DNA from: Flavobacteriales bacterium
Lineage (GTDB): Bacteria; Bacteroidota; Bacteroidia; Flavobacteriales; Flavobacteriaceae
Assembly (NCBI GenBank): GCA_027067965.1
Contig: JAMOUV010000010.1
Span: 372,001 to 436,000 of the forward strand
Direction: 5' to 3'
DNA: 64,000 bases
Shown: positions 1 through 64,000 of the stretch, in pieces
How the letters are laid out: the number at the start of each line of letters is the position of its first letter
Numbering within the stretch: position 1 is the first letter of the stretch
Made by a program: the position numbers and the translations under genes
Notes under the pieces: generated by a model
Seen by the model: only the letters and a program-made list of their open reading frames with translations
Database searches by the model: none
What the model was told of the DNA's origin: nothing

Positions 1-2109
1 GACAAGAAAAATTTGAATTATTATAAACTCTATTTCGGTTCATATAAACGTTATTATCCTTCTCATTATCATACCGGATATTACCTTACGCGTCATATCA
101 AGCGGCAATACGGAGATAGTATCTGGAACAAAATTGTAAAATCGGCGGCATGGTTTCCTTTGCCCGGGGGTTTTCAATTGAGTTTGTATCGTAATACCAA
201 AAAAACATATAAAACCCTCACATACAACGTTTTGGAACAATTCAAAAATCGAGATTCACTGCTTACATCCGGTGAATCATTGGATTTAATAAAGCGTAAA
301 CGTAAAATTTTTGCGCACGAGTTGTTTCCGGTTTTTACTTCACCTGATACACTTTTGTTTTTACATTACGGGTTTGAGAAGACGCCCGCTATTTATTTGC
401 ATGATTTTTCAAAAGGAGAAAACCGAAAAATAGTTTCCATTCCCGCTTATTATTTTTCGGCTAATAAGAAATATATCGCTTGGACAGAGTTTCGTCCGGA
501 TACGCGTTGGTCCGACCGGATTTATTCTCGGGTTCGGGTCTTCGACCGGCAAACGGGAAAACAATTTTATTTAACCGGCGCAGGTAAATATCAATCACCC
601 GTATTGAGTAAAACCGATGAAGATATATTGGCCGTAGTGCGATATGATTTGGATTTGATACCGCATTTGGAAGTTTGGCAAGTTCCCCGGCAAGAAAAAA
701 TTAAGGATTTGGTGTTTCCGCAATTTGAGAGCATACGCCATCCTTCTTTTGTTTCGGGAGATTCTTTGAGGTTGATATTCAACGGCTTGGTTCAAGGACA
801 GGGAACCGGTACATTTATTACCGATACAACGTCCAAAAAGCCGGAAGAAATATTTCCGCCGGTCATGGAAAATTTGAATTATCCGCAATTATACGGTGAT
901 TATTTATTGTTTCAGAGTGATCCGTCGCAAAAAGATGTGCAAATTTATTCATACCATATCCCCACCCAAAGACGCTATCAATTGACGCATGCCAAATATG
1001 GGGTGAAAACCTTTTCGGTATGGCAGGATACTTTATATTATTCGGTTTATTCCCCCGGTGGCTTTTTTATGGTTAAAAAGAAATTAACTACTGACAATCT
1101 CCCGGTGATGAAAGATTGGCAACCCCGCAAAGAGGCGGATGGGATTGCAAGCGAGTTTCCTGATACCGTTTCCTATAAAATTAAAAAGTTTAATCATTTG
1201 AAATCCTATTTCAATCCGCATTCATGGGCTTATTTTGCTTTTCCCGAAAATGATTCCGTGATATCCGCATCGGTAAATGTGATGATGAATGATGTGTTGG
1301 ACGAGTCGTCTATTTTATGGGGTGCTTCAATAAATAGTGCAGGCGACAGGAATATTTTTGCCCGTATGGAATGGCGGCGTTATTATCCGGTTTTGGGGTT
1401 GGAAGCAAATGCCGTTCAATTACGAAATGATTCACTTCATTTTTACGGAATCCATTCTTATATAAAATTGCCCTTGAATTTCTCTTCGGGTAATTGGTCC
1501 AGGCATTTTACGCCTGAAATAAAAGTTTCCTATTTTACTCGAAACGGAGACAATTATTTTCCTTATGAATTTTCATTTGGTTTTTCGGCTTATCGGCACC
1601 GGGCTTTCCGGCATGTCGGTTCGAGATTTGCATACGGTTTGTCCGGCACATATACGGCCGAAAGAGAAACTGTATCGGAATTCAAACGGGCGGCAGGTTT
1701 TTTGCACTTGCCCGGACCGGGTCGAAACGATTATGTGAGATTCCATTTCGGAACGGAAGAACGAACGGGAAATTTTCATTTCGGAAAAGTTTTGCGACCC
1801 GTAAGAGGCAGCAAATATTTTTTGACATATCGTCATTTGACATCGGCCGGTCTGACTTATCACGCGCCGTTGGCCTATCCCGAAACGGGATGGTTTCGAG
1901 TCGTGTATTTAAAACGTTTACGTTATAAATTATTTGTGGATTTGGCAGTAGCGGACGGCACTAATTTTCAATCGGCGGGATTGCAATTAATCGGCGATTG
2001 GAATCTGTTGGGCATTAAATATGATTTTCCGGTCGGTTTACAAGTGGCGTATGTGCGGCCGTTTGACCGGTGGACTTTTAATTTGGTGATAATGAACATT
2101 ATTCTTTAG
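1..2109 (+). CDS. Propeller/beta-barrel envelope protein, 5' end outside window
   Basis: The frame is open from base 1, so the TTG at 13 is probably internal and the true start lies upstream; about 702 residues are visible. The N-terminal part has a HTGYYLTRHIKRQYG stretch like the end of a gluzincin-type (peptidase MA-like) domain. It is followed by about 300 residues of short beta-strand repeats resembling a TolB/WD40-like propeller, then a C-terminal third rich in alternating aromatic strands that looks like an outer-membrane barrel. Large Bacteroidota proteins of this layout are known, but I know no assigned function. It converges on mazG, overlapping it by 11 bp. The fold is inferred from strand pattern only. 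Confidence 0.6.
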   Translation, partial: DKKNLNYYKLYFGSYKRYYPSHYHTGYYLTRHIKRQYGDSIWNKIVKSAAWFPLPGGFQLSLYRNTKKTYKTLTYNVLEQFKNRDSLLTSGESLDLIKRKRKIFAHELFPVFTSPDTLLFLHYGFEKTPAIYLHDFSKGENRKIVSIPAYYFSANKKYIAWTEFRPDTRWSDRIYSRVRVFDRQTGKQFYLTGAGKYQSPVLSKTDEDILAVVRYDLDLIPHLEVWQVPRQEKIKDLVFPQFESIRHPSFVSGDSLRLIFNGLVQGQGTGTFITDTTSKKPEEIFPPVMENLNYPQLYGDYLLFQSDPSQKDVQIYSYHIPTQRRYQLTHAKYGVKTFSVWQDTLYYSVYSPGGFFMVKKKLTTDNLPVMKDWQPRKEADGIASEFPDTVSYKIKKFNHLKSYFNPHSWAYFAFPENDSVISASVNVMMNDVLDESSILWGASINSAGDRNIFARMEWRRYYPVLGLEANAVQLRNDSLHFYGIHSYIKLPLNFSSGNWSRHFTPEIKVSYFTRNGDNYFPYEFSFGFSAYRHRAFRHVGSRFAYGLSGTYTAERETVSEFKRAAGFLHLPGPGRNDYVRFHFGTEERTGNFHFGKVLRPVRGSKYFLTYRHLTSAGLTYHAPLAYPETGWFRVVYLKRLRYKLFVDLAVADGTNFQSAGLQLIGDWNLLGIKYDFPVGLQVAYVRPFDRWTFNLVIMNIIL

Positions 2110-2881
2110 TATTTTTCTTATGTTCGTTCCACCAATTATCCATTTGTTCCAAACTTAAATTTTTGATATGAGTGCCCGACTTTTCCGCTTGTTCTTCAAT
2201 ATATTCGAAGCGTTTTTTGAATTTTTTATTGATGCGTTCCAATGCGGTTTCCGGATTGATTTTTAGGAAACGGGCATAATTGATCAATGAAAATAATACA
2301 TCGCCCAATTCTTCTTCCATTTTTTTCTTATCGCCGCTTTTTACCGCTTCGTCCAATTCTTCCCATTCTTCGGTTACTTTCTTTTTCACTTCTTCGGGAT
2401 TGTTCCAATCGAAGCCCACTCCGGCTGCTTTTTCTTGCATTCGCATGGCTTTTATCATAGCCGGAAGGGAACGGGGCACGCCTTCCAAAACCGATTTTTT
2501 CCCTTCCTTCATTTTGAGGGCTTCCCAATTGCGTTTGACTTCTTCTTCGTCCGCTACTTTCACATCGCCGTAAATATGCGGATGACGTTTGATTAGTTTG
2601 TCGGAAATATGATTGGCCACATCGGCTATATCGAATTGATTTATTTCTTCGCCCAGTTTGGAATAAAATACGATGTGCAATAAAATATCGCCCAATTCTT
2701 CTTTTATCCGGTCGTAATCTTTGTCGATAATGGCATCCGAAAGTTCATACACTTCTTCAATGGTCAAGTGGCGTAAGCTGTCGAAAGTTTGCTTGCGGTC
2801 CCAGGGACATCCTTTGCGCAAATCGTCCATGATGTCTAACAAACGTCCTATTGCTTTGAGTTTTTCTTCTTTGGTGTGCAT
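2099..2881 (-). CDS. mazG: Nucleoside triphosphate pyrophosphohydrolase MazG
   Basis: MazG hydrolyses (d)NTPs to NMP and pyrophosphate, a house-cleaning role in the cytoplasm. The 260 residues match the usual two-domain length. The first domain carries GCPWD (24-28), EEVYE (42-46) and EELGD (61-65), the metal-binding acidic motifs. A second copy with EELGDVLFSLINYAR lies near residues 190-205. The gene follows the BtuF-like gene with only 2 bp between them, so the two are probably one transcript. Its 3' end overlaps the convergent upstream-numbered gene by 11 bp. Confidence 0.93.
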   Translation of the reverse strand: MHTKEEKLKAIGRLLDIMDDLRKGCPWDRKQTFDSLRHLTIEEVYELSDAIIDKDYDRIKEELGDILLHIVFYSKLGEEINQFDIADVANHISDKLIKRHPHIYGDVKVADEEEVKRNWEALKMKEGKKSVLEGVPRSLPAMIKAMRMQEKAAGVGFDWNNPEEVKKKVTEEWEELDEAVKSGDKKKMEEELGDVLFSLINYARFLKINPETALERINKKFKKRFEYIEEQAEKSGTHIKNLSLEQMDNWWNEHKKNTKE

Positions 2882-2883
2882 TT

Positions 2884-3672
2884 TTAAAGTTTTTTTAGTT
2901 TTTCAAAATAATCGAATGCTTGTAAAGGAAATGCGCCCGTCCATGTAAAAGGTTCACCCTCAACAAATAATATTTTCGAATGAGGAAAAATTCGTTGTGT
3001 TTCTTCCGTATGTTTTTCGGGTTTGAAAGGAAACGGTTCGCTGGAAAGCAACACGGTATCGGGTCGCATTTCGCTAAGTTCTTCCGGTTTCCAGGCGGGA
3101 TAACGGCCCTTGTGCAACGGGGTTAAGTTTTGATAGCCGGCTATTTGTAACATGGTGTCGATAAAAGTTTTCCGGCCGGCGGTCATCCAAGGTTTTTTCC
3201 AAATAAAATACAGGACTTTTTCCGGCGTGTTTCGGTATTTTTTATCGAATTCTTCTTTTTTTTGATTCAATAGTGTGATTAAGTTTTTCGCCCGGGAGGT
3301 GGTGGCTGTCATTTGGCCTATATCTTCAATGAATTTTAAATTATCTTCCCATGTGATAATTTCGCTCACATAAACGGGTGCGATTTTCTTGAGTTCCTCC
3401 ACGATTTCTTTGGTATTTTCTTCTTTATTGGCCAATATTAAATCGGGCTGAAGCGATGCAACGCGCTCTGTTTTAACATCTTTCGTTCCGCCTATAACGG
3501 TTTTTTGATTTTTCCAACCGGGCGGATATTTGCAGAATCGTGTGACGCCTACTACTTCATTGTCGAGACCCAAATACCATAGCAAATGAGTTTGCGAAGG
3601 AAAAAGAGATACGATTCGCTTCGCGGGCTTTGGTAACTGTACGGTTTCTCCTGTGGCGTCTTTTATTATCAT
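2884..3672 (-). CDS. BtuF/FepB-like helical-backbone metal-receptor protein, no signal peptide
   Basis: The 262-residue protein has the PF01497 periplasmic-binding-protein pattern: AKRIVSLFPSQTHLLWYLG near residue 20 and SLQPDLILANKEEN near residue 85. This family normally binds cobalamin, haem or Fe-siderophores outside the membrane for an ABC importer. Here the domain begins at once after Met, with no signal peptide or lipobox, and no permease or ATPase gene is nearby. It is transcribed just ahead of mazG (2 bp gap). A cytoplasmic binding role is possible but unproven. The substrate cannot be read from the sequence. Confidence 0.75.
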   Translation of the reverse strand: MIIKDATGETVQLPKPAKRIVSLFPSQTHLLWYLGLDNEVVGVTRFCKYPPGWKNQKTVIGGTKDVKTERVASLQPDLILANKEENTKEIVEELKKIAPVYVSEIITWEDNLKFIEDIGQMTATTSRAKNLITLLNQKKEEFDKKYRNTPEKVLYFIWKKPWMTAGRKTFIDTMLQIAGYQNLTPLHKGRYPAWKPEELSEMRPDTVLLSSEPFPFKPEKHTEETQRIFPHSKILFVEGEPFTWTGAFPLQAFDYFEKLKKL

Positions 3673-3745
3673 TTTGAAAACTTAATTACAAAGATGCGCA
3701 ATCTCGGAGAATATAAAAAACATTGGATATTTTAAAAAAATATTT

Positions 3746-4531
3746 TTAATTATTCTCCTTCTTTTTTTTCGAAGAAAAATTAAAATAAAGTCCTAAACCA
3801 ATTGTAAACCTAGGGAAATTACTAAAGCATATCGGTTCATTGTTCAATTTTATTTTTTTAAGATATAACATATTGCTGATAAAAAGTGAAATTCTATAAT
3901 AATTATTTCCTAATTCAAGTTTTAATTGTTGTTCCAATAAACCGGCAGGAACATTTCTTAAGTTTATTTCCTCCCCGAATTCACATGGATAATAAACGGT
4001 AATGTAGTTATTCAATATATAACTGGTTCTTACTGAATGTGATACTTGGAAAGATTTATTAGATGTAAAAAAAGCGATTGATGTTTGATTAAAGAATTTA
4101 TGATATTTAATTCTATTATATTCAGTCCTTATTTCCATATTGGAAATATCACCTTTATTGATTAAATTCATATCTCCATATCCGTATCCCATGTATGATT
4201 CTAGTTCAAGATTTTTACCTAAAGGGAAATAAACACCGGTGGCTCCATTAAAATATCCGCCAAGGTATGGAGATAAATAATTGAGAATTGTTGCCCCTCC
4301 GCTTACTGCCAGATGGTTGGTTAAAGAATGGGCTACATTAACGTTCAAAAAAAATCCGTCTATTAATAGATCTTGGGCAGCTAAAGAGACATCCAAATGA
4401 GTTTCTTTGGCATTTGTAAATGTATGTACATATTGCGGGTCAATAACATATTCTACGGATCCACATGCATTTAAAAATATGAGCATGAAAATTGATAAAA
4501 AAGCGCTGATAAATGATTTTTTGGTTTTCAT
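3746..4531 (-). CDS. Hypothetical lipoprotein, AT-rich gene
   Basis: The 261-residue product starts with a basic stretch, a hydrophobic core and the lipobox LNAC with Cys23, so it should be a lipoprotein. The rest is strand-rich (for example GNNYYRISLFISNMLYL) and ends near GLGLYFNFSSKKKKENN, which suggests a small barrel-like or outer-membrane-associated protein. I recognise no family. The gene and its flanks are visibly richer in A and T than the genes on both sides and use AT-ending codons, which may mean recent acquisition or relaxed selection. It lies alone between the mazG pair and ruvB. Confidence 0.65.
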   Translation of the reverse strand: MKTKKSFISAFLSIFMLIFLNACGSVEYVIDPQYVHTFTNAKETHLDVSLAAQDLLIDGFFLNVNVAHSLTNHLAVSGGATILNYLSPYLGGYFNGATGVYFPLGKNLELESYMGYGYGDMNLINKGDISNMEIRTEYNRIKYHKFFNQTSIAFFTSNKSFQVSHSVRTSYILNNYITVYYPCEFGEEINLRNVPAGLLEQQLKLELGNNYYRISLFISNMLYLKKIKLNNEPICFSNFPRFTIGLGLYFNFSSKKKKENN

Positions 4532-4679
4532 TGGACATATATTTGTTAATTTATAAATTAAATTTATAAAAAAAAATTTTATTTAGCATTGAGAAATGAA
4601 ATTTTAAGTAAAAAAATTATCCTGTAAACCGAAGTATTAAAAAATTCGGAATGATTAGCTAATTAGGTAAATATTGCAA

Positions 4680-4725
4680 TAAAAAGAGGACAGGTTTTAT
4701 GCAACTTGTTTTAGAATAATCCTCT
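4680..4725 (-). terminator. Candidate terminator after ruvB
   Basis: On the minus strand, AGAGGA (4720-4725, in the last ruvB codons) can pair with TCCTCT (4685-4690), followed directly by a T run (4681-4684). The loop is long (29 nt), so this is a weak candidate for the end of the ricT-gldH-PBP-ruvB transcript. Confidence 0.3.
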
Positions 4726-5727
4726 CGGTTTGCCGGGAGTCCGTCCGAGATGTTCATAACCGCGCAGGGTTACTTCCCGGCCGCGAGGTGTTCGTTTTAA
4801 AAAACCTTCTTGAATCAGGAAGGGTTCATATACTTCTTCGATGGTTTCCGCATTTTCGCCAACGGCGGTGGCTAAGGTATTTAATCCTACGGGTCCTCCG
4901 CCGAATTTATCAATGATGGTTAATAGGATTTTATTGTCCATTTCGTCGAGTCCGTATTCATCGACATGAAGCGCTTTGAGGGCGTATTTGGCGATTTTCA
5001 AATCGATGGTTCCGTCGCCTTTGATTTCGGCAAAATCACGAACACGTCTAAGCAGGGCGTTGGCAATACGAGGAGTTCCCCTGCTGCGTCGCGCAATTTC
5101 GACTGCGGCATCATCATGGATAGGGACTTGCAAGATATTTGCGCTCCGCTTGATGATTTTGGCCAGTAAATTTTTGTTATAATAATTCAACCGGGCCGTA
5201 ATTCCGAATCGGGCACGCATCGGAGCGGTCAGGAGCCCCGAACGGGTAGTGGCACCGATGAGTGTAAAGGGTTCGAGATTGATTTGTACACTTCGGGCAT
5301 TGGGTCCCGTTTCGATAAGAATATCGATTTTGTAGTCTTCCATGGCCGAATAAAGATATTCTTCCACCACGGGTGAAAGCCGGTGAATTTCATCGATAAA
5401 CAGTACGTCACGCGGTTCGAGGGAGGTCAGTAGGCCGGCCAAATCCCCGGGTTTGTCCAGTACGGGGCCGGATGTGGTTTTGATGCTGACGCCCAATTCA
5501 TTAGCCAATATGTGAGCCAGTGTGGTTTTGCCCAGTCCGGGCGGGCCGTGAAACAATGTATGATCCAAGGCATCGCCCCGGCGGTTGGCGGCTTCGACAA
5601 AAATTTTAAGGTTCTCGATGATTTGTTCTTGTCCCGTAAAATCGGAAAAAGTTAAGGGCCGGAGTTTTTTTTCAAACTCCAGTGCATCGGGATCCCAATT
5701 TTGTTTGTTCGGCCTGTGAAAATCCAT
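4711..5727 (-). CDS. ruvB: Holliday junction branch migration ATPase RuvB
   Basis: RuvB is the hexameric AAA+ motor that drives branch migration with RuvA. The 338 residues are the normal length. Walker [10 protein letters not shown] is at 61-69, Walker [10 protein letters not shown] near 111-119, and the sensor/arginine-finger region [14 protein letters not shown] near 165-178. The C-terminal winged helix ends with [11 protein letters not shown]. It starts 2 bp after the penicillin-binding-protein stop, so it is the last gene of the ricT-gldH-PBP operon. No ruvA or ruvC lies in the window. Confidence 0.97.
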
Positions 5728-5729
5728 AA

Positions 5730-8027
5730 TTATAAATCTTCCAATGGTGATTCTTCTTCTTGTGAGTCAGATTTATTGTTTTTGTTACTACAATCCAAAT
5801 TAATGTCCACCCCTTGGGGACGTTTAAACGCTTTGTTGGAAATGCCCAATTCTTTGTCGGCATAATTCTTTTTCATATAAAGCGCCCAAATAGGAAGGGC
5901 CATGGTGGCTCCCTGACCGTAAGCAATGCTTTTGAAATGCACGGACCGGTCTTCACCTCCAACCCAAACGCCTGTAACCAGGTTGGGCACATAGCCGATA
6001 AACCAACCGTCGGATTGATTTTGGGTTGTTCCCGTTTTACCTGCTATTGGATTTTTAAATGCATAAGGGTAGCCGGTAACCACGCGTTTATATACCGGAC
6101 TGTTTTTCATAAACGAATGCCGTAATCGCGAACCGGAACCGTATTGGGTTACGCCTTCCAATAGATTGGTGACCACGTAGGAAATTTGCGGACTCAATAC
6201 GTCTCGTGTCACGGGTTTGTATTCATAAAGAATGCGTCCGTTTTTATCTTCGATTCGTAAAATAAATACCGGTTGAATATATTGTCCTTGGTTGGCAAAT
6301 GTATTAAAAGCGCCTACCATTTCATATAATTTGATATCGGGGGTTCCTAGGGCAATGGAAGGCGCATAAGGAATTTCGCTTTTGATACCCATTTTCTTTA
6401 CCAAATCGATAACGGGTTTCGGTCCGACCATATCAATCAACCGGGCGGTAATCACATTAACCGAGTTGGCCAGGGCTTCTTTCAGCGTAAGCCAACCGCC
6501 GTATTGACCGCCGGCATTCTTGGGTGTCCACGATTTGATTAATCCCCATCGTCCTTTTTTGATGGTATAAGGTGTGTTGGGGAAGGTATCACAGGGCGAA
6601 AGGTGTTTTTGGGCAATAGCGGTGGCATAAACAAAGGGTTTGAATGTGGAGCCCACTTGGCGCGCTCCTTGGTCCACATGGTCGTATTTAAAATGTTTGT
6701 AATCAATGCCGCCTACCCATGCTTTGATAAATCCGGTGGATGGTTCCATGGACATTAAACCCGTACGCAGGAAGGATTTATAATAACGAATGCTATCGTA
6801 GGGGGTCATGACGGTGTCGATGTCGCCATTCCAGGAAAAAATTCGCATTTTTTGTCTCACAAAGAAACTTTTTTTGATGGAATCTTCCTGGATGCCCGCT
6901 TTTTTCATCGATTTCCATCTATCGGATTGGCGCATGGCCTTGTCCATGAGTTTTTTAATTTGTTTTTCGGTTAAATCGACAAAGGGGAAAGTTTTATTTT
7001 TTTTGCCTTGGCGGAAAAATTCTTTTTGCAAGTTTTCCATATGTTCGGCTACGGCCAATTCGGCATTTCGCTGCAGACGGGAATCTACCGAAGTGTAGAT
7101 TTTCAATCCGTCGGTGTAGATATTATAATAAGAACCGTCGGGTTTGGGATTTTCTTTGGCCCATTTTTTCATAAATCTTCTTACTCTTTCGCGGAAATAG
7201 GTGGCAATTCCGGTATTGTGTAATTCCGGCGAGTAATTGAGCCGCAGAGGAAGTTTTTGGAGCGAATCTTTTTCTTGTTCCGTGATGAATCCGTTGCGGT
7301 ACATTTGTTTGAACACAACATTTCTTCGCTGTTTGACCAATTCGGGACGTTTCAAGGGATTGTAAAGTGATGAATTTTTTAACATGCCGACAAGCATCGC
7401 TACTTCGTCGAGGTCTAAATCCTGGGGTTCTTTGCCGAAGTAGATCCGGGATGCCGAGCGAATACCCACGGCTTGGTGTCCCCAGTCATAGGTGTTCATG
7501 TACATGGTGATGATTTCGTCTTTGGTATATTGTCTTTCGAGCCGGGCGGCAATAACGATTTCTTTTATTTTTTGAAGAATCCGTTCAAAAATGTTTTTGG
7601 ATCCTTCTTTGTGGAAAATAAGTTTGGCCAATTGTTGGGTGATGGTGCTACCGCCGCCTTTTTTTCCCAAAAACACAAAAGCCCTCACGGTTGATTTGGC
7701 ATCGATTCCGGGATGGTCATAAAATCTTTCGTCTTCGGTGGATACCAAGGCATTGACCAGATTAGGCGGTAATTCTTCGTAGGTGACGGGTGTGCGGTTT
7801 TGTTTGAAGAATTTGCCCAAAGTTTGTCCGTCGGACGAAATAATTTCGGTAGCCAAGGATGTTTTCGGATTTTCCAGTTCTTCAAAGCCGGGCATATGCC
7901 CGAGCCATCCTTGAGCGGCCATCCAAAAAAGGAAAATAACGGCTCCTACGGCTAAAAAGAATAAGAACCAAAGTTTAATGACATAAGATGTAAATGACGT
8001 ATTTTTATCTGATGTTTTCTTTTTCAT
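5730..8027 (-). CDS. Bifunctional class A penicillin-binding protein (PBP1A type)
   Basis: The product polymerises and cross-links peptidoglycan at the inner membrane. After a short cytoplasmic tail and one membrane helix (about 17-38) comes the GT51 glycosyltransferase, with [10 protein letters not shown] (96-105) and [11 protein letters not shown] (125-135). The transpeptidase follows, with STFK catalytic Ser460, SVN (522-524) and KTGT (664-667). The length of 765 residues is normal. The start overlaps the end of gldH by 23 bp and ruvB follows after 2 bp, so expression is tied to both. The Asp/Glu/Asn-rich tail has no assigned function. Confidence 0.95.
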
Positions 8028-8529
8028 TCGGGTGATTTTTTACAGGTTCAACAATCAGTCCAATTTTAACGATTCCGGGTAGATATTCATCCCCTTCAGT
8101 CCGGTCTATTCGTCGCGTAGCGGGTTCTAATGATACGGTTATTTTTTTATTTTTTTCAAGTTTTATATTTGTTTTATACACCAGTAAATTTTCCACGGAG
8201 TTGCGTATTTTTTTTCCGAGCCATCGACCGTGTCCGTCTGTCATGAGGTATTCCAGCGTATCGACGGTCAATTTGTTGTCTTGTTTGGTTTTGGCAATAA
8301 TAAAAATATTGTTATAAGGATATTCTTCGGTATTTTCCAAGTAAAAATAAAGATTTTTGACGCCATCGTCAGGAGAAACAAATTCGAATGAAACGGTATC
8401 ATTCCGGTGCCATATTTTGTCATCAAACGACTTGAATGACTGGAATTCATAGATTCTTCCGGAACATGCGATGACAAGCAATAATAATATAAATTTAATT
8501 AGGTGTATTATTTTTCTTTTGCTTTGCAT
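8005..8529 (-). CDS. gldH: Gliding motility lipoprotein GldH
   Basis: The 174-residue protein has a signal sequence and lipobox ending at Cys22 (VIAC). Its body matches GldH: NDTVSFEF near 45, NTEEYPYNNIFIIAK near 67-81, and DTLEYLMTDGHGRWLGK near 90-106. GldH is a periplasm-facing lipoprotein needed for gliding and secretion in Flavobacterium johnsoniae, and is also kept in non-gliding Bacteroidota. It overlaps ricT upstream (35 bp) and the PBP downstream (23 bp), the gene order seen in many Flavobacteriia. No other gld or spr genes lie in the window, so motility cannot be concluded. Confidence 0.88.
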   Translation of the reverse strand: MQSKRKIIHLIKFILLLLVIACSGRIYEFQSFKSFDDKIWHRNDTVSFEFVSPDDGVKNLYFYLENTEEYPYNNIFIIAKTKQDNKLTVDTLEYLMTDGHGRWLGKKIRNSVENLLVYKTNIKLEKNKKITVSLEPATRRIDRTEGDEYLPGIVKIGLIVEPVKNHPNEKENIR

Positions 8530-9760
8530 GGGTTTTCTTTCGTCTTTGATTACGGCGTTTATTATTTTTGCTATGAGCTGCTTGTTTTTGATTTTTGTTA
8601 TGATTGGATTTCCTTTTCTTTTTATTTTTTTTCTTGGTCTTTTTTACTTCATCAAATCGTGTTAAGCTGTCAAAATCGGTTTGTGTGGAATGTGAAGTAA
8701 TATCCACCGGCGTTTCCAATTTCAATTCATCGGCATAAATTTCCAAGGGGGCGGATTTTTTATTTTGTTTATTGAGTTCGATAATTTCATTTACTTGTTC
8801 CAAGTCGAGTTTATAAATCATACTGGCATGTTCTTCGTCGGTATAGGCATACCAAATCATTTTTTTGAATACATCTACTTTTACCGATTTGGCCTGACCC
8901 TTTTCGGTGGATAACAGCAAATTGGTATCCGGAAATTCGGTAAGGGCCGATTTGTATGCATCCAGTTCGAAATTCAAGCAACATTTAAGTTTTCCGCATT
9001 GTCCGGTGAGTTTTGAAGGGTTGATAGCAAGTTGTTGATATTTAGCGGCTTGCGTGCTTACGCTACGAAAATCGGTAAACCATCCCGAGCAGCAAAGTTC
9101 TCTTCCGCAACTGCCTATTCCACCCAGGCGAGCGGCTTCTTGCCGGTATCCGATTTGGCGCATTTCAATACGGGTGGAGAATTCTTTGGCTAAGATTTTA
9201 ATGAGTTCCCTGAAATCCACGCGGTCTTCGGCCGTGTAATAAAAGGTTACTTTGGAGCCGTCGGCTTGGTATTCCACATCGGAAATTTTCATAATTAATC
9301 CCAAATCCCGGGCAATTTTTCTGGCGCGAAGTTTTACATCTTCTTCTTTGTTGCGAAGTTGGTGCCACAAATCAATTTCCTTTTGTTTGGCGGCGCGATA
9401 AACTTGTTTGAAATCTTCAGGATTTTTCGAGAGTTTTTTTTCATTCATCAAAAGCCGGGCGGTATCGCCTACAGCCGAAATTACTCCCAAGTCATATCCT
9501 TTTTCCGCTTCGACCAATACGGGCATGCCGACGTAATAACCCGGTTTGGCGATATGATAAATTTCTTTTCGGGTATTTTTAAATCTCACTTCTACAAAAG
9601 GAAAAAAATCTTCTTGAGAAGGAGAAGGTATTTTACTGAAGATATCAAAAACAGTGAGTTTATTCGTGCCATTCAGGTCGCAGGTGCCTGCATAAATGCA
9701 TGTCTGACACGAGGTGGCTGAAGTGCAATAGTCCAACGTCTGTAAGTTATTCTTTTCCAT
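8495..9760 (-). CDS. ricT: PSP1-domain protein, RicT/YaaT homologue
   Basis: RicT in Bacillus is a Fe-S-binding partner of RicA and RicF that acts with RNase Y in RNA processing; in Bacteroidota its role is not established. The 421 residues contain the PSP1 core with the two Cys motifs CGRELCC (218-224) and CGKLKCC (255-261). An extra N-terminal Cys group (12, 18, 21, 27) could also hold metal. The C-terminal 50 residues are a Lys/Arg/Asn-rich tail, suggesting nucleic-acid contact. It heads the operon with gldH, PBP and ruvB. Confidence 0.88.
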   Translation of the reverse strand: MEKNNLQTLDYCTSATSCQTCIYAGTCDLNGTNKLTVFDIFSKIPSPSQEDFFPFVEVRFKNTRKEIYHIAKPGYYVGMPVLVEAEKGYDLGVISAVGDTARLLMNEKKLSKNPEDFKQVYRAAKQKEIDLWHQLRNKEEDVKLRARKIARDLGLIMKISDVEYQADGSKVTFYYTAEDRVDFRELIKILAKEFSTRIEMRQIGYRQEAARLGGIGSCGRELCCSGWFTDFRSVSTQAAKYQQLAINPSKLTGQCGKLKCCLNFELDAYKSALTEFPDTNLLLSTEKGQAKSVKVDVFKKMIWYAYTDEEHASMIYKLDLEQVNEIIELNKQNKKSAPLEIYADELKLETPVDITSHSTQTDFDSLTRFDEVKKTKKKNKKKRKSNHNKNQKQAAHSKNNKRRNQRRKKTHAKQKKNNTPN

Positions 9761-9766
9761 AACCTA

Positions 9767-9774
9767 CAAAAATA
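9767..9774 (-). promoter_or_regulatory. Candidate -7 box for the ricT operon
   Basis: The minus strand reads TATTTTTG, a full match to TAnnTTTG, seven bases upstream of the ricT ATG. No clear -33 TTTG is seen at the expected spacing. If it is used, the leader would be nearly absent. Confidence 0.35.
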
Positions 9775-9805
9775 CATTAATTTTCGCTGACTAGAAAAAT
9801 GAGTT

Positions 9806-10585
9806 TTAATTTTTAGGTTTTTCGGAATAAAAACGAATAGGATATTTAAGATTTTTATATTTAACCAAATCCGCTTTCACCGCCCCGACTAACAATTTGG
9901 CTTCTATTAATAACGGAATTTTATTTTGATCGTCCGAAACCCAAATGGTCACGCTTTCTTCTTCTTTAAAAACCCGTTCGGCAACTACATACGGACGCAA
10001 AACCAAGGCCTTGGTCCATCCGAATTTGGTTTTAATATATTCACGTCCGATAATTTTTATTTGAAAAGGATAGAGTTCATAATCAAAAAATATGTTTTGA
10101 GAAATATAATCACCCGGTTTTAATTTTGAGGTATCGATATTTCTTAAATGGTAATAAACAGACATCATATCTTGAACACCGGTCGGCACGGTAAAATGTT
10201 GGACGGTATTGGTGAGTTTATCAATAATTTGAAGAAGATTTTTATCGTGGTGAAAAATAAATTCGACGTTTTTTTTATAATTTCCTTCTTGAATATTTCG
10301 AATAAATCTTTGGGGCCGGTCTTGTTCATCGAACCAAGTTTCATAGCGGTCGTCTATTTTTTTTATCAGAGATGAAAGCGAAGTGCTTTTTCCCAGTCCG
10401 ACGGCATGGTATAGTTTTTTTCCATTAATATGCTTTTCTTCCAAGCGAAGCGTAGCATAGCCGGCATTAAAGAAGAAATAATGTACGCGGTATTTTAGAA
10501 ATTCTCCGTCTTTAAATGCTTGTGCTTCAACATTTTTCCAGAAAATTATCAATATTAAAATCAGTAACGGAATTTTCTTCATCAT
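9806..10585 (-). CDS. DUF3108-domain secreted protein
   Basis: The 259-residue protein has a signal peptide (cleavage near NVEA/QA at residues 18-22) and the DUF3108 pattern: FKDGEFLKYRVHYFFFNAGYA at 24-44, DDRYETWFDEQDRP, GVQDMMSVYYHLRN, and VTIWVSDDQNKIPLLIEAKL near the C-terminus. The family is periplasmic or surface-linked and of unknown function; the fold is probably a beta-sandwich. It is transcribed alone, between ricT and the patatin gene. A -7-like box (10627-10634) precedes it. Confidence 0.85.
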   Translation of the reverse strand: MMKKIPLLILILIIFWKNVEAQAFKDGEFLKYRVHYFFFNAGYATLRLEEKHINGKKLYHAVGLGKSTSLSSLIKKIDDRYETWFDEQDRPQRFIRNIQEGNYKKNVEFIFHHDKNLLQIIDKLTNTVQHFTVPTGVQDMMSVYYHLRNIDTSKLKPGDYISQNIFFDYELYPFQIKIIGREYIKTKFGWTKALVLRPYVVAERVFKEEESVTIWVSDDQNKIPLLIEAKLLVGAVKADLVKYKNLKYPIRFYSEKPKN

Positions 10586-10626
10586 TTCTTTATCATATAG
10601 GATTAAATGTATTACAAAAAAGAGAC

Positions 10627-10634
10627 CAAAGATA
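10627..10634 (-). promoter_or_regulatory. Candidate -7 box for the DUF3108 gene
   Basis: The minus strand reads TATCTTTG, a full TAnnTTTG match, about 41 bp before the start codon at 10585. The -33 element is not obvious. Confidence 0.33.
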
Positions 10635-10679
10635 GCAATTGTTTGATATTAAAATAATTTAGTTTTTATATGGGGGTTT

Positions 10680-12887
10680 TCAGAAGAAAAATCCGATGGT
10701 AAAATTGAGTTTGTTTTTTCCTGTTCGCGGTTCGTATGCGTAGGTCACAAAGAAGGGGCCGAAGAAAGACTTGAGACCGTAACGCAGGTATATGTTATAA
10801 AATGTTTCTATTTTATCGAATCGGTTTTCGGAATTTTTTTCCATTGCCATTCCTTGGAATCCCAATTGCAAGAAGTGGTTATTGATTCGTTTTTGTATTT
10901 GCGGTTTAATCAGAATATAGGAAGGTGTTTTGAAATCAATATAATCTCTGCTATAAAACGGAATGAGATTTTCTATCGGATTTTTTTGTTCGATTCCACC
11001 GAAGTAATATAAAAAAGGTAATGTGGGGTGTTGATGAGTGATAATACCCGAGGCCAATTCATAAGAGGTGGAAATTCCCCTGTTATGATTTTTGGCGCCG
11101 GTCAGTAAGAAGTCTATTTTAAAAAATTCTTCGTTTCTATGCGTTTTGGTGAGGGCTTTATTATAAGAGAATTTAAAATTTATTGCCACCCCGTGAGAAG
11201 GGAAATAAAAATCATCCAGATCATCGTAGTATAAATCCAAGTATCCCGATGCATAATAATCGCGTGCCAGAAAGAATTTAAACTTATTATCATTGGACGA
11301 AAAGACGGTTGTAAACATGTTATAATGTGTGATATCCATGCCCAGACTCATATTAAAATTGGTTGATAACATGGTCAAAAAATAAATGCCATTATTGAAA
11401 CGGGAATAATTCAAATCCATGCGATTAAAGGAAGGTTCCGGTACATCGAAAAAGAGCGGGTAACTTATATTTCGTACAAACTGATGAAGTGAAGAACGAA
11501 GGCCGAATCCGAAATGATACCCGTTGTCAAACAGCAGGTTAAAATTATAGCGAAGCGGATCGCCGAGTATCAATTCCAAGTCTAAGAGTCCGCGGTCACT
11601 AATAAAATTTTGATAGGTAATGCCGGCCAATAAATTGATTTTGTATAAAGGAGAATAATGATAAGCCAATTTTAATTTTAAATCCGATGTGTCACGAATC
11701 AGTTCCATGGACAAAGTATGATCGGGTTCTATCCAATAATGTATTTGTTGATATTTTCCCGTTCCATATAGGTAATTGATGCCATCTTCGAATTCTTGAA
11801 ACGAAATTTTTTTAAGAGGTGCAAAATTGGTTTGCCACAGGATGTATTCTTCATCAATATTTTCATCACAATTAATTTGGATAAAGGAGAATTGCAAACT
11901 GTCCGGGCGTGGTGGTTTGGGAGGTATTATCTTATTAGGCGAGGTATGTTTTTTAAGAAAATTAATTTTGGTAGAATCTTTTATCGCCTCTACATATCCC
12001 AATTCATATAACGTGTCTAATGCCGCAAAATCGGTCACATCGAATTCCGCAACCTTTGGGCGTATGTACCAATCGGTTTTTTTTATTTTTTCGGGCATCT
12101 CGTTGTACATATAGAAACTTGTTATTTGATTAAGCACATCCGGGATGCCGGTAATTTCTTCTTCTCTAAGCAAGCGGCCTTGAATATCGACCCCGATAGA
12201 ATAATTAGCCCCGAGTTTATATATTTCATCAAGCGGGTAATTATTAAGGACTCCGCCGTCAGTGAGCAAACGGCCATTGATCTTTAAGGGCGATACAATG
12301 GAAGGAAAAGCACTGCTGGCAATTACGGCTCGTGGAATACTGCCGCTTTTAAATTCATATATTTCTCCTTTGACCAAATCGGTAGCATAAAAACGCACAG
12401 GAACCGGCAAGCTGTCGAAGTGTTGAACGTATTGAATATTAAATAAATCTTTAAACAAGCGGTTGTAAAATAGTTGATAATGAGTTAATCCACTGGGTAA
12501 CTGAATGGTAAAATTTTTCTTATTTATCGGGAAATAGAAAAAACGATCGCGTCCGGTTTTTTTCATGTATAAAGGTAAATAACGCCTCGGCAATTCGTCC
12601 TGAATCATGTTTTCAAAATTGATTGTTCCGAAGATTTTCTTAATTTCCTTCGGAGAATATCCGGCGGCATAATATGCCCCGATAATGGAACCGATACTGG
12701 TTCCGGTAAGGTATTTCGGGTAGATATGATTTTCTTCCAAAACTTGGAGTACCCCGATATGAGCAAAACCTTTGGCTCCACCACCACTTAAAACCAATCC
12801 GATTTTTAAACTATCCTGTTGGGCCGGAATAACCGGGGATAGCATGAAATAAAAGAAAAAAAATATATAAAATTTTATTTTTTTCAT
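10680..12887 (-). CDS. Patatin-like phospholipase with C-terminal outer-membrane barrel
   Basis: The 735-residue product has a signal peptide ending near PAQQ (21-24), then a patatin domain with the oxyanion loop GGGAKG (35-40), nucleophile elbow GTSIG (Ser64) and the dyad Asp in LTDGG (Asp210). A POTRA-like linker (about 330-395) is followed by a strand-rich region to the C-terminal Phe, typical of an outer-membrane barrel. The layout resembles the type Vd (PlpD/FplA) autotransporters, where the barrel exports the lipase domain. Lipase activity is inferred from the intact catalytic residues. It is divergent from guaA, with about 70 bp between the starts. Confidence 0.9.
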   Translation of the reverse strand: MKKIKFYIFFFFYFMLSPVIPAQQDSLKIGLVLSGGGAKGFAHIGVLQVLEENHIYPKYLTGTSIGSIIGAYYAAGYSPKEIKKIFGTINFENMIQDELPRRYLPLYMKKTGRDRFFYFPINKKNFTIQLPSGLTHYQLFYNRLFKDLFNIQYVQHFDSLPVPVRFYATDLVKGEIYEFKSGSIPRAVIASSAFPSIVSPLKINGRLLTDGGVLNNYPLDEIYKLGANYSIGVDIQGRLLREEEITGIPDVLNQITSFYMYNEMPEKIKKTDWYIRPKVAEFDVTDFAALDTLYELGYVEAIKDSTKINFLKKHTSPNKIIPPKPPRPDSLQFSFIQINCDENIDEEYILWQTNFAPLKKISFQEFEDGINYLYGTGKYQQIHYWIEPDHTLSMELIRDTSDLKLKLAYHYSPLYKINLLAGITYQNFISDRGLLDLELILGDPLRYNFNLLFDNGYHFGFGLRSSLHQFVRNISYPLFFDVPEPSFNRMDLNYSRFNNGIYFLTMLSTNFNMSLGMDITHYNMFTTVFSSNDNKFKFFLARDYYASGYLDLYYDDLDDFYFPSHGVAINFKFSYNKALTKTHRNEEFFKIDFLLTGAKNHNRGISTSYELASGIITHQHPTLPFLYYFGGIEQKNPIENLIPFYSRDYIDFKTPSYILIKPQIQKRINNHFLQLGFQGMAMEKNSENRFDKIETFYNIYLRYGLKSFFGPFFVTYAYEPRTGKNKLNFTIGFFF

Positions 12888-12921
12888 TAAAATTTAAAAT
12901 CATTTTGAAAGTTAAATATAC

Positions 12922-12929
12922 TAAATTTG
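12922..12929 (+). promoter_or_regulatory. Candidate -7 box for guaA
   Basis: TAAATTTG matches TAnnTTTG and lies 29 bp before the ATG at 12959. It falls inside the N-terminal extension that an upstream TTG start would require, and so supports the ATG at 12959. The -33 element is unclear. Confidence 0.33.
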
Positions 12930-12958
12930 AGTTGAATAAAAAATTTGTAAGTTTGCAA

Positions 12959-14536
12959 ATGGGTGCAAAAACTACTTCCCGGCATTTTGATCTACCGCAA
13001 GAAGACCGCATCATCATATTGGATTTCGGTTCGCAATACAGCCAGCTTATCGCGCGACGTATCAGGGAGTTAGGTGTGTATTCCGAAATCCTGCCTTATC
13101 ATGTTTCTTTGGATGAAATAAAAAATCACCGGCCGAAAGGAATTATTTTGTCCGGCGGCCCTTCGTCGGTCAATTCCAAAGACGCCAAGTTGATTGACCC
13201 CGAAATATATCGGTTAGGGATTCCCGTATTGGGTATTTGTTATGGCATGCAATTGACTGCTCATCTATTGGGCGGTGAGGTCTCGGAAGGAGAAATCGGC
13301 GAGTACGGTCGCTCGGTGTTTTATAAAACCAATCACGAAAGTTTATTGATGCACGGAGTTCCCGAAAAATCAACGGTTTGGATGAGTCATTTCGATGAAG
13401 TAAGGCGGCTTCCGGCGGGTTTTGAATCGCTAGGTCATACCGACTCATGCATAGCGGGAATGGAAAATTCCGGTAAACGAATTTACGCCCTTCAGTTTCA
13501 TCCGGAAGTGTCGCATACCGAATACGGAAATAGGATTTTAAAAAATTTTGTCTTTGATATTTGCCGGTGCGAACCCAATTGGAACCTCGCCGATTTTATC
13601 GAAAAAACCATTTATGAAATTAAGGAAACCGTTGGAAATAAGAGAGTTATACTTGGTTTGTCGGGCGGCGTGGATTCATCCGTGGCAGCCGCATTAATCC
13701 ATCAAGCCATAGGTGATCAATTGACCTGCATTCATGTGGATACGGGTTTGATGCGTAAAAACGAAAGTGAACTTGTTATGCAAACTTTCGGCGAACATTT
13801 CCATATGAATATTATTCATGTGGATGCTTCGGAAACATTTTTATCCCGGTTGAAAGGTGTAAGTGATCCGGAAGAAAAAAGAAAAATTATAGGCCGTCAA
13901 TTTATAGAAGTTTTTAACCGGGAAGCATTAAAAATCAAAGATGCCTCCTTTTTGGCACAAGGAACCATTTACCCGGATGTCATTGAATCCAAATCCGCAA
14001 AGGGCGGTCCTTCCGTGACGATTAAATCGCATCATAATGTAGGCGGATTGCCAGAAGAAATGGAATTGGAATTATTGGAACCTTTGAAAGATTTATTTAA
14101 GGATGAGGTTAGAAAAATCGGATTGGCTCTGGGAATTCCCGAAAAAATGATTATGCGTCATCCGTTTCCCGGCCCCGGTTTGGGTATTCGAATATTAGGA
14201 GAAGTAGATGAAGAAAAAATACGCATTTTACAAGAAGCCGACGATATATTGATTCGAGAATTGGAAAATCACGGCTTGTATAATCGCGTCAGTCAGGCAT
14301 TTGTGGTCTTGCTTCCGGTTAAATCGGTAGGCGTGATGGGCGACGAACGGACTTATGAATATACGGCGGTGATTCGTTCGGCCGATACCACGGATTTTAT
14401 GACCGCCACTTGGTCGCGATTGCCTTATGACTTTTTGGATAAGGTCGCTACAAGAATTATTAATGAAGTGCGGGGAATCAACCGGGTGGTTTATGATATC
14501 AGCAATAAGCCGCCTGCTACTATAGAATGGGAGTAG
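12959..14536 (+). CDS. guaA: GMP synthase (glutamine-hydrolysing)
   Basis: GuaA converts XMP to GMP with glutamine and ATP. I choose the ATG at 12959 (525 residues) rather than the in-frame TTG at 12905, because normal GuaA proteins begin close to IIILDFGSQYSQ. The class I amidotransferase has nucleophile GICYGMQ (Cys94) and the FHPEV His/Glu pair. The ATP pyrophosphatase has the P-loop GLSGGVDSS, and the C-terminal dimerisation domain ends with the usual KPPATIEWE. It lies upstream of the IMP dehydrogenase gene, the preceding enzyme in the pathway, with a heptamer repeat array between them. Confidence 0.97.
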   Translation: MGAKTTSRHFDLPQEDRIIILDFGSQYSQLIARRIRELGVYSEILPYHVSLDEIKNHRPKGIILSGGPSSVNSKDAKLIDPEIYRLGIPVLGICYGMQLTAHLLGGEVSEGEIGEYGRSVFYKTNHESLLMHGVPEKSTVWMSHFDEVRRLPAGFESLGHTDSCIAGMENSGKRIYALQFHPEVSHTEYGNRILKNFVFDICRCEPNWNLADFIEKTIYEIKETVGNKRVILGLSGGVDSSVAAALIHQAIGDQLTCIHVDTGLMRKNESELVMQTFGEHFHMNIIHVDASETFLSRLKGVSDPEEKRKIIGRQFIEVFNREALKIKDASFLAQGTIYPDVIESKSAKGGPSVTIKSHHNVGGLPEEMELELLEPLKDLFKDEVRKIGLALGIPEKMIMRHPFPGPGLGIRILGEVDEEKIRILQEADDILIRELENHGLYNRVSQAFVVLLPVKSVGVMGDERTYEYTAVIRSADTTDFMTATWSRLPYDFLDKVATRIINEVRGINRVVYDISNKPPATIEWE

Positions 14537-14542
14537 GGGGGG

Positions 14543-14616
14543 ATGTGTGATGTGTAATGTGTAATGTATAATGTATAATGCACAATGTGTAATGATTAAT
14601 GGGGAGTGTGTGATGG
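14543..14616. repeat. Degenerate 7-bp tandem array, GTGTAAT family
   Basis: Ten consecutive 7-bp units run from 14545 to 14614: GTGTGAT, GTGTAAT (twice), GTATAAT (twice), GCACAAT, GTGTAAT, GATTAAT, GGGGAGT, GTGTGAT. The period is kept while the word varies. It fills the guaA-guaB gap and belongs to a set of similar arrays in the window. Confidence 0.8.
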
Positions 14617-14661
14617 AAGAAAACTTACGGAAATGGAATTAAAAAATATAAATTAATTAAA

Positions 14662-15786
14662 ATGAAAATAATTGGTGAAGCATTAACCTTCGACGATGTC
14701 TTATTGGTACCGGCTTTTTCGGATATTTTGCCTGCCGAGGTTTCCTTGCAAACCCGTTTGACCGAAAAAATCGGTTTGAACATACCCGTACTCAGCGCTG
14801 CAATGGATACCGTTACCGGCGAAAGGATGGCTATTGCCATGGCCTTACACGGCGGTTTGGGAATTTTACATAAAAATATGACGATTGCAGAACAAGCCGC
14901 TACGGTTCGTAAAATTAAATCATATAAATTCGAAAAGGATAATTATCCGGATGCCGTAACCGATGAGGTAAATAACTTACTTGTGGGTGCAGCCGTAGGC
15001 GTTAGTGAAGATTTAATGGCGCGCGTGTCCGCATTATTTGAGGCAGGAGTAGATATCATCACCTTGGATTCCGCGCATGGTCATTCCATTCGCGTCATTG
15101 AGGCCGTGCGTCGAGTGAAAAAGGCCTTTCCGTCACTTGATATTATTGCGGGAAATATCGTCACGGCGCGAGCGGCTTTAGATTTGGTTGAAGCAGGTGC
15201 CGATGCGGTAAAAATCGGTGTGGGGCCGGGTGCTATCTGTACGACGCGTGTGGTGGCCGGCGTAGGTGTGCCTCAAATTACGGCCGTGATGGAAATATAT
15301 AAAGCCCTTCGAAATTACAAAACCGGAATTATTGCCGATGGCGGTATTAAACAATCGGGCGATATAGCCAAAGCCATCGGAGCGGGGGCTCATGCCGTTA
15401 TGATAGGCGGTTTGTTGGCCGGAACCGACGAGGCATTGGGAGAATTAATAGAAATAGACGGAAAGAAATATAAAATTTACGAAGGAATGGGTTCCATGTC
15501 CGCTATGAAAAGAGGTAGTAAAGACCGGTATTTTCAAGCGGACCGGTCTGCTAAGAAATTGGTGCCCGAAGGAATCGAAGCCATGACACCGTATAAAGGT
15601 GCCGTATCCGATGTATTGTTTCAATTGATGGGCGGGTTGCGGGCCGGTATGGGTTATTGCGGGGCAAAACACATTGAAGCATTACGTCATGAAGCCCGTT
15701 TTGTAAAAATTTCACGCGCGGGATTGGTGGAAAGTCATCCGCACGATGTATTGATGATTAAAAGCGCGCCCAATTATTCACGTTGA
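14662..15786 (+). CDS. guaB: IMP dehydrogenase without CBS domains
   Basis: The enzyme oxidises IMP to XMP with NAD+, the step before GuaA. At 374 residues it is about 110 shorter than usual. The barrel is complete, with LTFDDVLL (8-15), catalytic loop GPGAICTTR (Cys193), ADGGI, the flap [15 protein letters not shown], and [11 protein letters not shown] near the end. The tandem CBS (Bateman) module normally inserted near residue 95 is replaced by a short linker (about 87-106), with no frameshift or remnant. CBS-less IMPDH is known in Borrelia and Cryptosporidium and is catalytically active. Loss should remove nucleotide-dependent allostery. [10 protein letters not shown] argues for IMPDH over GMP reductase. 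Confidence 0.9.
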
Positions 15787-15789
15787 TTA

Positions 15790-17100
15790 TTAACCGGTTA
15801 TCGTCGGTCTTTTATTTTCGGGATTTAGAATAAATTCAATCATTTGTCTTATGTGGGGAATGACGGCTTCACCGGTCTTTTGATTGCGGTATAAAATATC
15901 ATTTTTAATAATTTCCAGACCCTTTCCGGAAAACAATAGTCCACCTTTGAGTCCGTGACGGGTCATGGATAACTTATCCGCTATACAGTAAGACTCCGTA
16001 ATAACCTTTTCTTTCCCGGCTTTGAGCGCTTCTTTGGCTGCATCCAAATATTGACATGTTTTGATGCAACTGATACAATCTTTAACGATATCTTTGGCTC
16101 TATCCATAGCGGACATTTCCGGATTGGGTATGGCATTGGACGGAAGCCCGGCCGGACTTTTCAGATTGGTTTCCACTTTATCGGCATTCAGATAATAGGT
16201 TAATATGATATCATCGGGCATCCCCGATTCTTTAGTAAGCAAGGCGCGGGTTCCGATATTCACCGAATCATATCCCCATTCCAAAGCACGGTCGATATCT
16301 TCACGATATGAGACGCCACCGCCGTAAATGACAGGTACATGGACGTTTTCGCCGTAAAAATCCTTGATGATTTGACGAAGTTCGGTAATAGTTTGCACCG
16401 GATCGAAACCACTGTCTTCTACGTTTCGTTTTCCCAAATGACCGCCGGCCGTATCGGGATGTTCGATGTAAAAACCGTCGGGAAGGCGTCCTTTATTTTT
16501 CTTGGCAAACAGTAACATGAACTTTGCGGCTTTGGCGGAAGAAACAATGGGGATATATTTCATATGCGGAAATCGGAGCATGTCCGTACCCAAATCCCGC
16601 GGCATGCCGGCTCCAACTACCAAGATATCAATACCATTTCCAATAACTTCTCCTTTTTCGTTTTTCTCTCCCGCATTTCCAATGGCTTCCACCATTTCTT
16701 TATAATCGCCTACGGCATGCATCAAATTAATGGCTACAATTCCGTAAGGATTTAATTCCCGCATTTTTTTTATCCGGTCCAACAATACTTCGATATTTTT
16801 TTGGCGGGCAAATCGAGTCCGGTTTCGTATAATACGTTGTTCACGCGGGCCGAATAATTTTTCTCTATATTCCGGGTTGCCCAATGCAAGTATCACCGCA
16901 CTCATCGTAGGCAAAAGTCCCGCGTGGGTAATTTCGGCTATGTATTCGGGTTTATTTACAAAATCGATTCCCATTCCACCGGTACCAATCGAAGGATACC
17001 ATCCTTTCCGGGTAAACATTTTTTGCATGTATTCCCGTTTTTCCTGTTCGGAATGGAATTCGGGTAATTTTATTAATTCGGGTGGAAAGAGAAAACTCAT
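15790..17100 (-). CDS. Nitronate monooxygenase-family flavin oxidoreductase with C-terminal Cys cluster
   Basis: The 436-residue protein is a FMN-binding TIM barrel of the NPD/nitronate monooxygenase/FabK group. Signs are GTGGMGI (39-45), DILVVGAGMPRD (158-169), the DTAGGH motif (216-221) and the phosphate-binding VIYGGGVS (257-264) and IGTRALLT (282-289). Unlike simple NMOs it ends with a domain carrying Cys342, 345, 349 and 372 (C-x2-C-x3-C-x22-C), which could bind an iron-sulfur cluster. The substrate is unknown. Its stop lies 3 bp from the convergent guaB stop. Confidence 0.78.
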   Translation of the reverse strand: MSFLFPPELIKLPEFHSEQEKREYMQKMFTRKGWYPSIGTGGMGIDFVNKPEYIAEITHAGLLPTMSAVILALGNPEYREKLFGPREQRIIRNRTRFARQKNIEVLLDRIKKMRELNPYGIVAINLMHAVGDYKEMVEAIGNAGEKNEKGEVIGNGIDILVVGAGMPRDLGTDMLRFPHMKYIPIVSSAKAAKFMLLFAKKNKGRLPDGFYIEHPDTAGGHLGKRNVEDSGFDPVQTITELRQIIKDFYGENVHVPVIYGGGVSYREDIDRALEWGYDSVNIGTRALLTKESGMPDDIILTYYLNADKVETNLKSPAGLPSNAIPNPEMSAMDRAKDIVKDCISCIKTCQYLDAAKEALKAGKEKVITESYCIADKLSMTRHGLKGGLLFSGKGLEIIKNDILYRNQKTGEAVIPHIRQMIEFILNPENKRPTITG

Positions 17101-17197
17101 TATGGTTGGGGGTATTGGTTGTAAGAAATTTGTGCTACGGGCAAATATAAGTAAATTAATTTGTTTTAAATTTTGCTAAAAAATAAGAAGAGAAATA

Positions 17198-17959
17198 TTA
17201 TTCCATTTCCAACAATATAGGTACGTGGTCGGAGAAAGATACATCTTTCAAAATCACATGCCGCTTAATGCGCTCATCTAACGGCCGGCTTGCCAAATGA
17301 TAGTCTATGCGCCACCCTTTATTGCGCTGACGGGCACCGGCGCGATAACTCCACCAAGTATATTGACCCGGGCGGGGGTCGAATTTTCTAAATGTATCGA
17401 TAAAGCCCAATTCCATAAAAGCCGATAACCAAGCCCGTTCTTCGGGCAAAAATCCGGAAACATGTTGCAATCTGACCGGATCGTGAATGTCTTCGGGTTT
17501 GTGGCAAATGTTGAAATCACCGCTAATAATCAAATTTCCCCTTTGATGCAATAAGTCCGAAGTGTATTTGTAAAATTCATCCATGTACCGGAATTTGATT
17601 GCCAATCGTTCACTATTGGTCCCGCTGGGAAGATATAAACTCATTATGCTGAAATCCCCGAAATCGGCCGTAATGTTTCTTCCTTCATTGTCCATAAAAT
17701 CTATTCCCGTGCCGAAAATCACGTTTTCGGGGCGGTGTTTGGAAATGATTCCGGTTCCGCTATAACCCTTTCGCTTGGCAGGGAACCAATATTGGTATGT
17801 ATAACCGAGCCGGTTGAAGAGTTCCCGGTCGATTTGGTCCTCGGTGGCTTTAATTTCTTGAAAACAAACCACATCGGGCGAAGCATGAGCCAACCATTGT
17901 CCCAGACCTTTGCGAAGAGCGGCCCGGATGCCATTTACATTGAAGGAAACGATTTTCAC
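17198..17959 (-). CDS. xth: Exodeoxyribonuclease III / AP endonuclease
   Basis: The 253-residue protein belongs to the Exo III class of AP endonucleases in base-excision repair. It starts MKIVSFNVNGIRAA, has the metal-binding Glu in CFQEIKA (Glu35), SGDFNICH in the middle, WRIDYHLAS, and ends with SFSDHVPILLE, which holds the catalytic Asp-His. The length is normal. It starts 6 bp after the rseP stop, so the two genes are probably co-transcribed. Confidence 0.94.
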   Translation of the reverse strand: MKIVSFNVNGIRAALRKGLGQWLAHASPDVVCFQEIKATEDQIDRELFNRLGYTYQYWFPAKRKGYSGTGIISKHRPENVIFGTGIDFMDNEGRNITADFGDFSIMSLYLPSGTNSERLAIKFRYMDEFYKYTSDLLHQRGNLIISGDFNICHKPEDIHDPVRLQHVSGFLPEERAWLSAFMELGFIDTFRKFDPRPGQYTWWSYRAGARQRNKGWRIDYHLASRPLDERIKRHVILKDVSFSDHVPILLEME

Positions 17960-17965
17960 GAATTA

Positions 17966-19330
17966 TTATTTACCGAATAATCTTAAAATATCATTTCCAT
18001 TGGCGTAAATCAACAATGCCAATAAGATGAAAAATCCGACGATTTGGGCTTTTTCCAGAAATTTTTCACTGGGCTTGTGGCCTGTAATCATTTCATATAA
18101 AGTAAACATGGCATGACCGCCGTCCAAGGCGGGGATGGGCAATAGGTTCAAAACGGCCAACATGATGGAAAGAAAGGCGGTGATTTTCCAAAAGGCATGC
18201 CAATCCCAATCGGTTGGGAAAATCTTAGCCATGGTCATGAATCCGCCTACGCTTTTGTAAGCGCCGGTAGAAGGATTAAAAATCATTTTCAATTGTTGCA
18301 AATAACCGGTGAGCGTATTTTTAGCGGTTTTCAATCCTTTGGGGATGGCTTCGAGGAAACCGTATTTTTCGTATTCCACCCGGTACAAGCCACGTTGTTC
18401 AATGATATTTTGATCCAAATAAGTTTCCACTCCGATTTTTCCTTCGGGCGAAACTTTGACCGTACGGGTCAGTATCGAGTCGCCGCGTTTTATACCCAAT
18501 TTTACTTCCTCGCCTTTGTGTGCCGCCAGAAAATCCACCACTTCATCCATATATTTCACCGGCTTGTCATTGACCGCCACCACTTCGTCTCCTTTTTGCA
18601 AATCGCTGTTTTTGTTGGGCGAATCGGGAAGCACCTTGTTAATAATAAAAGGCACCCTCGGCCCGACCAGGCCTTCTTTTCGTTTGTTTTCCACCAAACG
18701 GTTGATAAAATCATCGGGAATTTTTACCGTCGTGGTTTCGCCTTGGCGTTCGACGGTTACCTCTTTAGCGGTAAGAATGGGTGGTGTGGGCGGTTTGAGG
18801 ATATCATCCAAATATTTCATTTCCTTGCCGTCAATAGCAAGGATTTTATCGCCGCTTTTCAAACCTACTTCCTTGAGGACGGAATTTTGTACCCATAATC
18901 CGTCTTTCAAGCTATCGAGGGGAATTTTGGCATCGCCCCAAACGTAAGCAATACCTATATATATGATAATGGCCAACAAAATATTAACCATAATGCCGCC
19001 CAACATAATCAATAAACGTTGCCATGCCGGTTTGCTTCGGAACTCCCACGGTTTCGGTTCGGAGTTCAAAAATTCCTTGTCCATGCTCTCATCAATCATG
19101 CCGGCTATTTTTACATAGCCCCCCAAGGGTAACCAGCCGATACCGTATTCCGTCTCCCCTATCTTTTTCTTGAATAATGAAAATTTAGGATTGAAAAATA
19201 AATAGAATTTTTCCACCTTGGTTTTGAACAATTTGGCCATTAAAAAATGCCCCAATTCATGCAATACAACCAAAATGGATAAACTTAATATGAATTGAAG
19301 AATAACAATAAAAATTTCCTTTGTGCCCAT
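17966..19330 (-). CDS. rseP: RIP metalloprotease RseP (site-2 protease)
   Basis: RseP cleaves transmembrane anti-sigma factors or signal peptide remnants inside the inner membrane. The 454 residues have the zinc motif HELGH (24-28) in the first membrane helix and the third ligand in PIPALDGGH near residue 405. Two PDZ-like segments (about 125-190 and 215-290; for example LKSGDKILAIDG and LQKGDEVVAVND) lie between them. C-terminal membrane helices complete the family architecture. It precedes xth. A TAGTTTTG box (19358-19365) lies 28 bp upstream. Confidence 0.95.
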   Translation of the reverse strand: MGTKEIFIVILQFILSLSILVVLHELGHFLMAKLFKTKVEKFYLFFNPKFSLFKKKIGETEYGIGWLPLGGYVKIAGMIDESMDKEFLNSEPKPWEFRSKPAWQRLLIMLGGIMVNILLAIIIYIGIAYVWGDAKIPLDSLKDGLWVQNSVLKEVGLKSGDKILAIDGKEMKYLDDILKPPTPPILTAKEVTVERQGETTTVKIPDDFINRLVENKRKEGLVGPRVPFIINKVLPDSPNKNSDLQKGDEVVAVNDKPVKYMDEVVDFLAAHKGEEVKLGIKRGDSILTRTVKVSPEGKIGVETYLDQNIIEQRGLYRVEYEKYGFLEAIPKGLKTAKNTLTGYLQQLKMIFNPSTGAYKSVGGFMTMAKIFPTDWDWHAFWKITAFLSIMLAVLNLLPIPALDGGHAMFTLYEMITGHKPSEKFLEKAQIVGFFILLALLIYANGNDILRLFGK

Positions 19331-19357
19331 AAATGAAATGTGTTTTTTTAGGGTTTA

Positions 19358-19365
19358 CAAAACTA
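19358..19365 (-). promoter_or_regulatory. Candidate -7 box for rseP-xth
   Basis: The minus strand reads TAGTTTTG, fitting TAnnTTTG, 28 bp before the rseP start. No clear -33 box is seen. Confidence 0.33.
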
Positions 19366-19466
19366 CATGAATTTTTAGTAACGGGAAAACCTTCTGCAAA
19401 AATGATGCCCGACAATTTTTTTTAAAATTTTAGGATTAAAAATTTTCGAATTAGAACTTTTTGCCG

Positions 19467-19474
19467 TACCTTTG
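19467..19474 (+). promoter_or_regulatory. Candidate -7 box for the pyr cluster
   Basis: TACCTTTG fits TAnnTTTG and ends 15 bp before the pyrD ATG at 19490. Initiation about 6 bp downstream would give a very short leader. TTTTC (19443-19447) is the best -33 candidate, at 19 bp spacing. Confidence 0.42.
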
Positions 19475-19489
19475 TTTAAACCAAGACGG

Positions 19490-20509
19490 ATGTATAAAAT
19501 CCTTATCCGCCCGTTACTTTTTCTCTTTGACCCCGAAGCGGTCCACCACTCGGTTTTACGGCTATTGAAATATACCTCTCGCATCCCTTTTGTACCGGTC
19601 CTGTTAAGGACTTTTTTTATGCCCGGAAATGACAAAAATGCGGTGGAAGTTTTCGGCTTGCATTTTAAAAATCGGATCGGTTTGGCAGCCGGATTCGACA
19701 AAAATGCCGCGTATATCGACGAATTGGCCAATTTCGGATTTTCGCATATCGAAATCGGTGCGGTTACACCCAAACCGCAAAAAGGCAATCCCAAACCCCG
19801 TTTGTTTCGTTTGACAAAAGACAAGGCGCTTATCAACCGGATGGGATTTAATAATAAGGGCGTGAAATCGGCAGTGAAAAATTTAAAAAAAAGAAATACC
19901 GATATTATTATCGGCGCCAATATCGGGAAGAATACCGACACGCCAAACGAAAGGGCAATAGAAGATTATTTGTTACTATTCAATGAGTTGTATGATTATG
20001 TGGATTATTTTACGGTCAATGTGAGTTGTCCGAACATCAAAGATTTGAAAGCATTGCAAGACCGCGAACAGTTACTCGAATTACTTGTCGAATTGCAAAA
20101 AGAAAACCGGAAAAAACCGCATCCCAAGCCCATTTTGCTTAAGATTTCTCCCGATTTAACTTGGTCGCAACTCGATGATACTTTAGAAATTATCCGCCAA
20201 ACCCGTTTGGATGGTATTGTGGCGGTCAATACCACGGCTACCCGGATGAATTTGTCCTATTCCGAAGAAAAAATCAAAGCCATAGGCAACGGCGGATTAA
20301 GCGGAAAGCCGTTAAAAAATCGCGCTACGGAAATGATTCGATACATCTCCGAGAAAACGGAAGGCAAATTGCCTATTATCGGCGTTGGCGGGATTATGAA
20401 CCGGGAAGATATGCAGGAAAAACTAAATGCCGGTGCAAGTTTGGTGCAAGTATTTACCGGTTTTGTGTATGAAGGTCCGGGAATGGTGAAAAAGATGTGT
20501 AAAGAATAA
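19490..20509 (+). CDS. pyrD: Dihydroorotate dehydrogenase, class 2-like
   Basis: PyrD oxidises dihydroorotate to orotate at the inner membrane. I prefer the ATG at 19490 (339 residues) over the TTG at 19472, which lies in the promoter box. The N-terminal amphipathic helix (LIRPLLFLFDPEAVHHSVL, 5-23) is the quinone/membrane-binding feature of class 2. FMN contacts include LAAGFDKN (65-72) and GAVTPKPQKGNPKPRLFRL (90-108). The catalytic-base position, Ser in typical class 2 enzymes (NISSPN), is Cys180 here (NVSCPN), as in class 1 enzymes. It heads pyrD-pyrC-pyrEF, with 20 bp to pyrC. Confidence 0.93.
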   Translation: MYKILIRPLLFLFDPEAVHHSVLRLLKYTSRIPFVPVLLRTFFMPGNDKNAVEVFGLHFKNRIGLAAGFDKNAAYIDELANFGFSHIEIGAVTPKPQKGNPKPRLFRLTKDKALINRMGFNNKGVKSAVKNLKKRNTDIIIGANIGKNTDTPNERAIEDYLLLFNELYDYVDYFTVNVSCPNIKDLKALQDREQLLELLVELQKENRKKPHPKPILLKISPDLTWSQLDDTLEIIRQTRLDGIVAVNTTATRMNLSYSEEKIKAIGNGGLSGKPLKNRATEMIRYISEKTEGKLPIIGVGGIMNREDMQEKLNAGASLVQVFTGFVYEGPGMVKKMCKE

Positions 20510-20529
20510 GACGATTATGTACAAGAAAA

Positions 20530-21804
20530 ATGAAAAGATTATTTAAAAATGCCGTGATCAACGGCCAACGCCTGAATTTACTCACGGAAGGCGCTTATAT
20601 CGCTTACATTGGCGAGGAAATTCCTCCGGCGGACGAGTTAATCGATTTAGAGGGAAAAATCATCCTTCCGGGCATGATTGATCCGCATGTGCATGTACGT
20701 GATTTGGGACAAAGCGAAAAAGAAGATTGGCACACGGCATCGCAAGCGGCTTTGAAAGGCGGCGTAACCACTTTATTCGATATGCCTAATACCATCCCTC
20801 CTACCACAAATAGAAATGCTTTGAATCTTAAACGGGAAGCCGCCCGGAAATCTGCGGTTCGATACAAATTCAATTTCGGCGTAACGGAACATAACCTGCG
20901 GGAAATAAAAGAAATCTTGAATGAAAGATTTGCGGATATAGCGGCACTAAAAATGTTTTTGGCAGGTTCGAGTGCCAACGAATATGTGGAAGACATCGAT
21001 ACCATCCGGCGTGTTTTCGATTTATCTTATCAATTCGACATACCTGTAATTATTCACACCGAAATTCAAAAATGTATAGAAAAGTATGCATCGCTCCGGC
21101 CTCACCCCGGTATTTTAGACCACGGGTTTATACGCCATAGGGAATGTACCAATAGAGGAACGGAATTGGTTATCAAACTCGCCAAAGAAATCGGTAATCC
21201 TGTTTATATTGCTCATACTTCTACCGCCGAAGAAGTGCAAATGATACGGGAAAACAAAAATAAAGCCCGGATTTATTGCGAGGTAACACCGCATCATTTA
21301 TTGTTGAACGAGCACATTTTACATACTGCCGGAAATTATGCCAAGGTTAATCCGCCCCTGCGGACCGAAGCCGATAACCGTGCCCTGTGGGAAGCCGTTT
21401 CGGATGGTACGGTTGATGCCGTCGGTACGGATCATGCCCCACACACATTAGCCGAAAAGAATAAACCCTATCCCCGGGCACCATCCGGATTTCCGGGATT
21501 GGAAACCGGTCTGCCGTTATTATTAAACGAAGTAAAAAAAGGAAAACTAAGCTTGGCCCGTTTGGTGGAACTTTATTCCACGCGGGCGGCTGAAATTTTC
21601 GGACTGAATGACAGGGGAAACATTCGCACCGGAAAAAAAGCCGATTTGGTGATAGTGGATATGAACAAAACGGCTCGAGTGGAAGCTCGAAACTTTGTGT
21701 CTAAAGCCAAATATTCTCCCTATGAAGGCATGGAAATTATTCCTGTGGAAATGACCGTTATGGACGGTATGATTAAATATTTGAGAAATCAAACGGAACA
21801 ATGA
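20530..21804 (+). CDS. pyrC: Dihydroorotase, class I
   Basis: The enzyme cyclises carbamoyl aspartate to dihydroorotate. The 424-residue amidohydrolase has the metal motif [10 protein letters not shown] (His53, His55), [12 protein letters not shown] (77-88), a probable bridging Lys141 in LKMFLAGSS, and the late Asp in GTDHAPHT. These features and the length fit class I DHOase (AllB/PyrC type I). It sits between pyrD and the fused pyrEF, and its stop overlaps the pyrEF start by 4 bp (ATGA), suggesting translational coupling. Confidence 0.94.
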
Positions 21805-23150
21805 ATGTAGCACAATACATCCGTCAATTATATGAAACCGGAGCCATTAAATTCGGTGAATTTACTTTGAAAAGTGGAGCCGTATCGCCTTTTTACATTG
21901 ATCTTCGCCATGTCATTTCGCATCCGGACTTATTACAAGCCACATCGGATTTGCTTTATGAAAAAATCAAGCATCTTTCGTTTGACTATGTCTCCGGGGT
22001 GCCTTATACCGCCCTTCCGCCGGCTACTTTAATTGCCGACAAATTACGCAAACCGTTGATTTACATTAGGAAAGAAGAGAAATCCTATGGCACCAAAAAC
22101 GCCGTAATAGGTCAATTCCAGCCGGGAAAAAAATGCCTTTTGATCGATGATTTAATCACATCGGGGGAAAGTATTTTGGAAACCGTGCAAAAATTTAAAG
22201 CACATGGTGTGGAAATAAAAGATGTGGTTGTGATCATGGACCGAAGCGGAAAAGGTGAAGAAATATTATCCGAAAACGGTTTACGACTGCATTATCTTTT
22301 TGATATTCATCAAATGACGGAAGTATTGGAAAAAGCGGGAAAATTAGATTCAAATAAGAAAAAAGCCATTTTCCGTTTTATCTCCGATCCGTCACAATCC
22401 AAACCTAAACTTGCGCCCAATCCGCTTACACGCCGATTGGAAAATCTAATTGAAGAAAAACGGTCTCGTTTGGTGCTGTCTTTGGATGTGGACACGCAAG
22501 CGGAATTTTTTCACCTGTTGCGCCAAACCGCTGCACATATCGTGATGCTTAAAACACATGTGGATATTTTGTCGGATTATGATAAAAGTTTTATACCCGC
22601 ACTCAAAGAATATGCCCGCAAGTTTCGATTTATGATTTTTGAAGACCGGAAATTCGCCGATATAGGACATACGGTTAAGAAGCAATACCGGGGCGGAATT
22701 TTTAAAATTTCCGATTGGGCGGATTTTGTCACGGCCCATGGTCTTCCCGGTGAAGGAATCTTAAAAGGATTATTCGAAGGTATGGAAGATAAAGCGGCGT
22801 TTTTGTTGGCCAAAATGTCATCCGAAGGGAATTTGCTAAATGAAAATTATACGCGAAAGATATTTGAAATGGGAAAGAAACATGCAGACACGGTAAGTGG
22901 TTATATTGGGCATGGCCGGACGGCCGAAGAAATTCGCCGGCTAAAAAATAAAATACCCGAAGGTCAATTATTATTGATGCCGGGCGTAAAATTAGAAAAA
23001 GGAAATGATGCTTTCGGACAGCAATATACGAGTGTGAAAGAAGCCGTCAAAGGCGGGGCCGATTTAATTATCGTCGGGCGGGGAATCATTCAAGCGGACG
23101 ATGTGGCGGAAATGGCTAGGAGGTATAGGGAGTTGAGTTTTGAGTTATGA
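21801..23150 (+). CDS. pyrEF: Fused orotate phosphoribosyltransferase-OMP decarboxylase (UMP synthase type)
   Basis: One 449-residue protein carries the last two steps to UMP. Residues 1-200 are OPRT, with substrate segment [16 protein letters not shown] (21-36) and PRPP motif [13 protein letters not shown] (112-124). Residues 215-449 are OMP decarboxylase with LKTHVDI (Lys251) and the catalytic DRKFADIGH (282-290), then MPGVKLE and VGRGI. The domain order and the decarboxylase motifs ([36 protein letters not shown]) are those of eukaryotic UMP synthase, not of the short PyrF common in bacteria. The last codons and the TGA stop lie inside a 7-bp repeat array. Confidence 0.93.
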
Positions 23151-23192
23151 ATTATGAGTTATGAATTATGAGTTATGAGTTATGAATTATAT
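23137..23192. repeat. Degenerate 7-bp tandem array, GTTATGA family (left arm of composite element)
   Basis: Eight units in register: GTTTTGA, GTTATGA, ATTATGA, GTTATGA, ATTATGA, GTTATGA (twice), ATTATAT. The first two cover the end of pyrEF, so its TGA stop (23148-23150) is the TGA of a repeat unit. Confidence 0.85.
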
Positions 23193-23204
23193 GGTATTGG
23201 TTTT

Positions 23205-23328
23205 TTGGAATGTCATTCTCCCACAGGGGCAGTGATTGTGAGACTCTGCGAACGAAGGTCGATGCGACTCACCTTCGGTTTGAAAAGCGGAGCGATGCCG
23301 TGTCCGCCTCAGGCGGGAGGAACCTATT
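23205..23328. repeat. Intergenic composite element core, copy A
   Basis: A GC-richer stretch follows the heptamer array. It starts with a T-run and GGAATGTCATTCTCCCACAGG and ends GGCGGGAGGAACCTATT. Bases 23238-23328 match 62392-62482 at 87 of 91 positions in my manual alignment. Internal stems include CGAAGGT/ACCTTCG (11-nt loop) and CCGCC/GGCGG (3-nt loop). The outer ends TTCTCCC and GGGAGGAA are imperfect inverted repeats. I see no ORF in it. Confidence 0.8.
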
Positions 23329-23330
23329 AA

Positions 23331-23450
23331 ATTATGAGTTATAAGTTATGAGTTATAAGTTATGAGTTATGAGTTATGAATTTAAACTTTCAACCTTATG
23401 AACTTTCAACTAACAACTAGCCACTTTGAACTTTACAAACATTCAACTAA
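23331..23450. repeat. Degenerate 7-bp arrays, GTTATRA then AACTTTC families (right arm)
   Basis: Seven units from 23331 to 23379 alternate ATTATGA, GTTATAA and GTTATGA. A looser series of AACTTTC/AACTAAC/AACTTTA words follows to about 23450. The pair of arrays completes the pyrEF-pyrB gap (23151-23456); no gene is seen there. Confidence 0.75.
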
Positions 23451-23456
23451 TAAACT

Positions 23457-24356
23457 ATGAAACATCTGGTAAGCATGCGTGATGTCGGCAAAGAAGACAT
23501 CTTACACCTGATCGATTTGGCGGAGCGAATCGAATCGGGAAAAATCCGCCCCGATTTATCGGGAAAACTTGGTGCCTTACTCTTTTTCGAGCCGTCCACC
23601 CGGACCTATTTTTCATTCGATACGGCCATTAAGCGATTGGGGGGAAATACATTGGCCATGACCGGCTCGGGAAGTACGTCGGTCAAAAAGGGCGAAACAC
23701 TGGCCGATACCTTAATGACCATTCGTCAATATGTCGATTTTATTGTAATGCGTCATCAAATTGAAGGAGCGGCAAGATTTGCTTCCGAAATTCTGGATAT
23801 TCCGGTGATAAATGCCGGTGACGGAACCAATCAACATCCCACACAAGCCATGCTGGATTTATATTCCATTTATAAAACACAGGGCACATTGGAAAATCTC
23901 ACCATAGCCATGATCGGGGATTTGCGATTGGGGCGTACCGTTCATTCCTTGGCCCAAGCCCTGTCCGACTTTAATCCCACGTTCTATTTCGCATCGCCGC
24001 GCCATTTACAGATGCCCCGTTACATCAAAGATGAACTCCAAGCCAAAGGCGTACAATTCAAGGAAGTGGAAGATATCAAACCCATTATTCCGCAACTGGA
24101 CATTATGTATGTAACACGTATTCAAAAAGAACGCTTTGCCGTGCTGGAAGATTATGAAAAGGTCAAAGACGCCTACATCATTACGCCGGATATATTGGAA
24201 AATGTGAAAAGCAATTTCAAATTAATGCATCCGCTACCGCGTGTTAATGAAATCACTACCGATGTGGACCGGATGGAATATGCTTATTATTTCCCCCAAG
24301 CCAAAAACGGGGTGGTTATGCGCCAAGCCATTATTCATACATTATTAAATGATTAA
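23457..24356 (+). CDS. pyrB: Aspartate carbamoyltransferase catalytic subunit
   Basis: PyrB joins carbamoyl phosphate and aspartate, the committed step of pyrimidine synthesis. The 299 residues contain the carbamoyl-phosphate motif FFEPSTRTYFSF (43-54), the loop GSGSTSVKKGETLADT, HPTQAMLDLYS, and the aspartate-binding HPLPRVNEI near the end. It is followed 80 bp later by pyrI, so a bacterial PyrB6-PyrI6 holoenzyme is expected. It is set off from pyrEF by the repeat element, and the long gap may uncouple its transcription from pyrDC-EF. Confidence 0.96.
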   Translation: MKHLVSMRDVGKEDILHLIDLAERIESGKIRPDLSGKLGALLFFEPSTRTYFSFDTAIKRLGGNTLAMTGSGSTSVKKGETLADTLMTIRQYVDFIVMRHQIEGAARFASEILDIPVINAGDGTNQHPTQAMLDLYSIYKTQGTLENLTIAMIGDLRLGRTVHSLAQALSDFNPTFYFASPRHLQMPRYIKDELQAKGVQFKEVEDIKPIIPQLDIMYVTRIQKERFAVLEDYEKVKDAYIITPDILENVKSNFKLMHPLPRVNEITTDVDRMEYAYYFPQAKNGVVMRQAIIHTLLND

Positions 24357-24436
24357 TATTTATTTCTACGAGTACAGGGAGGAGAAATCCCATCTTAATT
24401 AGAAAAGATTATAAAATTTCAACAAATTTAAAAACG

Positions 24437-24898
24437 ATGATTAACAAAAAACAACTCAAAGTAGATCCGATAAAAAACGGCACCGTAATCGACCATATTT
24501 CCGCCGGAAAGGCCCTGCAGGTTGCAGATATTTTAAACCTCAAACAAACCGATAATTTAATGATGATCGGTGTAAATTTATCCAGTAAAAAGATGGGTAG
24601 AAAGGATATTATTAAAATCGAAAACCGTGCTTTGACCGCAGACGAAGTAAATAGTATCGCTTTGATATCACCCAATGCTACTCTTACCATTATAGAAGAT
24701 TACCAAGTGGTCAAGAAAGAAAAAATTACCTTGCCCGAGGAAATAAAATCGCATATTATTTGTCCCAATCCGAATTGTGTTACAAACATTGAATCGGTGG
24801 AAACGCGTTTTGCCGTGGCCAATGAAAACCCGGTGGAAGTGCAATGTGCGTATTGTGAGAAAAAATATCCGATAGAAGATGTGAAATTTAGGTTTTAA
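24437..24898 (+). CDS. pyrI: Aspartate carbamoyltransferase regulatory subunit
   Basis: PyrI binds CTP/ATP and gives allosteric control of PyrB. The 153-residue protein has the N-terminal nucleotide-binding domain (TVIDHISAGKALQVADIL, 16-33) and the C-terminal zinc domain with Cys109, Cys114, Cys137 and Cys140 (CPNPNC and CAYC). Length and motifs are normal. Its presence downstream of pyrB shows that feedback regulation is kept, in contrast to the IMP dehydrogenase in this window. Confidence 0.95.
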   Translation: MINKKQLKVDPIKNGTVIDHISAGKALQVADILNLKQTDNLMMIGVNLSSKKMGRKDIIKIENRALTADEVNSIALISPNATLTIIEDYQVVKKEKITLPEEIKSHIICPNPNCVTNIESVETRFAVANENPVEVQCAYCEKKYPIEDVKFRF

Positions 24899-24930
24899 AG
24901 AATCAAACAGCAAGTAATATTGTTGATAAT

Positions 24931-24949
24931 CAACGATTTGTATTCGTTG
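24931..24949. terminator. Weak hairpin between pyrI and trhP
   Basis: CAACGA (24931-24936) and TCGTTG (24944-24949) form a 6-bp stem with a 7-nt loop in the convergent pyrI-trhP gap. The T-rich sequence after it on the plus strand is interrupted by G, so terminator function is uncertain. Confidence 0.28.
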
Positions 24950-24985
24950 GAAGTTGTTGTTATTTATCTTAATTATGTCAGTTGA

Positions 24986-26221
24986 TTATGCCTTTTCTTC
25001 GACCAATTTGAACAATTTATCTGAAGGACGGATTTTCTTGTCGATTTTTAGGGAAAGCACATCGCCGCGTTGGGCCGTATGGCCGGGCCGGTCATTGACA
25101 TACATTTCTTTGATTTCCATTTCCACCGCACCCAGGTTGGGCCCGGTGATTAAAATTTTGTCTCCGACTTTTACGTCAAAATTTTCTATATGGAATTCCC
25201 CCACCCGGGCTTTGGGATAATATTTCTTTCCGCGTCCCAGATAGATTTTTTTTACTTTGGCCTGATTGCCGGGATTGCTCCATTCGCCCAATTTGCGTCC
25301 CAAGTAATAGCCATCCCAAAAACCGCGGTTATATACGCGTGATAAGCGTTCCACCCAATCTTTTACTTTTTCTTCGGAGTAGGTGCCGTTATAGAGTGAA
25401 TCGATGGCTTCGCGATACACGCGGGTGGTCACCGCCACATAGTCGGCCGAGCGGGCGCGCCCTTCGATTTTCAATACACCCACACCGGCGTCATATACTT
25501 GATCCAAAAAATCCACGGTCATTAAGTCCTTGGGCGACATGATGTATTCGTTGTCTATTTCCAATTCCATGCCGGTTTCCTTGTCAATCACCAAATATGG
25601 GTGACGGCAATTTTGCTTGCATGCACCCCGGTTGGCGGAAGAGTTGTAAGTATGCAAACTCAAATGACACATGCCCGATACGGCCATACATAGAGCCCCG
25701 TGTCCGAAGATTTCGATTTGCACCAAGCGTCCCGAAGGACCCGTGATGTGTTGTTTCACGATTTGTTCGGTGATATGTTTGACCTGACGCAAACTCAATT
25801 CGCGGCTCAGCACCAGGGTATCGGCAAATTGGGCGTAGAATTTTACCGTTTCCACGTTAGTAATATTGATTTGAGTGGAAATATGCACTTCTAAACCCAA
25901 TTCGCGCGCCATAAAAATGACCGCTTGATCGGCCACAATGACCGCGTCCACGCCGGCTTCTTTGGCGGCCTTGAGCAAGCGTTTGGCCACCGGAATATCA
26001 TGATCGTAAATAATGGTATTGACGGTTAGGTAGCTACGCACTCCCTTTTCGCGGCTACGGCGAACCACTTCGGGTAAATCCTCCAAGCTAAAGTTAATGC
26101 TCGACCGCGCCCGCATATTTAATTGCTCCACGCCGAAATAAACCGAATCCGCCCCATTGTCTATGGCGGCTTGTAAGGATTCGAAACTTCCGGCTGGCGC
26201 CATTAATTCTATTTTCTTCAT
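24986..26221 (-). CDS. trhP: U32-family protein, tRNA hydroxylation protein P-like
   Basis: The 411-residue protein belongs to peptidase family U32, the TrhP/YegQ branch, which takes part in 5-hydroxyuridine formation in tRNA wobble positions. It starts ELMAPAGSFESLQAAIDNGADSVYFG-like (PAGS at 9-12) and carries the U32 signature IFGHGALCMAVSGMC, followed by NRGACKQNCRHPY, giving four conserved Cys that bind iron-sulfur. The C-terminal domain (about 325-411) is a beta-barrel. The gene looks richer in G and C than its neighbours. It is transcribed alone toward pyrI. Confidence 0.87.
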   Translation of the reverse strand: MKKIELMAPAGSFESLQAAIDNGADSVYFGVEQLNMRARSSINFSLEDLPEVVRRSREKGVRSYLTVNTIIYDHDIPVAKRLLKAAKEAGVDAVIVADQAVIFMARELGLEVHISTQINITNVETVKFYAQFADTLVLSRELSLRQVKHITEQIVKQHITGPSGRLVQIEIFGHGALCMAVSGMCHLSLHTYNSSANRGACKQNCRHPYLVIDKETGMELEIDNEYIMSPKDLMTVDFLDQVYDAGVGVLKIEGRARSADYVAVTTRVYREAIDSLYNGTYSEEKVKDWVERLSRVYNRGFWDGYYLGRKLGEWSNPGNQAKVKKIYLGRGKKYYPKARVGEFHIENFDVKVGDKILITGPNLGAVEMEIKEMYVNDRPGHTAQRGDVLSLKIDKKIRPSDKLFKLVEEKA

Positions 26222-26269
26222 TTATTTGGAATCATTATGAATTATGCAAAAATACGACAAAACCATTTT

Positions 26270-26600
26270 ATGAAAGTGAAAGAGTGAAGGAGTTTATTCA
26301 GTGAACAATGAAACAATGAACAGTGAACAATTTTTTTGAGTGGGTTAGTGAGATAGTGAGTTAGTGAATAACTAAGAACGAAGAACTAAAAACTAAGAAT
26401 GAGCCGTGTTATTCCGACGACCGGAGGGAGGAGGAATCTCTAAAGAACTTTAACCTTAACCTTAACATTAACTGTTTCACGCCGTTAGTTGTTGGCCATT
26501 AACTTTTTTAGTGAAAGAGTGAAAGAATTTTTAATGAACAATGAATAATCTTTCCAAATCCTAATGCCCAAATCCGAAATCCGAAATAATATGTAGAGGA
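26270..26600. repeat. Patchwork of short tandem words and an ATTCC/GGAAT element
   Basis: This gap (26222-26736, no clear gene) holds GTGAACA/ATGAAAC words (26300-26330), TTAGTGA/GATAGTGA words and AGAACTA-type heptamers (26345-26403), a GC-rich piece from TATTCC to GGAATC (26410-26439), 6-bp AACCTT words (26448-26472), and AAATCCG heptamers (26571-26584). Repeats of 6, 7 and 8 bp stand next to each other. Confidence 0.65.
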
Positions 26601-26708
26601 GCGATTTATCACGTTTCCATTGCGGAATATAGAAACGCCCCGGATGATGCGGATGCTATTCAATCCAAGGCGTTAAAACATCATTATGTTACAACTGAAT
26701 GGGTATGA
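26583..26708 (+). pseudogene. Possible short coding remnant
   Basis: A 41-codon open stretch ends at TGA (26706-26708) and reads EIICRGAIYHVSIAEYRN, then NAPDDADAIQSKALKHHYV, then TTEWV. It has no start codon of its own and merges upstream into repeat sequence. The wording looks protein-like. The opening GAIYHVS resembles the start of Y1_Tnp/REP-type transposases (GAIYHVT), but the match is short and may be chance. Confidence 0.25.
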
Positions 26709-26736
26709 AAAATTATTTTCAAATCGGGGGATAAAA

Positions 26737-27111
26737 TCACAAAAATTTTTTCATCATGGCCCGGACGCCGTTTACCTTGAACCGTGCCAAGATTTTACCG
26801 GTGGGGTCTGCATACATGCCGATAAGCCCGAAAGCCAAAGGTGTCATTTTATAATCTACCAATGCCTTTCCATGATAATCGGCATAAACCGGTTGGATAT
26901 GATGTTCGACCGGAATTTGTGCCAGATGAAGGGTTTGAATGGTTTTATCCAAAGCATCGATAAATTGTTGCTGGGTTTCCATTTCCAAAATTTTGAAAAT
27001 TTCAGAAGCATAATATTTCATACGCGATTCTACCAATGTTTGAAGAAAATCATGATAATAAGACGGTGTTTCATAAAATAAACACGGATGTATTTTTTCG
27101 AATGTTGTCAT
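26737..27111 (-). CDS. Conserved-looking small protein of unknown function, coupled to dnaJ-like gene
   Basis: The 124-residue protein is predicted soluble and mainly helical ([40 protein letters not shown]), ending with a strand-like [17 protein letters not shown] segment. Its ATG overlaps the stop of the upstream J-domain gene (ATGA), so it should be translated with it. It does not show the MerR-like helix-turn-helix of the CbpA modulator CbpM. I recognise no family. Position suggests a partner of the J protein, which is inference only. Confidence 0.7.
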
Positions 27112-28031
27112 GACCTCATTTTTTTAAGTTGTTCGTATAATTTTTTTTCTTGATCGGTCAAATTTTTAGGGACAATAATTTTTACGCCTGCATACAGATC
27201 GCCGTAGGTATTTTCTTTACCATATACGGGCATGCCTTTTCCGCGTACCCGCAATTTTTTTCCGCATGAGGTGCCCGGCGGAATATTTATTTGGATGGTG
27301 CCGGTAGGGGTTTTGAGCGGCACTTTTCCGCCCAAAACGGCCGTTACGTCATCCACTTCCACCGTGGTGTACAGGTCATTGCCTTTTCGGACAAAATCGG
27401 GATGGTCCAATGTATGAATGGTGATGTAAATATCACCGGGAGGGCCGCCGTTTATACCGGGACCGCCTTTACCTTTGAGCCGGATTATTTGGCCTTCGTA
27501 GGCACCCGGTTTTATTTTAATACGCAATTTCTTATCGCCCAAGTCAATGATGCGTGACGTACCGTGATAGACTTCGTCGAAATCCAGGGTCATCTCCGCA
27601 CGGTAATCATGGCCTTTGCGTGGAATATTGGCACTTCGATAGCCGGTACGGCCGCCGAATCCGCCGAACATATCGAATATGTCTTCAAAATCCCCTTCAA
27701 ATGTAAAGCCACCGCCGCCACCGAAATCCCCGAATCCGCCGAATCCGCCGAATCCGGCTTGCTGTCGGGCTTGTTCTTGGGCTTTTTTGTATTCTTCGTA
27801 ATGGCGCCAATGCATGCCCACTTCATCGTATTTCTTTCGATTTTCGGGATTACCTATGACTTCGTAGGCCTCGTTTATTTCCTTGAATTTTTCTTCGGCG
27901 GCTTTGTCGCCTTTATTTTTATCGGGGTGATATTTTCGTGCCAATTTCCGGTACGCTTTCTTTATTTCGTCTTGCGTAGCGGTTTTTGACACACCTAATA
28001 TTTTGTAATAATCTTTGTATTTTTCTTCCAT
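27108..28031 (-). CDS. Class B J-domain co-chaperone (CbpA/DnaJ C-terminal type)
   Basis: The 307-residue protein stimulates DnaK-type Hsp70 and delivers unfolded clients. It has an N-terminal J domain with HPD at 35-37, a Gly/Phe-rich linker (about 90-125) and the two C-terminal substrate-binding barrels (about 130-300; [19 protein letters not shown]). There is no CxxCxGxG zinc domain, so it is class B (CbpA-like), not DnaJ itself. It follows the HPF-sigma gene by 2 bp and overlaps the next small gene by 4 bp, giving a tight three-gene operon. Confidence 0.92.
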
Positions 28032-28033
28032 AA

Positions 28034-29023
28034 TTATTTCACTTCTTTTTCAAAAGCGGTTTCCACTTTTTTCTTAATATCATGCAATACTTCGTCCACT
28101 TTTTCCGCAGTCAAACCGGTAATTTCCGAAATTTCGTTTCGATCGAAATTTTCAAGAAAATGCAAATGAACCGCTGCTTGTTCTTTTTGAGGTAAATCTC
28201 CAATAATTTCGGAAATTTTATCATCGATTTGTTCGGTAGTCATTTGGTCGGAAATCCGGTCGATCAGATTGTCGTTATCGGAAAAATCTTCCAAGAAATA
28301 TAATTCGGGTTCGTAATTTTCTTCAAGCGGTGCATGTGTATCGCCTTCGAATTCAGTTACTTCCGTTTCGCCTTCGGCTTCGGCACCCGTATTTTGATAG
28401 CGGGCCAAAATTTCTTCGGCTATTCCGAAAAGCAATGCATCGATATCTTCGGCTCCGTGTTGTTTGGGGTCGAAAATCCGGTAAAATTTTCTTTCAATCA
28501 ATTCTATTAACCGGGGCAATTGGGCCTTTACTTGTTTTTTGGTAAATCCGAGTTCTTTCAGACGTTTTTTTAAGTATTTATGAACCGATTTCAAGCCGTT
28601 TTTAACTTTACGGCTGTATTTGGGTTTGTCTTGTTTCAAACTTTCTTCTACATCTTCCTTCAATAAATTATAATATTCGGCCCATTTTTGTTGTCTGTAA
28701 CGCTTGCGTTTGTATAAATAGTCTTTACGTTCATGCGCAATTTGGCGTTTGACCGCTTTTTTAAACTCCGCAAAAGCCCGGCGAAGAGCCGTGACCGGGT
28801 CCCGGTCGAGTTCCGTTACGGATACCGTTTTGCTCCGCATATTCAGTTCAATGTTTACGCGATAATTTTTGTCTTTATTAAAATCAACGGCCAGAATCAA
28901 GTTTTTGGTATATTTTTTAAACAGGTGTTCGTAATACTCCTGCTTTTGTTTAAGAATTTTTCTGATTTCAGGATGATATACTTCTTCAATTTCATTAAAG
29001 TTTCTGATTTCCAATGTAACCAT
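28034..29023 (-). CDS. HPF/RaiA-like domain fused to sigma-70 region 4-like domain
   Basis: The 329-residue protein seems to join two known modules. Residues 1-105 resemble the ribosome hibernation factor HPF/Rai[55 protein letters not shown] charged helical middle (110-205) and an acidic linker (215-255) follow. Residues 265-325 look like sigma-70 region 4: [20 protein letters not shown], then [20 protein letters not shown], a helix-turn-helix. Region 2 is absent, so it is not a complete sigma factor. It heads the operon with the J protein. TATCTTTA, a near-match to the -7 box, lies just downstream of the strong terminator hairpin of the YfdX genes. Confidence 0.72.
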
Positions 29024-29067
29024 ATTCCTTATTTATTTAATTTTTTATGTAAAGATATAAAAAAATG

Positions 29068-29100
29068 CGGCGGGAAGGAAGCAACGCTTCCTTCCCGCCG
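29068..29100 (-). terminator. Strong intrinsic terminator after the YfdX pair
   Basis: A perfect 15-bp stem (29068-29082 with 29086-29100), loop AAC on the plus strand, is followed on the minus strand by CATTTTTTTAT. It lies between the second YfdX gene and the HPF-sigma gene and should separate the two transcripts. Confidence 0.85.
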
Positions 29101-29121
29101 GCATATATGAAATGATCATGC

Positions 29122-30090
29122 TCAGCCATTCGATTTATTGAAAAATAATCTGGTTTTGAATGCGTCGATTTTCTTTTTCAAATCCTCGAACATACCTTTG
29201 GTTTCTTGTTTTTCTTGAATGGCTTTTTTCAATGCTTCGATAGCGTCGGCCAATTCTTTGTATTCTTTATCACGCTTACCGTAACCGAGGGCTTCGGCCA
29301 ATTTGAGTTGATAATCGGCGTTTTCCAACAAGTTTACGGCAATTTCAATTTTATCTTTATCGTCGCCTTCCATAACCAAAGCGGCGAGTTTAATATATTC
29401 TTCCGCTCTCAAAACGGGCAGCGGAATATGTTGTTCAACCACAATTAAAGTATTCAATGCGCCGATTAATACCGTCATGGCTTCATCCTTCTTGCCTTCG
29501 GACAACAATTTGACGGCAAGTTTCATGGCATCGGGATAGGTGGCCAAAGGCAAATTCGTCGTTTTTACCACAATTTCGCTTGCCAAATCGGATAAGATTT
29601 TTCTGGCCAACTGATAGTATCCTTCGTCCATGGCTTTTTGAGCCGCTTCGGTCAATTCATAGACGGTAGGAATATCCACAACCAAATCGCGGGTTTCGTA
29701 GGTTACATTAACCGGAATGAGCGCCACTTCGGGATTTTTGGCCATTAAAATTTCCAATTCACCTACGATTTTGGCCATGAGTTTTTCGGCTTCATCCGTT
29801 TTATTTTCATTTATTAATTTGATGGCATCGCCGGTTTGTGCAATGATTTCGATGGCTTGCTTAATGGCCACACTATCTTTTTCTTGACCCGCTTCTACGG
29901 TGGCCTTTACATTTTCGGCCACTTTGGTTTTCACTTCCTGCTCGGTCATTTGTTTTTGTCCGGCAGGTTTGGCGGCATTTTTATGGATTTGTTCTTTTTT
30001 CATTTGGATGGAATTTTGTTGATTGGTTTTGTTGCTATTGCATCCGATCATCAGAACGATCAGCAATATGATCAACCCTATCTTTTTCAT
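29122..30090 (-). CDS. YfdX-family lipoprotein (paralogue 2)
   Basis: The 322-residue product has a signal peptide and lipobox MIGC (Cys17), then a Lys/Gln-rich linker. The body is a YfdX domain: INENKTDEAEKLMAKIVGELEI, NPEVALIPVNVTYE, LPLATYPDAMKLAVKLL, PLPVLRAEEYIKLAA and YQLKLAEALGYGKRDKEYK. In Salmonella and E. coli YfdX is a periplasmic protein linked to acid/heat stress and chaperone-like activity. It follows its paralogue by 6 bp, so they form a bicistron ending at the 29068-29100 terminator. Membrane anchoring of one paralogue, but not the other, is notable. Confidence 0.85.
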   Translation of the reverse strand: MKKIGLIILLIVLMIGCNSNKTNQQNSIQMKKEQIHKNAAKPAGQKQMTEQEVKTKVAENVKATVEAGQEKDSVAIKQAIEIIAQTGDAIKLINENKTDEAEKLMAKIVGELEILMAKNPEVALIPVNVTYETRDLVVDIPTVYELTEAAQKAMDEGYYQLARKILSDLASEIVVKTTNLPLATYPDAMKLAVKLLSEGKKDEAMTVLIGALNTLIVVEQHIPLPVLRAEEYIKLAALVMEGDDKDKIEIAVNLLENADYQLKLAEALGYGKRDKEYKELADAIEALKKAIQEKQETKGMFEDLKKKIDAFKTRLFFNKSNG

Positions 30091-30096
30091 GGCTTA

Positions 30097-31026
30097 TTAT
30101 TTTTTATTTTCCGGTTTAACGGGGAATAATCTTTCTTTAAATTTTTTCAATTTTTCGTCCAAAGCGAGCAATTGTTTACGCGTTCTTCTTTCTTTTTCTT
30201 TTTCAACCGATTTTTTGAGTTTGGCAATAGCATCCGCCAATGCTTTATATTCTTTGTCTTTTTTGCCGTATCCCATGGCTTCGGCTAATTTAAGTTGATA
30301 GTCGGCGGATTGGAGTAAAGCCAATAAAACTTCTTTATTTTCTTTGAATTTTTTGTCATTATCCATTACGGCAAGTGCTTCTTTGATTAATTCTTGTGCA
30401 CGTAAGACGGGTAAGGGTAAGATATCTTCTTTTACGATTAAGGTTGTTAAAGCTTTTACCAATACGGCTCCAGCTTCTTGGTTTTTATCTTCGGACAAGA
30501 ATTTGGCTGCCAATTTCATGGCATCGGGATAGGTGGCCATGGGCAAATAAGCGGTTTTTACTATCATTTCGCTGGAGAGATCGTTCAAAACCCATTTGGC
30601 TTGTTGATAATATCCCTTATTGATGGCTTCGCGTACTTCTTTCATGATTTTTTCCACCGTGTTAATATCGGTAACCACATCATGTACTTCAACAGTGGAA
30701 CTTACGGGAATCAAAGCCATTTCGGGATGTTTGACCAAAAGTACTTCAAGTCTTCCGATAATTTCGGCCAGTTTGTCTTCGGCTTCCTTATTTTTCTTTT
30801 CAGCCAACATGCCGATTACTTTTTGGGTTTCTTGATAAATCATCACGGCTTCGCGACTGGCTTCGGTTATTTTGTCATTGATGCTACGATCCACGCTTTT
30901 GTTTACGCGTAGTTGCATTTCGGTTTTCGAAATCCCGGTTTTATCTGTTTTACCGGTGTCTTGTTGAGCCGGTGCCATAAGTATAAAACTCAATGCGGCT
31001 ATAAAGGACAATACTAATTTTTTCAT
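30097..31026 (-). CDS. YfdX-family secreted protein (paralogue 1)
   Basis: I start at the ATG at 31026 (309 residues), which gives a clean signal peptide (MKKLVLSFIAALSFILMAPA, then QQD); an in-frame start at 31050 would add eight residues before it. The YfdX body matches its neighbour closely in several stretches (LATYPDAMKLA, YQLKLAEAMGYGKKDKEYK, PLPVLRAQELIKEAL). There is no lipobox Cys, so it should be soluble in the periplasm. The C-terminal 40 residues are a basic helical tail. The gene leads the two-gene transcript. Confidence 0.84.
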   Translation of the reverse strand: MKKLVLSFIAALSFILMAPAQQDTGKTDKTGISKTEMQLRVNKSVDRSINDKITEASREAVMIYQETQKVIGMLAEKKNKEAEDKLAEIIGRLEVLLVKHPEMALIPVSSTVEVHDVVTDINTVEKIMKEVREAINKGYYQQAKWVLNDLSSEMIVKTAYLPMATYPDAMKLAAKFLSEDKNQEAGAVLVKALTTLIVKEDILPLPVLRAQELIKEALAVMDNDKKFKENKEVLLALLQSADYQLKLAEAMGYGKKDKEYKALADAIAKLKKSVEKEKERRTRKQLLALDEKLKKFKERLFPVKPENKK

Positions 31027-31210
31027 TTCTTTAATTTTTTTGTTAAACATAATATTTCATATCACAACTATCAAAAGCATTGCCAATAGCGTATCTTGGG
31101 CATATTTTTACAAACATTGTCAGTTAGAGTGTTAACAAAATGACAATTTGACAACAAGGAAGTGTAAATGTCATGCAGGAATAAGGAAAAGGCGGTTTGT
31201 CTTACCGGAC

Positions 31211-31333
31211 TTTAACGTTAACTTTAACCTTAACTATTTTAAATCTAAAATCTGCAATCTGAAATCTGCAATCGTTAATCCCTACTGTCATCCTCCCGTA
31301 GGTCTCAGTCACGGCCTCTTTCAGAGAATGACA
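31211..31333. repeat. 6-bp and 7-bp tandem words plus inverted-repeat element
   Basis: In the 450-bp gap before acpP (31051-31500), AACGTT-type hexamers run 31212-31235. Six exact-register heptamers follow (31241-31282: AAATCTA, AAATCTG, CAATCTG, AAATCTG, CAATCGT, TAATCCC). Then comes a 47-bp piece with ends TGTCATCCTC (31286-31295) and GAGAATGACA (31324-31333), inverted repeats with one mismatch. The rest of the gap is promoter sequence or featureless. Confidence 0.7.
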
Positions 31334-31440
31334 AATTCCAAGTAAAGAAAATTAATTATTCGGCTACCTTCACGGAATAATCAAACCGATATAAGTATTA
31401 TGCATGCATAACAAAAAAATGGCATGAATTTAGCATTCCG

Positions 31441-31470
31441 TTTGTGTGTTATAAAAAATACCTATTTTTG
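31441..31470 (+). promoter_or_regulatory. acpP-fabF-rnc promoter
   Basis: TTTG (31441-31444), an 18-bp spacer and TATTTTTG (31463-31470) match both Bacteroidota promoter elements. The start of transcription should be near 31476, leaving a leader of about 25 nt before the acpP ATG. Confidence 0.6.
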
Positions 31471-31500
31471 CGTGCAGTAAAATCATTAAAACTATAGAAT

Positions 31501-31752
31501 ATGTCTGACATTGCTTCAAGAGTAAAAGCCATCATCGTTGAGAAACTTGGTGTGGATGAGAATGAAATCACCAACGATGCAGTATTCACAACCGACTTGG
31601 GAGCCGACTCACTCGATACGGTTGAACTTATCATGGAATTCGAAAAAGAATTCGATATTCAAATTCCGGATGATCAAGCCGAACAAATTCAAACGGTAGG
31701 TCAAGCGATTCAATTCATCGAAGATTATTTGAAAAGCAAGCAATCCGAGTAA
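31501..31752 (+). CDS. acpP: Acyl carrier protein
   Basis: ACP carries growing acyl chains in fatty-acid synthesis. The 83-residue acidic protein has the phosphopantetheine site [10 protein letters not shown] with Ser37, preceded by the usual helix I ([12 protein letters not shown]) and followed by helix II/III ([20 protein letters not shown]). It precedes fabF (9 bp) and rnc, the common Bacteroidota order acpP-fabF-rnc, under the promoter at 31441-31470. Confidence 0.97.
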
Positions 31753-31761
31753 TTTTAGCGT

Positions 31762-33006
31762 GTGAAAAGAGTTGTAGTTACAGGTCTGGGAGCGCTAACT
31801 CCGATTGGGAATGATATTAAAACGTTTTCGCAAAATCTTTTTAAAGGTGTAAGCGGCGCGGTTCCTATATCGAAGTTTGATGCTTCCAGATTTAAAACTC
31901 AATTCGCATGTGAAATTAAAGATTTCGATCCTAAGGAAGTGATCCCTCGGGCTCTATTGCGCAAGATGGATGACTTCACCCAATATGCATTTGTTGCCGC
32001 CACGGAGGCCATTCATGATGCCGGTCTTGATACGAGTCCCGTCGATAAAGACCGTGTAGGTGTGATTATCGGATCGGGGATCGGTGGCATGAAAATTTTT
32101 CAAGACGAAGTGGAGAGTTATCTGCAAGGCAACAAAGTTCCGCGATTCAATCCTTTTTTGATTCCCAAATTGATTCCCGATATGGCATCGGGTTTCATTT
32201 CCATTCATTTCGGATATACCGGACCCAATTATGCCACGGTATCGGCTTGCGCCACTTCTTCGCATGCGGTTATCGATGCCTACCATTTGATTAAATTGAA
32301 CAAAGCCGACATTATTGTTACCGGTGGAGCGGAGTCTCCTATTACCGAAGTGGGAGTGGGTGGTTTTAACGCCATGCGCGCTTTATCCACCCGCAATGAC
32401 GATTACAAGACTGCTTCACGACCTTTTGACAAAGACCGGGACGGTTTTGTAATGGGCGAAGGAGCGGGCATTTTGATTTTGGAAGATTATGAACATGCCA
32501 AAAAACGTGGCGCCAAAATTTATGCCGAGGTAATAGGTGCCGGATTAAATGCCGATGCTTATCATATGACCGCCCCGCATCCGGAAGGGAAAGGAGCGGC
32601 GGGCGTGATGCGATTGGCCATGAAAGAAGCGGGAATTTCTCCTTCGGAAGTGGATTACATTAACGTACACGGGACTTCCACGCCATTGGGAGATATTGCC
32701 GAAACCAAAGCCATTTTGAGCGTGTTCGGCGATGATGCTTATAAATTAAATATCAGTGCCACCAAATCCATGACGGGCCATTTGCTCGGCGCAGCCGGAG
32801 CGGTGGAATCCATTGCTTCCATTCTGGCTATACAAAATCAAATGATTCCGCCTACCATCAACCATTTTACGGATGATCCGGAAATCGATCCCAAACTCAA
32901 TTTAACTTTTAATAAAGCACAAGAACGAAAGGTCAAATATGTGCTTAATAACACTTTCGGTTTCGGAGGGCATAATACTTCCATAGTATTCAAAAAAATT
33001 GAGTAG
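31762..33006 (+). CDS. fabF: 3-oxoacyl-ACP synthase II
   Basis: FabF condenses malonyl-ACP with acyl-ACP in chain elongation. The 414 residues have the active-site Cys163 in VSACATSSH, the first His in NVHGTSTPLGD and the second in KSMTGHLLGAAG, plus the C-terminal NTFGFGGHN. The start is GTG at 31762, the only start that gives the normal N-terminus KRVVVTGLGALTPIG. The gene ends overlapping the TTG start of rnc by 8 bp. Confidence 0.96.
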   Translation: MKRVVVTGLGALTPIGNDIKTFSQNLFKGVSGAVPISKFDASRFKTQFACEIKDFDPKEVIPRALLRKMDDFTQYAFVAATEAIHDAGLDTSPVDKDRVGVIIGSGIGGMKIFQDEVESYLQGNKVPRFNPFLIPKLIPDMASGFISIHFGYTGPNYATVSACATSSHAVIDAYHLIKLNKADIIVTGGAESPITEVGVGGFNAMRALSTRNDDYKTASRPFDKDRDGFVMGEGAGILILEDYEHAKKRGAKIYAEVIGAGLNADAYHMTAPHPEGKGAAGVMRLAMKEAGISPSEVDYINVHGTSTPLGDIAETKAILSVFGDDAYKLNISATKSMTGHLLGAAGAVESIASILAIQNQMIPPTINHFTDDPEIDPKLNLTFNKAQERKVKYVLNNTFGFGGHNTSIVFKKIE

Positions 33007-33754
33007 AAAACTATTCCGACATATTTTTCGAAAAATTCCTTTTAAAACTAAAAAGGAAAAAAAATCATACGTTCCGGCCTATGGCAGGGAATTAAAAGAA
33101 CTTCTCGGATTCGAACCACGGGATTATACGTGGTATGACAAGGCCTTTACGCATCCCTCTTCCAATAAAAAAGATGAGACCGGCATGATTTATAATTACG
33201 ATCGATTGGAATTTTTGGGAGATTCGGTACTTTCTCTTGTGGTTTCGGAAATTATTTTCAAAAAATTTAAGCGTGCCACCGAAGGCGAACTCAGCGAATT
33301 GCGCGCCAAAATCGTAAGTCGTAAAAATTTGAATGAAATCGGAAAAAAAATGCGATTGAGAAGATTTTTCGGCAAACGACCGCGGCATTTATTGGGTGAA
33401 AATTTGGAAGGGAATGCCCTCGAAGCCATTATAGGTGCCGTATATATGGATGCCGGCTATCAAAAAGCCAAAGAGTTTATTATTAAACGCATCGTTAATC
33501 CGTATGTGAATTTGGAAAAACTTAAAAATCAGATTAGCAGTTACAAAAACGCATTAATAGAATGGGCCCAAAAGCATCATAAACACATAAAATTCACATA
33601 TCACACGGAATTTAACAAGCACCGCCATCGAAAAATTTATTTTGTTTCCTTATATATCGATAATCGATTAATGGGAAGAGGAAGATCTTCATCGAGAAAA
33701 AGAGCGGAAGAAATTGCATCTAAAAACGCTTACCGAAGAATTAAAAATAAATAG
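32999..33754 (+). CDS. rnc: Ribonuclease III
   Basis: RNase III cleaves double-stranded RNA in rRNA and mRNA processing. The 251-residue protein starts at TTG (32999), overlapping fabF; the next ATG would cut into the catalytic domain. The signature RLEFLGDSVL is at 69-78, the second acidic cluster ALEAIIGAVYMDAGY near 140-154, and a double-stranded RNA-binding domain fills 178-251 (YFVSLYIDNRLMGRGRSSSR). The basic N-terminal 25 residues are a lineage-type extension. It is the last gene of the acpP operon. Confidence 0.94.
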   Translation: MSRKLFRHIFRKIPFKTKKEKKSYVPAYGRELKELLGFEPRDYTWYDKAFTHPSSNKKDETGMIYNYDRLEFLGDSVLSLVVSEIIFKKFKRATEGELSELRAKIVSRKNLNEIGKKMRLRRFFGKRPRHLLGENLEGNALEAIIGAVYMDAGYQKAKEFIIKRIVNPYVNLEKLKNQISSYKNALIEWAQKHHKHIKFTYHTEFNKHRHRKIYFVSLYIDNRLMGRGRSSSRKRAEEIASKNAYRRIKNK

Positions 33755-33876
33755 TTTCCCTATTTTTTTGCAATCGTTCCCGGAAAATTCGAGAAACCGG
33801 CCGGTAAGAATTTTGCTCGAGAAAAGTACGGCGGCAAAATATGACATTTGCATAAAACCAAGTCCCGGAAAAAGTG

Positions 33877-33884
33877 TATTTTTG
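33877..33884 (+). promoter_or_regulatory. Candidate -7 box for tdh
   Basis: TATTTTTG fits TAnnTTTG and ends 16 bp before the GTG at 33901. A start at the upstream GTG (33874) would place the promoter inside the gene, so the box supports the 33901 start. A TTTG at 33847 is 26 bp away, longer than ideal. Confidence 0.38.
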
Positions 33885-33900
33885 GGCAAAATCACCCGAT

Positions 33901-34857
33901 GTGAAAGCATTAATAATAGGTTCCGGCGGACAAATCGGGACGGAATTGGCTAAAGCCCTTCGTGATAAATACGGCCAGGAAAATCTCATTACTTCCGATA
34001 TTAATGAAAACCCGATAGAGCCCAATTTTTATACGGTTGATGCTACTGACAAAAAAGCCGTAGAAAAACTTATCGTGCAAGAACAGGTGGATGAAATTTA
34101 TTTGATGGCGGCCATTCTTTCGGCTAAGGCCGAGCAATTCCCCATGCGGGCATGGCAGATAAACATGAATATTTTATTTAATTTATTGGAATTATTTAAA
34201 GAAGGTTTGTTCAAAAAATTGTTTTGGCCCAGTTCTATAGCCGTTTTCGGCCCTCATACGCCCAAAATCCAAACGCCGCAATATACCGTAACGGATCCCA
34301 ATTCGGTTTACGGTATCAGTAAACTGGCCGGAGAAAGATGGGTCGAATATTATTTTCTGAAACACGGATTGGATATCAGGAGTTTGCGTTATCCCGGCGT
34401 GATCAGTTGGAAAGTACAACCCGGTGGAGGAACCACCGATTATGCCATCGAAATGTTTCATTATGCCTTACGCGGTGAAAAATTCGTCAGTTACATCAAC
34501 CGCGACGAACCGCTTCCCATGATTTATATTGACGATGCCATCAAAGCGACTTTGCAATTAATGGATGCGCCTTCGAAAAATTTAACGGTTCGCTCATCCT
34601 ACAATTTGGCCGGAGTGAGTTTTACGCCCGGAGAATTGGCAGAAGCCATCCGGAAGTACATTCCGGAATTTGAAGTGGAATACCGTCCGGATTTCCGCCA
34701 GAAGATTGCCCGGTCGTGGCCCGATTCGATTGACGATTCCTATGCCCGAAAAGATTGGAATTGGCAGCATGAATTCGATTTGGATGCCATTGTCAAAGAA
34801 ATGCTTACCAATTTGCAAAGTCATTTCTATCAAGATTATGATTTGAGCATCAAGTAG
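33901..34857 (+). CDS. tdh: L-threonine 3-dehydrogenase, short-chain (epimerase-like) type
   Basis: The enzyme oxidises L-threonine to 2-amino-3-ketobutyrate with NAD+. With the GTG start at 33901 it has 318 residues. The Rossmann motif GSGGQIG is at 7-13, the catalytic Tyr/Lys pair YGISK at 137-141, and WPSSIAVFG at 109-117. The stretches YPGVISWKVQPGGGTTDYA and YNLAGVSFTPGELA closely fit the Flavobacterium-type short-chain threonine dehydrogenases rather than sugar epimerases. It overlaps the convergent Smr gene by 8 bp. Confidence 0.88.
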   Translation: MKALIIGSGGQIGTELAKALRDKYGQENLITSDINENPIEPNFYTVDATDKKAVEKLIVQEQVDEIYLMAAILSAKAEQFPMRAWQINMNILFNLLELFKEGLFKKLFWPSSIAVFGPHTPKIQTPQYTVTDPNSVYGISKLAGERWVEYYFLKHGLDIRSLRYPGVISWKVQPGGGTTDYAIEMFHYALRGEKFVSYINRDEPLPMIYIDDAIKATLQLMDAPSKNLTVRSSYNLAGVSFTPGELAEAIRKYIPEFEVEYRPDFRQKIARSWPDSIDDSYARKDWNWQHEFDLDAIVKEMLTNLQSHFYQDYDLSIK

Positions 34858-35383
34858 ATTTTTTCTCCGCGATGAGCGCCGCTTGAAAGCCGAATTTATT
34901 ATAGGGCGCATCATACGCCGTATAATTTTTTTGTCGGAGGATTTTAATCACTTCGGCTTTTAGTTTCCCCGTTCCTTTGCCGTGAATCACTATGAATTTC
35001 TTTTGGTTTCTCTTTTGCATGGAAGCAATAAATTGTTTCAAATACCGGAGTTGATAGGTTAGAATTTCATTCGACTGAACCAAGCCGGGCAAAACGGGTA
35101 TTTTGTCTTTATGCAAATCCACAACCGGCAATTTTTTTTCATATCGCATCTCGGCATGTTGTTTTTTGGACTTTATATCCTGTTTTTGGTTTGCCACGTA
35201 AGCATGGGGATGTAGTTTTTCGGGTATAATTTCAATTTTGACCAATTCTTCGCATTCAAATTCATATTCGAATCCGTCCCCATCCACTATAATGACACGA
35301 TTTTCGTGAATTTCCTTTACAATTCCTTGAAGATTATCATCGATGGTTTCCACCCGGTCTCCCGTATTGAAACAGTTTTTCAT
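34850..35383 (-). CDS. Short Smr-domain protein
   Basis: The 177-residue protein has an N-terminal SH3-like part (GDRVETIDDNLQGIVKEI, then VDGDGFEYEFECEEL) and a C-terminal Smr domain with VDLHKDKI (about 97-104) and the motif IHGKGTGKLK (about 143-152). Smr domains act on DNA or RNA structures; related Bacteroidota DUF2027 proteins are about twice as long. This shortened form keeps the HGxGxG core. It begins 2 bp after the aminotransferase stop and so belongs to the OstA-aminotransferase transcript. Confidence 0.82.
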   Translation of the reverse strand: MKNCFNTGDRVETIDDNLQGIVKEIHENRVIIVDGDGFEYEFECEELVKIEIIPEKLHPHAYVANQKQDIKSKKQHAEMRYEKKLPVVDLHKDKIPVLPGLVQSNEILTYQLRYLKQFIASMQKRNQKKFIVIHGKGTGKLKAEVIKILRQKNYTAYDAPYNKFGFQAALIAEKKST

Positions 35384-35385
35384 GA

Positions 35386-36561
35386 TTACATTTCATTAAG
35401 GGTTTCCAAGATGATTTGTATGGCTTTATCCAAATCTTTATAAGAAATATTCAAAGGAGGGGTGATTCGTACGGCTCTCGGTTCGTAAAGCAACCAGAAA
35501 AGAATAAGACCTTTTTTTAGTGCGGTTAAAATCAACCGGTCGGCAAGGGACTTATCGGGAAGTATCAAGGCAAGCATTAGGCCTTTGCCTCTGATTTCAC
35601 GAATTAGCGGATGCCGGAGGTTTTGGCGTAAATATTTTTCTTTTTCCAATGCTTGTTCGCACAATTGGTCCCGCCGGATGATGCGAATTGTTTCCGCTGC
35701 CGCCGCATTTACCACCGGATGACCGCCGAAGGTAGTGATATGACTCATCGGAGGATTGATAAAACTTTTCATCATCTCATGCGAAGCGGTAATGGCTCCG
35801 ATAGGAAAACCGCCACCCATGGCTTTGCCGGTGATCAAAATATCGGGAACCGCCCCGTAATTTTCGAATCCGAACATTTTTCCCGTTCGTCCGAATCCGG
35901 TTTGAATTTCATCCAGAATCAGCAAACTGCCGGTTGCTTGGCAGCGTTGTTTGACTTTTTTTAAATAATCGTTTTCGGGTTCGATAAAACCCGCTCCGCC
36001 TTGGATGGTTTCCAAAATAACGGCGGCGGTATGTTTATCGATTTTATTTAGGTCCTTTTCGTGGTTAAATTTAATGAATTCTATGCCGGGGATGAGAGGT
36101 GCAAACGGAAATTTTCGAGGATTATAGCCCATGACGGACAAGGAACCTTGCGTATTTCCATGGTAGGAGCGCCGGGCGGCGATAATTTTCATTCGCCCAG
36201 TAACTTTTTTGGCCAGTTTCATGGCGGCTTCCGTGGCTTCCGTACCGGAATTAAGCGGATAAGTGGTGGTTAAAGCCGGTGGTAGAAATTCTTGTAAGGT
36301 TTTGGCCAAATCCAACGAAGCATCTTGAAAAAATTCACCGTAAACCATCACATGCCAATATCGCTCCAATTGTTTTTTTACGGCTTGTTCCACTTCGGGA
36401 TGCCGGTGTCCCAAGGGCAAGGCCGAAACGCCGGCTACCATATCCAAATACGTTTTGCCCTTTTTGTCGTAGATATAACTTCCCGAAGCATGACTTACTT
36501 CGACTCCCAAAGGCATGGGACCTGTTTGGGCCAGATAAGTAAGATAATCGCTTGTTGTCAT
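35386..36561 (-). CDS. Class III PLP-dependent aminotransferase
   Basis: The 391-residue protein is of the acetylornithine/ornithine/GABA aminotransferase fold. It has SGTEATEAA (105-113), RSYHGNTQGS (131-140), the PLP-ring Asp in LILDEIQTGFGRTG (214-227) and the Schiff-base Lys246 in TGKAMGGG. The substrate is not readable from the motifs. The ATG overlaps the OstA-like gene stop (ATGA). A class III aminotransferase beside an OstA gene is common in Bacteroidota, although the link between them is not understood. Confidence 0.88.
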   Translation of the reverse strand: MTTSDYLTYLAQTGPMPLGVEVSHASGSYIYDKKGKTYLDMVAGVSALPLGHRHPEVEQAVKKQLERYWHVMVYGEFFQDASLDLAKTLQEFLPPALTTTYPLNSGTEATEAAMKLAKKVTGRMKIIAARRSYHGNTQGSLSVMGYNPRKFPFAPLIPGIEFIKFNHEKDLNKIDKHTAAVILETIQGGAGFIEPENDYLKKVKQRCQATGSLLILDEIQTGFGRTGKMFGFENYGAVPDILITGKAMGGGFPIGAITASHEMMKSFINPPMSHITTFGGHPVVNAAAAETIRIIRRDQLCEQALEKEKYLRQNLRHPLIREIRGKGLMLALILPDKSLADRLILTALKKGLILFWLLYEPRAVRITPPLNISYKDLDKAIQIILETLNEM

Positions 36562-38168
36562 AGTCGTTTTAAGAATTTCGAAGGCAATTTCATTTTATTT
36601 CGTTCGGTGTCATTGTCCTGTTCTATGGGTTTCATTTCGGGTTTCGAGAAATCCAATACATTGTCGCGGAGCAAATCTTTTGCCGAACGGATTCGCTTGT
36701 CTCCCCACCATTTGAACCCGGAAAGGTATTTTAGTTTATCGGGAAATTTTCCCGGCGGATAAGTGGTTCCTTGCGGAAGTTCCAAGAGTTTTACCGTTTC
36801 TATTTGTCCTTTTTTGTCCAATTGAAGTTCTATTTCGCTACAAATACTTTTATCTATCCCAACGAGTTCGTCTTTTTCGCCTCTTACGTAATAAATTGTT
36901 TCCGTATTTCCGGAGATGCGAACTTTACGCAACCGGCCGTCAAGAAATTTGCCTTTAAGTTCTTTTCCTTTGATTTGATTATATCCGGCGCTGTCTTTGC
37001 GGATGATGAAAACGTCCCGCGGTATGAGCAATGAGTCCGGGTTTTGTCCCAAACTGTCGTATTTTACAATAATTTTATTGCCTGTAATTTGCGAATCTTC
37101 GTCCCAAACCACCGGATTTTTATGCAATTCCAACACATCGGTTATTTCACTGCGGTATAATGAATCGGCTATACCGCTGAATTCTTTCTGATAGAATCTG
37201 ACCGAAGGATAAGCAAACATTTCGCGTTTGTCCCTTTTGCCTCTTAAAAAGAAATTTTTGGCGGTCACATACAAGCTGTCGCCTTTGTTATTGTAATTAA
37301 CCAAAATCGGATTTTGGGTCAGAAAAACCGAATCTTTGGCGCGCCATTGTTCCACATAGCCGGCGAGTATAAGAATTTTATTGGTGGTATCTTTCATTTG
37401 TACATGTCCCGAAGCACTATAAAATTCACGTTTTTTGTCCATATAGACACTATCGGCTTTCATTTCCGAATGACCCGAAGCGAGATAAGCGTTTTGCGTA
37501 AACCATGCTTCTTCGTTTTGGGTATCGTAATAACCTTTCTCGGCATAAATCATCCCGTTGTCTCCCGCAATTTTAGTAGGACCGTAGAAAGTAGCTGTTC
37601 CCGTAGCGGTATTATAATTTAAATGGGCCGATTCGATGGTATATTCCGGATTGGTAAGCAACACATTTCCATAAAATTCATAGCGTTTTTGGTCGGTATA
37701 ATATTTTCCGGTATGGCTTTGCAGTACATTGGCCGTATCGCGTACCGTGCCGCCTCCTTCGTAATAGGCGACTTTTTTTCTCAGGTCATAATACAACGTA
37801 TCGGTTTGAAGTTCCATCACCGGGTCGCGCATAAAGACTTTTCCCAAAGCCACACCTAATTCATTATTGCCGTCGTAACGTAAAATTTCCGTGGACACGG
37901 TGATGGTGTCTCCTTGGTTGAGTTCAACGTTTCCAATGGCTTCGGCAAAATTATTTTTTATATCCAATAATGCCTTTTCGGAAGTTAATACGGCGTTTTT
38001 GTGCTTTAATACGACATGTCCCGTAAGTAATTTTAAATCGGGGTATTTTTCGTCCAAAATCAATTTATCGGCATGAACCACTTCGATGGGTTCGGATTTT
38101 TCTTCTTCCTGCGAAAATACCGGCGAAAGAAGAATAAGGAATAAAATGAATCCAATGATTTTTTTCAT
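36558..38168 (-). CDS. OstA-like (LptA/LptD N-terminal-type) LPS transport protein
   Basis: The 536-residue protein has a signal peptide (…LILLSPVFS, then QEE) and then two stretches of the OstA/LptA beta-jellyroll repeat: HADKLILDEKYPDLKLLTGH, NAVLTSEKALLDIKNNFAEA, MELQTDTLYYDLRKKVAYYE and AHLNYNTATGTATFYGPTKI. OstA domains bridge lipopolysaccharide across the periplasm. It is longer than LptA but lacks the LptD barrel, as in other Bacteroidota OstA-like proteins. It is followed by the aminotransferase with overlap and preceded by three secreted unknowns on the same strand (18 bp gap). Confidence 0.87.
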   Translation of the reverse strand: MKKIIGFILFLILLSPVFSQEEEKSEPIEVVHADKLILDEKYPDLKLLTGHVVLKHKNAVLTSEKALLDIKNNFAEAIGNVELNQGDTITVSTEILRYDGNNELGVALGKVFMRDPVMELQTDTLYYDLRKKVAYYEGGGTVRDTANVLQSHTGKYYTDQKRYEFYGNVLLTNPEYTIESAHLNYNTATGTATFYGPTKIAGDNGMIYAEKGYYDTQNEEAWFTQNAYLASGHSEMKADSVYMDKKREFYSASGHVQMKDTTNKILILAGYVEQWRAKDSVFLTQNPILVNYNNKGDSLYVTAKNFFLRGKRDKREMFAYPSVRFYQKEFSGIADSLYRSEITDVLELHKNPVVWDEDSQITGNKIIVKYDSLGQNPDSLLIPRDVFIIRKDSAGYNQIKGKELKGKFLDGRLRKVRISGNTETIYYVRGEKDELVGIDKSICSEIELQLDKKGQIETVKLLELPQGTTYPPGKFPDKLKYLSGFKWWGDKRIRSAKDLLRDNVLDFSKPEMKPIEQDNDTERNKMKLPSKFLKRL

Positions 38169-38186
38169 GCCGGAAACTATAAAAAA

Positions 38187-38936
38187 TTATCGAAGATACC
38201 AATCCCAAATATCGTTATGAATAATTCGGACCAAGTCCACTATATTCTCGGGATTTTCATTCTCTTTACGGATATTTTCAAGCAGTTTTTCCATTTGGCC
38301 GGCCACGAACTCGAAACGCTTTTGATCTTCCGGTGAATCGAAACGGGTTTGTTTTAATTTTTCAATCAATTCTTTATAATCGCTCATGGTAATTGGAAGG
38401 AGCGTTTTGAAATAATCGTCCTTTTCGATCCGGTAAGCCATAAAAAGAAAAGAAAGATAATGAGTGGCATAGAGTGCCTTTCCCACAAGCAATCTGTTTG
38501 CCGAGATATCGGGTTGATATTCGCTCAATAAATCATGATTAAACCGCGATACCAAGCCGTGCATGGATTTTAGCCGTTCATCTAATTTTCGTGCCAAGCC
38601 CTTGCGGTAGGTATGGGATAATTTTAACCGCAGGTTTTGCCAATAGCCGCTAATTTTGAGGTAATCGTTTATGTTGTGGCGCCTGATATACATTTCCAGG
38701 GCCGTATTGAAATTTTCGGCCAAGGCCAAGTTTTTATCCAGTTCCAAGGAAGTATAAAGCGGATCGATGCCACGGGAAAAGTATAAATAATTTTCCGCAG
38801 CTATCATACTGTGCAAATTAAGCCGGTCGCCTTTATAAAAAAGCATTTCCATCTCAATTTTGTTTGCATGATTCGAATCTTGCGACCAAGCGGTTAAAAA
38901 TAAAACCAGTAATATGTAAGTCAGATACTTTTTCAT
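38187..38936 (-). CDS. Secreted helical protein of unknown function (tandem set, third)
   Basis: The 249 residues have a signal peptide (MKKYLTYILLVLFLTAWS, then QDS) and then an almost wholly helical body. The segment SGYWQNLRLKLSHTYRKGLA (about 96-115) recalls VWNNLRFHSMRKLEK in the first gene of the set and KWHRMKPYLKQRKLH in the second. This pattern, with regularly spaced Leu in long helices, resembles the PilJ/MCP N-terminal sensor domain, but the similarity is weak. It lies 3 bp downstream of the second gene and 18 bp before the OstA gene. Confidence 0.68.
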   Translation of the reverse strand: MKKYLTYILLVLFLTAWSQDSNHANKIEMEMLFYKGDRLNLHSMIAAENYLYFSRGIDPLYTSLELDKNLALAENFNTALEMYIRRHNINDYLKISGYWQNLRLKLSHTYRKGLARKLDERLKSMHGLVSRFNHDLLSEYQPDISANRLLVGKALYATHYLSFLFMAYRIEKDDYFKTLLPITMSDYKELIEKLKQTRFDSPEDQKRFEFVAGQMEKLLENIRKENENPENIVDLVRIIHNDIWDWYLR

Positions 38937-38939
38937 GCC

Positions 38940-39722
38940 TCAAAACATTGGTGAGAGTTCGAAAATCTTATCGTACAGTTCGTCAATCTTGTCATTGAAT
39001 TTTATATAGGTGGACATCATCACATGCGGGTCATAATTATTTTGAAATCCCATATAAAAGGTATTTAAATCGGATTTAATTTTGGTTAAAACATAATCGG
39101 CGCGGTTGTCTTTTTTGAAATAGGATGTGAGTTTATTGATTTTTTTTGAAGCGTTTTTAATTAATTCCGTTTCATTGCCGGTCGAGAAGCGGGTATTTTG
39201 ATGAAGTTTATGCATGATGCTCGAAAAAAATGCACGGGACACTTCCTTATTGGCTTCGTGTATGCGTGAAATTACTTGCATGGTTTCTTCGCCGGGACTC
39301 AATAATAATAAAACGGCGGCTTGGAAATCATCGATTGCGCCGGAGAGTTCTTCGTTTTGTTTAATTAAGCGTTTCCAATCTCGGGTATGCAATTTTCGTT
39401 GTTTTAAGTAGGGTTTCATCCGGTGCCATTTCTCATTCATTTCGAGGTATTTTTTTTGAATATTAACATCCTCGGGTAAGTTCAATACAATGGTGTCCAA
39501 ATAAGAATCGATACGGACAATATCGTGATGCAACCGGATTTTCAGTTTGGAATTGAAAGGCAGATATTGCGAGCCGGCTTTTTCGGTTATCAATTGATCC
39601 GATAACAATTTCGTATGACCGGCGGATGTATAGATACGTGTCAATTTTTGGGCATCGTATTGGCTATGAACCGGTAAAAACAAAAAAAACAGGAATAATA
39701 TGCCGATAAATTTATATTTCAT
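38940..39722 (-). CDS. Secreted helical protein of unknown function (tandem set, second; PilJ-like)
   Basis: The 260 residues have a signal peptide (…FLFLPVHS, then QYD). The mature start IYTSAGHTKLLSDQLITEKA resembles the PilJ-type motif INxAGRQRMLSQRxxK of type IV pilus chemosensor domains; this is the best family hint in the set. The rest is helical with few aromatic residues. It overlaps the first gene of the set by 11 bp and the third follows after 3 bp, so all three are co-translated. No pilus or chemotaxis genes are in the window. Confidence 0.68.
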   Translation of the reverse strand: MKYKFIGILFLFFLFLPVHSQYDAQKLTRIYTSAGHTKLLSDQLITEKAGSQYLPFNSKLKIRLHHDIVRIDSYLDTIVLNLPEDVNIQKKYLEMNEKWHRMKPYLKQRKLHTRDWKRLIKQNEELSGAIDDFQAAVLLLLSPGEETMQVISRIHEANKEVSRAFFSSIMHKLHQNTRFSTGNETELIKNASKKINKLTSYFKKDNRADYVLTKIKSDLNTFYMGFQNNYDPHVMMSTYIKFNDKIDELYDKIFELSPMF

Positions 39723-40494
39723 TCCTTGATAAAATATTTATTAAATGAATTCTGTTATAAATGGTGTTGCTCACACTAAAACATGTCAAGTCGGTGGTAA
39801 AAAGCGTGTTATTTATGCTATATTTCAGAAATGTCCAATCGTTCATTAGCATGGCAAACAGATCGCCCGTGACCGAATGAAGCAAAAATTTCCGGGTTTT
39901 GGCTTCGTCAAACAAGCGATCCACTTCGTTCATTTCTTTTTCGGCCAGATGCGAAAGACTTTCGGCCAAACCGTAACTGCGGGTCATGTAGCCGGTGTTT
40001 ACTTTAAAAACGGATGCTTGCAGGTGATAACGTTTTTTCAGTTCCTGCCATGCCGGGGAATTGAACTCGTATTGATCTTCGATTTTTTCTCTGAGGATTT
40101 TCAAAAAATTATCAAAAGTTTGGGTGTCGTAATAAAACCTCACTACATCTTTTTTCTCCAATTTTCGCATGCTATGGAATCTTAAATTGTTCCATACACT
40201 CACGGCTTGTTGCAATTGCTCCTTGCCATGGAGTTCGGCCGGCGCATTTTCCACCACGGATATTTTTTCTTCCAAAATATCGATGGCATCGGCCAAATCG
40301 TTTTGTAATAATTCGAAATCGGGATAATATATTTCATAAATTTTATCACGTGCAATCCGGTAAATTTGCACGCTCATTTCCAACGAAGCGATATAAATTT
40401 CTTCAGCCGGCTTGACAGGTGGTGCTTTTTCCCCGGCACGGGAAAAAAGAGTGAGCGATATAAAAACAAAGGTTAAAAATTTTTTGAAATCCAT
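39712..40494 (-). CDS. Secreted helical protein of unknown function (tandem set, first)
   Basis: I start at ATG 40494 (260 residues), giving the signal peptide MDFKKFLTFVFISLTLFSRA; an upstream start at 40512 would add six residues. The mature part is helical: LQNDLADAIDILEEKISVVE (about 60-80) followed by VWNNLRFHSMRKLEKKDVV. Its end overlaps the second gene by 11 bp. It shows the same layout as the next two proteins, so the set probably arose by duplication and strong divergence. No function is known to me. Confidence 0.66.
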   Translation of the reverse strand: MDFKKFLTFVFISLTLFSRAGEKAPPVKPAEEIYIASLEMSVQIYRIARDKIYEIYYPDFELLQNDLADAIDILEEKISVVENAPAELHGKEQLQQAVSVWNNLRFHSMRKLEKKDVVRFYYDTQTFDNFLKILREKIEDQYEFNSPAWQELKKRYHLQASVFKVNTGYMTRSYGLAESLSHLAEKEMNEVDRLFDEAKTRKFLLHSVTGDLFAMLMNDWTFLKYSINNTLFTTDLTCFSVSNTIYNRIHLINILSRNEI

Positions 40495-40514
40495 CGTTAT
40501 TTTCAAGTTCAAAA

Positions 40515-40522
40515 CAAATTTA
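40515..40522 (-). promoter_or_regulatory. Candidate -7 box for the secreted-protein/OstA operon
   Basis: The minus strand reads TAAATTTG (TAnnTTTG) 20 bp upstream of the ATG at 40494. It would drive the three unknown genes and probably the OstA, aminotransferase and Smr genes, which follow with gaps of 18 bp or less. A -33 box is not clear. Confidence 0.38.
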
Positions 40523-40625
40523 CGTTAAAAAAACCATTATTTGAAATCTCCGCATCGACTTGGTGATTTGCCGGAAATAAGTTATTTTTATTTTTAGGTT
40601 TCAATTCATATAGCGAACAAAGAGC

Positions 40626-42404
40626 ATGCCAAGCCCGTTAAAAAATAAAATAAGTGAAATTCCCGATGCGCCGGGTATTTATCAATTTCTCGACGAGAAA
40701 GGCCGTATGTTATATATAGGAAAAGCCAATAAACTCAAGCAGCGATTGACCTCTTATTTTTCTAAAAACGTATCGCCTAAAACCGCCGTCATGCTCACCA
40801 AAGCCGTTGATATTCAATACATTGTAACTTCAAATGAAATAGAAGCGATATTATTGGAAAATGTGTTGATTAAGAAACATCAACCCCGGTATAATGTACT
40901 GTTGAAAGACGATAAAACCTATCCGTGGATTGTTATCCGTAATGAAGCATTTCCCCGGGTAGAAATGACGAGGGATTGGGTGGACGACGGCAGTGAATAC
41001 TACGGGCCTTATTCGTCGGTACGTACCGTGCGCGTGCTTTTGGATTTGATTCATGATTTGTATCCCATCAGGACTTGCCGTTATGATTTATCGAAAGAAA
41101 ATATTGAAAAAGGGAAATTTAAGGTTTGTTTGGAATATCATTTACAGCGGTGCAAGGCCCCGTGTATAGGTTTGGAGAACGAAAAAGATTACGAGGAATA
41201 TATCAAGGGAATCCGTCAAATTTTACGGGGAAATTTCAGGCCTGCATTGCAGTATTTTCATGAAGAAATGATGAAGGCGGCCCAAAAAAAGGAATTTGAG
41301 AAAGCCCAAATTTATAAAGAAAAGTTGCAAGCCCTCGAGCGCTATCAATCCCGTTCGACGGTGGTCAATCCGAAAATCGGAAATGTGGAGGTTTATACTA
41401 TTCATTCCGATAGCGAGTCCGCATATGTTAATTTTATGGAAGTGGCCAACGGGGCGGTTATCCGGGTGCATAATTTGGAAATAAAAAAACGTTTGGACGA
41501 AGACGAAAAAAAATTGCTCCAATTGGCTATTATCGAGTTAAACCGGCGTTTTAAAACCGCTGCCAAGGAAATGATTCTGCCGTTTAAACTCACCTTGCCT
41601 ACGGATAAAAAACAAACCGTCCCCAAGCGCGGTGATAAATTGAAACTGCTCGAACTTTCGCTCAAAAATGCCAAGTATTACCGGATGGAAAAACTCAAAC
41701 ACCTGCAACATACCGATCCGGAGCGTCATACCGAAAGAATTTTGCAACGCATGAAAATAGACTTGCGCTTGCCCAAAGAACCCCGTCATATCGAATGTTT
41801 CGACATTTCGCACACACAAGGCATAGAAAAAGCCGCCTCGTGTGTGGTTTTCAAAAACGCCAAACCCGATAAAAAATCCTACCGGCATTTTATAATCAAA
41901 ACCGTAGAAGGAAATGATGATTACGGTTCGTTACAGGAAGCCGTCTTCCGGCGCTATCACAGAATCGTACAAGAATCCGGCCCGCTCCCCGACTTGATTG
42001 TGATTGACGGCGGAAAAGGACAATTGTCCGCTGCACGAAAAAGTTTAAAAGAATTGGGATTGGAACACATCCCGGTTATCAGTATTGCCAAACGGCTTGA
42101 AGAGATTTTTCGTCCCGGAGATCCGGTTCCGCTTTTTTTGGACAAGCAATCGGAAACCTTGAAAATATTACAGCATCTTCGCAACGAAGCCCACCGGTTC
42201 GGGTTGCGGTTACATCGCAAACGGCGGCAAAAAAAGAGCATTTCGGATGCCTTGACCGGCATTCCGGGAGTGGGTGAAAAAACCGCCGTAAAATTATTGA
42301 AGCATTTCAAATCCGTGAAACGCCTTCGGCTTGCACCCGAAGAAGAAATTGCCCGGGTAACAGGTCCGAAATTGGCCGAAAAAATTAAAAAACATCTCTC
42401 ATGA
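40626..42404 (+). CDS. uvrC: Excinuclease ABC subunit C
   Basis: UvrC makes both incisions in nucleotide excision repair. The 592 residues hold an N-terminal GIY-YIG nuclease (APGIYQFLDEKGRMLYIGKA, 15-34), a UVR/coil segment (AAQKKEFEKAQIYKEKLQAL), the RNase H-like nuclease (IECFDISHTQG and IVIDGGKGQLSAA) and a C-terminal HhH pair (LTGIPGVGEKTAVKLLKHF). The length is normal. The stop overlaps the start of the LigD-polymerase gene (ATGA), coupling two DNA-repair functions. Confidence 0.96.
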   Translation: MPSPLKNKISEIPDAPGIYQFLDEKGRMLYIGKANKLKQRLTSYFSKNVSPKTAVMLTKAVDIQYIVTSNEIEAILLENVLIKKHQPRYNVLLKDDKTYPWIVIRNEAFPRVEMTRDWVDDGSEYYGPYSSVRTVRVLLDLIHDLYPIRTCRYDLSKENIEKGKFKVCLEYHLQRCKAPCIGLENEKDYEEYIKGIRQILRGNFRPALQYFHEEMMKAAQKKEFEKAQIYKEKLQALERYQSRSTVVNPKIGNVEVYTIHSDSESAYVNFMEVANGAVIRVHNLEIKKRLDEDEKKLLQLAIIELNRRFKTAAKEMILPFKLTLPTDKKQTVPKRGDKLKLLELSLKNAKYYRMEKLKHLQHTDPERHTERILQRMKIDLRLPKEPRHIECFDISHTQGIEKAASCVVFKNAKPDKKSYRHFIIKTVEGNDDYGSLQEAVFRRYHRIVQESGPLPDLIVIDGGKGQLSAARKSLKELGLEHIPVISIAKRLEEIFRPGDPVPLFLDKQSETLKILQHLRNEAHRFGLRLHRKRRQKKSISDALTGIPGVGEKTAVKLLKHFKSVKRLRLAPEEEIARVTGPKLAEKIKKHLS

Positions 42405-43297
42405 ACAAAGAAGAAATAATCCTCCATGTTGATTCCCGTTCCATACGCATCACCCATCCCGATAAAGTGTTATATCCCTCGGAAGGAATCACCAAAATGG
42501 ATTTGATTAATTATTACTTGTCCGTAGCGCCTGATTTGCTTCGGCTAAATCGCGGCCGTCCCGTGGTGTTTATCCGGTTTCCTCACGGATTGGGAAAAAT
42601 TTCCTTTTTTCAAAAAAACGTGCCCGACAATCATCCGGAATGGATGGAAGTGGTGGAAATGGGAAAATACAAGCCCGTCAAATATTTAATTCTAAATTCC
42701 ATTGCCGATTTGATATGGTTCGTTCAACTTCATGCTTTGGAATTTCATGTAATCAACATACGCAAACCCTTATGGGATTTTCCGGATTGGATGGTATTCG
42801 ACATCGATCCGCCCCCGGGAGCCGGTTTCGAACAAGTGAGGGATTTTGCAATGGCCGTTAAACCGGTTTTGGAAGAATCGGGTTACCGGGTTTTTGTTAA
42901 AACATCGGGCAAGCGCGGCGTGCATTTAATATGTCCGGTCGTACAAAAATACACGGTCGATCAAGTCATGCAAGCGGCCAAAGATTTGGCGGAAAAAATA
43001 ATAGCCCGTTTCCCCGAAAAGGCCACTTTGGAGGTGCGTAAAAATAAACGCGAAGCCAAATTTCTGATTGATATTTACCGCAACCGACCTTTTCAGACTT
43101 TTAGCATGGCTTTGGGCACGCGGGCTACCGAAAAAGCCAGCGTATCGATGCCCTTGAGTTGGGAGGAATTAAAGAAAACGAAGGATCCTCGGGAATACAA
43201 TATTAAAACGGTTCCGGCTTATTTGCGTAAAAAAGATGTGGCGTGGGCGGATATATCCGCCCACGCCACAAACTTACATATTTTTCCTGCGGATTAA
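42401..43297 (+). CDS. Stand-alone LigD-type polymerase/primase domain protein
   Basis: The 298-residue protein matches the PolDom of bacterial NHEJ ligase D (AEP superfamily). It has ITHPDKVLYPSEGITKMDLI (16-35), the catalytic DxD in MVFDIDPPPG, the nucleotide-binding KTSGKRGVHL and FLIDIYRNRP, and ends near the family boundary. It lacks ligase and phosphoesterase domains, and no ku or ligase gene is in the window. Translational overlap with uvrC suggests a repair-synthesis role, which is inference. A 34-bp perfect palindrome lies in codons 280-290. Confidence 0.9.
   Translation: MNKEEIILHVDSRSIRITHPDKVLYPSEGITKMDLINYYLSVAPDLLRLNRGRPVVFIRFPHGLGKISFFQKNVPDNHPEWMEVVEMGKYKPVKYLILNSIADLIWFVQLHALEFHVINIRKPLWDFPDWMVFDIDPPPGAGFEQVRDFAMAVKPVLEESGYRVFVKTSGKRGVHLICPVVQKYTVDQVMQAAKDLAEKIIARFPEKATLEVRKNKREAKFLIDIYRNRPFQTFSMALGTRATEKASVSMPLSWEELKKTKDPREYNIKTVPAYLRKKDVAWADISAHATNLHIFPAD
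43229..43270 (-). terminator. Intrinsic terminator inside the LigD-polymerase gene
   Basis: Bases 43237-43270 are a perfect 34-bp palindrome centred on ATAT (17-bp arms, mostly G/C). On the minus strand it is followed after two bases by six T (43234-43229). It fits a terminator for the outer-membrane barrel gene whose stop is at 43294. The plus-strand side has only a distant T run (43281-43285). The same bases encode VAWADISAHA of the polymerase. Confidence 0.75.
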
Positions 43298-43896
43298 TTG
43301 AAATAAAATGCAAAATCGATGCTCAAATGCCTGGGCATGATGCGAATTAATTTATCATTATGTATATCGCTCATACCCAAATGATAGGATAATCCGAGAT
43401 TAATATTACCGAAACCCACGTTATATTCCGCGCCGGCACCGAAAATAAATGAGCTGCCCACTTTATTGATGTCACCCGTAACGATCTTATTGCCGGCTTT
43501 GGCCGATACGTTGATGTCCATTGTCGCACCGAAAAAGCCCAAAACGCGGATATTCTCCGCTACCTCATTGCTTCTCATTTTAAGTGCAAGCGGAATTTCC
43601 ACCGTAGTAACTTTCATGCCGGATACATCGGACGTGAAATTGCGGCTGTGAATCAAAATACCTGAATGTAAATAATAATTTTTGGCAAAACCATAATCGG
43701 CCCATAAACCGCCTTTAAATCCTAAACCGCCACTTTTTAAAGAATCCACGATTACAAAAGTTCCGTTATTGTCCACCATGGCTTTGTTAAACGAAATGGT
43801 CGGTGCTAATGATAGTCCGATCCTGAAATCTTGAGCGTTGGCTGAAACGGCCACCGTTAGAAAAAAAGCTACCAGTAAAATTTTTAAATTTTTCAT
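43294..43896 (-). CDS. Outer-membrane beta-barrel protein, PorT-like (PF13568 type)
   Basis: The 200-residue protein has a signal peptide ending VSANA, then QDFRIGLSLAPTISFN and about eight alternating hydrophobic strands (YLHSGILIHSR, TTVEIPLALKMRSN, FIFGAGAEYNVGFGNINLGL), ending LSIDFAFYFN with a C-terminal aromatic motif. This is the small 'outer membrane protein beta-barrel' family common in Bacteroidota; function unknown. It overlaps the convergent LigD-polymerase gene by 4 bp and appears to use the palindrome inside that gene as terminator. Confidence 0.85.
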   Translation of the reverse strand: MKNLKILLVAFFLTVAVSANAQDFRIGLSLAPTISFNKAMVDNNGTFVIVDSLKSGGLGFKGGLWADYGFAKNYYLHSGILIHSRNFTSDVSGMKVTTVEIPLALKMRSNEVAENIRVLGFFGATMDINVSAKAGNKIVTGDINKVGSSFIFGAGAEYNVGFGNINLGLSYHLGMSDIHNDKLIRIMPRHLSIDFAFYFN

Positions 43897-43933
43897 AGGT
43901 TTGAATTTTCGAAGATTTTGTCAAATTTACTAT

Positions 43934-43968
43934 CAAAGGTAAGGAATTTTATTTTACATTTACACAAA
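43934..43968 (-). promoter_or_regulatory. Candidate promoter for the PorT-like gene
   Basis: On the minus strand TTTG (43965-43968), a 23-bp spacer and TACCTTTG (43934-43941) are present. A second box TAAATTTG (43922-43929) lies closer to the gene without a matching -33. Confidence 0.4.
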
Positions 43969-44005
43969 TGCCGGTTTTTATTAAATAAAAGCATGTTTTT
44001 AGTCG

Positions 44006-44911
44006 ATGAATGAAAAAATATTAAATATTATTACCGATTATAAACATTATCTTCAATTGGAAAAATCGCTTTCTCCTTTTACGATTGAAAGTTATCTTTC
44101 GGATATCATGAAGTATATTCGTTTTGTAGAAGAAGAAAATCAACGGGATATTACTTTGAAGGATTTCAATAAAACAAATATCCGGGAATTTATTTACCGC
44201 ATTTCCGAACTGCTCAGTCCCGTTTCTCAAGCAAGAATTATTTCGGGATTGCGAAGTTTTTTTTCCTATCTGATTCTGGAAGGTATTCTGGAAGAAAATC
44301 CCGCCGATTGGATTGACACGCCCAAGCTTTCAAGAAAAATTCCCGAAGTGTTGAGTGTCAGCGAGATAGATCGACTTATCGGTGCCTTGGATTTGTCCAA
44401 ACCCGAAAACGAACGAAACAAAGCCATTATCGAAGTCATGTATGCATGCGGATTGCGGGTATCGGAAGCGGTTAATTTAAAAATCGGAGATATTTATTTT
44501 GATGAAGGTTTTATCCGGGTACTCGGAAAAGGCGGTAAACACCGCTTTGTGCCCATGGAATCTTATACATTGAATATATTGAAAAATTACATCCGTTATG
44601 TCCGAAGCCATATCAAACCGCAAAAAGGACATGAAAATTATGTGTTTTTAAACCGCCGCGGCAAAAAACTAACCCGCAATATGATATTCTTGATAATTAA
44701 GGATTTAGCCCAAAAAGCCGGAATCAATAAAAATATTAGTCCGCACACATTACGCCATAGTTTTGCCACCCACCTTTTGGATAACGGTGCCGACTTGCGT
44801 AGTATTCAATTGTTATTGGGGCATGAAAATATTACCACTACCGAAATTTATCTTCACATGAGCCAAAAGCAAGTGAAAGAGGCACTCAGAAAATTTCATC
44901 CGAGAGCATAA
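44006..44911 (+). CDS. xerD: Tyrosine recombinase XerD-like
   Basis: The protein resolves chromosome dimers at dif with FtsK. The 301 residues have an N-terminal SAM-like core-binding domain (YLQLEKSLSPFTIESYLSD, 15-33). The catalytic domain contains Arg151 (CGLRVSEA), Lys175 (GKGGKHR), His247/Arg250 (HTLRHSFATHLL), His273 (GHENI) and nucleophile Tyr282. All catalytic residues are present and the length is typical of chromosomal Xer proteins. It has no phage or integron neighbours, so it is a housekeeping enzyme. Confidence 0.92.
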   Translation: MNEKILNIITDYKHYLQLEKSLSPFTIESYLSDIMKYIRFVEEENQRDITLKDFNKTNIREFIYRISELLSPVSQARIISGLRSFFSYLILEGILEENPADWIDTPKLSRKIPEVLSVSEIDRLIGALDLSKPENERNKAIIEVMYACGLRVSEAVNLKIGDIYFDEGFIRVLGKGGKHRFVPMESYTLNILKNYIRYVRSHIKPQKGHENYVFLNRRGKKLTRNMIFLIIKDLAQKAGINKNISPHTLRHSFATHLLDNGADLRSIQLLLGHENITTTEIYLHMSQKQVKEALRKFHPRA

Positions 44912-44990
44912 TTTTAAATGATTTTCTAACAAAAATCATTTTTTACTCATTTTTTAAACGTAAATTTATTGAGACAAAAAATTATTCGAA

Positions 44991-46133
44991 ATGAAGACAA
45001 AATTTATTGCGTGGTTTATACCGGTATTTTTTATGAATATATCATTATTGTCGGCACAAAACAAACCCACCATCAAATTCAACGGCCGGATTCAATACGA
45101 TTTTGAATTTTTAAAACGACAAAATGCGGACGATTGGCAAATCGGAAGTGAATTCCGCCGGGTCTATTTCTCTGCCGGTGGCTCATTGGCCGAAAATATC
45201 AAGTATAAAATGGAATTCAATTTTGCCCACTCCAAAATTGATTTCTTGGATATGTATATCGAATATTCCTCGAAAGATCTGGGAAATTTTGCCATTGGAA
45301 GCAAAGCGGAACCTACAGGACTTGAAATAGGAACCAGTAGTAAATATATTCCTTTTTTTGAACGATCCATGCTGACTTCCCTACAAAATTCCCGTTGGGG
45401 TACGGGAATTCATTACAAAAACACCGCTTTGTTGAATCATAAAGCGGGAATTCAATTGGCTCTAACCGGAAAAGGCAAAGGCAAAGAAGGATTTGTGGAT
45501 AAAAATCTGGAAAAAGGCATCAATGTGGTCGCGCGGGTATTTATTGCTCCCGTTCTGAATAAACGAAAAAAACAAACTTTTCATTTGGGTTTGAACTATG
45601 CCACACGTCCGTATAAAGACCTGAAATTCAGACCCGAAAATCACATGGGCGACAAATATCATTATGTATTCAAAGACGGAACAAGACGCTTGGAAACGGG
45701 ATTCGAAGCCGCTATGGTATATAAACAATTTTCGCTTCAAGCGGAATATAAAACCCGCAAGGTAGCCAATAGGGCCAACAAGGATTACCTTATAACCGGT
45801 TACTACGGATTGGCAAGTTTTTTCATTACCGGTGAATCCCGTCCCTACAAAGCAGGTGCATTCGGACGCGTCAAGCCGATCAAAGATATCCGAAAAGGCG
45901 GAAGCGGGGCTTTTGAAATTCTGGTTCGTTATTCGGTGATGGACTTTTCTCCCGATATAGTTAATTTGCCCGATAATGCGGGTCTGCCCGCTCAAATCAA
46001 TAATTTGGCCTTCGGACTGAATTGGTACCCGACTTCCCATGTACGTGTGATGTACAATTATGTAATCACGCAAGACGGCCATCCCGACGGGAATTTGAAC
46101 GCCCATTTAATCCGGTTTCATATAGATTTTTAA
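44991..46133 (+). CDS. Phosphate-selective porin O/P-type outer-membrane porin
   Basis: The 380-residue protein has a signal peptide ending LLSAQ and a barrel of the OprO/OprP family (PF07396). Signs are IKFNGRIQYDFEFLK near 26-40, YFSAGGSLAENIKYKMEFNF, LDMYIEYSSKDLGNFAIGSK, EPTGLEIGTSSKYIPFFERS and the final HVRMYNYVITQDGHPDG plus LIRFHIDF with C-terminal Phe. The family forms anion or phosphate channels, but selectivity cannot be judged here. No pho genes are adjacent. Confidence 0.87.
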   Translation: MKTKFIAWFIPVFFMNISLLSAQNKPTIKFNGRIQYDFEFLKRQNADDWQIGSEFRRVYFSAGGSLAENIKYKMEFNFAHSKIDFLDMYIEYSSKDLGNFAIGSKAEPTGLEIGTSSKYIPFFERSMLTSLQNSRWGTGIHYKNTALLNHKAGIQLALTGKGKGKEGFVDKNLEKGINVVARVFIAPVLNKRKKQTFHLGLNYATRPYKDLKFRPENHMGDKYHYVFKDGTRRLETGFEAAMVYKQFSLQAEYKTRKVANRANKDYLITGYYGLASFFITGESRPYKAGAFGRVKPIKDIRKGGSGAFEILVRYSVMDFSPDIVNLPDNAGLPAQINNLAFGLNWYPTSHVRVMYNYVITQDGHPDGNLNAHLIRFHIDF

Positions 46134-46147
46134 TAAGCCAAACAAAA

Positions 46148-46178
46148 TTGGTTTACACATAAAAATTTCTTATATTTG
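46148..46178 (+). promoter_or_regulatory. rimP-nusA-infB promoter
   Basis: TTG (46148-46150), a 20-bp spacer and TATATTTG (46171-46178) match the Bacteroidota promoter. Initiation near 46184 would give a leader of about 60 nt that includes the hairpin at 46206-46224. Confidence 0.58.
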
Positions 46179-46205
46179 CATCGAAAAATTGCGGAAGATA
46201 TCAGA

Positions 46206-46224
46206 CGGGGGCTTCAGGCCCCTG
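46206..46224 (+). promoter_or_regulatory. GC-rich hairpin in rimP leader
   Basis: CGGGGGC and GCCCCTG form a stem of five G-C pairs (GGGGC/GCCCC) plus one wobble and one more pair, with loop TTCAG, followed by TTTTC. It lies between the promoter and the rimP ATG at 46247, so it may act as an attenuator or as a binding site for an operon product. It could also simply stabilise the leader. Confidence 0.5.
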
Positions 46225-46246
46225 TTTTCATATCATCAAACGGATT

Positions 46247-46714
46247 ATGAGTAAATTTGAAGAGAAAATAAAAAAGGCCATCACCGATAGTGTGGAAAAA
46301 AATCCGGACTTGTTCATTCTGAAAATGAATGTGAATCCGGATAAGAATGTCACGGTCACCGTTGACGGTTATAAACCAGTGCCGTTGAGCGAATGTGTGC
46401 GAATCACCCGGGAAGTGGAATCGGAAGTGGATAAGGACGAATACGATTACGCGTTGACTGTCAGTACTTTTGATATCACCCAATGGTTTGACGACAAGCG
46501 TCAATTTGTCAAAAATTTAAACCGTAAAATCAAAGTTAAAACGGAAGAAGACGAATTCGAAGGAACCCTGACGGAAATTAAACCGGACGGAATAGTGCTC
46601 GAAAAAAAAGTCCGTGAACCCAAACCCAAAGGTAAAGGGAAGCATACCGTAGTTAAACGAGAAGAAATACCTTTTGATAAAATCAAAAAAGCCAAGGTCA
46701 TTATTCAATTTTAA
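46247..46714 (+). CDS. rimP: Ribosome maturation factor RimP
   Basis: RimP helps 30S assembly. The 155-residue protein fits the family: VTVTVDGYKPVPLSECVRIT (34-53), SEVDKDEYDYALTVSTFDI and a C-terminal SH3-like domain with KIKVKTEEDEFEGTLTEI. The usual LEVSSPG motif is altered to LTVSTFD, as in other Bacteroidota. It is first in rimP-nusA-infB (16 bp to nusA). Confidence 0.92.
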   Translation: MSKFEEKIKKAITDSVEKNPDLFILKMNVNPDKNVTVTVDGYKPVPLSECVRITREVESEVDKDEYDYALTVSTFDITQWFDDKRQFVKNLNRKIKVKTEEDEFEGTLTEIKPDGIVLEKKVREPKPKGKGKHTVVKREEIPFDKIKKAKVIIQF

Positions 46715-46730
46715 TTAAATAAAATTTGTT

Positions 46731-47993
46731 ATGGAAAATAAAGAATTCATCGAAGCATTTCGCGAATACAGGGAAGAAAGACTGATTAAACAAGAAGATT
46801 TGTTGGCCATTCTGAAAGAAGTTTTGGCTGCTACGCTTCGTAAAAAATTTAAAATAGAAAAAAAGAAAGGTGAAGAACCGCCCGAAGATAATTTTGATAT
46901 TATTATTAATCCCGACAAGGGTGATTTGGAAATTTGGCATTATTTGGAAGTGGTGGAAGACGGTACGGAATATGACCCCAACAAACAAATTCCGCTTTCA
47001 TTGGCCAAGGAAATTGACCCGGATGCGGAAGTGGGAGACGAAATTTCCAAAGAAATCAAAATTCAAGACCTCGGACGACGTTATATTGCCGCCCTCAAAC
47101 AGCATTTCGATAGCAAAGTAGCCGAGCATGAGTATTTGCAAACCTATAATTTCTTTAAGGAACTGGAAGGCGAACTCTATACGGCCGATGTCAATCATGT
47201 ACGACGCGACGCAATTTATCTGTTAGACGACGAAGGACGGGAACTTATTATGCCCAAGAACGAAATGATACCCGGCGAGCGCTTCCGGAAAGACGACACG
47301 GTAAGAGGCGTTATCAAAAGCGTGAAAATGAAAAACAACAAACCCGAAATTATCCTTTCGCGTACGGATAATCGTTTTCTGGAACGGCTTTTCGAACAGG
47401 AAATTCCCGAAATTATGGACGGTATCATTACAATCAACCGGGTGGCCCGCATTCCCGGGCTTAAAGCCAAGGTAGCCGTATCTACCTTTGACGACCGCAT
47501 CGACCCGGTGGGGGCTTGTGTGGGAATCAAAGGGTCGAGAATTCACGGTATCGTGCGTGAATTGAGAAATGAGAATATCGATGTGATTAACTATACCGAA
47601 AACCCGGAATTATTTATCCAAAGGGCCTTGGCTCCTGCAAAAATTCAAAAAATAGATCTGGATAAAGAAAATAAGACCGCCAAAATCTATCTGAAAAGTG
47701 AAGAAATCTCCAAAGCCATCGGAAAAAAAGGATCGAATATTAATTTGGCCAGTGAATTAACGGGCTACAAATTGGATATTATTCGCGAACAGGAAGCAGA
47801 AGAAGATATAGAATTGACCGAATTTTTGGATGAACTGGATGATTGGATGGTGGAGGCCTTGCATAAAATCGGGCTGGATACGGCAAAAAGCGTCTTGGAA
47901 CAGGATGTGGATTATTTAATGAGAAAGACGGGATTGGAGAAAAAGACCATTATGGAGATCCGGCGTATTTTGGAAGAAGAATTTAAAGATTGA
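46731..47993 (+). CDS. nusA: Transcription termination/antitermination factor NusA
   Basis: NusA binds RNA polymerase and nascent RNA and affects pausing and termination. The 420 residues show the N-terminal polymerase-binding domain (1-130), an S1 domain (ELYTADVNHVRRDAIYLLDD), KH1 (AKVAVSTFDDRIDPVGACVG) and KH2 (ISKAIGKKGSNINLASELTG), then an acidic C-terminal tail with a helical repeat (LDTAKSVLEQDVDYLMRKTG). The length is typical for the phylum, shorter than in E. coli. Confidence 0.96.
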   Translation: MENKEFIEAFREYREERLIKQEDLLAILKEVLAATLRKKFKIEKKKGEEPPEDNFDIIINPDKGDLEIWHYLEVVEDGTEYDPNKQIPLSLAKEIDPDAEVGDEISKEIKIQDLGRRYIAALKQHFDSKVAEHEYLQTYNFFKELEGELYTADVNHVRRDAIYLLDDEGRELIMPKNEMIPGERFRKDDTVRGVIKSVKMKNNKPEIILSRTDNRFLERLFEQEIPEIMDGIITINRVARIPGLKAKVAVSTFDDRIDPVGACVGIKGSRIHGIVRELRNENIDVINYTENPELFIQRALAPAKIQKIDLDKENKTAKIYLKSEEISKAIGKKGSNINLASELTGYKLDIIREQEAEEDIELTEFLDELDDWMVEALHKIGLDTAKSVLEQDVDYLMRKTGLEKKTIMEIRRILEEEFKD

Positions 47994-48058
47994 ACGGGAT
48001 TATCCTAATTTAAACTAAATTTACATTTTCTAAATTTAAAGAAGAGCATAAAAAAATC

Positions 48059-50746
48059 ATGGCAGTAAAAAAGACATTAAGGACCATCATGAAGGAGTTC
48101 AATGTAGGACTCCATACCATTCAGAAGTTTTTGAGCGAAAAAGGGATTGAAATTCAAGCCAATCCCACCAAGAAAGTGAGTGACGAAGTATTTAATTTAT
48201 TATTGGAAGAATTTGATGTAGATAGAAAATTAAGAGACAAAATAGAAGCCGCCGCAAAGAAACATAAAGAAGAATTGCAAAAGGCCAAAGAAGAATCAAA
48301 GGAGTCCGAATCGATTGGTCCAAAAGAAATATCCGAAGAAAAGAAAGAAGAAAAGCCGGAGGAAACAGTCGAATCAGAGTCGCCGGGATTGAAAATTATC
48401 GGAAAATTGGATTTGGAAGAAAAGAAAAAAGCCACAAAATCTTCAAAAACCAGGGTTAAAAAGAAAAAAGAAGAAAAAATCGAAAGTGTTGAAGAAAAAG
48501 TCCCTGCCGATTTGGAAAGCAAACCGCAAGAAACAGTGGAAGAAGCAGTTGAAAAATCAGCCGAAGCGGAACAAATCAAACCCGAACCCACCGAAGAACC
48601 GGTTGCCGAAAAACGGGAAAAAGAAGTGGAGATTGAAAATATTGAAACGGTTATTCCCGAACAACCCAAATTAAATGTATTGGGCAAAATAGATATTCCG
48701 GATTCCGACACACGTCCTAAAGTCAAAGTAAAAACAAAAAAAGAACAAGAGCGCGAAAAAGCCAAGGAAGAAGAAAAACGAAACAGGAAAAAGAAAAAAC
48801 GAAAAAGAATTTCACGTCCGCAAGTAACCAAAAAAGAACAAACGCAAGAACCTACCAAAGAAGATATCGAACGGTTATTGAAGGAAACGCGAGAAAAACT
48901 TCAAGGTTCACAAAAGAAAAAAATCAAGCGTCTAAAGCGAGAAAAGAAAAAAGAAAAACTTCAAAAACTCCTTGAAGAAGAAGCCAAACTGGAAAAAACA
49001 CTTCGCGTAACCGAATTTATCTCGGTAAGTGAATTGGCGGGGCTGATGAACAAAGAAGCCAATGATTTAATTGAAGTGGGATTCAAGGAATTGGGGGTCA
49101 TTTTAACGCCCAATACCCGGCTCGAGTCGGAAACCATTCAACTATTGGCCTCGGAATTCGGTTATGAAGTGGAATTTACCGATGTAGTGGAAGTGGAAGA
49201 AAAGGAAGAAATCGAAGAAGATCCCGCCAAATTGAAGCCCCGGCCACCGATTGTAACCATTATGGGACATGTGGACCATGGTAAAACATCGCTTCTGGAT
49301 TATATTCGAAAAACCAATATAGTGGCAGGTGAAGCCGGCGGAATTACCCAGCATATCGGTGCTTATAACGTCACTCTTCCCGACGGAAGAAAGATAACAT
49401 TTCTCGATACGCCCGGACACGAAGCTTTTACCGCCATGCGGGCCCGGGGAGCACAGGTAACCGATGTGGCCGTTATCATCGTGGCGGCCGACGATAAAGT
49501 CAATCAGCAAACCAAAGAAGCGATTAATCACGCCGTTGCGGCGGGAGTTCCCATTGTATTTGCCATTAACAAAATAGACAAACCCAATGCCGATCCGGAA
49601 AAAATCAAAGGCGAATTGGCCCAAATGAATTTCTTGGTCGAAGATTGGGGTGGAAAATATCAATCGCAGGACATTTCGGCAAAAACCGGTGAAGGAATCG
49701 AAGAACTTCTGGATAAAATATTGCTTGAAGCGGAATTATTGGAGCTTAAAGCGAATCCCGAACGACCCGCTTCGGGAACCGTCTTGGAAGCATCGTTGGA
49801 AAAAGGAAAAGGATATACGGCCAATGTATTGGTACAAAACGGTACGCTGAAAGTAGGCGATTATGTAGTAGCCGGACGAAATCACGGTAAAGTGCGTGCC
49901 ATGTTCGACGAAAGAGGGAACCGTATTAAAGAAGCCGGTCCGGCAATGCCTGTAAAAATTACCGGACTTAACGGTGCCCCCCGTGCAGGTGATAAATTCA
50001 AGGTCTATTTGGATGAAAAAGAAGCGAAAAAAATCGCCCAAAAAAGAGATCAAATCTATCGCGAACAACAATTGCACGCCAGAAAACATATCACCTTGGA
50101 TGAAATCGGACGAAGAATTCAAATCGGTGATTTCAAACAACTTAATCTGATCATCAAAGGTGACGTGGACGGTTCTGTGGAAGCCCTTTCCGATGCCCTT
50201 ACCAAACTGTCGAACGACAAAGTGGAAGTAAGAATCATTCATAAAGGCGTAGGACAAATAACCGAAGCCGATGTGAACCTTGCCGCCGCATCCGATGCCA
50301 TCATCATAGGATTCAACGTGCGTCCTTCGGGAAATGCAGCCCGATTGGCCCAAGAAGAAGGCGTTCAAATCAAAACCTATTCGATTATTTACGATATCAT
50401 AGACGATGTGAAAAATGCCATTGAAAATATGCTCTCGCCTGTAGAGAGAGAAGAAGTAACCGGAACCGCCGAAGTGCGACAAACCTTTAAAATTTCTAAG
50501 GTGGGAACCGTGGCGGGCTGTATGGTAACCGACGGTAAAATTTACAATAAATCCAAAGTGCGTGTTATCAGAGACGGAATTGTCATTCATGAAGGAGAAT
50601 TAAGTTCCTTAAAACGCTTTAAGGACGATGTCAAAGAAGTATCGAAAGGTTATGAATGCGGTTTGACCATCAGCAACTATAATGATATTAAAGAAGGAGA
50701 TATCATCGAAGCATTTAATGTCATTATGGAACGTCAAAAAATTTAA
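48059..50746 (+). CDS. infB: Translation initiation factor IF-2
   Basis: IF-2 is the GTPase that places initiator tRNA on the ribosome. The 895 residues begin with an IF2 N-terminal domain ([20 protein letters not shown]), then a long Glu/Lys-rich linker (about 60-320). The G domain follows, with G1 GHVDHGKTS (about 405), G3 DTPGHEAF, G4 NKID, and then domains II-IV. Composition of the linker is strongly charged and low-complexity, which explains the long antisense open frames. It is the third gene after rimP and nusA (65 bp gap). Confidence 0.97.
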
Positions 50747-50831
50747 TTTATCCGCTTATAATAACCAAATGCCGTTAAAAGCAATGATAATTTTATAATT
50801 TTCGTACTTTTATAAGACTAAATTTATCTAA

Positions 50832-52220
50832 ATGAAAGAAGTTATTAACTACATCAATGCGAACAAATCGCGTATTTTAGACGAATTATTCGAACTATTG
50901 AGAATACCTTCCGTAAGTGCGGATCCGGTATATTCGCAAGATATATTCAATGCCGCCGGCAAAGTGAAAGAGTTGATGGAAAAAGCCGGCATGGAAAATA
51001 TAAGCATCGAAGAAACCCCCGGATATCCTATCGTTTACGGCGAAAAAATAATCGATCCGGCCCTTCCAACCGTGTTGGTGTACGGTCATTATGACGTACA
51101 ACCCGCCGACCCGCTTGAACTTTGGGAATCGGACCCGTTCGAGCCGGTTATAAAAAAGACCGACGAACATCCCGACGGAGCCATTTTTGCTCGCGGAGCA
51201 TCGGACGACAAAGGCCAAATGTTTATGCATATCAAAGCACTGGAATTCATGATTTCGAATAATAAACTGCCCGTTAATGTAAAAATGATGGTCGAAGGTG
51301 AAGAGGAAGTGGGTTCGGGAAGTTTGTCTTGGTATGTGAAAAATAATAAGGAAAAACTTCAAAACGACATTATTCTGATTTCCGATACGGCCCTTATTTC
51401 TAAGGATACTCCTTCCATTACAGCGGGGCTTCGCGGATTGGCTGCGGTGGAAATTACCGTCAAAGGCCCCTCTCATGATTTACATTCGGGACTTTACGGC
51501 GGAGCCGTAGCAAATCCTGCCGTAATTTTGGCTCATTTAATTGCCCGGATGCATGACGATAAACGTAAAATAACCATTCCGGGTTTTTATGATAAAGTAG
51601 TGGAATTTTCGCCCGAAATAAGAAAATTAATCAATTCCATTCCGTTTGATGAAGAAAAATACAAACAATCCATCGGAGTGAAAGCATTATGGGGCGAAGA
51701 AGGATATACCGTATTGGAACGGGCTTCCATACGACCGACCTTGGATGTAAACGGCATTTGGGGCGGATACACAGGCGAAGGTAGCAAAACCATTATTCCT
51801 TCCAAAGCGTCAGCCAAGATCACCATGCGTTTGGTTCCCGACCAGGAACCCGACGAAATTGCCCGGCTCTTTACGGAATACATTAAAAAAATCTCTCCCG
51901 AGGCGGTAGAAGTGGAAGTTAAAACATCTCACGGGGGTTATCCTTACCTTATGCCGGTGGGTCATCCGGGTTACAAGGCGGCCGAAAAGGCATTGCAAAC
52001 CACCTTCGGAAGTAAAGTATATCCGTTTTTTACGGGTGGAAGCATACCTATTGTTCCGTTGTTTGAAAAAGAATTGGGTACCAAATCCGTCCTTTTGGGA
52101 TTCGGATTGGATAGTGACCGGATTCATTCGCCTAATGAAAATTTCGGATTATGGAATTTCTTTAAAGGTATCGAAACCATCCCTTATTTTTATCAATACC
52201 TAAAAGAAGATTTGGGATAA
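50832..52220 (+). CDS. M20-family metallodipeptidase (CNDP-like)
   Basis: The 462-residue enzyme is a zinc dipeptidase of the M20 family. It has the first metal site YGHYDVQPAD (His at about 83), the bridging Asp in ARGASDDKGQ, the general-base pair EGEEEVGSG (about 155-163), a lid domain (LHSGLYGGAVANPAVILAHL) and the C-terminal His in HSPNENF. The length and WESDPFEP motif fit cytosolic nonspecific dipeptidases. It precedes the polyprenyl synthetase gene by 1 bp, so they are co-transcribed. Confidence 0.91.
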   Translation: MKEVINYINANKSRILDELFELLRIPSVSADPVYSQDIFNAAGKVKELMEKAGMENISIEETPGYPIVYGEKIIDPALPTVLVYGHYDVQPADPLELWESDPFEPVIKKTDEHPDGAIFARGASDDKGQMFMHIKALEFMISNNKLPVNVKMMVEGEEEVGSGSLSWYVKNNKEKLQNDIILISDTALISKDTPSITAGLRGLAAVEITVKGPSHDLHSGLYGGAVANPAVILAHLIARMHDDKRKITIPGFYDKVVEFSPEIRKLINSIPFDEEKYKQSIGVKALWGEEGYTVLERASIRPTLDVNGIWGGYTGEGSKTIIPSKASAKITMRLVPDQEPDEIARLFTEYIKKISPEAVEVEVKTSHGGYPYLMPVGHPGYKAAEKALQTTFGSKVYPFFTGGSIPIVPLFEKELGTKSVLLGFGLDSDRIHSPNENFGLWNFFKGIETIPYFYQYLKEDLG

Positions 52221-52221
52221 T

Positions 52222-53187
52222 ATGGATATCGAGAAATACCGGAAAACATTTGAAAACTATCTGCGTTCATTCAGGATACCCAAAACTCCCGCCAATTTAT
52301 ATGAACCCGCCCGGTATATTCTTTCTTCCGGCGGAAAACGATTAAGACCCACATTGACTCTTATCGCCACCGAAGGTTACGGGAAACCGCTATTGGACGC
52401 CCTGCCGGCGGCTACAGCTTTGGAAATTTTTCATAATTTCACCTTGTTGCACGACGATATCATGGATCATGCCTCTTTGCGACGAGGCCAACCTACCGTC
52501 CATAAAAAATGGAATGAAAATATAGCCATCCTTTCCGGTGATGTAATGATATTTATGGCGCAGCAATTATTGGAAGTGTATTCCGACAGACAATATAAAT
52601 CACTGCAAACTTTATTGAACCATACCGCCATTCAAGTATGTGAGGGGCAACAATTGGACATGGATTTTGAAAATAGAATTGAAGTATCGGCGGAAGAGTA
52701 TCTGGAAATGATTAAAAAGAAAACTGCGGTTCTTTTGGGAACTTCTTTGCAATACGGGGCAATTATTGCTGAAAAAAATCCAAAGGAGCAAAAAGTTTTA
52801 TACGAAGCGGGAATTCATTTGGGCATTGCCTTTCAAATTGCGGATGATTATTTGGATACTTTCGGCGATTCCAAATTCGGAAAGGAAACCGGAGGTGACA
52901 TCCGGGAAGGAAAAAAAACTTACCTCTATATCAAAGCATTGGATAAAATGAAAATTCCGGATCGCAAAGAATTTGTCGAATTATATACCAAAAAAGAAAA
53001 AACTTCTGGTGATATTAATGAAATTATAGATTTACTAAGAGAAAATAATATTCCCTTACAAGCAAAAAAAATCATAACGGATAAAACCCGTTCTTTTATC
53101 CATCTGATAAATAGTTCGGGGCTTGATACTTTTCATAAAAGATTATTGATTCATTTGGCGGAACAGTTGTCCGAAAGAACAATTTAA
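52222..53187 (+). CDS. Trans-type polyprenyl diphosphate synthase
   Basis: The 321-residue protein condenses IPP with allylic diphosphates. It has SSGGKRLRP (about 35-43), the first Asp-rich motif LLHDDIMDHASLRRG (about 75-89) and the second QIADDYLD near 213-220. The third residue group before the first motif is small and aromatic (EIFHNF), which does not settle chain length; geranylgeranyl or longer products are possible, and menaquinone side-chain or carotenoid supply is a reasonable guess. It follows the dipeptidase gene directly. Confidence 0.9.
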   Translation: MDIEKYRKTFENYLRSFRIPKTPANLYEPARYILSSGGKRLRPTLTLIATEGYGKPLLDALPAATALEIFHNFTLLHDDIMDHASLRRGQPTVHKKWNENIAILSGDVMIFMAQQLLEVYSDRQYKSLQTLLNHTAIQVCEGQQLDMDFENRIEVSAEEYLEMIKKKTAVLLGTSLQYGAIIAEKNPKEQKVLYEAGIHLGIAFQIADDYLDTFGDSKFGKETGGDIREGKKTYLYIKALDKMKIPDRKEFVELYTKKEKTSGDINEIIDLLRENNIPLQAKKIITDKTRSFIHLINSSGLDTFHKRLLIHLAEQLSERTI

Positions 53188-53293
53188 CCGAAAAAGTATT
53201 TTTGTTTATGCTTATCAATATGGAAGAAATTTTTTATGAAGTGTTATTTATTTAGTTTTCCTATATTTACAACTTTAAAAAATCAAAAATTTT

Positions 53294-54127
53294 ATGGATA
53301 TGAAAAAATTGCTTTATGTATTAATTGCTTTAACCCTGATAGCAGGAAAATGTAAAAAAGAAGAGCCGGGTACCGGAGGTGGAGAAGAACCTCAAACCTA
53401 TGAATGTTTGCCCGATGAATTGGTTTATACCGATCATCAAGACGATAGCGAAAACGAAACCACAAAATATTATTATAATGGAAATGCGATTGATAAAAAG
53501 AAGAGAACATTTTCAGATGATAGTTATCTTACTTATAGATATGTATATCAAAATAAAGAAAAAGGACTTCTCGATCGAATAAATATTATGAGTGGAAATT
53601 CGGTAATTGCCAAAATAATGTACACCTTACAGGATGAAAAAACCATGAAGCGGGAATTGTATATTATGAGCATGAACAGTACGGCATGGGAAATATTCTA
53701 CACTTATAATGCCGACGGTAAAGTAGCCACCATGCAAATAAAAGATTATGATCTTTGGGACAGAGACGAAGACGGTGTAAACGAACCCACAGATGAAACC
53801 GCTGTTTTAACTTATACAGGTGATAATGTAACTAATATAAAATGGTATAACACGGCTGATATGAATACCATTACCGAAGAATACGATTATGAGTATGATC
53901 AAGGCAAACGTGCTTTTGATAATGTAGTTACCCAAACTTTCCCTTCCATTCGTGTGAATAATGTTACGAAAATCACAAGAAATGTGTACGGTAACAATCC
54001 CAAAACGGAAATTACCATAGTGGATATCGTATATAATAACAAAGGATTTCCCGTTAAATACGTTTCTGCCGATGACAGAAATAATTTGATGTCCACCCAG
54101 GATATTACGTATAACAATTGCGATTAG
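53294..54127 (+). CDS. Secreted YD-like protein, possible lipoprotein
   Basis: The 277-residue protein has a hydrophobic leader (MKKLLYVLIALTLIAGKC; a second Met at 53300 is an equally good start) with Cys20 close after it, though AGKC is a poor lipobox. The mature part has repeated strand words with Tyr (TKYYYNGN, EIFYTYNADGKVATM, YDYEYDQGK, DITYNNCD), like RHS/YD-type beta repeats, and an acidic calcium-type loop DRDEDGVNEPTDE (about 157-169). I recognise no exact family. It is followed by a good terminator. Confidence 0.72.
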   Translation: MDMKKLLYVLIALTLIAGKCKKEEPGTGGGEEPQTYECLPDELVYTDHQDDSENETTKYYYNGNAIDKKKRTFSDDSYLTYRYVYQNKEKGLLDRINIMSGNSVIAKIMYTLQDEKTMKRELYIMSMNSTAWEIFYTYNADGKVATMQIKDYDLWDRDEDGVNEPTDETAVLTYTGDNVTNIKWYNTADMNTITEEYDYEYDQGKRAFDNVVTQTFPSIRVNNVTKITRNVYGNNPKTEITIVDIVYNNKGFPVKYVSADDRNNLMSTQDITYNNCD

Positions 54128-54157
54128 TGAAATTTTATCGACTTTATACTTGCAACG

Positions 54158-54183
54158 ACGCCTCTTTAAAAGGGGCGTTTTTT
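54158..54183 (+). terminator. Intrinsic terminator after the YD-like gene
   Basis: ACGCCTCTT (54158-54166) pairs with AAGGGGCGT (54170-54178) in a 9-bp stem with one G-T pair and a 3-nt loop, followed by six T. It sits in the 54-bp gap to the convergent lspA stop. Confidence 0.8.
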
Positions 54184-54775
54184 ATTTCCCGAAAATGCGT
54201 TTATTGAATAGTATGATTATAATTACGCCAATGGTAATATATGCATCGGCCAAATTAAAAATGGCGTTGAAGAAAGTATAGGAACTTCCGCCGATAAAAG
54301 GTATCCAATCGGGAAAATGAATCTCAAAAAAAGGAAAATAAAACATATCGACTACTTTGCCTTGGAACCAGTCGGCATATCCGCCTTCCGGGGGAAACAA
54401 GATGGCTGGTTTATGAAAACTGCCGGAGAAAATTTTTCCGTAGAAAACCGAATCAATAATGTTACCTATGGCGCCCGCAAAAATAAAACTCAAGGCAAGA
54501 GCTAAAATTTTTTGTTTTGTTACAATGGCTTTATATAACCAATATCCTATGGCAATCACTGCAATTATCCGAAGAAATGTGAGCATGTACTTGCCCAAAG
54601 TGCCACCGGGTTCTATACCGAAAGCCATACCGCGGTTTTCCACAAAAAGAATCTGAAACCAATCCGCGATATAGTAAGTCTCGCCTAAATAAAAATGGGT
54701 TTTTATAAAGATTTTAAGCGCTTGGTCTAAAAAGAGTAATAAAATAACAATAAAAAGCGCTTTTTTTTTGCTCAT
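54182..54775 (-). CDS. lspA: Lipoprotein signal peptidase (SPase II)
   Basis: LspA removes lipoprotein signal peptides in the inner membrane and would serve the many lipoproteins coded here. I start at ATG 54775 (197 residues, MSKKKALFIVILLLFLDQ), 1 bp after the DksA-like stop; the TTG at 54805 would overlap that gene. Four membrane helices are visible, with the catalytic Asp pair in GAIGNIIDSVF and FNLADAYI. An insertion (FHKPAILFPPEGGYADWFQG) between the catalytic motifs is typical of Bacteroidota. It is the last gene of ileS-dksA-lspA. Confidence 0.94.
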   Translation of the reverse strand: MSKKKALFIVILLLFLDQALKIFIKTHFYLGETYYIADWFQILFVENRGMAFGIEPGGTLGKYMLTFLRIIAVIAIGYWLYKAIVTKQKILALALSFIFAGAIGNIIDSVFYGKIFSGSFHKPAILFPPEGGYADWFQGKVVDMFYFPFFEIHFPDWIPFIGGSSYTFFNAIFNLADAYITIGVIIIILFNKRIFGK

Positions 54776-54776
54776 C

Positions 54777-55151
54777 TTATTTGTTACGGTTCTTTTTGGC
54801 TTCAATACTTAATGTGGCATGCGGAACCGCACGCAACCGGTCTTTACTAATTAACTTACCGGTTTCTCTGCAAATGCCGTAGGTTTTATTGTCAATCCGT
54901 ATTAAAGCACGCTTCAAATCATTTTTGAATTTTTCCAAACGGGCAATCATGCGAATCGTATTGTCATGTTGATAGGCATAGGCACTATCCTCAAACGACA
55001 AAATTTTTGTTTGCGTAATATCGTTCGAATCCAATAAATCTCTTAATGTCTTTAAATCTTTCTCCGTACGCTCCAGTTTTTGCAATATAATTTGACGGAA
55101 TTCTTCCAATTCTTCGTCTGAATATCTCGTTTTTTTTCCTTCTTCGGCCAT
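54777..55151 (-). CDS. TraR/DksA-family protein with reduced zinc motif
   Basis: The 124-residue protein has the DksA-type coiled coil (about 10-85) and the globular motif YGICRETGKLISKDRLRAVPH (two parts: YGICRETGKLI and SKDRLRAVPH), then ATLSIEAKK. Canonical DksA has four zinc Cys; only one (YGIC) remains here, with Thr, Ser and other residues at the rest, a variation common in Bacteroidota homologues. DksA-type factors enter the RNA polymerase secondary channel. It lies 13 bp after ileS and just before lspA. Confidence 0.88.
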   Translation of the reverse strand: MAEEGKKTRYSDEELEEFRQIILQKLERTEKDLKTLRDLLDSNDITQTKILSFEDSAYAYQHDNTIRMIARLEKFKNDLKRALIRIDNKTYGICRETGKLISKDRLRAVPHATLSIEAKKNRNK

Positions 55152-55164
55152 AGTTATTAATTTT

Positions 55165-58100
55165 TTATATTTTTTCTATTCTAATTTTAACAGCAATTCC
55201 ATTAATATCAATTTCCAATGCATTTTCTCCTATCTCGTTAATATCCAACACATTAATAGAATCCGCTAATGTTTCCGACCGGATATAATCCGCCTTTTCT
55301 TTAATGGCTTCATCTAATTCCTTATCATGGCTAATAAAAATACGAATTCTATCCGTAACTTCCAATTGTGAATTTTTCCTAAGATTTTGGATTCTATTAA
55401 CCATTTCTCTTGCTATTCCTTCTTTCTTTAATTCCGGTGTTAGATTAATATCCAATGCTACCGTTTGTCCGCCTTCGGATGCAATTTTCCAACCCTTGAT
55501 TTCTTTGGCGTTGATGATTACTTCATCAGGTTGTAATGTAATGGTTTCGGCACCTTCGCCCGTTTGGATTTCCACATCAACCGGTTGCCCTTTTTCCAAT
55601 TGTTTCAAGGCGTCTTGCGAGAGATTTTGCACGGCTTGTGCCACCGGCTTCATTTTTTTGCCGTATTTGGGACCCAATTTCTTAAAGTCGGGTTTGGCTT
55701 CTTTGACCAACACGTCCGAATCTTCGCCCAGCAATTCCATTTCCTTCACGTTGATTTCGGACAAAATCAGGTCTTTTACCCGTTCCATGTCCTTGCGTGC
55801 CTGTTCGGTCAATACCGGCACCATGATTTTTTGCAAGGGTTGGCGCACTTTGATTTTTTCTTTCTTGCGAATGGACAATGCCAAGGATGTAATTTGCTGT
55901 GCCATGCGCATACGGCGTTCCAAATCTTCGTCGATTTGACTTTCGTCCGCTTCCGGGAAATAAGCCAAATGCACCGATTCGAAGTTTTCTTTGCCCGTTA
56001 CTTCGTTCAAATCCTTCCACAATCGTTCGGCATAGAAAGGCGCCAAGGGGGCCATGAGTTTGGCAATGGTATTCAATAAAGTGTAGAGCGTTTGATACGC
56101 CGAAATTTTATCCTTGCCGTATTCGCCTTTCCAGAACCGGCGGCGGCTCAGCCGCACATACCAGTTGCTCACGTCGTCGATCACGAAAGATTGAATGGCT
56201 TTGGCGGCTTTGGTGGGTTCGTAATCGTTCAAATAGCCGCGTACTTTTTTCACCAGCGAATGCATGCCCGACAAAATCCAGCGGTCCAATTCCGGCCGTT
56301 CTTCATACGGAATGTCGGGTTCGCTGTAATCGAATTCGTCCAAGTTGGCATAGAGCGCAAAGAAAGCGTAGGTATTATAGAGCGTGCCAAAGAATTTTTG
56401 CAATACTTCCTTGACGACCTTAAAATCGAATTTCAGGTTGTCCCACGGATTGCTGTTCCAAATCATGTACCAGCGAATGGTATCGGGACCGTATTCTTCC
56501 AATGCCTTGAACGGATCCACCGTATTGCCCAAACGTTTGGACATTTTTTGGCCTTTGGCGTCCAAAACCAGTCCGTTCGAAATCACGTTTTTGTAAGCCA
56601 CCGAATCGAATACCATGGTGGCAATGGCGTGCAGCGTGTAGAACCATCCGCGGGTTTGGTCCACGCCTTCGGCGATAAAGTCGGCGGGATAGAAGCGGCG
56701 TTCGTCGATGAGTTCGCGGTTTTCAAACGGGTAATGCCATTGTGCGTACGGCATGGAACCGCTGTCGAACCATACGTCGATCAGGTCGTTTTCGCGATAC
56801 ATGGGTTTACCGCTGTCCGAAACCAACACAATACGGTCCACGTAAGGTTTATGCAGGTCGATGCTGTCGTAATTTTCGTCGCTCATGTCGCCCGGCGTAA
56901 AGGCGGCGTACGGGTCTTCTTTCATAAAGCCCGCTTCCACCGACTTGCGGATTTCTTCTTTGAGTTCGGCAATGGAACCAATCATTTTTTCTTCCTTGCC
57001 GTCTTCGGTACGCCAAATGGGAAGCGGTATGCCCCAGAAGCGCGAACGCGATAGGTTCCAGTCTTTGGCTTCGGCCAACCAGTTGGCAAAACGGCCTTCG
57101 CCCGTAAATTTGGGTTTCCAGTTGATTTGTTTGTTCAGTTCCACCATCCGGTTGCGCACGGCGGGAATTTTAATAAACCACGAATCCATGGGATAATACA
57201 AAATAGGTTTGTCCGTACGCCAGCAATGTGGATAACTGTGGACGTATTTTCCGGTTTGGAAAGCTTTGTTTTCTTCTTTGAGTTTGATGATAATGTCCAC
57301 ATTCACCGGCCGGCCTTCGTTTTTGCGGTCGGTGTAATATTCTTCGCGTACGTATTTGCCCGCCCATTCGCGCATTTCGGGTCTAAATCGACCTTGCATG
57401 TCCACCAATGGCACCGGATTACCGTTTTCGTCCAATACCAATAGCGGCGGTACGCCTGTTTTTTCGGCGGCAATAGCGTCGTCTTGTCCGAAGGTGGGTG
57501 CAATGTGCACGATACCCGTACCGCTGTCGGTGGTAACGAAATCACCCGGAATGACGCGGAAGGCCTTATCGGCGTCTTTGTAGGGTTTGGCGTAGGGAAT
57601 GAGTTGTTCGTAGCGAATGCCGATCAAATCTTTTCCCTTGAATTGCGCCACCACGTAGTAGGGAATTTTATCCGCGCCGGGTTCGTATTCCATCAGCGCT
57701 TTTTCGTTTTCGACTTCGTAAAATTGTTTTTCATTGAATACCGACGGCAACAAATCCTTCGCCAGAATGACAAATTGATGTTTGTAAGTAAAAGGATTAA
57801 AGGTTTCCACCAACACGTAATCGATGTCTTCGCCCACGGCCAATGCCGTATTGGAAGGCAAGGTCCAAGGCGTGGTGGTCCAGGCCAAAATGTAGATATC
57901 GCCGTCGATGTTTCGGAGAAATTCCGGCAGGTTTTCTTTGATGATTTTAAATTGCGCCGTAACGGTGTTGTCCGAAATATCGCGGTAGCATCCCGGCAGG
58001 TTTAGTTCGTGCGTACTCAATGCCGTTCCCGCTTTCGGCGAATAGGGTTGAATGGTGTAACCCTTGTAAAGCAGGCCTTTATCATAGATTTGTTTCAGGA

Positions 58101-58590
58101 GCCACCAAACCGTTTCGATGTATTTGGTTTTGTAGGTGATATACGGATTGTCCAAATCCACCCAGTAACCCATGAGTTTGGTCAGGTCGGACCATTCTTT
58201 GGTGTAGCGCATCACACTTTTGCGGCAAGCTTCGTTGTATTCTTCCACCGAAATTTTCTTGCCGATGTCTTCTTTGGTAATTCCCAGTTCTTTTTCTACC
58301 CCCAATTCTACGGGCAATCCGTGCGTATCCCAGCCGGCTTTTCGCGGCACACGATATCCTTGCATGGTTTTGTAACGGTTGATCATATCTTTTACCGTCC
58401 GTCCCAATACATGATGAATTCCGGGCATACCGTTCGCGGAAGGAGGTCCTTCGTAAAAAACAAAAGTATTCTTATCGGGACGGGAAGTGATGCTTTTTTG
58501 AAAAATAGCGTTTTGGTCCCAAAATTTATTTATTTGCCGGGCTACCTCTATTAAATTAAGATTTTTATACGTTTTAAATTTTCTCATCAT
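55165..58590 (-). CDS. ileS: Isoleucyl-tRNA synthetase, eukaryote-like (type 2)
   Basis: IleRS charges tRNA-Ile. The 1141 residues contain the HIGH-type motif GIHHVLGR (about 57-64), GWDTHGLPVE, the editing domain (LAWTTTPWTLPSN), WNLSRSRFWGIPLPIW and KMSKRLGN. Length, the WNLSRSRFWG motif and lack of the C-terminal zinc Cys set match the longer IleRS2 type, which is generally less sensitive to mupirocin. The central part is clearly richer in G+C than neighbouring genes. It starts the ileS-DksA-lspA transcript; TATTTTTG lies 19 bp upstream. Confidence 0.96.
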   Translation of the reverse strand: MMRKFKTYKNLNLIEVARQINKFWDQNAIFQKSITSRPDKNTFVFYEGPPSANGMPGIHHVLGRTVKDMINRYKTMQGYRVPRKAGWDTHGLPVELGVEKELGITKEDIGKKISVEEYNEACRKSVMRYTKEWSDLTKLMGYWVDLDNPYITYKTKYIETVWWLLKQIYDKGLLYKGYTIQPYSPKAGTALSTHELNLPGCYRDISDNTVTAQFKIIKENLPEFLRNIDGDIYILAWTTTPWTLPSNTALAVGEDIDYVLVETFNPFTYKHQFVILAKDLLPSVFNEKQFYEVENEKALMEYEPGADKIPYYVVAQFKGKDLIGIRYEQLIPYAKPYKDADKAFRVIPGDFVTTDSGTGIVHIAPTFGQDDAIAAEKTGVPPLLVLDENGNPVPLVDMQGRFRPEMREWAGKYVREEYYTDRKNEGRPVNVDIIIKLKEENKAFQTGKYVHSYPHCWRTDKPILYYPMDSWFIKIPAVRNRMVELNKQINWKPKFTGEGRFANWLAEAKDWNLSRSRFWGIPLPIWRTEDGKEEKMIGSIAELKEEIRKSVEAGFMKEDPYAAFTPGDMSDENYDSIDLHKPYVDRIVLVSDSGKPMYRENDLIDVWFDSGSMPYAQWHYPFENRELIDERRFYPADFIAEGVDQTRGWFYTLHAIATMVFDSVAYKNVISNGLVLDAKGQKMSKRLGNTVDPFKALEEYGPDTIRWYMIWNSNPWDNLKFDFKVVKEVLQKFFGTLYNTYAFFALYANLDEFDYSEPDIPYEERPELDRWILSGMHSLVKKVRGYLNDYEPTKAAKAIQSFVIDDVSNWYVRLSRRRFWKGEYGKDKISAYQTLYTLLNTIAKLMAPLAPFYAERLWKDLNEVTGKENFESVHLAYFPEADESQIDEDLERRMRMAQQITSLALSIRKKEKIKVRQPLQKIMVPVLTEQARKDMERVKDLILSEINVKEMELLGEDSDVLVKEAKPDFKKLGPKYGKKMKPVAQAVQNLSQDALKQLEKGQPVDVEIQTGEGAETITLQPDEVIINAKEIKGWKIASEGGQTVALDINLTPELKKEGIAREMVNRIQNLRKNSQLEVTDRIRIFISHDKELDEAIKEKADYIRSETLADSINVLDINEIGENALEIDINGIAVKIRIEKI

Positions 58591-58608
58591 GCTTTTCTAA
58601 TGAACTGA

Positions 58609-58616
58609 CAAAAATA
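58609..58616 (-). promoter_or_regulatory. Candidate -7 box for ileS-dksA-lspA
   Basis: The minus strand reads TATTTTTG (TAnnTTTG), 19 bp from the ileS start. A TTTG at 58642-58645 is 25 bp further up, slightly long for a -33. Confidence 0.38.
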
Positions 58617-58686
58617 CAAATAAAAAATATTAAAAGAGACGCAAAGCGGCCTACGTCCTATTGAGTTGTTATTGAAGATAAAATAA

Positions 58687-60258
58687 TTAGTTATTCGATT
58701 CCGGTTCTGTATAATAGATACGTAATTCCACCGCTTCGGTGGGGGCTTGATTGCCTTTAAGCACTACGCCGTATGGGACACAAATATCCGGATCCTTTTT
58801 TAATTTATAACTCGGAACAAATTCGGCCAAATTGGAACTGACCCGAATTCCCAAACGAAGATTAGTTGAATCTTTGCGGAGTAAATCTTTAATATGACGG
58901 GTCACATTGAATTCATAGTATCTTTTTCCTGAGTCTTCGTCCACGGTTAATCTTCCGTTATATACGCGAAGGACATCATTTATGTCTAAATTGACTCCAT
59001 TATCGTATTTTAAACTCAAATCCGAAATAGGCATGTTGTATTTGATTTTATACAGATATAATTGGGAAGGAAATTCCAAAGAATCTACGCCGGCCATTTC
59101 GTTTTCATCTACATAAAACCGGATATTGGCCTGATTAATCAGCCAATTATTATTACGTAAACGGTATAATTCTTCGGGGGTGAAAAGTTCCATGACCGCC
59201 ATTGATCCGGCTTCTCCTTTGATATAAACTTTTTCTTCGCCACTTGTGGTATTACTATGGATTATGGATTGTTTTACGGCCGGATAGAAATCGTTTTTAT
59301 ATATATTTACGCCGGTAATGGCCGTGAGCACAATTTTTTCATAAGCATGATCAAAGAAATCGTCCGTCGGATCATCGGGAGTTCCGTTTTGATTTTTGAA
59401 TAAATACCGGTATGCTAAAACCAATTGAACTTTGCCGCTACTAAAAAGAGCAAAGCTTCCGTCATCATTCAATGGTTCCACTTCTATATAAAGCCCTCTG
59501 AAATAATTTTTAAATAACTCGTTATTAGTTAATACCGGCATTCTTGCTTTATTGAAAAATCGGTTTTTGAAAAAAGTAGTGTCTAATCTTACCACCAAAT
59601 GAGGAGGTAATGTGTCGCGCGGGAGATCCGTTTGTAAGTCTTCATCTAAAAAATTCGAATAACCGTTGGTTTCCAATGTATCGACAAGATATTCCGAAGT
59701 GATATAAAATTCATCTTCTTGTGCCAACAGGTCGCCGGTATGTGAACGAAAATCGAAATCGGAATAATACATTTGCGGTGTAACCAAATTCGAAGAAGGA
59801 TCGTAGGGGAAAAGGTAATATTTCGATTGATACACATTTATTTTAAAAGGTTGAGTACCATATACGCTATCCAATTCGTAAACCGGATTTTCTTCGGTGC
59901 TTAATTTTTCATTTTTCTTGGAAAAATAAGGAATCCGAAGTTCGACAAATAAAATGGAATCGGCATTATCGAAATTGAGAGAATTGAAGGCATTGGAGTT
60001 ATTGAATTGTAGTAATAAATCGGCTTTGGAGAGCCCGAATGCCGGATGATTATATATGCCCAAACTTAATAGTTTAGGGTTTTGCGAATATACTCTTTCT
60101 ACCGGCGCATTATATACTTTTATGTGTGCCAAGTATTCTTTGAATTGAAAATTTTCATCTTTTACTATATCAAAACCCGCTTCGGTAAATTTCTTTTTAC
60201 AACCGGCCATTAATATTATCAAACCGGCTACTATTATTATTAGTTTTCTCATAATCAA
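58687..60258 (-). CDS. DUF4270 family lipoprotein
   Basis: The 523-residue protein has a lipobox LMAGC (Cys20) and the DUF4270 pattern with repeated strands: KVYNAPVERVYSQNPKLLSL, LGIYNHPAFGLSKADLLLQF, FYITSEYLVDTLETNGYSN, FRGLYIEVEPL and LRLGIRVSSNLAEF. It is a surface or periplasmic lipoprotein of unknown function restricted to Bacteroidota. In Flavobacteriia it stands next to a glycogen/starch-synthase-domain gene, and the same order occurs here (10 bp gap). Confidence 0.88.
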   Translation of the reverse strand: MIMRKLIIIVAGLIILMAGCKKKFTEAGFDIVKDENFQFKEYLAHIKVYNAPVERVYSQNPKLLSLGIYNHPAFGLSKADLLLQFNNSNAFNSLNFDNADSILFVELRIPYFSKKNEKLSTEENPVYELDSVYGTQPFKINVYQSKYYLFPYDPSSNLVTPQMYYSDFDFRSHTGDLLAQEDEFYITSEYLVDTLETNGYSNFLDEDLQTDLPRDTLPPHLVVRLDTTFFKNRFFNKARMPVLTNNELFKNYFRGLYIEVEPLNDDGSFALFSSGKVQLVLAYRYLFKNQNGTPDDPTDDFFDHAYEKIVLTAITGVNIYKNDFYPAVKQSIIHSNTTSGEEKVYIKGEAGSMAVMELFTPEELYRLRNNNWLINQANIRFYVDENEMAGVDSLEFPSQLYLYKIKYNMPISDLSLKYDNGVNLDINDVLRVYNGRLTVDEDSGKRYYEFNVTRHIKDLLRKDSTNLRLGIRVSSNLAEFVPSYKLKKDPDICVPYGVVLKGNQAPTEAVELRIYYTEPESNN

Positions 60259-60268
60259 CTTCTTAAAA

Positions 60269-61087
60269 TCAATGTTCTTGAAACTGTTTTAATAATTCCA
60301 CAAAAAGTTTGGGGCTTTCTTCAAGTAATGGTAGTGTGAGTTTTCCTTTTATTTTGTCAAAATTTCGATAAGCTTCCATTAATGGTTCGGGCAGATCGTC
60401 ATCTCCCAACATCACGATATCCGACATTTTTAAGGCGCCCTTTTCCAAATTAAATACATGAGGTGGTAAATAATAACGGTATTTTTCCTCCGGTATTTCG
60501 TCAAACTGAAATTTCTTTTCCAAATTTCCGGGTAATTCACCTTCAAAAAAATCGTCTTTTACCAAAAATTTGATTAGTTGGCTATTTTCCAATAATGGTT
60601 CGTGCGCATAATAAGTTCGTAAATATAAAGGGAGAAACGAGGTGAACCAACCTAATGTGATGATGTAATCGGCATCCCAATACAATTTTTTGGTAGTTTC
60701 TACCACGCCTTTTGCAAAAAATATCATGAAATCGGCTAGATCTTTACGGAGTTTACCGTTTTCATCCCGGAAAATGATGCGTTGGTGGAAATTTTCCATA
60801 CTATCGATAAAATATACTTGCATGCGTTCCTTGGGAATGGAAGCCACCTTGACTATCAGCGGAATATCTTCATCATCCACTACAATATTACTTCCAGAAA
60901 GGCGAATTACTTCATGTAATTGCATGCGACGTTCACTGATAACGCCAAATCGTGGCATAATCATGCGGACAAGCCCGCCGGCCGAAACAATGCTTTTGGA
61001 TAACCTAAAAGCAAGTTCGACAAACGGTGCATAATCCAAATAAGGTGTAAATCCCGTCGATGCAATTAAAAATTTCTTGTCTTTCAT
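60269..61087 (-). CDS. GT5 starch/glycogen synthase catalytic-domain protein
   Basis: The 272-residue protein corresponds only to the N-terminal half of glycogen synthase (GT5 fold): VELAFRLSKSIVSAGGLVRM, MPRFGVISERRMQLHEVIR, DADYIITLGWFTSFLPLYLR. The C-terminal nucleotide-sugar-binding domain is absent, so synthase activity is doubtful. It is a conserved Bacteroidota form, not a recent truncation. It is placed before the DUF4270 gene and shares its transcript, driven by the promoter at 61113-61143. Confidence 0.85.
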   Translation of the reverse strand: MKDKKFLIASTGFTPYLDYAPFVELAFRLSKSIVSAGGLVRMIMPRFGVISERRMQLHEVIRLSGSNIVVDDEDIPLIVKVASIPKERMQVYFIDSMENFHQRIIFRDENGKLRKDLADFMIFFAKGVVETTKKLYWDADYIITLGWFTSFLPLYLRTYYAHEPLLENSQLIKFLVKDDFFEGELPGNLEKKFQFDEIPEEKYRYYLPPHVFNLEKGALKMSDIVMLGDDDLPEPLMEAYRNFDKIKGKLTLPLLEESPKLFVELLKQFQEH

Positions 61088-61112
61088 GTAATTCGAGCCC
61101 TCTTTCTCCGCA

Positions 61113-61143
61113 CAAAGTTACGAAAAATCGGAGTATTTTGCAA
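61113..61143 (-). promoter_or_regulatory. Promoter for the GT5-DUF4270 operon
   Basis: On the minus strand TTG (61141-61143), a 20-bp spacer and TAACTTTG (61113-61120) match the Bacteroidota consensus, 26 bp upstream of the GT5 start. Confidence 0.5.
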
Positions 61144-61442
61144 TTTCGTGCCCAAGTGTAAACTTTATTATGAACGAGTTAGGAAACTTCATCTTGCCCG
61201 ATTGCTTTAAATCCAAGGCCATCCTTACTAATTGAGAAACTGTATGTATTTTTTTATTCTTTATGTTAATTAAATACCGACATTTTCATTTTTGAAGATC
61301 CCTTTCTTTTTTTTGAATATGAGATTTGAGTATTCCGCATGCAAATTTTTTAAAACGAAAATGATAGAATGAAGATAGCACCTTCCGGTTCATTTTTTTA
61401 TTCGTTTATGTTGAGTATCACCCTTTTAAATATTTTGTTATT
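61144..61442. other. Gap without a clear gene
   Basis: The stretch between the GT5 promoter and the lipoprotein terminator is AT-rich. A 24-codon minus-strand reading (61179-61253, ending KDGLGFKAIGQDEVS) looks protein-like but is stop-bounded on both sides. I see no RNA gene or repeat. Confidence 0.4.
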
Positions 61443-61467
61443 ATAAAAAGCCGCTCGGAAGAGCGGC
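61443..61467 (-). terminator. Intrinsic terminator of the small lipoprotein gene
   Basis: A perfect 7-bp stem GCCGCTC/GAGCGGC (61450-61456 with 61461-61467), tetraloop GGAA on the plus strand, is followed on the minus strand by TTTTTATAA. Confidence 0.8.
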
Positions 61468-61514
61468 CTTAACGGATATAAATAAAATTCGACACGATAC
61501 TACTTCCGCATATT

Positions 61515-61901
61515 TTATCTTTGAAAAATAAATTTGTTTGATCCTTCTCCCGGTATTTGTTGTTCCCATTCCATTTCCGTATCGTTTAATACCGAAATTT
61601 TGTAATCCGTTTGATGGATATGTATCATGAGTGGATTGCCGGGCGTGAGTGTGTATTGACCGGGTTGGTTGTCTTTTCTGAAACTGCCGTCACTAAAAAA
61701 TGTATATATGGAATTCAGTTTGTGGCCAATAATACGATTGCCGTTTTCGTCATAAATAATCCGCGCCCTTAAATACCATGTACGGTCCGTTAATATTTCC
61801 ATAGATATTTTCATCCCCGTATCTTTCTTTTTGCATGAAAGAGTTTCGAAGATGAATAGGATACCTATTATAATTAATGTGGTATGTTTTAGTGTTTTCA
61901 T
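61515..61901 (-). CDS. Small lipocalin-like lipoprotein
   Basis: I start at ATG 61901 (128 residues), which gives the signal peptide MKTLKHTTLIIIGILFIFET and lipobox TLSC (Cys23); a longer frame from 61952 would put 17 residues before it. The mature protein has LTDRTWYLRARIIYDENGN, IYTFFSDGSFRKDNQPGQYT and a final MEWEQQIPGEGSNKFIF, the strand order of small lipocalin-like Bacteroidota lipoproteins. Function is unknown. The gene is monocistronic and ends at the hairpin 61450-61467. Confidence 0.75.
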   Translation of the reverse strand: MKTLKHTTLIIIGILFIFETLSCKKKDTGMKISMEILTDRTWYLRARIIYDENGNRIIGHKLNSIYTFFSDGSFRKDNQPGQYTLTPGNPLMIHIHQTDYKISVLNDTEMEWEQQIPGEGSNKFIFQR

Positions 61902-62035
61902 AGGAATATGTTTTTGATTTCTACACTTTAAAAACAACAAAATATAGGCCATAAAATGCTGATAATAAGCATTTTTGCATGAAACGATGGTTTGATTGAA
62001 TGAATGGTCGTTTTTGTTTGACGAATGGGATGTGG

Positions 62036-62091
62036 GTTATGAATTTTGAGTTATGAATTTTGAGTTATGAATTATGAGTTATGAGTTATAT
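62036..62091. repeat. Degenerate 7-bp tandem array, GTTATGA family
   Basis: Eight units in register: GTTATGA, ATTTTGA, GTTATGA, ATTTTGA, GTTATGA, ATTATGA, GTTATGA, GTTATAT. The array has the same words and the same ending (ATAT) as the array at 23137-23192. Confidence 0.85.
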
Positions 62092-62100
62092 GTAGGTAGA

Positions 62101-62260
62101 TTTTTTGGAATGTCGTTCTCCCACAGGTCACAGACTCTCAAATGAGTCGGCGACCTTGAGAGGTCGGTGACTGTGGGACTCTTATGGTGAATGACAAACC
62201 CCTTTCATTCCGAGGGATACGACCGAAGGGAGTGACGAGGAATCTCCATTATCAATAATT
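62101..62260. repeat. Foldable GC-rich element with three-way-junction potential
   Basis: It starts with a T-run and GGAATGTCGTTCTCCCACAGG like copy A. CCCACAGgTCAC (62120-62131) pairs with GTGACTGTGGG (62167-62177) with one bulge; inside are GACTC/GAGTC and CGACC/GGTCG hairpins. An ATTCC..GGAAT piece (62217-62253) follows. Confidence 0.7.
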
Positions 62261-62371
62261 CCCAATGCAAAGAGATTCTTCTTCCATCCGGTCGTCAGTC
62301 ACTGACTCCTATTGAGAATAACAATTTTGTCCAAAAGCCAATAAAAAACCAAAAGAGCGATTAATGTTATT

Positions 62372-62482
62372 TTCCCACAAGGTTAGTGACTGTGAGACAC
62401 TGCGAGCGAAGGTCGATGCGACTCACCTTCGGTTTGAAAAGCGCAGCGATGCCGTGTCCGCCTCAGGCGGGAGGAATCTATT
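62372..62482. repeat. Intergenic composite element core, copy B
   Basis: Bases 62392-62482 match 23238-23328 at 87 of 91 positions, including the CGAAGGT/ACCTTCG and CCGCC/GGCGG stems. The preceding bases (CCCACAAGGTTAGTGACTGTG) also resemble copy A. No ORF is visible. Confidence 0.8.
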
Positions 62483-62484
62483 GA

Positions 62485-62571
62485 ATTATGAATTATGAGT
62501 TATAAGTTATGAGTTATAAATTTGAACTAGGCACTTACTTTAAACTTTAAACTTTCAACTTTCAACTCACC
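62485..62571. repeat. Degenerate 7-bp arrays, GTTATRA then ACTTTAA/ACTTTCA
   Basis: Five units ATTATGA (twice), GTTATAA, GTTATGA, GTTATAA run 62485-62519. Then ACTTTAA (twice), ACTTTCA (twice) and ACTCACC run 62537-62571. The order of families is the same as after copy A. Confidence 0.8.
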
Positions 62572-62589
62572 AAACTTTAAACTCAGTTT

Positions 62590-64000
62590 TCAGGGGATGG
62601 ATACAATTTTCAGACTGTCTTTCCCCAAACGCATGGGAGCCCAAGCTTCGAATTTTTTAATTTGTTGTCTTCTTTTATAACGTGGTAGTTTTTTATTCCA
62701 TTCTACTATGATAATACCCAAAGTATCGCTTCGGTTAAAGTCGGTTTCCACTACTCGCCCGTAATCCATACGCCGTATGCCGGGGAATAAGGTCCGCGCT
62801 TCTTGGGCAAAACCCGCCGAACGGATGCTGTCGGTTTTTAATTTTTTTTGAAGCCGGTAAATTTCTTCGGTCAGCCGGGCGATTTGGGCATTTTTGTCTT
62901 GAAGAAGGGCTTGGTTTTCCCGGAAAAGTTTTTCAAGGATTTGGCCTTGCAACTTTTGGGATAGATTTTGTTCCAATTCATCGGTTTTGTCCACACTTTG
63001 ATAGACATGCATTTTTGCACCGGCCAAACTTTTTTGCATGGCTAACTTTTCGTGCCATTCGCGGATGACATTTTCCGGGACATGCTCGCCGATTAAATAT
63101 AAATCTATTTGTTTGTTTCCGGGCCGTATATCGGCTTTCACAATTTGCGATCCTTCATAGCGGACCGTTTTTTCTACGAATTGCGATGCCGATTGACGAA
63201 AAAGTTCGCTGCGGTACATTTTCAGCAATGACCAAATGCTTGGTATCATGACAAGCAATGCCAGAAAATAAACCAAACGGCTCAACCGCCGCCGCTTGGC
63301 CGAATTTAAATAGGTGGCTACGGGAAAATGCAAATATTTTATCACGATAAAAGTGGCCAAAGCAATGTAAAACGAATTGATGAGAAACAAATACAAGGCG
63401 CCGGCCAAAAAATTCCAATTTCCTACCGCCAAACCGTAACCGGCCGTACATAAAGGGGGCATCAAAGCCGTTGCAATGGCCACCCCGCTTATGACGTTGA
63501 AAAAACCTTTGCGGGTCAGAGCCACAATGCCGGCCAAACCGCCGAAAAACGCTATCATCACGTCGAAAAAAGTGGGAGAAGTCCGGGACAACAATTCATG
63601 CGAAGCGCCGGAAAGAGGTGTAATTTTAAAATAAATAAATGAAGTAAGCACGCTCAATACCACCATAATCAAAAAATTCCATGCCGATTTGCGGAATGTA
63701 TCGATATCATTGGTGCCCACGGAAAATCCGATGCCCATAATAGGTCCCATGAGGGGAGAAATAAGCATCGCCCCGATGACTACAGCCGTAGAATTGGCAT
63801 TCAAACCGACCGATGCCACCATGATGGAAAAAATCAACAACCAAGCCGTATGACCTCTAAACGGAATATTATCCAAAATGGTTTGCCGTGTAAATTCTTT
63901 GTCGGCCACCCGCCGGATGTCGAATAGTTGCCGTATAAATACGCCGGCGGCATGCCAAAATTCCACGAATTCTTTGTATAAACTCTTTTTTTTCCGTTCG
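62590..64000 (-). CDS. DUF389-family membrane protein, 5' end outside window
   Basis: The frame stays open to the right window edge; the GTG at 63966 is probably internal because ERKKKSLYKEF precedes it in frame. At least 469 residues are visible. The DUF389 domain has several membrane helices: WLLIFSIMVASVGLNANSTA, VVIGAMLISPLMGPIMGIGF, VMIAFFGGLAGIVALTRKGF and NVISGVAIATALMPPLCTAG. The C-terminal half is a soluble region with a coiled coil (about 335-372). The family function is not known; proteins of the TIGR00341/TIGR00271 type are annotated as uncharacterised transport-like proteins. Confidence 0.88.
   Translation of the reverse strand, partial: ERKKKSLYKEFVEFWHAAGVFIRQLFDIRRVADKEFTRQTILDNIPFRGHTAWLLIFSIMVASVGLNANSTAVVIGAMLISPLMGPIMGIGFSVGTNDIDTFRKSAWNFLIMVVLSVLTSFIYFKITPLSGASHELLSRTSPTFFDVMIAFFGGLAGIVALTRKGFFNVISGVAIATALMPPLCTAGYGLAVGNWNFLAGALYLFLINSFYIALATFIVIKYLHFPVATYLNSAKRRRLSRLVYFLALLVMIPSIWSLLKMYRSELFRQSASQFVEKTVRYEGSQIVKADIRPGNKQIDLYLIGEHVPENVIREWHEKLAMQKSLAGAKMHVYQSVDKTDELEQNLSQKLQGQILEKLFRENQALLQDKNAQIARLTEEIYRLQKKLKTDSIRSAGFAQEARTLFPGIRRMDYGRVVETDFNRSDTLGIIIVEWNKKLPRYKRRQQIKKFEAWAPMRLGKDSLKIVSIP

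Follow-up and report, generated by a model that had tools for sequence, protein, structure and literature searches.

The window, by which we mean the whole 64 kb stretch of DNA analysed, contains on its minus strand a gene whose product joins an HPF-like N-terminal domain to two domains resembling regions 2 and 4 of an ECF sigma factor. The gene lies in a putative operon with the order yfdX-yfdX-fusion-dnaJ, followed by a gene for a 124-residue protein that gave no match above cut-off in a Pfam scan (Table 1). The span from residue 213 to 257 of the fusion, which takes in the linker between the two sigma-like domains, has a net charge of -15. The genome from which the window comes, 2.05 Mb in 33 contigs, probably belongs to the Bacteroidota, to judge by its relatives, and also encodes a separate, ordinary HPF.

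Table 1. Coordinates, within the window, of the fusion gene, its domains and its neighbours in the putative operon.
Feature	Position	Strand	Basis or remark
HPF-sigma2-sigma4 fusion ORF (domains as predicted)	28034..29023	minus	329 aa + stop codon; ATG at 29023, stop at 28034
HPF/RaiA-like domain, residues 1-108	28700..29023	minus	AF2 b-a-bbb-a, VIA Z, profile-profile
Family signature, 10 residues, residues 98-107, end of HPF helix 2	28703..28732	minus	Alignment
Predicted degenerate ECF sigma region 2, residues ~129-213	28385..28639	minus	VIA, diverse profile, sigmaE alignment
Acidic sigma2-sigma4 linker, residues ~214-250	28274..28384	minus	Net charge
Sigma region 4-like domain, residues ~251-329	28037..28273	minus	Pfam, NCBIfam, hhalign, VIA
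DnaJ, CbpA type	27108..28031	minus	DnaJ and DnaJ_C above Pfam cut-off; 2 bp downstream of fusion
124-aa protein, no Pfam match above cut-off	26737..27111	minus	Overlaps dnaJ end
YfdX-family protein, upstream of fusion	29122..30090	minus	PF10938, E 1.8e-31
Second YfdX-family protein, first gene of putative operon	30097..31050	minus	PF10938, E 1.5e-31
Sigma54-like element GGCAA-N4-TTTGAT, before first yfdX	31070..31084	minus	Pattern search

The N-terminal domain of the fusion has a predicted HPF fold and is distantly homologous to HPF in sequence. In an AlphaFold2 model of the whole protein, built from 3 sequences (mean pLDDT 71.9), residues 2-128 form a strand, a helix, three strands and a second helix, which is the topology of HPF and the beta-alpha-beta3-alpha arrangement that a preliminary description of the locus had anticipated. 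In blocks of ten residues, pLDDT was 77-88 over residues 1-90, except for 65 at 31-40, and was 61 at 91-100. The best VIA-align match of this domain was Vibrio cholerae HPF (4hei_A; Z 12.6, 91 residues, rmsd 2.2). Among the best 50 rows of the VIA-align search, the first 30 were HPF/pY proteins or ribosome chains taken for HPF (Z 12.6 to 9.8), sigma factors started after these at Z 9.4, and every row confined to the N-terminal part was an HPF, RaiA or pY protein or a ribosome chain taken as such. Foldseek with the full model placed a sigma factor in its first row (E 1.7e-3) and gave HPF chains at a probability of 1.00 with E values from 2.2e-3; there was no match below E 1e-3.

At the sequence level the similarity emerges only with diverse relatives. 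The Pfam HPF model (PF02482) gave no match to the window protein and was therefore dropped as stand-alone proof; none of the scanned relatives reached its cut-off of 23.7 bits, the best scores being 23.3 and 23.0. A profile-profile comparison with HPF based on nine members from the genus scored 18.8 and was likewise set aside as stand-alone proof because 2 of 100 shuffles scored higher. With 23 diverse members the hhalign score was 38.7 (E 1.9e-6), against a best of 19.2 in 60 shuffles. The family N-domain profile also retrieves five confirmed ordinary HPF genes in whole genomes, and against PDB sequences it gave seven weak matches, four of them HPF and including the first three (E 0.06-0.13). 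The ten-residue signature at the end of this domain is near-invariant in a 12-row alignment and weaker in more distant members. For the C-terminal dimerisation domain of long HPF, Pfam gave no match up to E 1 in the window protein, and sigma region 4 was matched there. HPF proteins bind the decoding site of the 30S subunit, and the HPF part has a net charge of +8 to +11 in six genus members compared with -3 to +8 in ordinary HPF, measured on stretches of unequal length.

The C-terminal part resembles sigma region 4. Residues 269-319 matched Pfam Sigma70_r4_2 (E 6.2e-5, 23.0 bits, below the 25.7-bit cut-off) and residues 256-327 matched NCBIfam sigma_PG0214 (E 2e-7, 30.9 bits, far below the model's 130). 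Aligned by hhalign with 33 ECF sigma factors (30 loci together with L011-L013), region 4 gave a probability of 97.8 (E 8.6e-13, 73 columns), a result as high as none of 60 column shuffles, and the C-terminal part of the model matched region 4 of SigD at a VIA Z of 9.2. Together with the Z of 12.6 to HPF, the profile-profile value bears out the proposal of the preliminary description that an HPF fold and sigma region 4 stand in one chain. The HMM searches suggested there succeeded in one half: Sigma70_r4_2 was matched, though below cut-off, and PF02482 was not.

The same description had considered sigma region 2 to be missing. Residues ~129-213 are instead, on profile and model evidence, a degenerate ECF region 2 that is plain in relatives, since four of these pass an ECF cut-off over nearly the full profile, and the reading of the fusion as a sigma4-only protein is ruled out. 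The model concerned, TIGR02937 (cut-off 42.9 bits), was passed by four of ten scanned relatives from outside the genus, L090 (65.3 bits), L094 (55.9), L095 (46.0) and L110 (44.3), over profile positions 1-5 to 165; L083, L084, L092, L093, L127 and the Orf11 protein discussed below did not reach it, and the window protein scored 26.8. In the VIA alignment of the full model, sigmaE (1or7) aligns over its full length with model residues 129-329. When the middle domain was modelled alone (mean pLDDT 67.8), the first four VIA rows were ECF region 2 (79-92 residues; Z 9.1, 8.9, 8.8 and 8.0, where the tool warns that helical bundles at Z 8-9 can share a common arrangement), and unrelated helical proteins followed from Z 7.8. 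The top Foldseek row for this domain was SigE region 2, at a non-significant E of 1.4. A diverse middle-domain profile matched ECF region 2 at E 1.8e-8 with a score of 48.8 (best of 60 shuffles, 15.2); the corresponding genus-only profile was not significant, 4 of 60 shuffles scoring at or above it.

Residues at promoter-contact positions were counted in 28 family sequences, five of them sigma-only, and in the 33 ECF sequences; the family set omits L004, L010 and L099, which are cut by contig ends, and L007, a near-duplicate. Positions are labelled after E. coli sigmaE (R171, R176) and taken to have the roles in promoter contact assumed for them. The R171-equivalent is basic in 28 of 32 ECF factors and in 5 of 28 family members, 15 of which have an acidic residue there; for the R176-equivalent the counts are 27 of 32 and 4 of 28, with 13 acidic. 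The region 2.4 Asn, present in all 33 ECF sequences, is found in two of the 28, and the residue preceding it is basic in 22/33 ECF factors and 0/28 family members (acidic in 18). A third helix position is basic in 28/32 ECF factors and remains so in 18/28 family members. Neither the R176-equivalent nor the region 2.4 Asn is retained by any of the six genus members in the alignment, and four of the six keep Arg at the R171-equivalent. The window protein is not among these four: it has Asp at the R171-equivalent and again at the R176-equivalent, and Glu in place of the region 2.4 Asn. In region 2.2 one acidic position is kept in 24/28 family members and the next in 16/28, with Gln at the Gln position in 3/28.

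These alignments indicate that the key residues for reading -10 and -35 promoter elements are lost in most members, which makes a direct DNA-binding role appear less likely than the preliminary description supposed. The loss may not extend to all members, given the four of ten relatives that pass the ECF cut-off. Because the region 2.2 acidic position is so widely kept, contact with core polymerase may survive in the family. The earlier judgement that this is not an ordinary sigma factor holds. Six genus members carry a net charge of -5 to -9 on the region 4 part, where ECF factors range from -5 to +5, again over stretches of unequal length; in four family members this charge is positive, so the shift is not universal. 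In a midpoint-rooted tree with weak inner branches, the 33 ECF sequences grouped in a single clade (support 0.984) that contained no family member. The Pfam model of the PhyR sigma-like module (cut-off 27 bits) scored 25.6 in the Burkholderia member L127, where it was the best Pfam match, and 17.7 in L005; Pfam did not list it for the window protein, in which the scan found no receiver domain either.

The pattern GGCAA-N4-TTTGAT before the first yfdX is the sole match in the window (0.15 expected; 13 of 100 shuffles contained at least one), and its weight lies not in this match, which alone is not significant, but in its repeated position before yfdX in 8/8 genus upstreams (with a leading T in seven), some of these loci being close relatives. 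The spacing fits the -24/-12 consensus of sigma54 elements. None of the 11 Bacteroidota loci scanned outside the genus contained the related pattern TGGCA-N5-TTTG[AC], and conservation is thus confined to the genus. The element's conservation there, together with the RpoN encoded in the window genome, suggests that the operon is controlled by RpoN and not by its own fusion protein. Half-sites of the form TGACA/TGTCA are repeated upstream of the element in the genus, in the window upstream of position 31050, and could be enhancer-protein sites.

The fusion is present in all nine genomes of the genus, the window genome included, at 49-77 percent identity and with no internal stop within the match; the copies in G001 and G004 are cut by contig ends. 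Three of the 12 genomes matched in the same search (G056, G083 and G092) were dropped as ordinary ECF sigma factors matched via region 4. Outside the genus, the genus profile found in 299 genomes of the taxonomic family only an HPF-domain-only gene, in two of them, and in 395 genomes of the order no further fusion. Three of 395 genomes matched in a phylum sample, the window genome among them, and around the two new matches 9/119 and 8/119 genomes matched, in overlapping sets. Genus-based profiles would miss distant members. A diverse profile matched 12 of 395 genomes, five carrying fusions, five matched via ordinary HPF, and L137 and L140 not assigned; six of its 13 places were fusions, in five genomes. 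G733 and G684 were called fusions from alignment, not from the family scan. The fusion is rare and patchy among the Bacteroidota sampled. Two genomes, G700 (L100) and G1014 (L108), each hold two divergent fusions about 2.6 to 2.9 kb apart. A phage origin of the window protein was considered and rejected: the N-domain had no match in 50,697 phage records, and PHROGs gave weak matches only, mostly to sigma factors or proteins of unknown function.

In 8/9 loci of the genus a pair of yfdX genes lies upstream of the fusion, dnaJ follows it in 7/7 loci whose contig reaches that far, and the 124-residue protein is encoded after dnaJ in the 6/6 loci that reach it. At the exceptional locus, in G001 (L116), translations show an rlmN-like ORF and others upstream in place of yfdX. 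Distant homologs of the 124-residue protein occur near the fusion in L102 (E 4e-7) and L103 (E 1e-7). Elsewhere in the Bacteroidota, where neighbours were named by search matches or, in default of a search row, read from translation, the fusion stands with Hsp20, DnaJ, FtsH and Trx (L101), with DnaJ, Trx, a ClpK/ClpB-like protein and an antiporter (L102 and L109), with FtsH and, beyond an intervening YfdX gene, the second fusion (L100) and with DnaJ (L103); at L104 no chaperone-type neighbour was seen in the translations read at the locus. Most of the loci opened have YfdX, HdeD, DnaJ, FtsH, Trx, a ClpB/K-like protein or Hsp20 beside the fusion.

The two halves also occur as separate genes. 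In G1081 (L107:6216-8973) one gene run encodes YfdX, a sigma-only protein, HdeD and an HPF-only protein, and in L106 an HPF-only gene has YfdX and HdeD as neighbours. HPF-only homologs beside HdeD or YfdX were found in these two loci by search and in L047 and L048 from translations. HPF-only and sigma-only genes as neighbours in one genome are what would be expected if both halves work together. The sigma-only protein of L107 shares the linker motif EELDDISYHLDEY with the fusions L094 and L095. Searched against five genomes, the four others having been chosen for holding an HPF-only gene or a fusion, it found itself and, in 4/4 others, a sigma-only relative at 31-33 percent identity; the relative in the window genome is G000:C15:97939-98520 (L124). 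Stand-alone sigma-like proteins of the same subfamily are encoded at L122, L123, L124 and L125, and in L122 and L123 the ORF adjoining the sigma-only gene resembles, as read from its translation, the ribosome-rescue gene smpB.

Searches of plasmid records connected the family with tLST islands. The window protein and L090 had no plasmid match, and L094 had one, to a 379-residue protein of Roseomonas gilardii (NZ_CP015585.1; E 9e-7, residues 17-254) that scores 23.0 of the 23.7 bits for HPF and 44.3 bits for ECF sigma, against the cut-off of 42.9. Its neighbours are PsiE, three Hsp20, MarR, FtsH, an AAA ATPase and HdeD, a tLST-like island. Used as query, this protein matched 301 of 72,556 plasmid records, with 80 percent or more of its length covered in 272; one of the matches is a homolog in the laboratory strain Methylorubrum extorquens AM1. 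In the one E. coli island opened (NZ_CP061755.1), the match is a 381-residue 'hypothetical protein' encoded between hdeD-GI and trx-GI in the order clpK, cls, ftsH, hsp20, yfdX1, yfdX2, hdeD, this gene, trx, antiporter, diguanylate cyclase, PsiE, HtpX and trypsin-like peptidase. Published work on tLST puts orf11 at this place, between hdeD and trx, and states that its identity to proteins with a known function stays below 30 percent (PMC8290217); by gene order the E. coli gene is therefore tLST orf11. Among the other plasmid contexts opened, that of Burkholderia anthina has three Hsp20, GroES/GroEL and DnaK, that of Caulobacter an AAA ATPase and HdeD, that of Methylorubrum yfdX1 as its one annotated feature, and that of Cupriavidus is a record without annotation.

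The Roseomonas protein matches Orf11 over residues 1-340 (26 percent, E 2e-16), and on the strength of this full-length homology we count Orf11 as a predicted HPF-sigma protein and member of the family. Its own Pfam scan gave a weak region 4 alone (18.0 bits); its HPF part scored 21.6 bits with a family profile that included Roseomonas, 12.1 without Roseomonas and 0.8 with an ordinary-HPF profile, and it had no direct match to the window protein at E 0.01. The orf11 gene was matched in 152 of 5,426 complete E. coli genomes, in 144 over at least 80 percent of length; some of these genomes have several matching places, up to six (median 1). In a deletion study in E. coli K-12 MG1655 lacZ::LHR, no heat or chlorine phenotype is reported for orf11, which is not named among the 7/13 genes required, nor is an effect of its deletion on membrane-lipid oxidation (PMC8407380). 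This null result counts against a large role in surviving short lethal stress and leaves room for one in recovery or regulation.

We read the fusion, tentatively, as a three-domain HPF, ECF sigma2 and sigma4 protein of proteostasis operons that acts as a ribosome-docking sigma mimic. To judge from its fold and positive charge, the HPF domain would bind ribosomes that are idle or under stress, docking in the decoding site of the 30S or 70S particle. The sigma2-sigma4 part would forgo the usual reading of promoters and still be recognised, through its sigma-like shape, by a partner that may be core RNA polymerase or an anti-sigma factor, a step suggested by the loss of DNA-contact residues while the fold is retained. 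The protein would in this way make the availability of RNA polymerase or sigma factors depend on how many ribosomes stand idle during heat or oxidative stress, at a time when the chaperones encoded nearby are at work. Alternatively, the fusion could be a functional ECF sigma factor that its HPF domain keeps on ribosomes; stress that blocks the ribosomes would free or alter it, and it would then transcribe stress genes from promoters of unusual sequence. This would explain the relatives that pass TIGR02937 nearly over its full profile, the retained acidity of region 2.2, the helix position still basic in most members and the Arg kept at the R171-equivalent in four genus members. Public records likewise name several relatives sigma-70 family factors or FliA, and a sigma-24-like factor is called a hallmark of one tLST-like island (PMC8290217). 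We consider such a factor unlikely: most members have lost two of the basic -35 helix residues and the otherwise invariant region 2.4 Asn, every aligned genus member lacks the R176-equivalent and that Asn, region 4 is acidic in the six genus members, and the operon's conserved promoter looks like a sigma54 type in a genome with RpoN, with no sign of autoregulation.

A different account, improbable on the whole though less so than a working sigma factor, makes the protein a ribosome-protection or hibernation factor whose sigma-like part serves, like the C-terminal domain of long HPF, as a structural module for dimerisation or for rRNA or chaperone contact, with no transcription role. It suits a three-row alignment in which invariant residues are dense in the HPF part, the basic segment and the middle and sparse after residue ~250, as well as the HPF-only homologs beside HdeD or YfdX and partner genes that encode chaperones or envelope-stress proteins. 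Regions 2 and 4, however, still follow each other as in sigma factors and are recognised as sigma when compared with shuffles, and the separate sigma-only gene in all four other genomes tested suggests that the sigma-like part has a role of its own. That the gene is a degenerating passenger with little present function, kept by linkage in stress islands, might be argued from the reported lack of an orf11 phenotype (PMC8407380) and from the degenerate regions 2 and 4 of the window genus; the uninterrupted matches in all nine genus genomes (two contig-truncated), the near-invariant basic segment and the recurrence of the same kinds of partner across phyla make this highly improbable. Returning to the sigma mimic, it may represent a new class of stress regulators gated by ribosome occupancy, in which translation stalled by heat or oxidation would produce idle ribosomes that capture or free the protein, so that its sigma-like module switches an anti-sigma factor or parks core RNA polymerase; we regard this further step as doubtful.

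If this gating by ribosome occupancy holds, such a sigma mimic would couple ribosome hibernation directly to transcription, would be spread on tLST-type islands and would explain tLST orf11. Research on ribosome hibernation usually proceeds separately from that on sigma-factor control, and here one conserved chain holds both. Its presence in heat- and chlorine-tolerance operons and on mobile islands makes a direct ribosome-to-transcription link testable and gives a concrete hypothesis for orf11. Our literature search, which covered openly accessible papers and is not proof of absence, found no description of an HPF-sigma fusion.

The closest known setting is the tLST (LHR/TLPQC) of E. coli and other Proteobacteria, where orf11 adjoins yfdX1-yfdX2-hdeD much as the window fusion adjoins yfdX-yfdX. 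The window operon differs in having DnaJ, and of 13 tLST proteins searched against the 64 kb only the two YfdX proteins, strongly, and a short stretch of FtsH (E 0.003) match. Of the tLST core genes dna-hsp20-clpG/K, hsp20 and clpK had no match in the window, the MerR-like dna not being among the queries. With HPF, RaiA and protein Y the fusion has in common the fold and distant homology of residues 1-108; short HPF has nothing after this domain and long HPF a C-terminal domain, whereas the fusion continues with a basic segment and a sigma-like module. It shares the order sigma2-linker-sigma4 and, as modelled, the fold with ECF sigma factors (sigma_PG0214/GFO_1088, TIGR02937), from which it differs in its N-terminal HPF domain, in having mostly lost the promoter-contact residues and, for the window protein, in scoring under the cut-offs. 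In PhyR-type proteins a sigma-like module serves as bait. The fusion would be like the anti-anti-sigma factor PhyR in joining to another domain a sigma-like module that apparently does not read DNA, with an HPF domain in place of the receiver domain.
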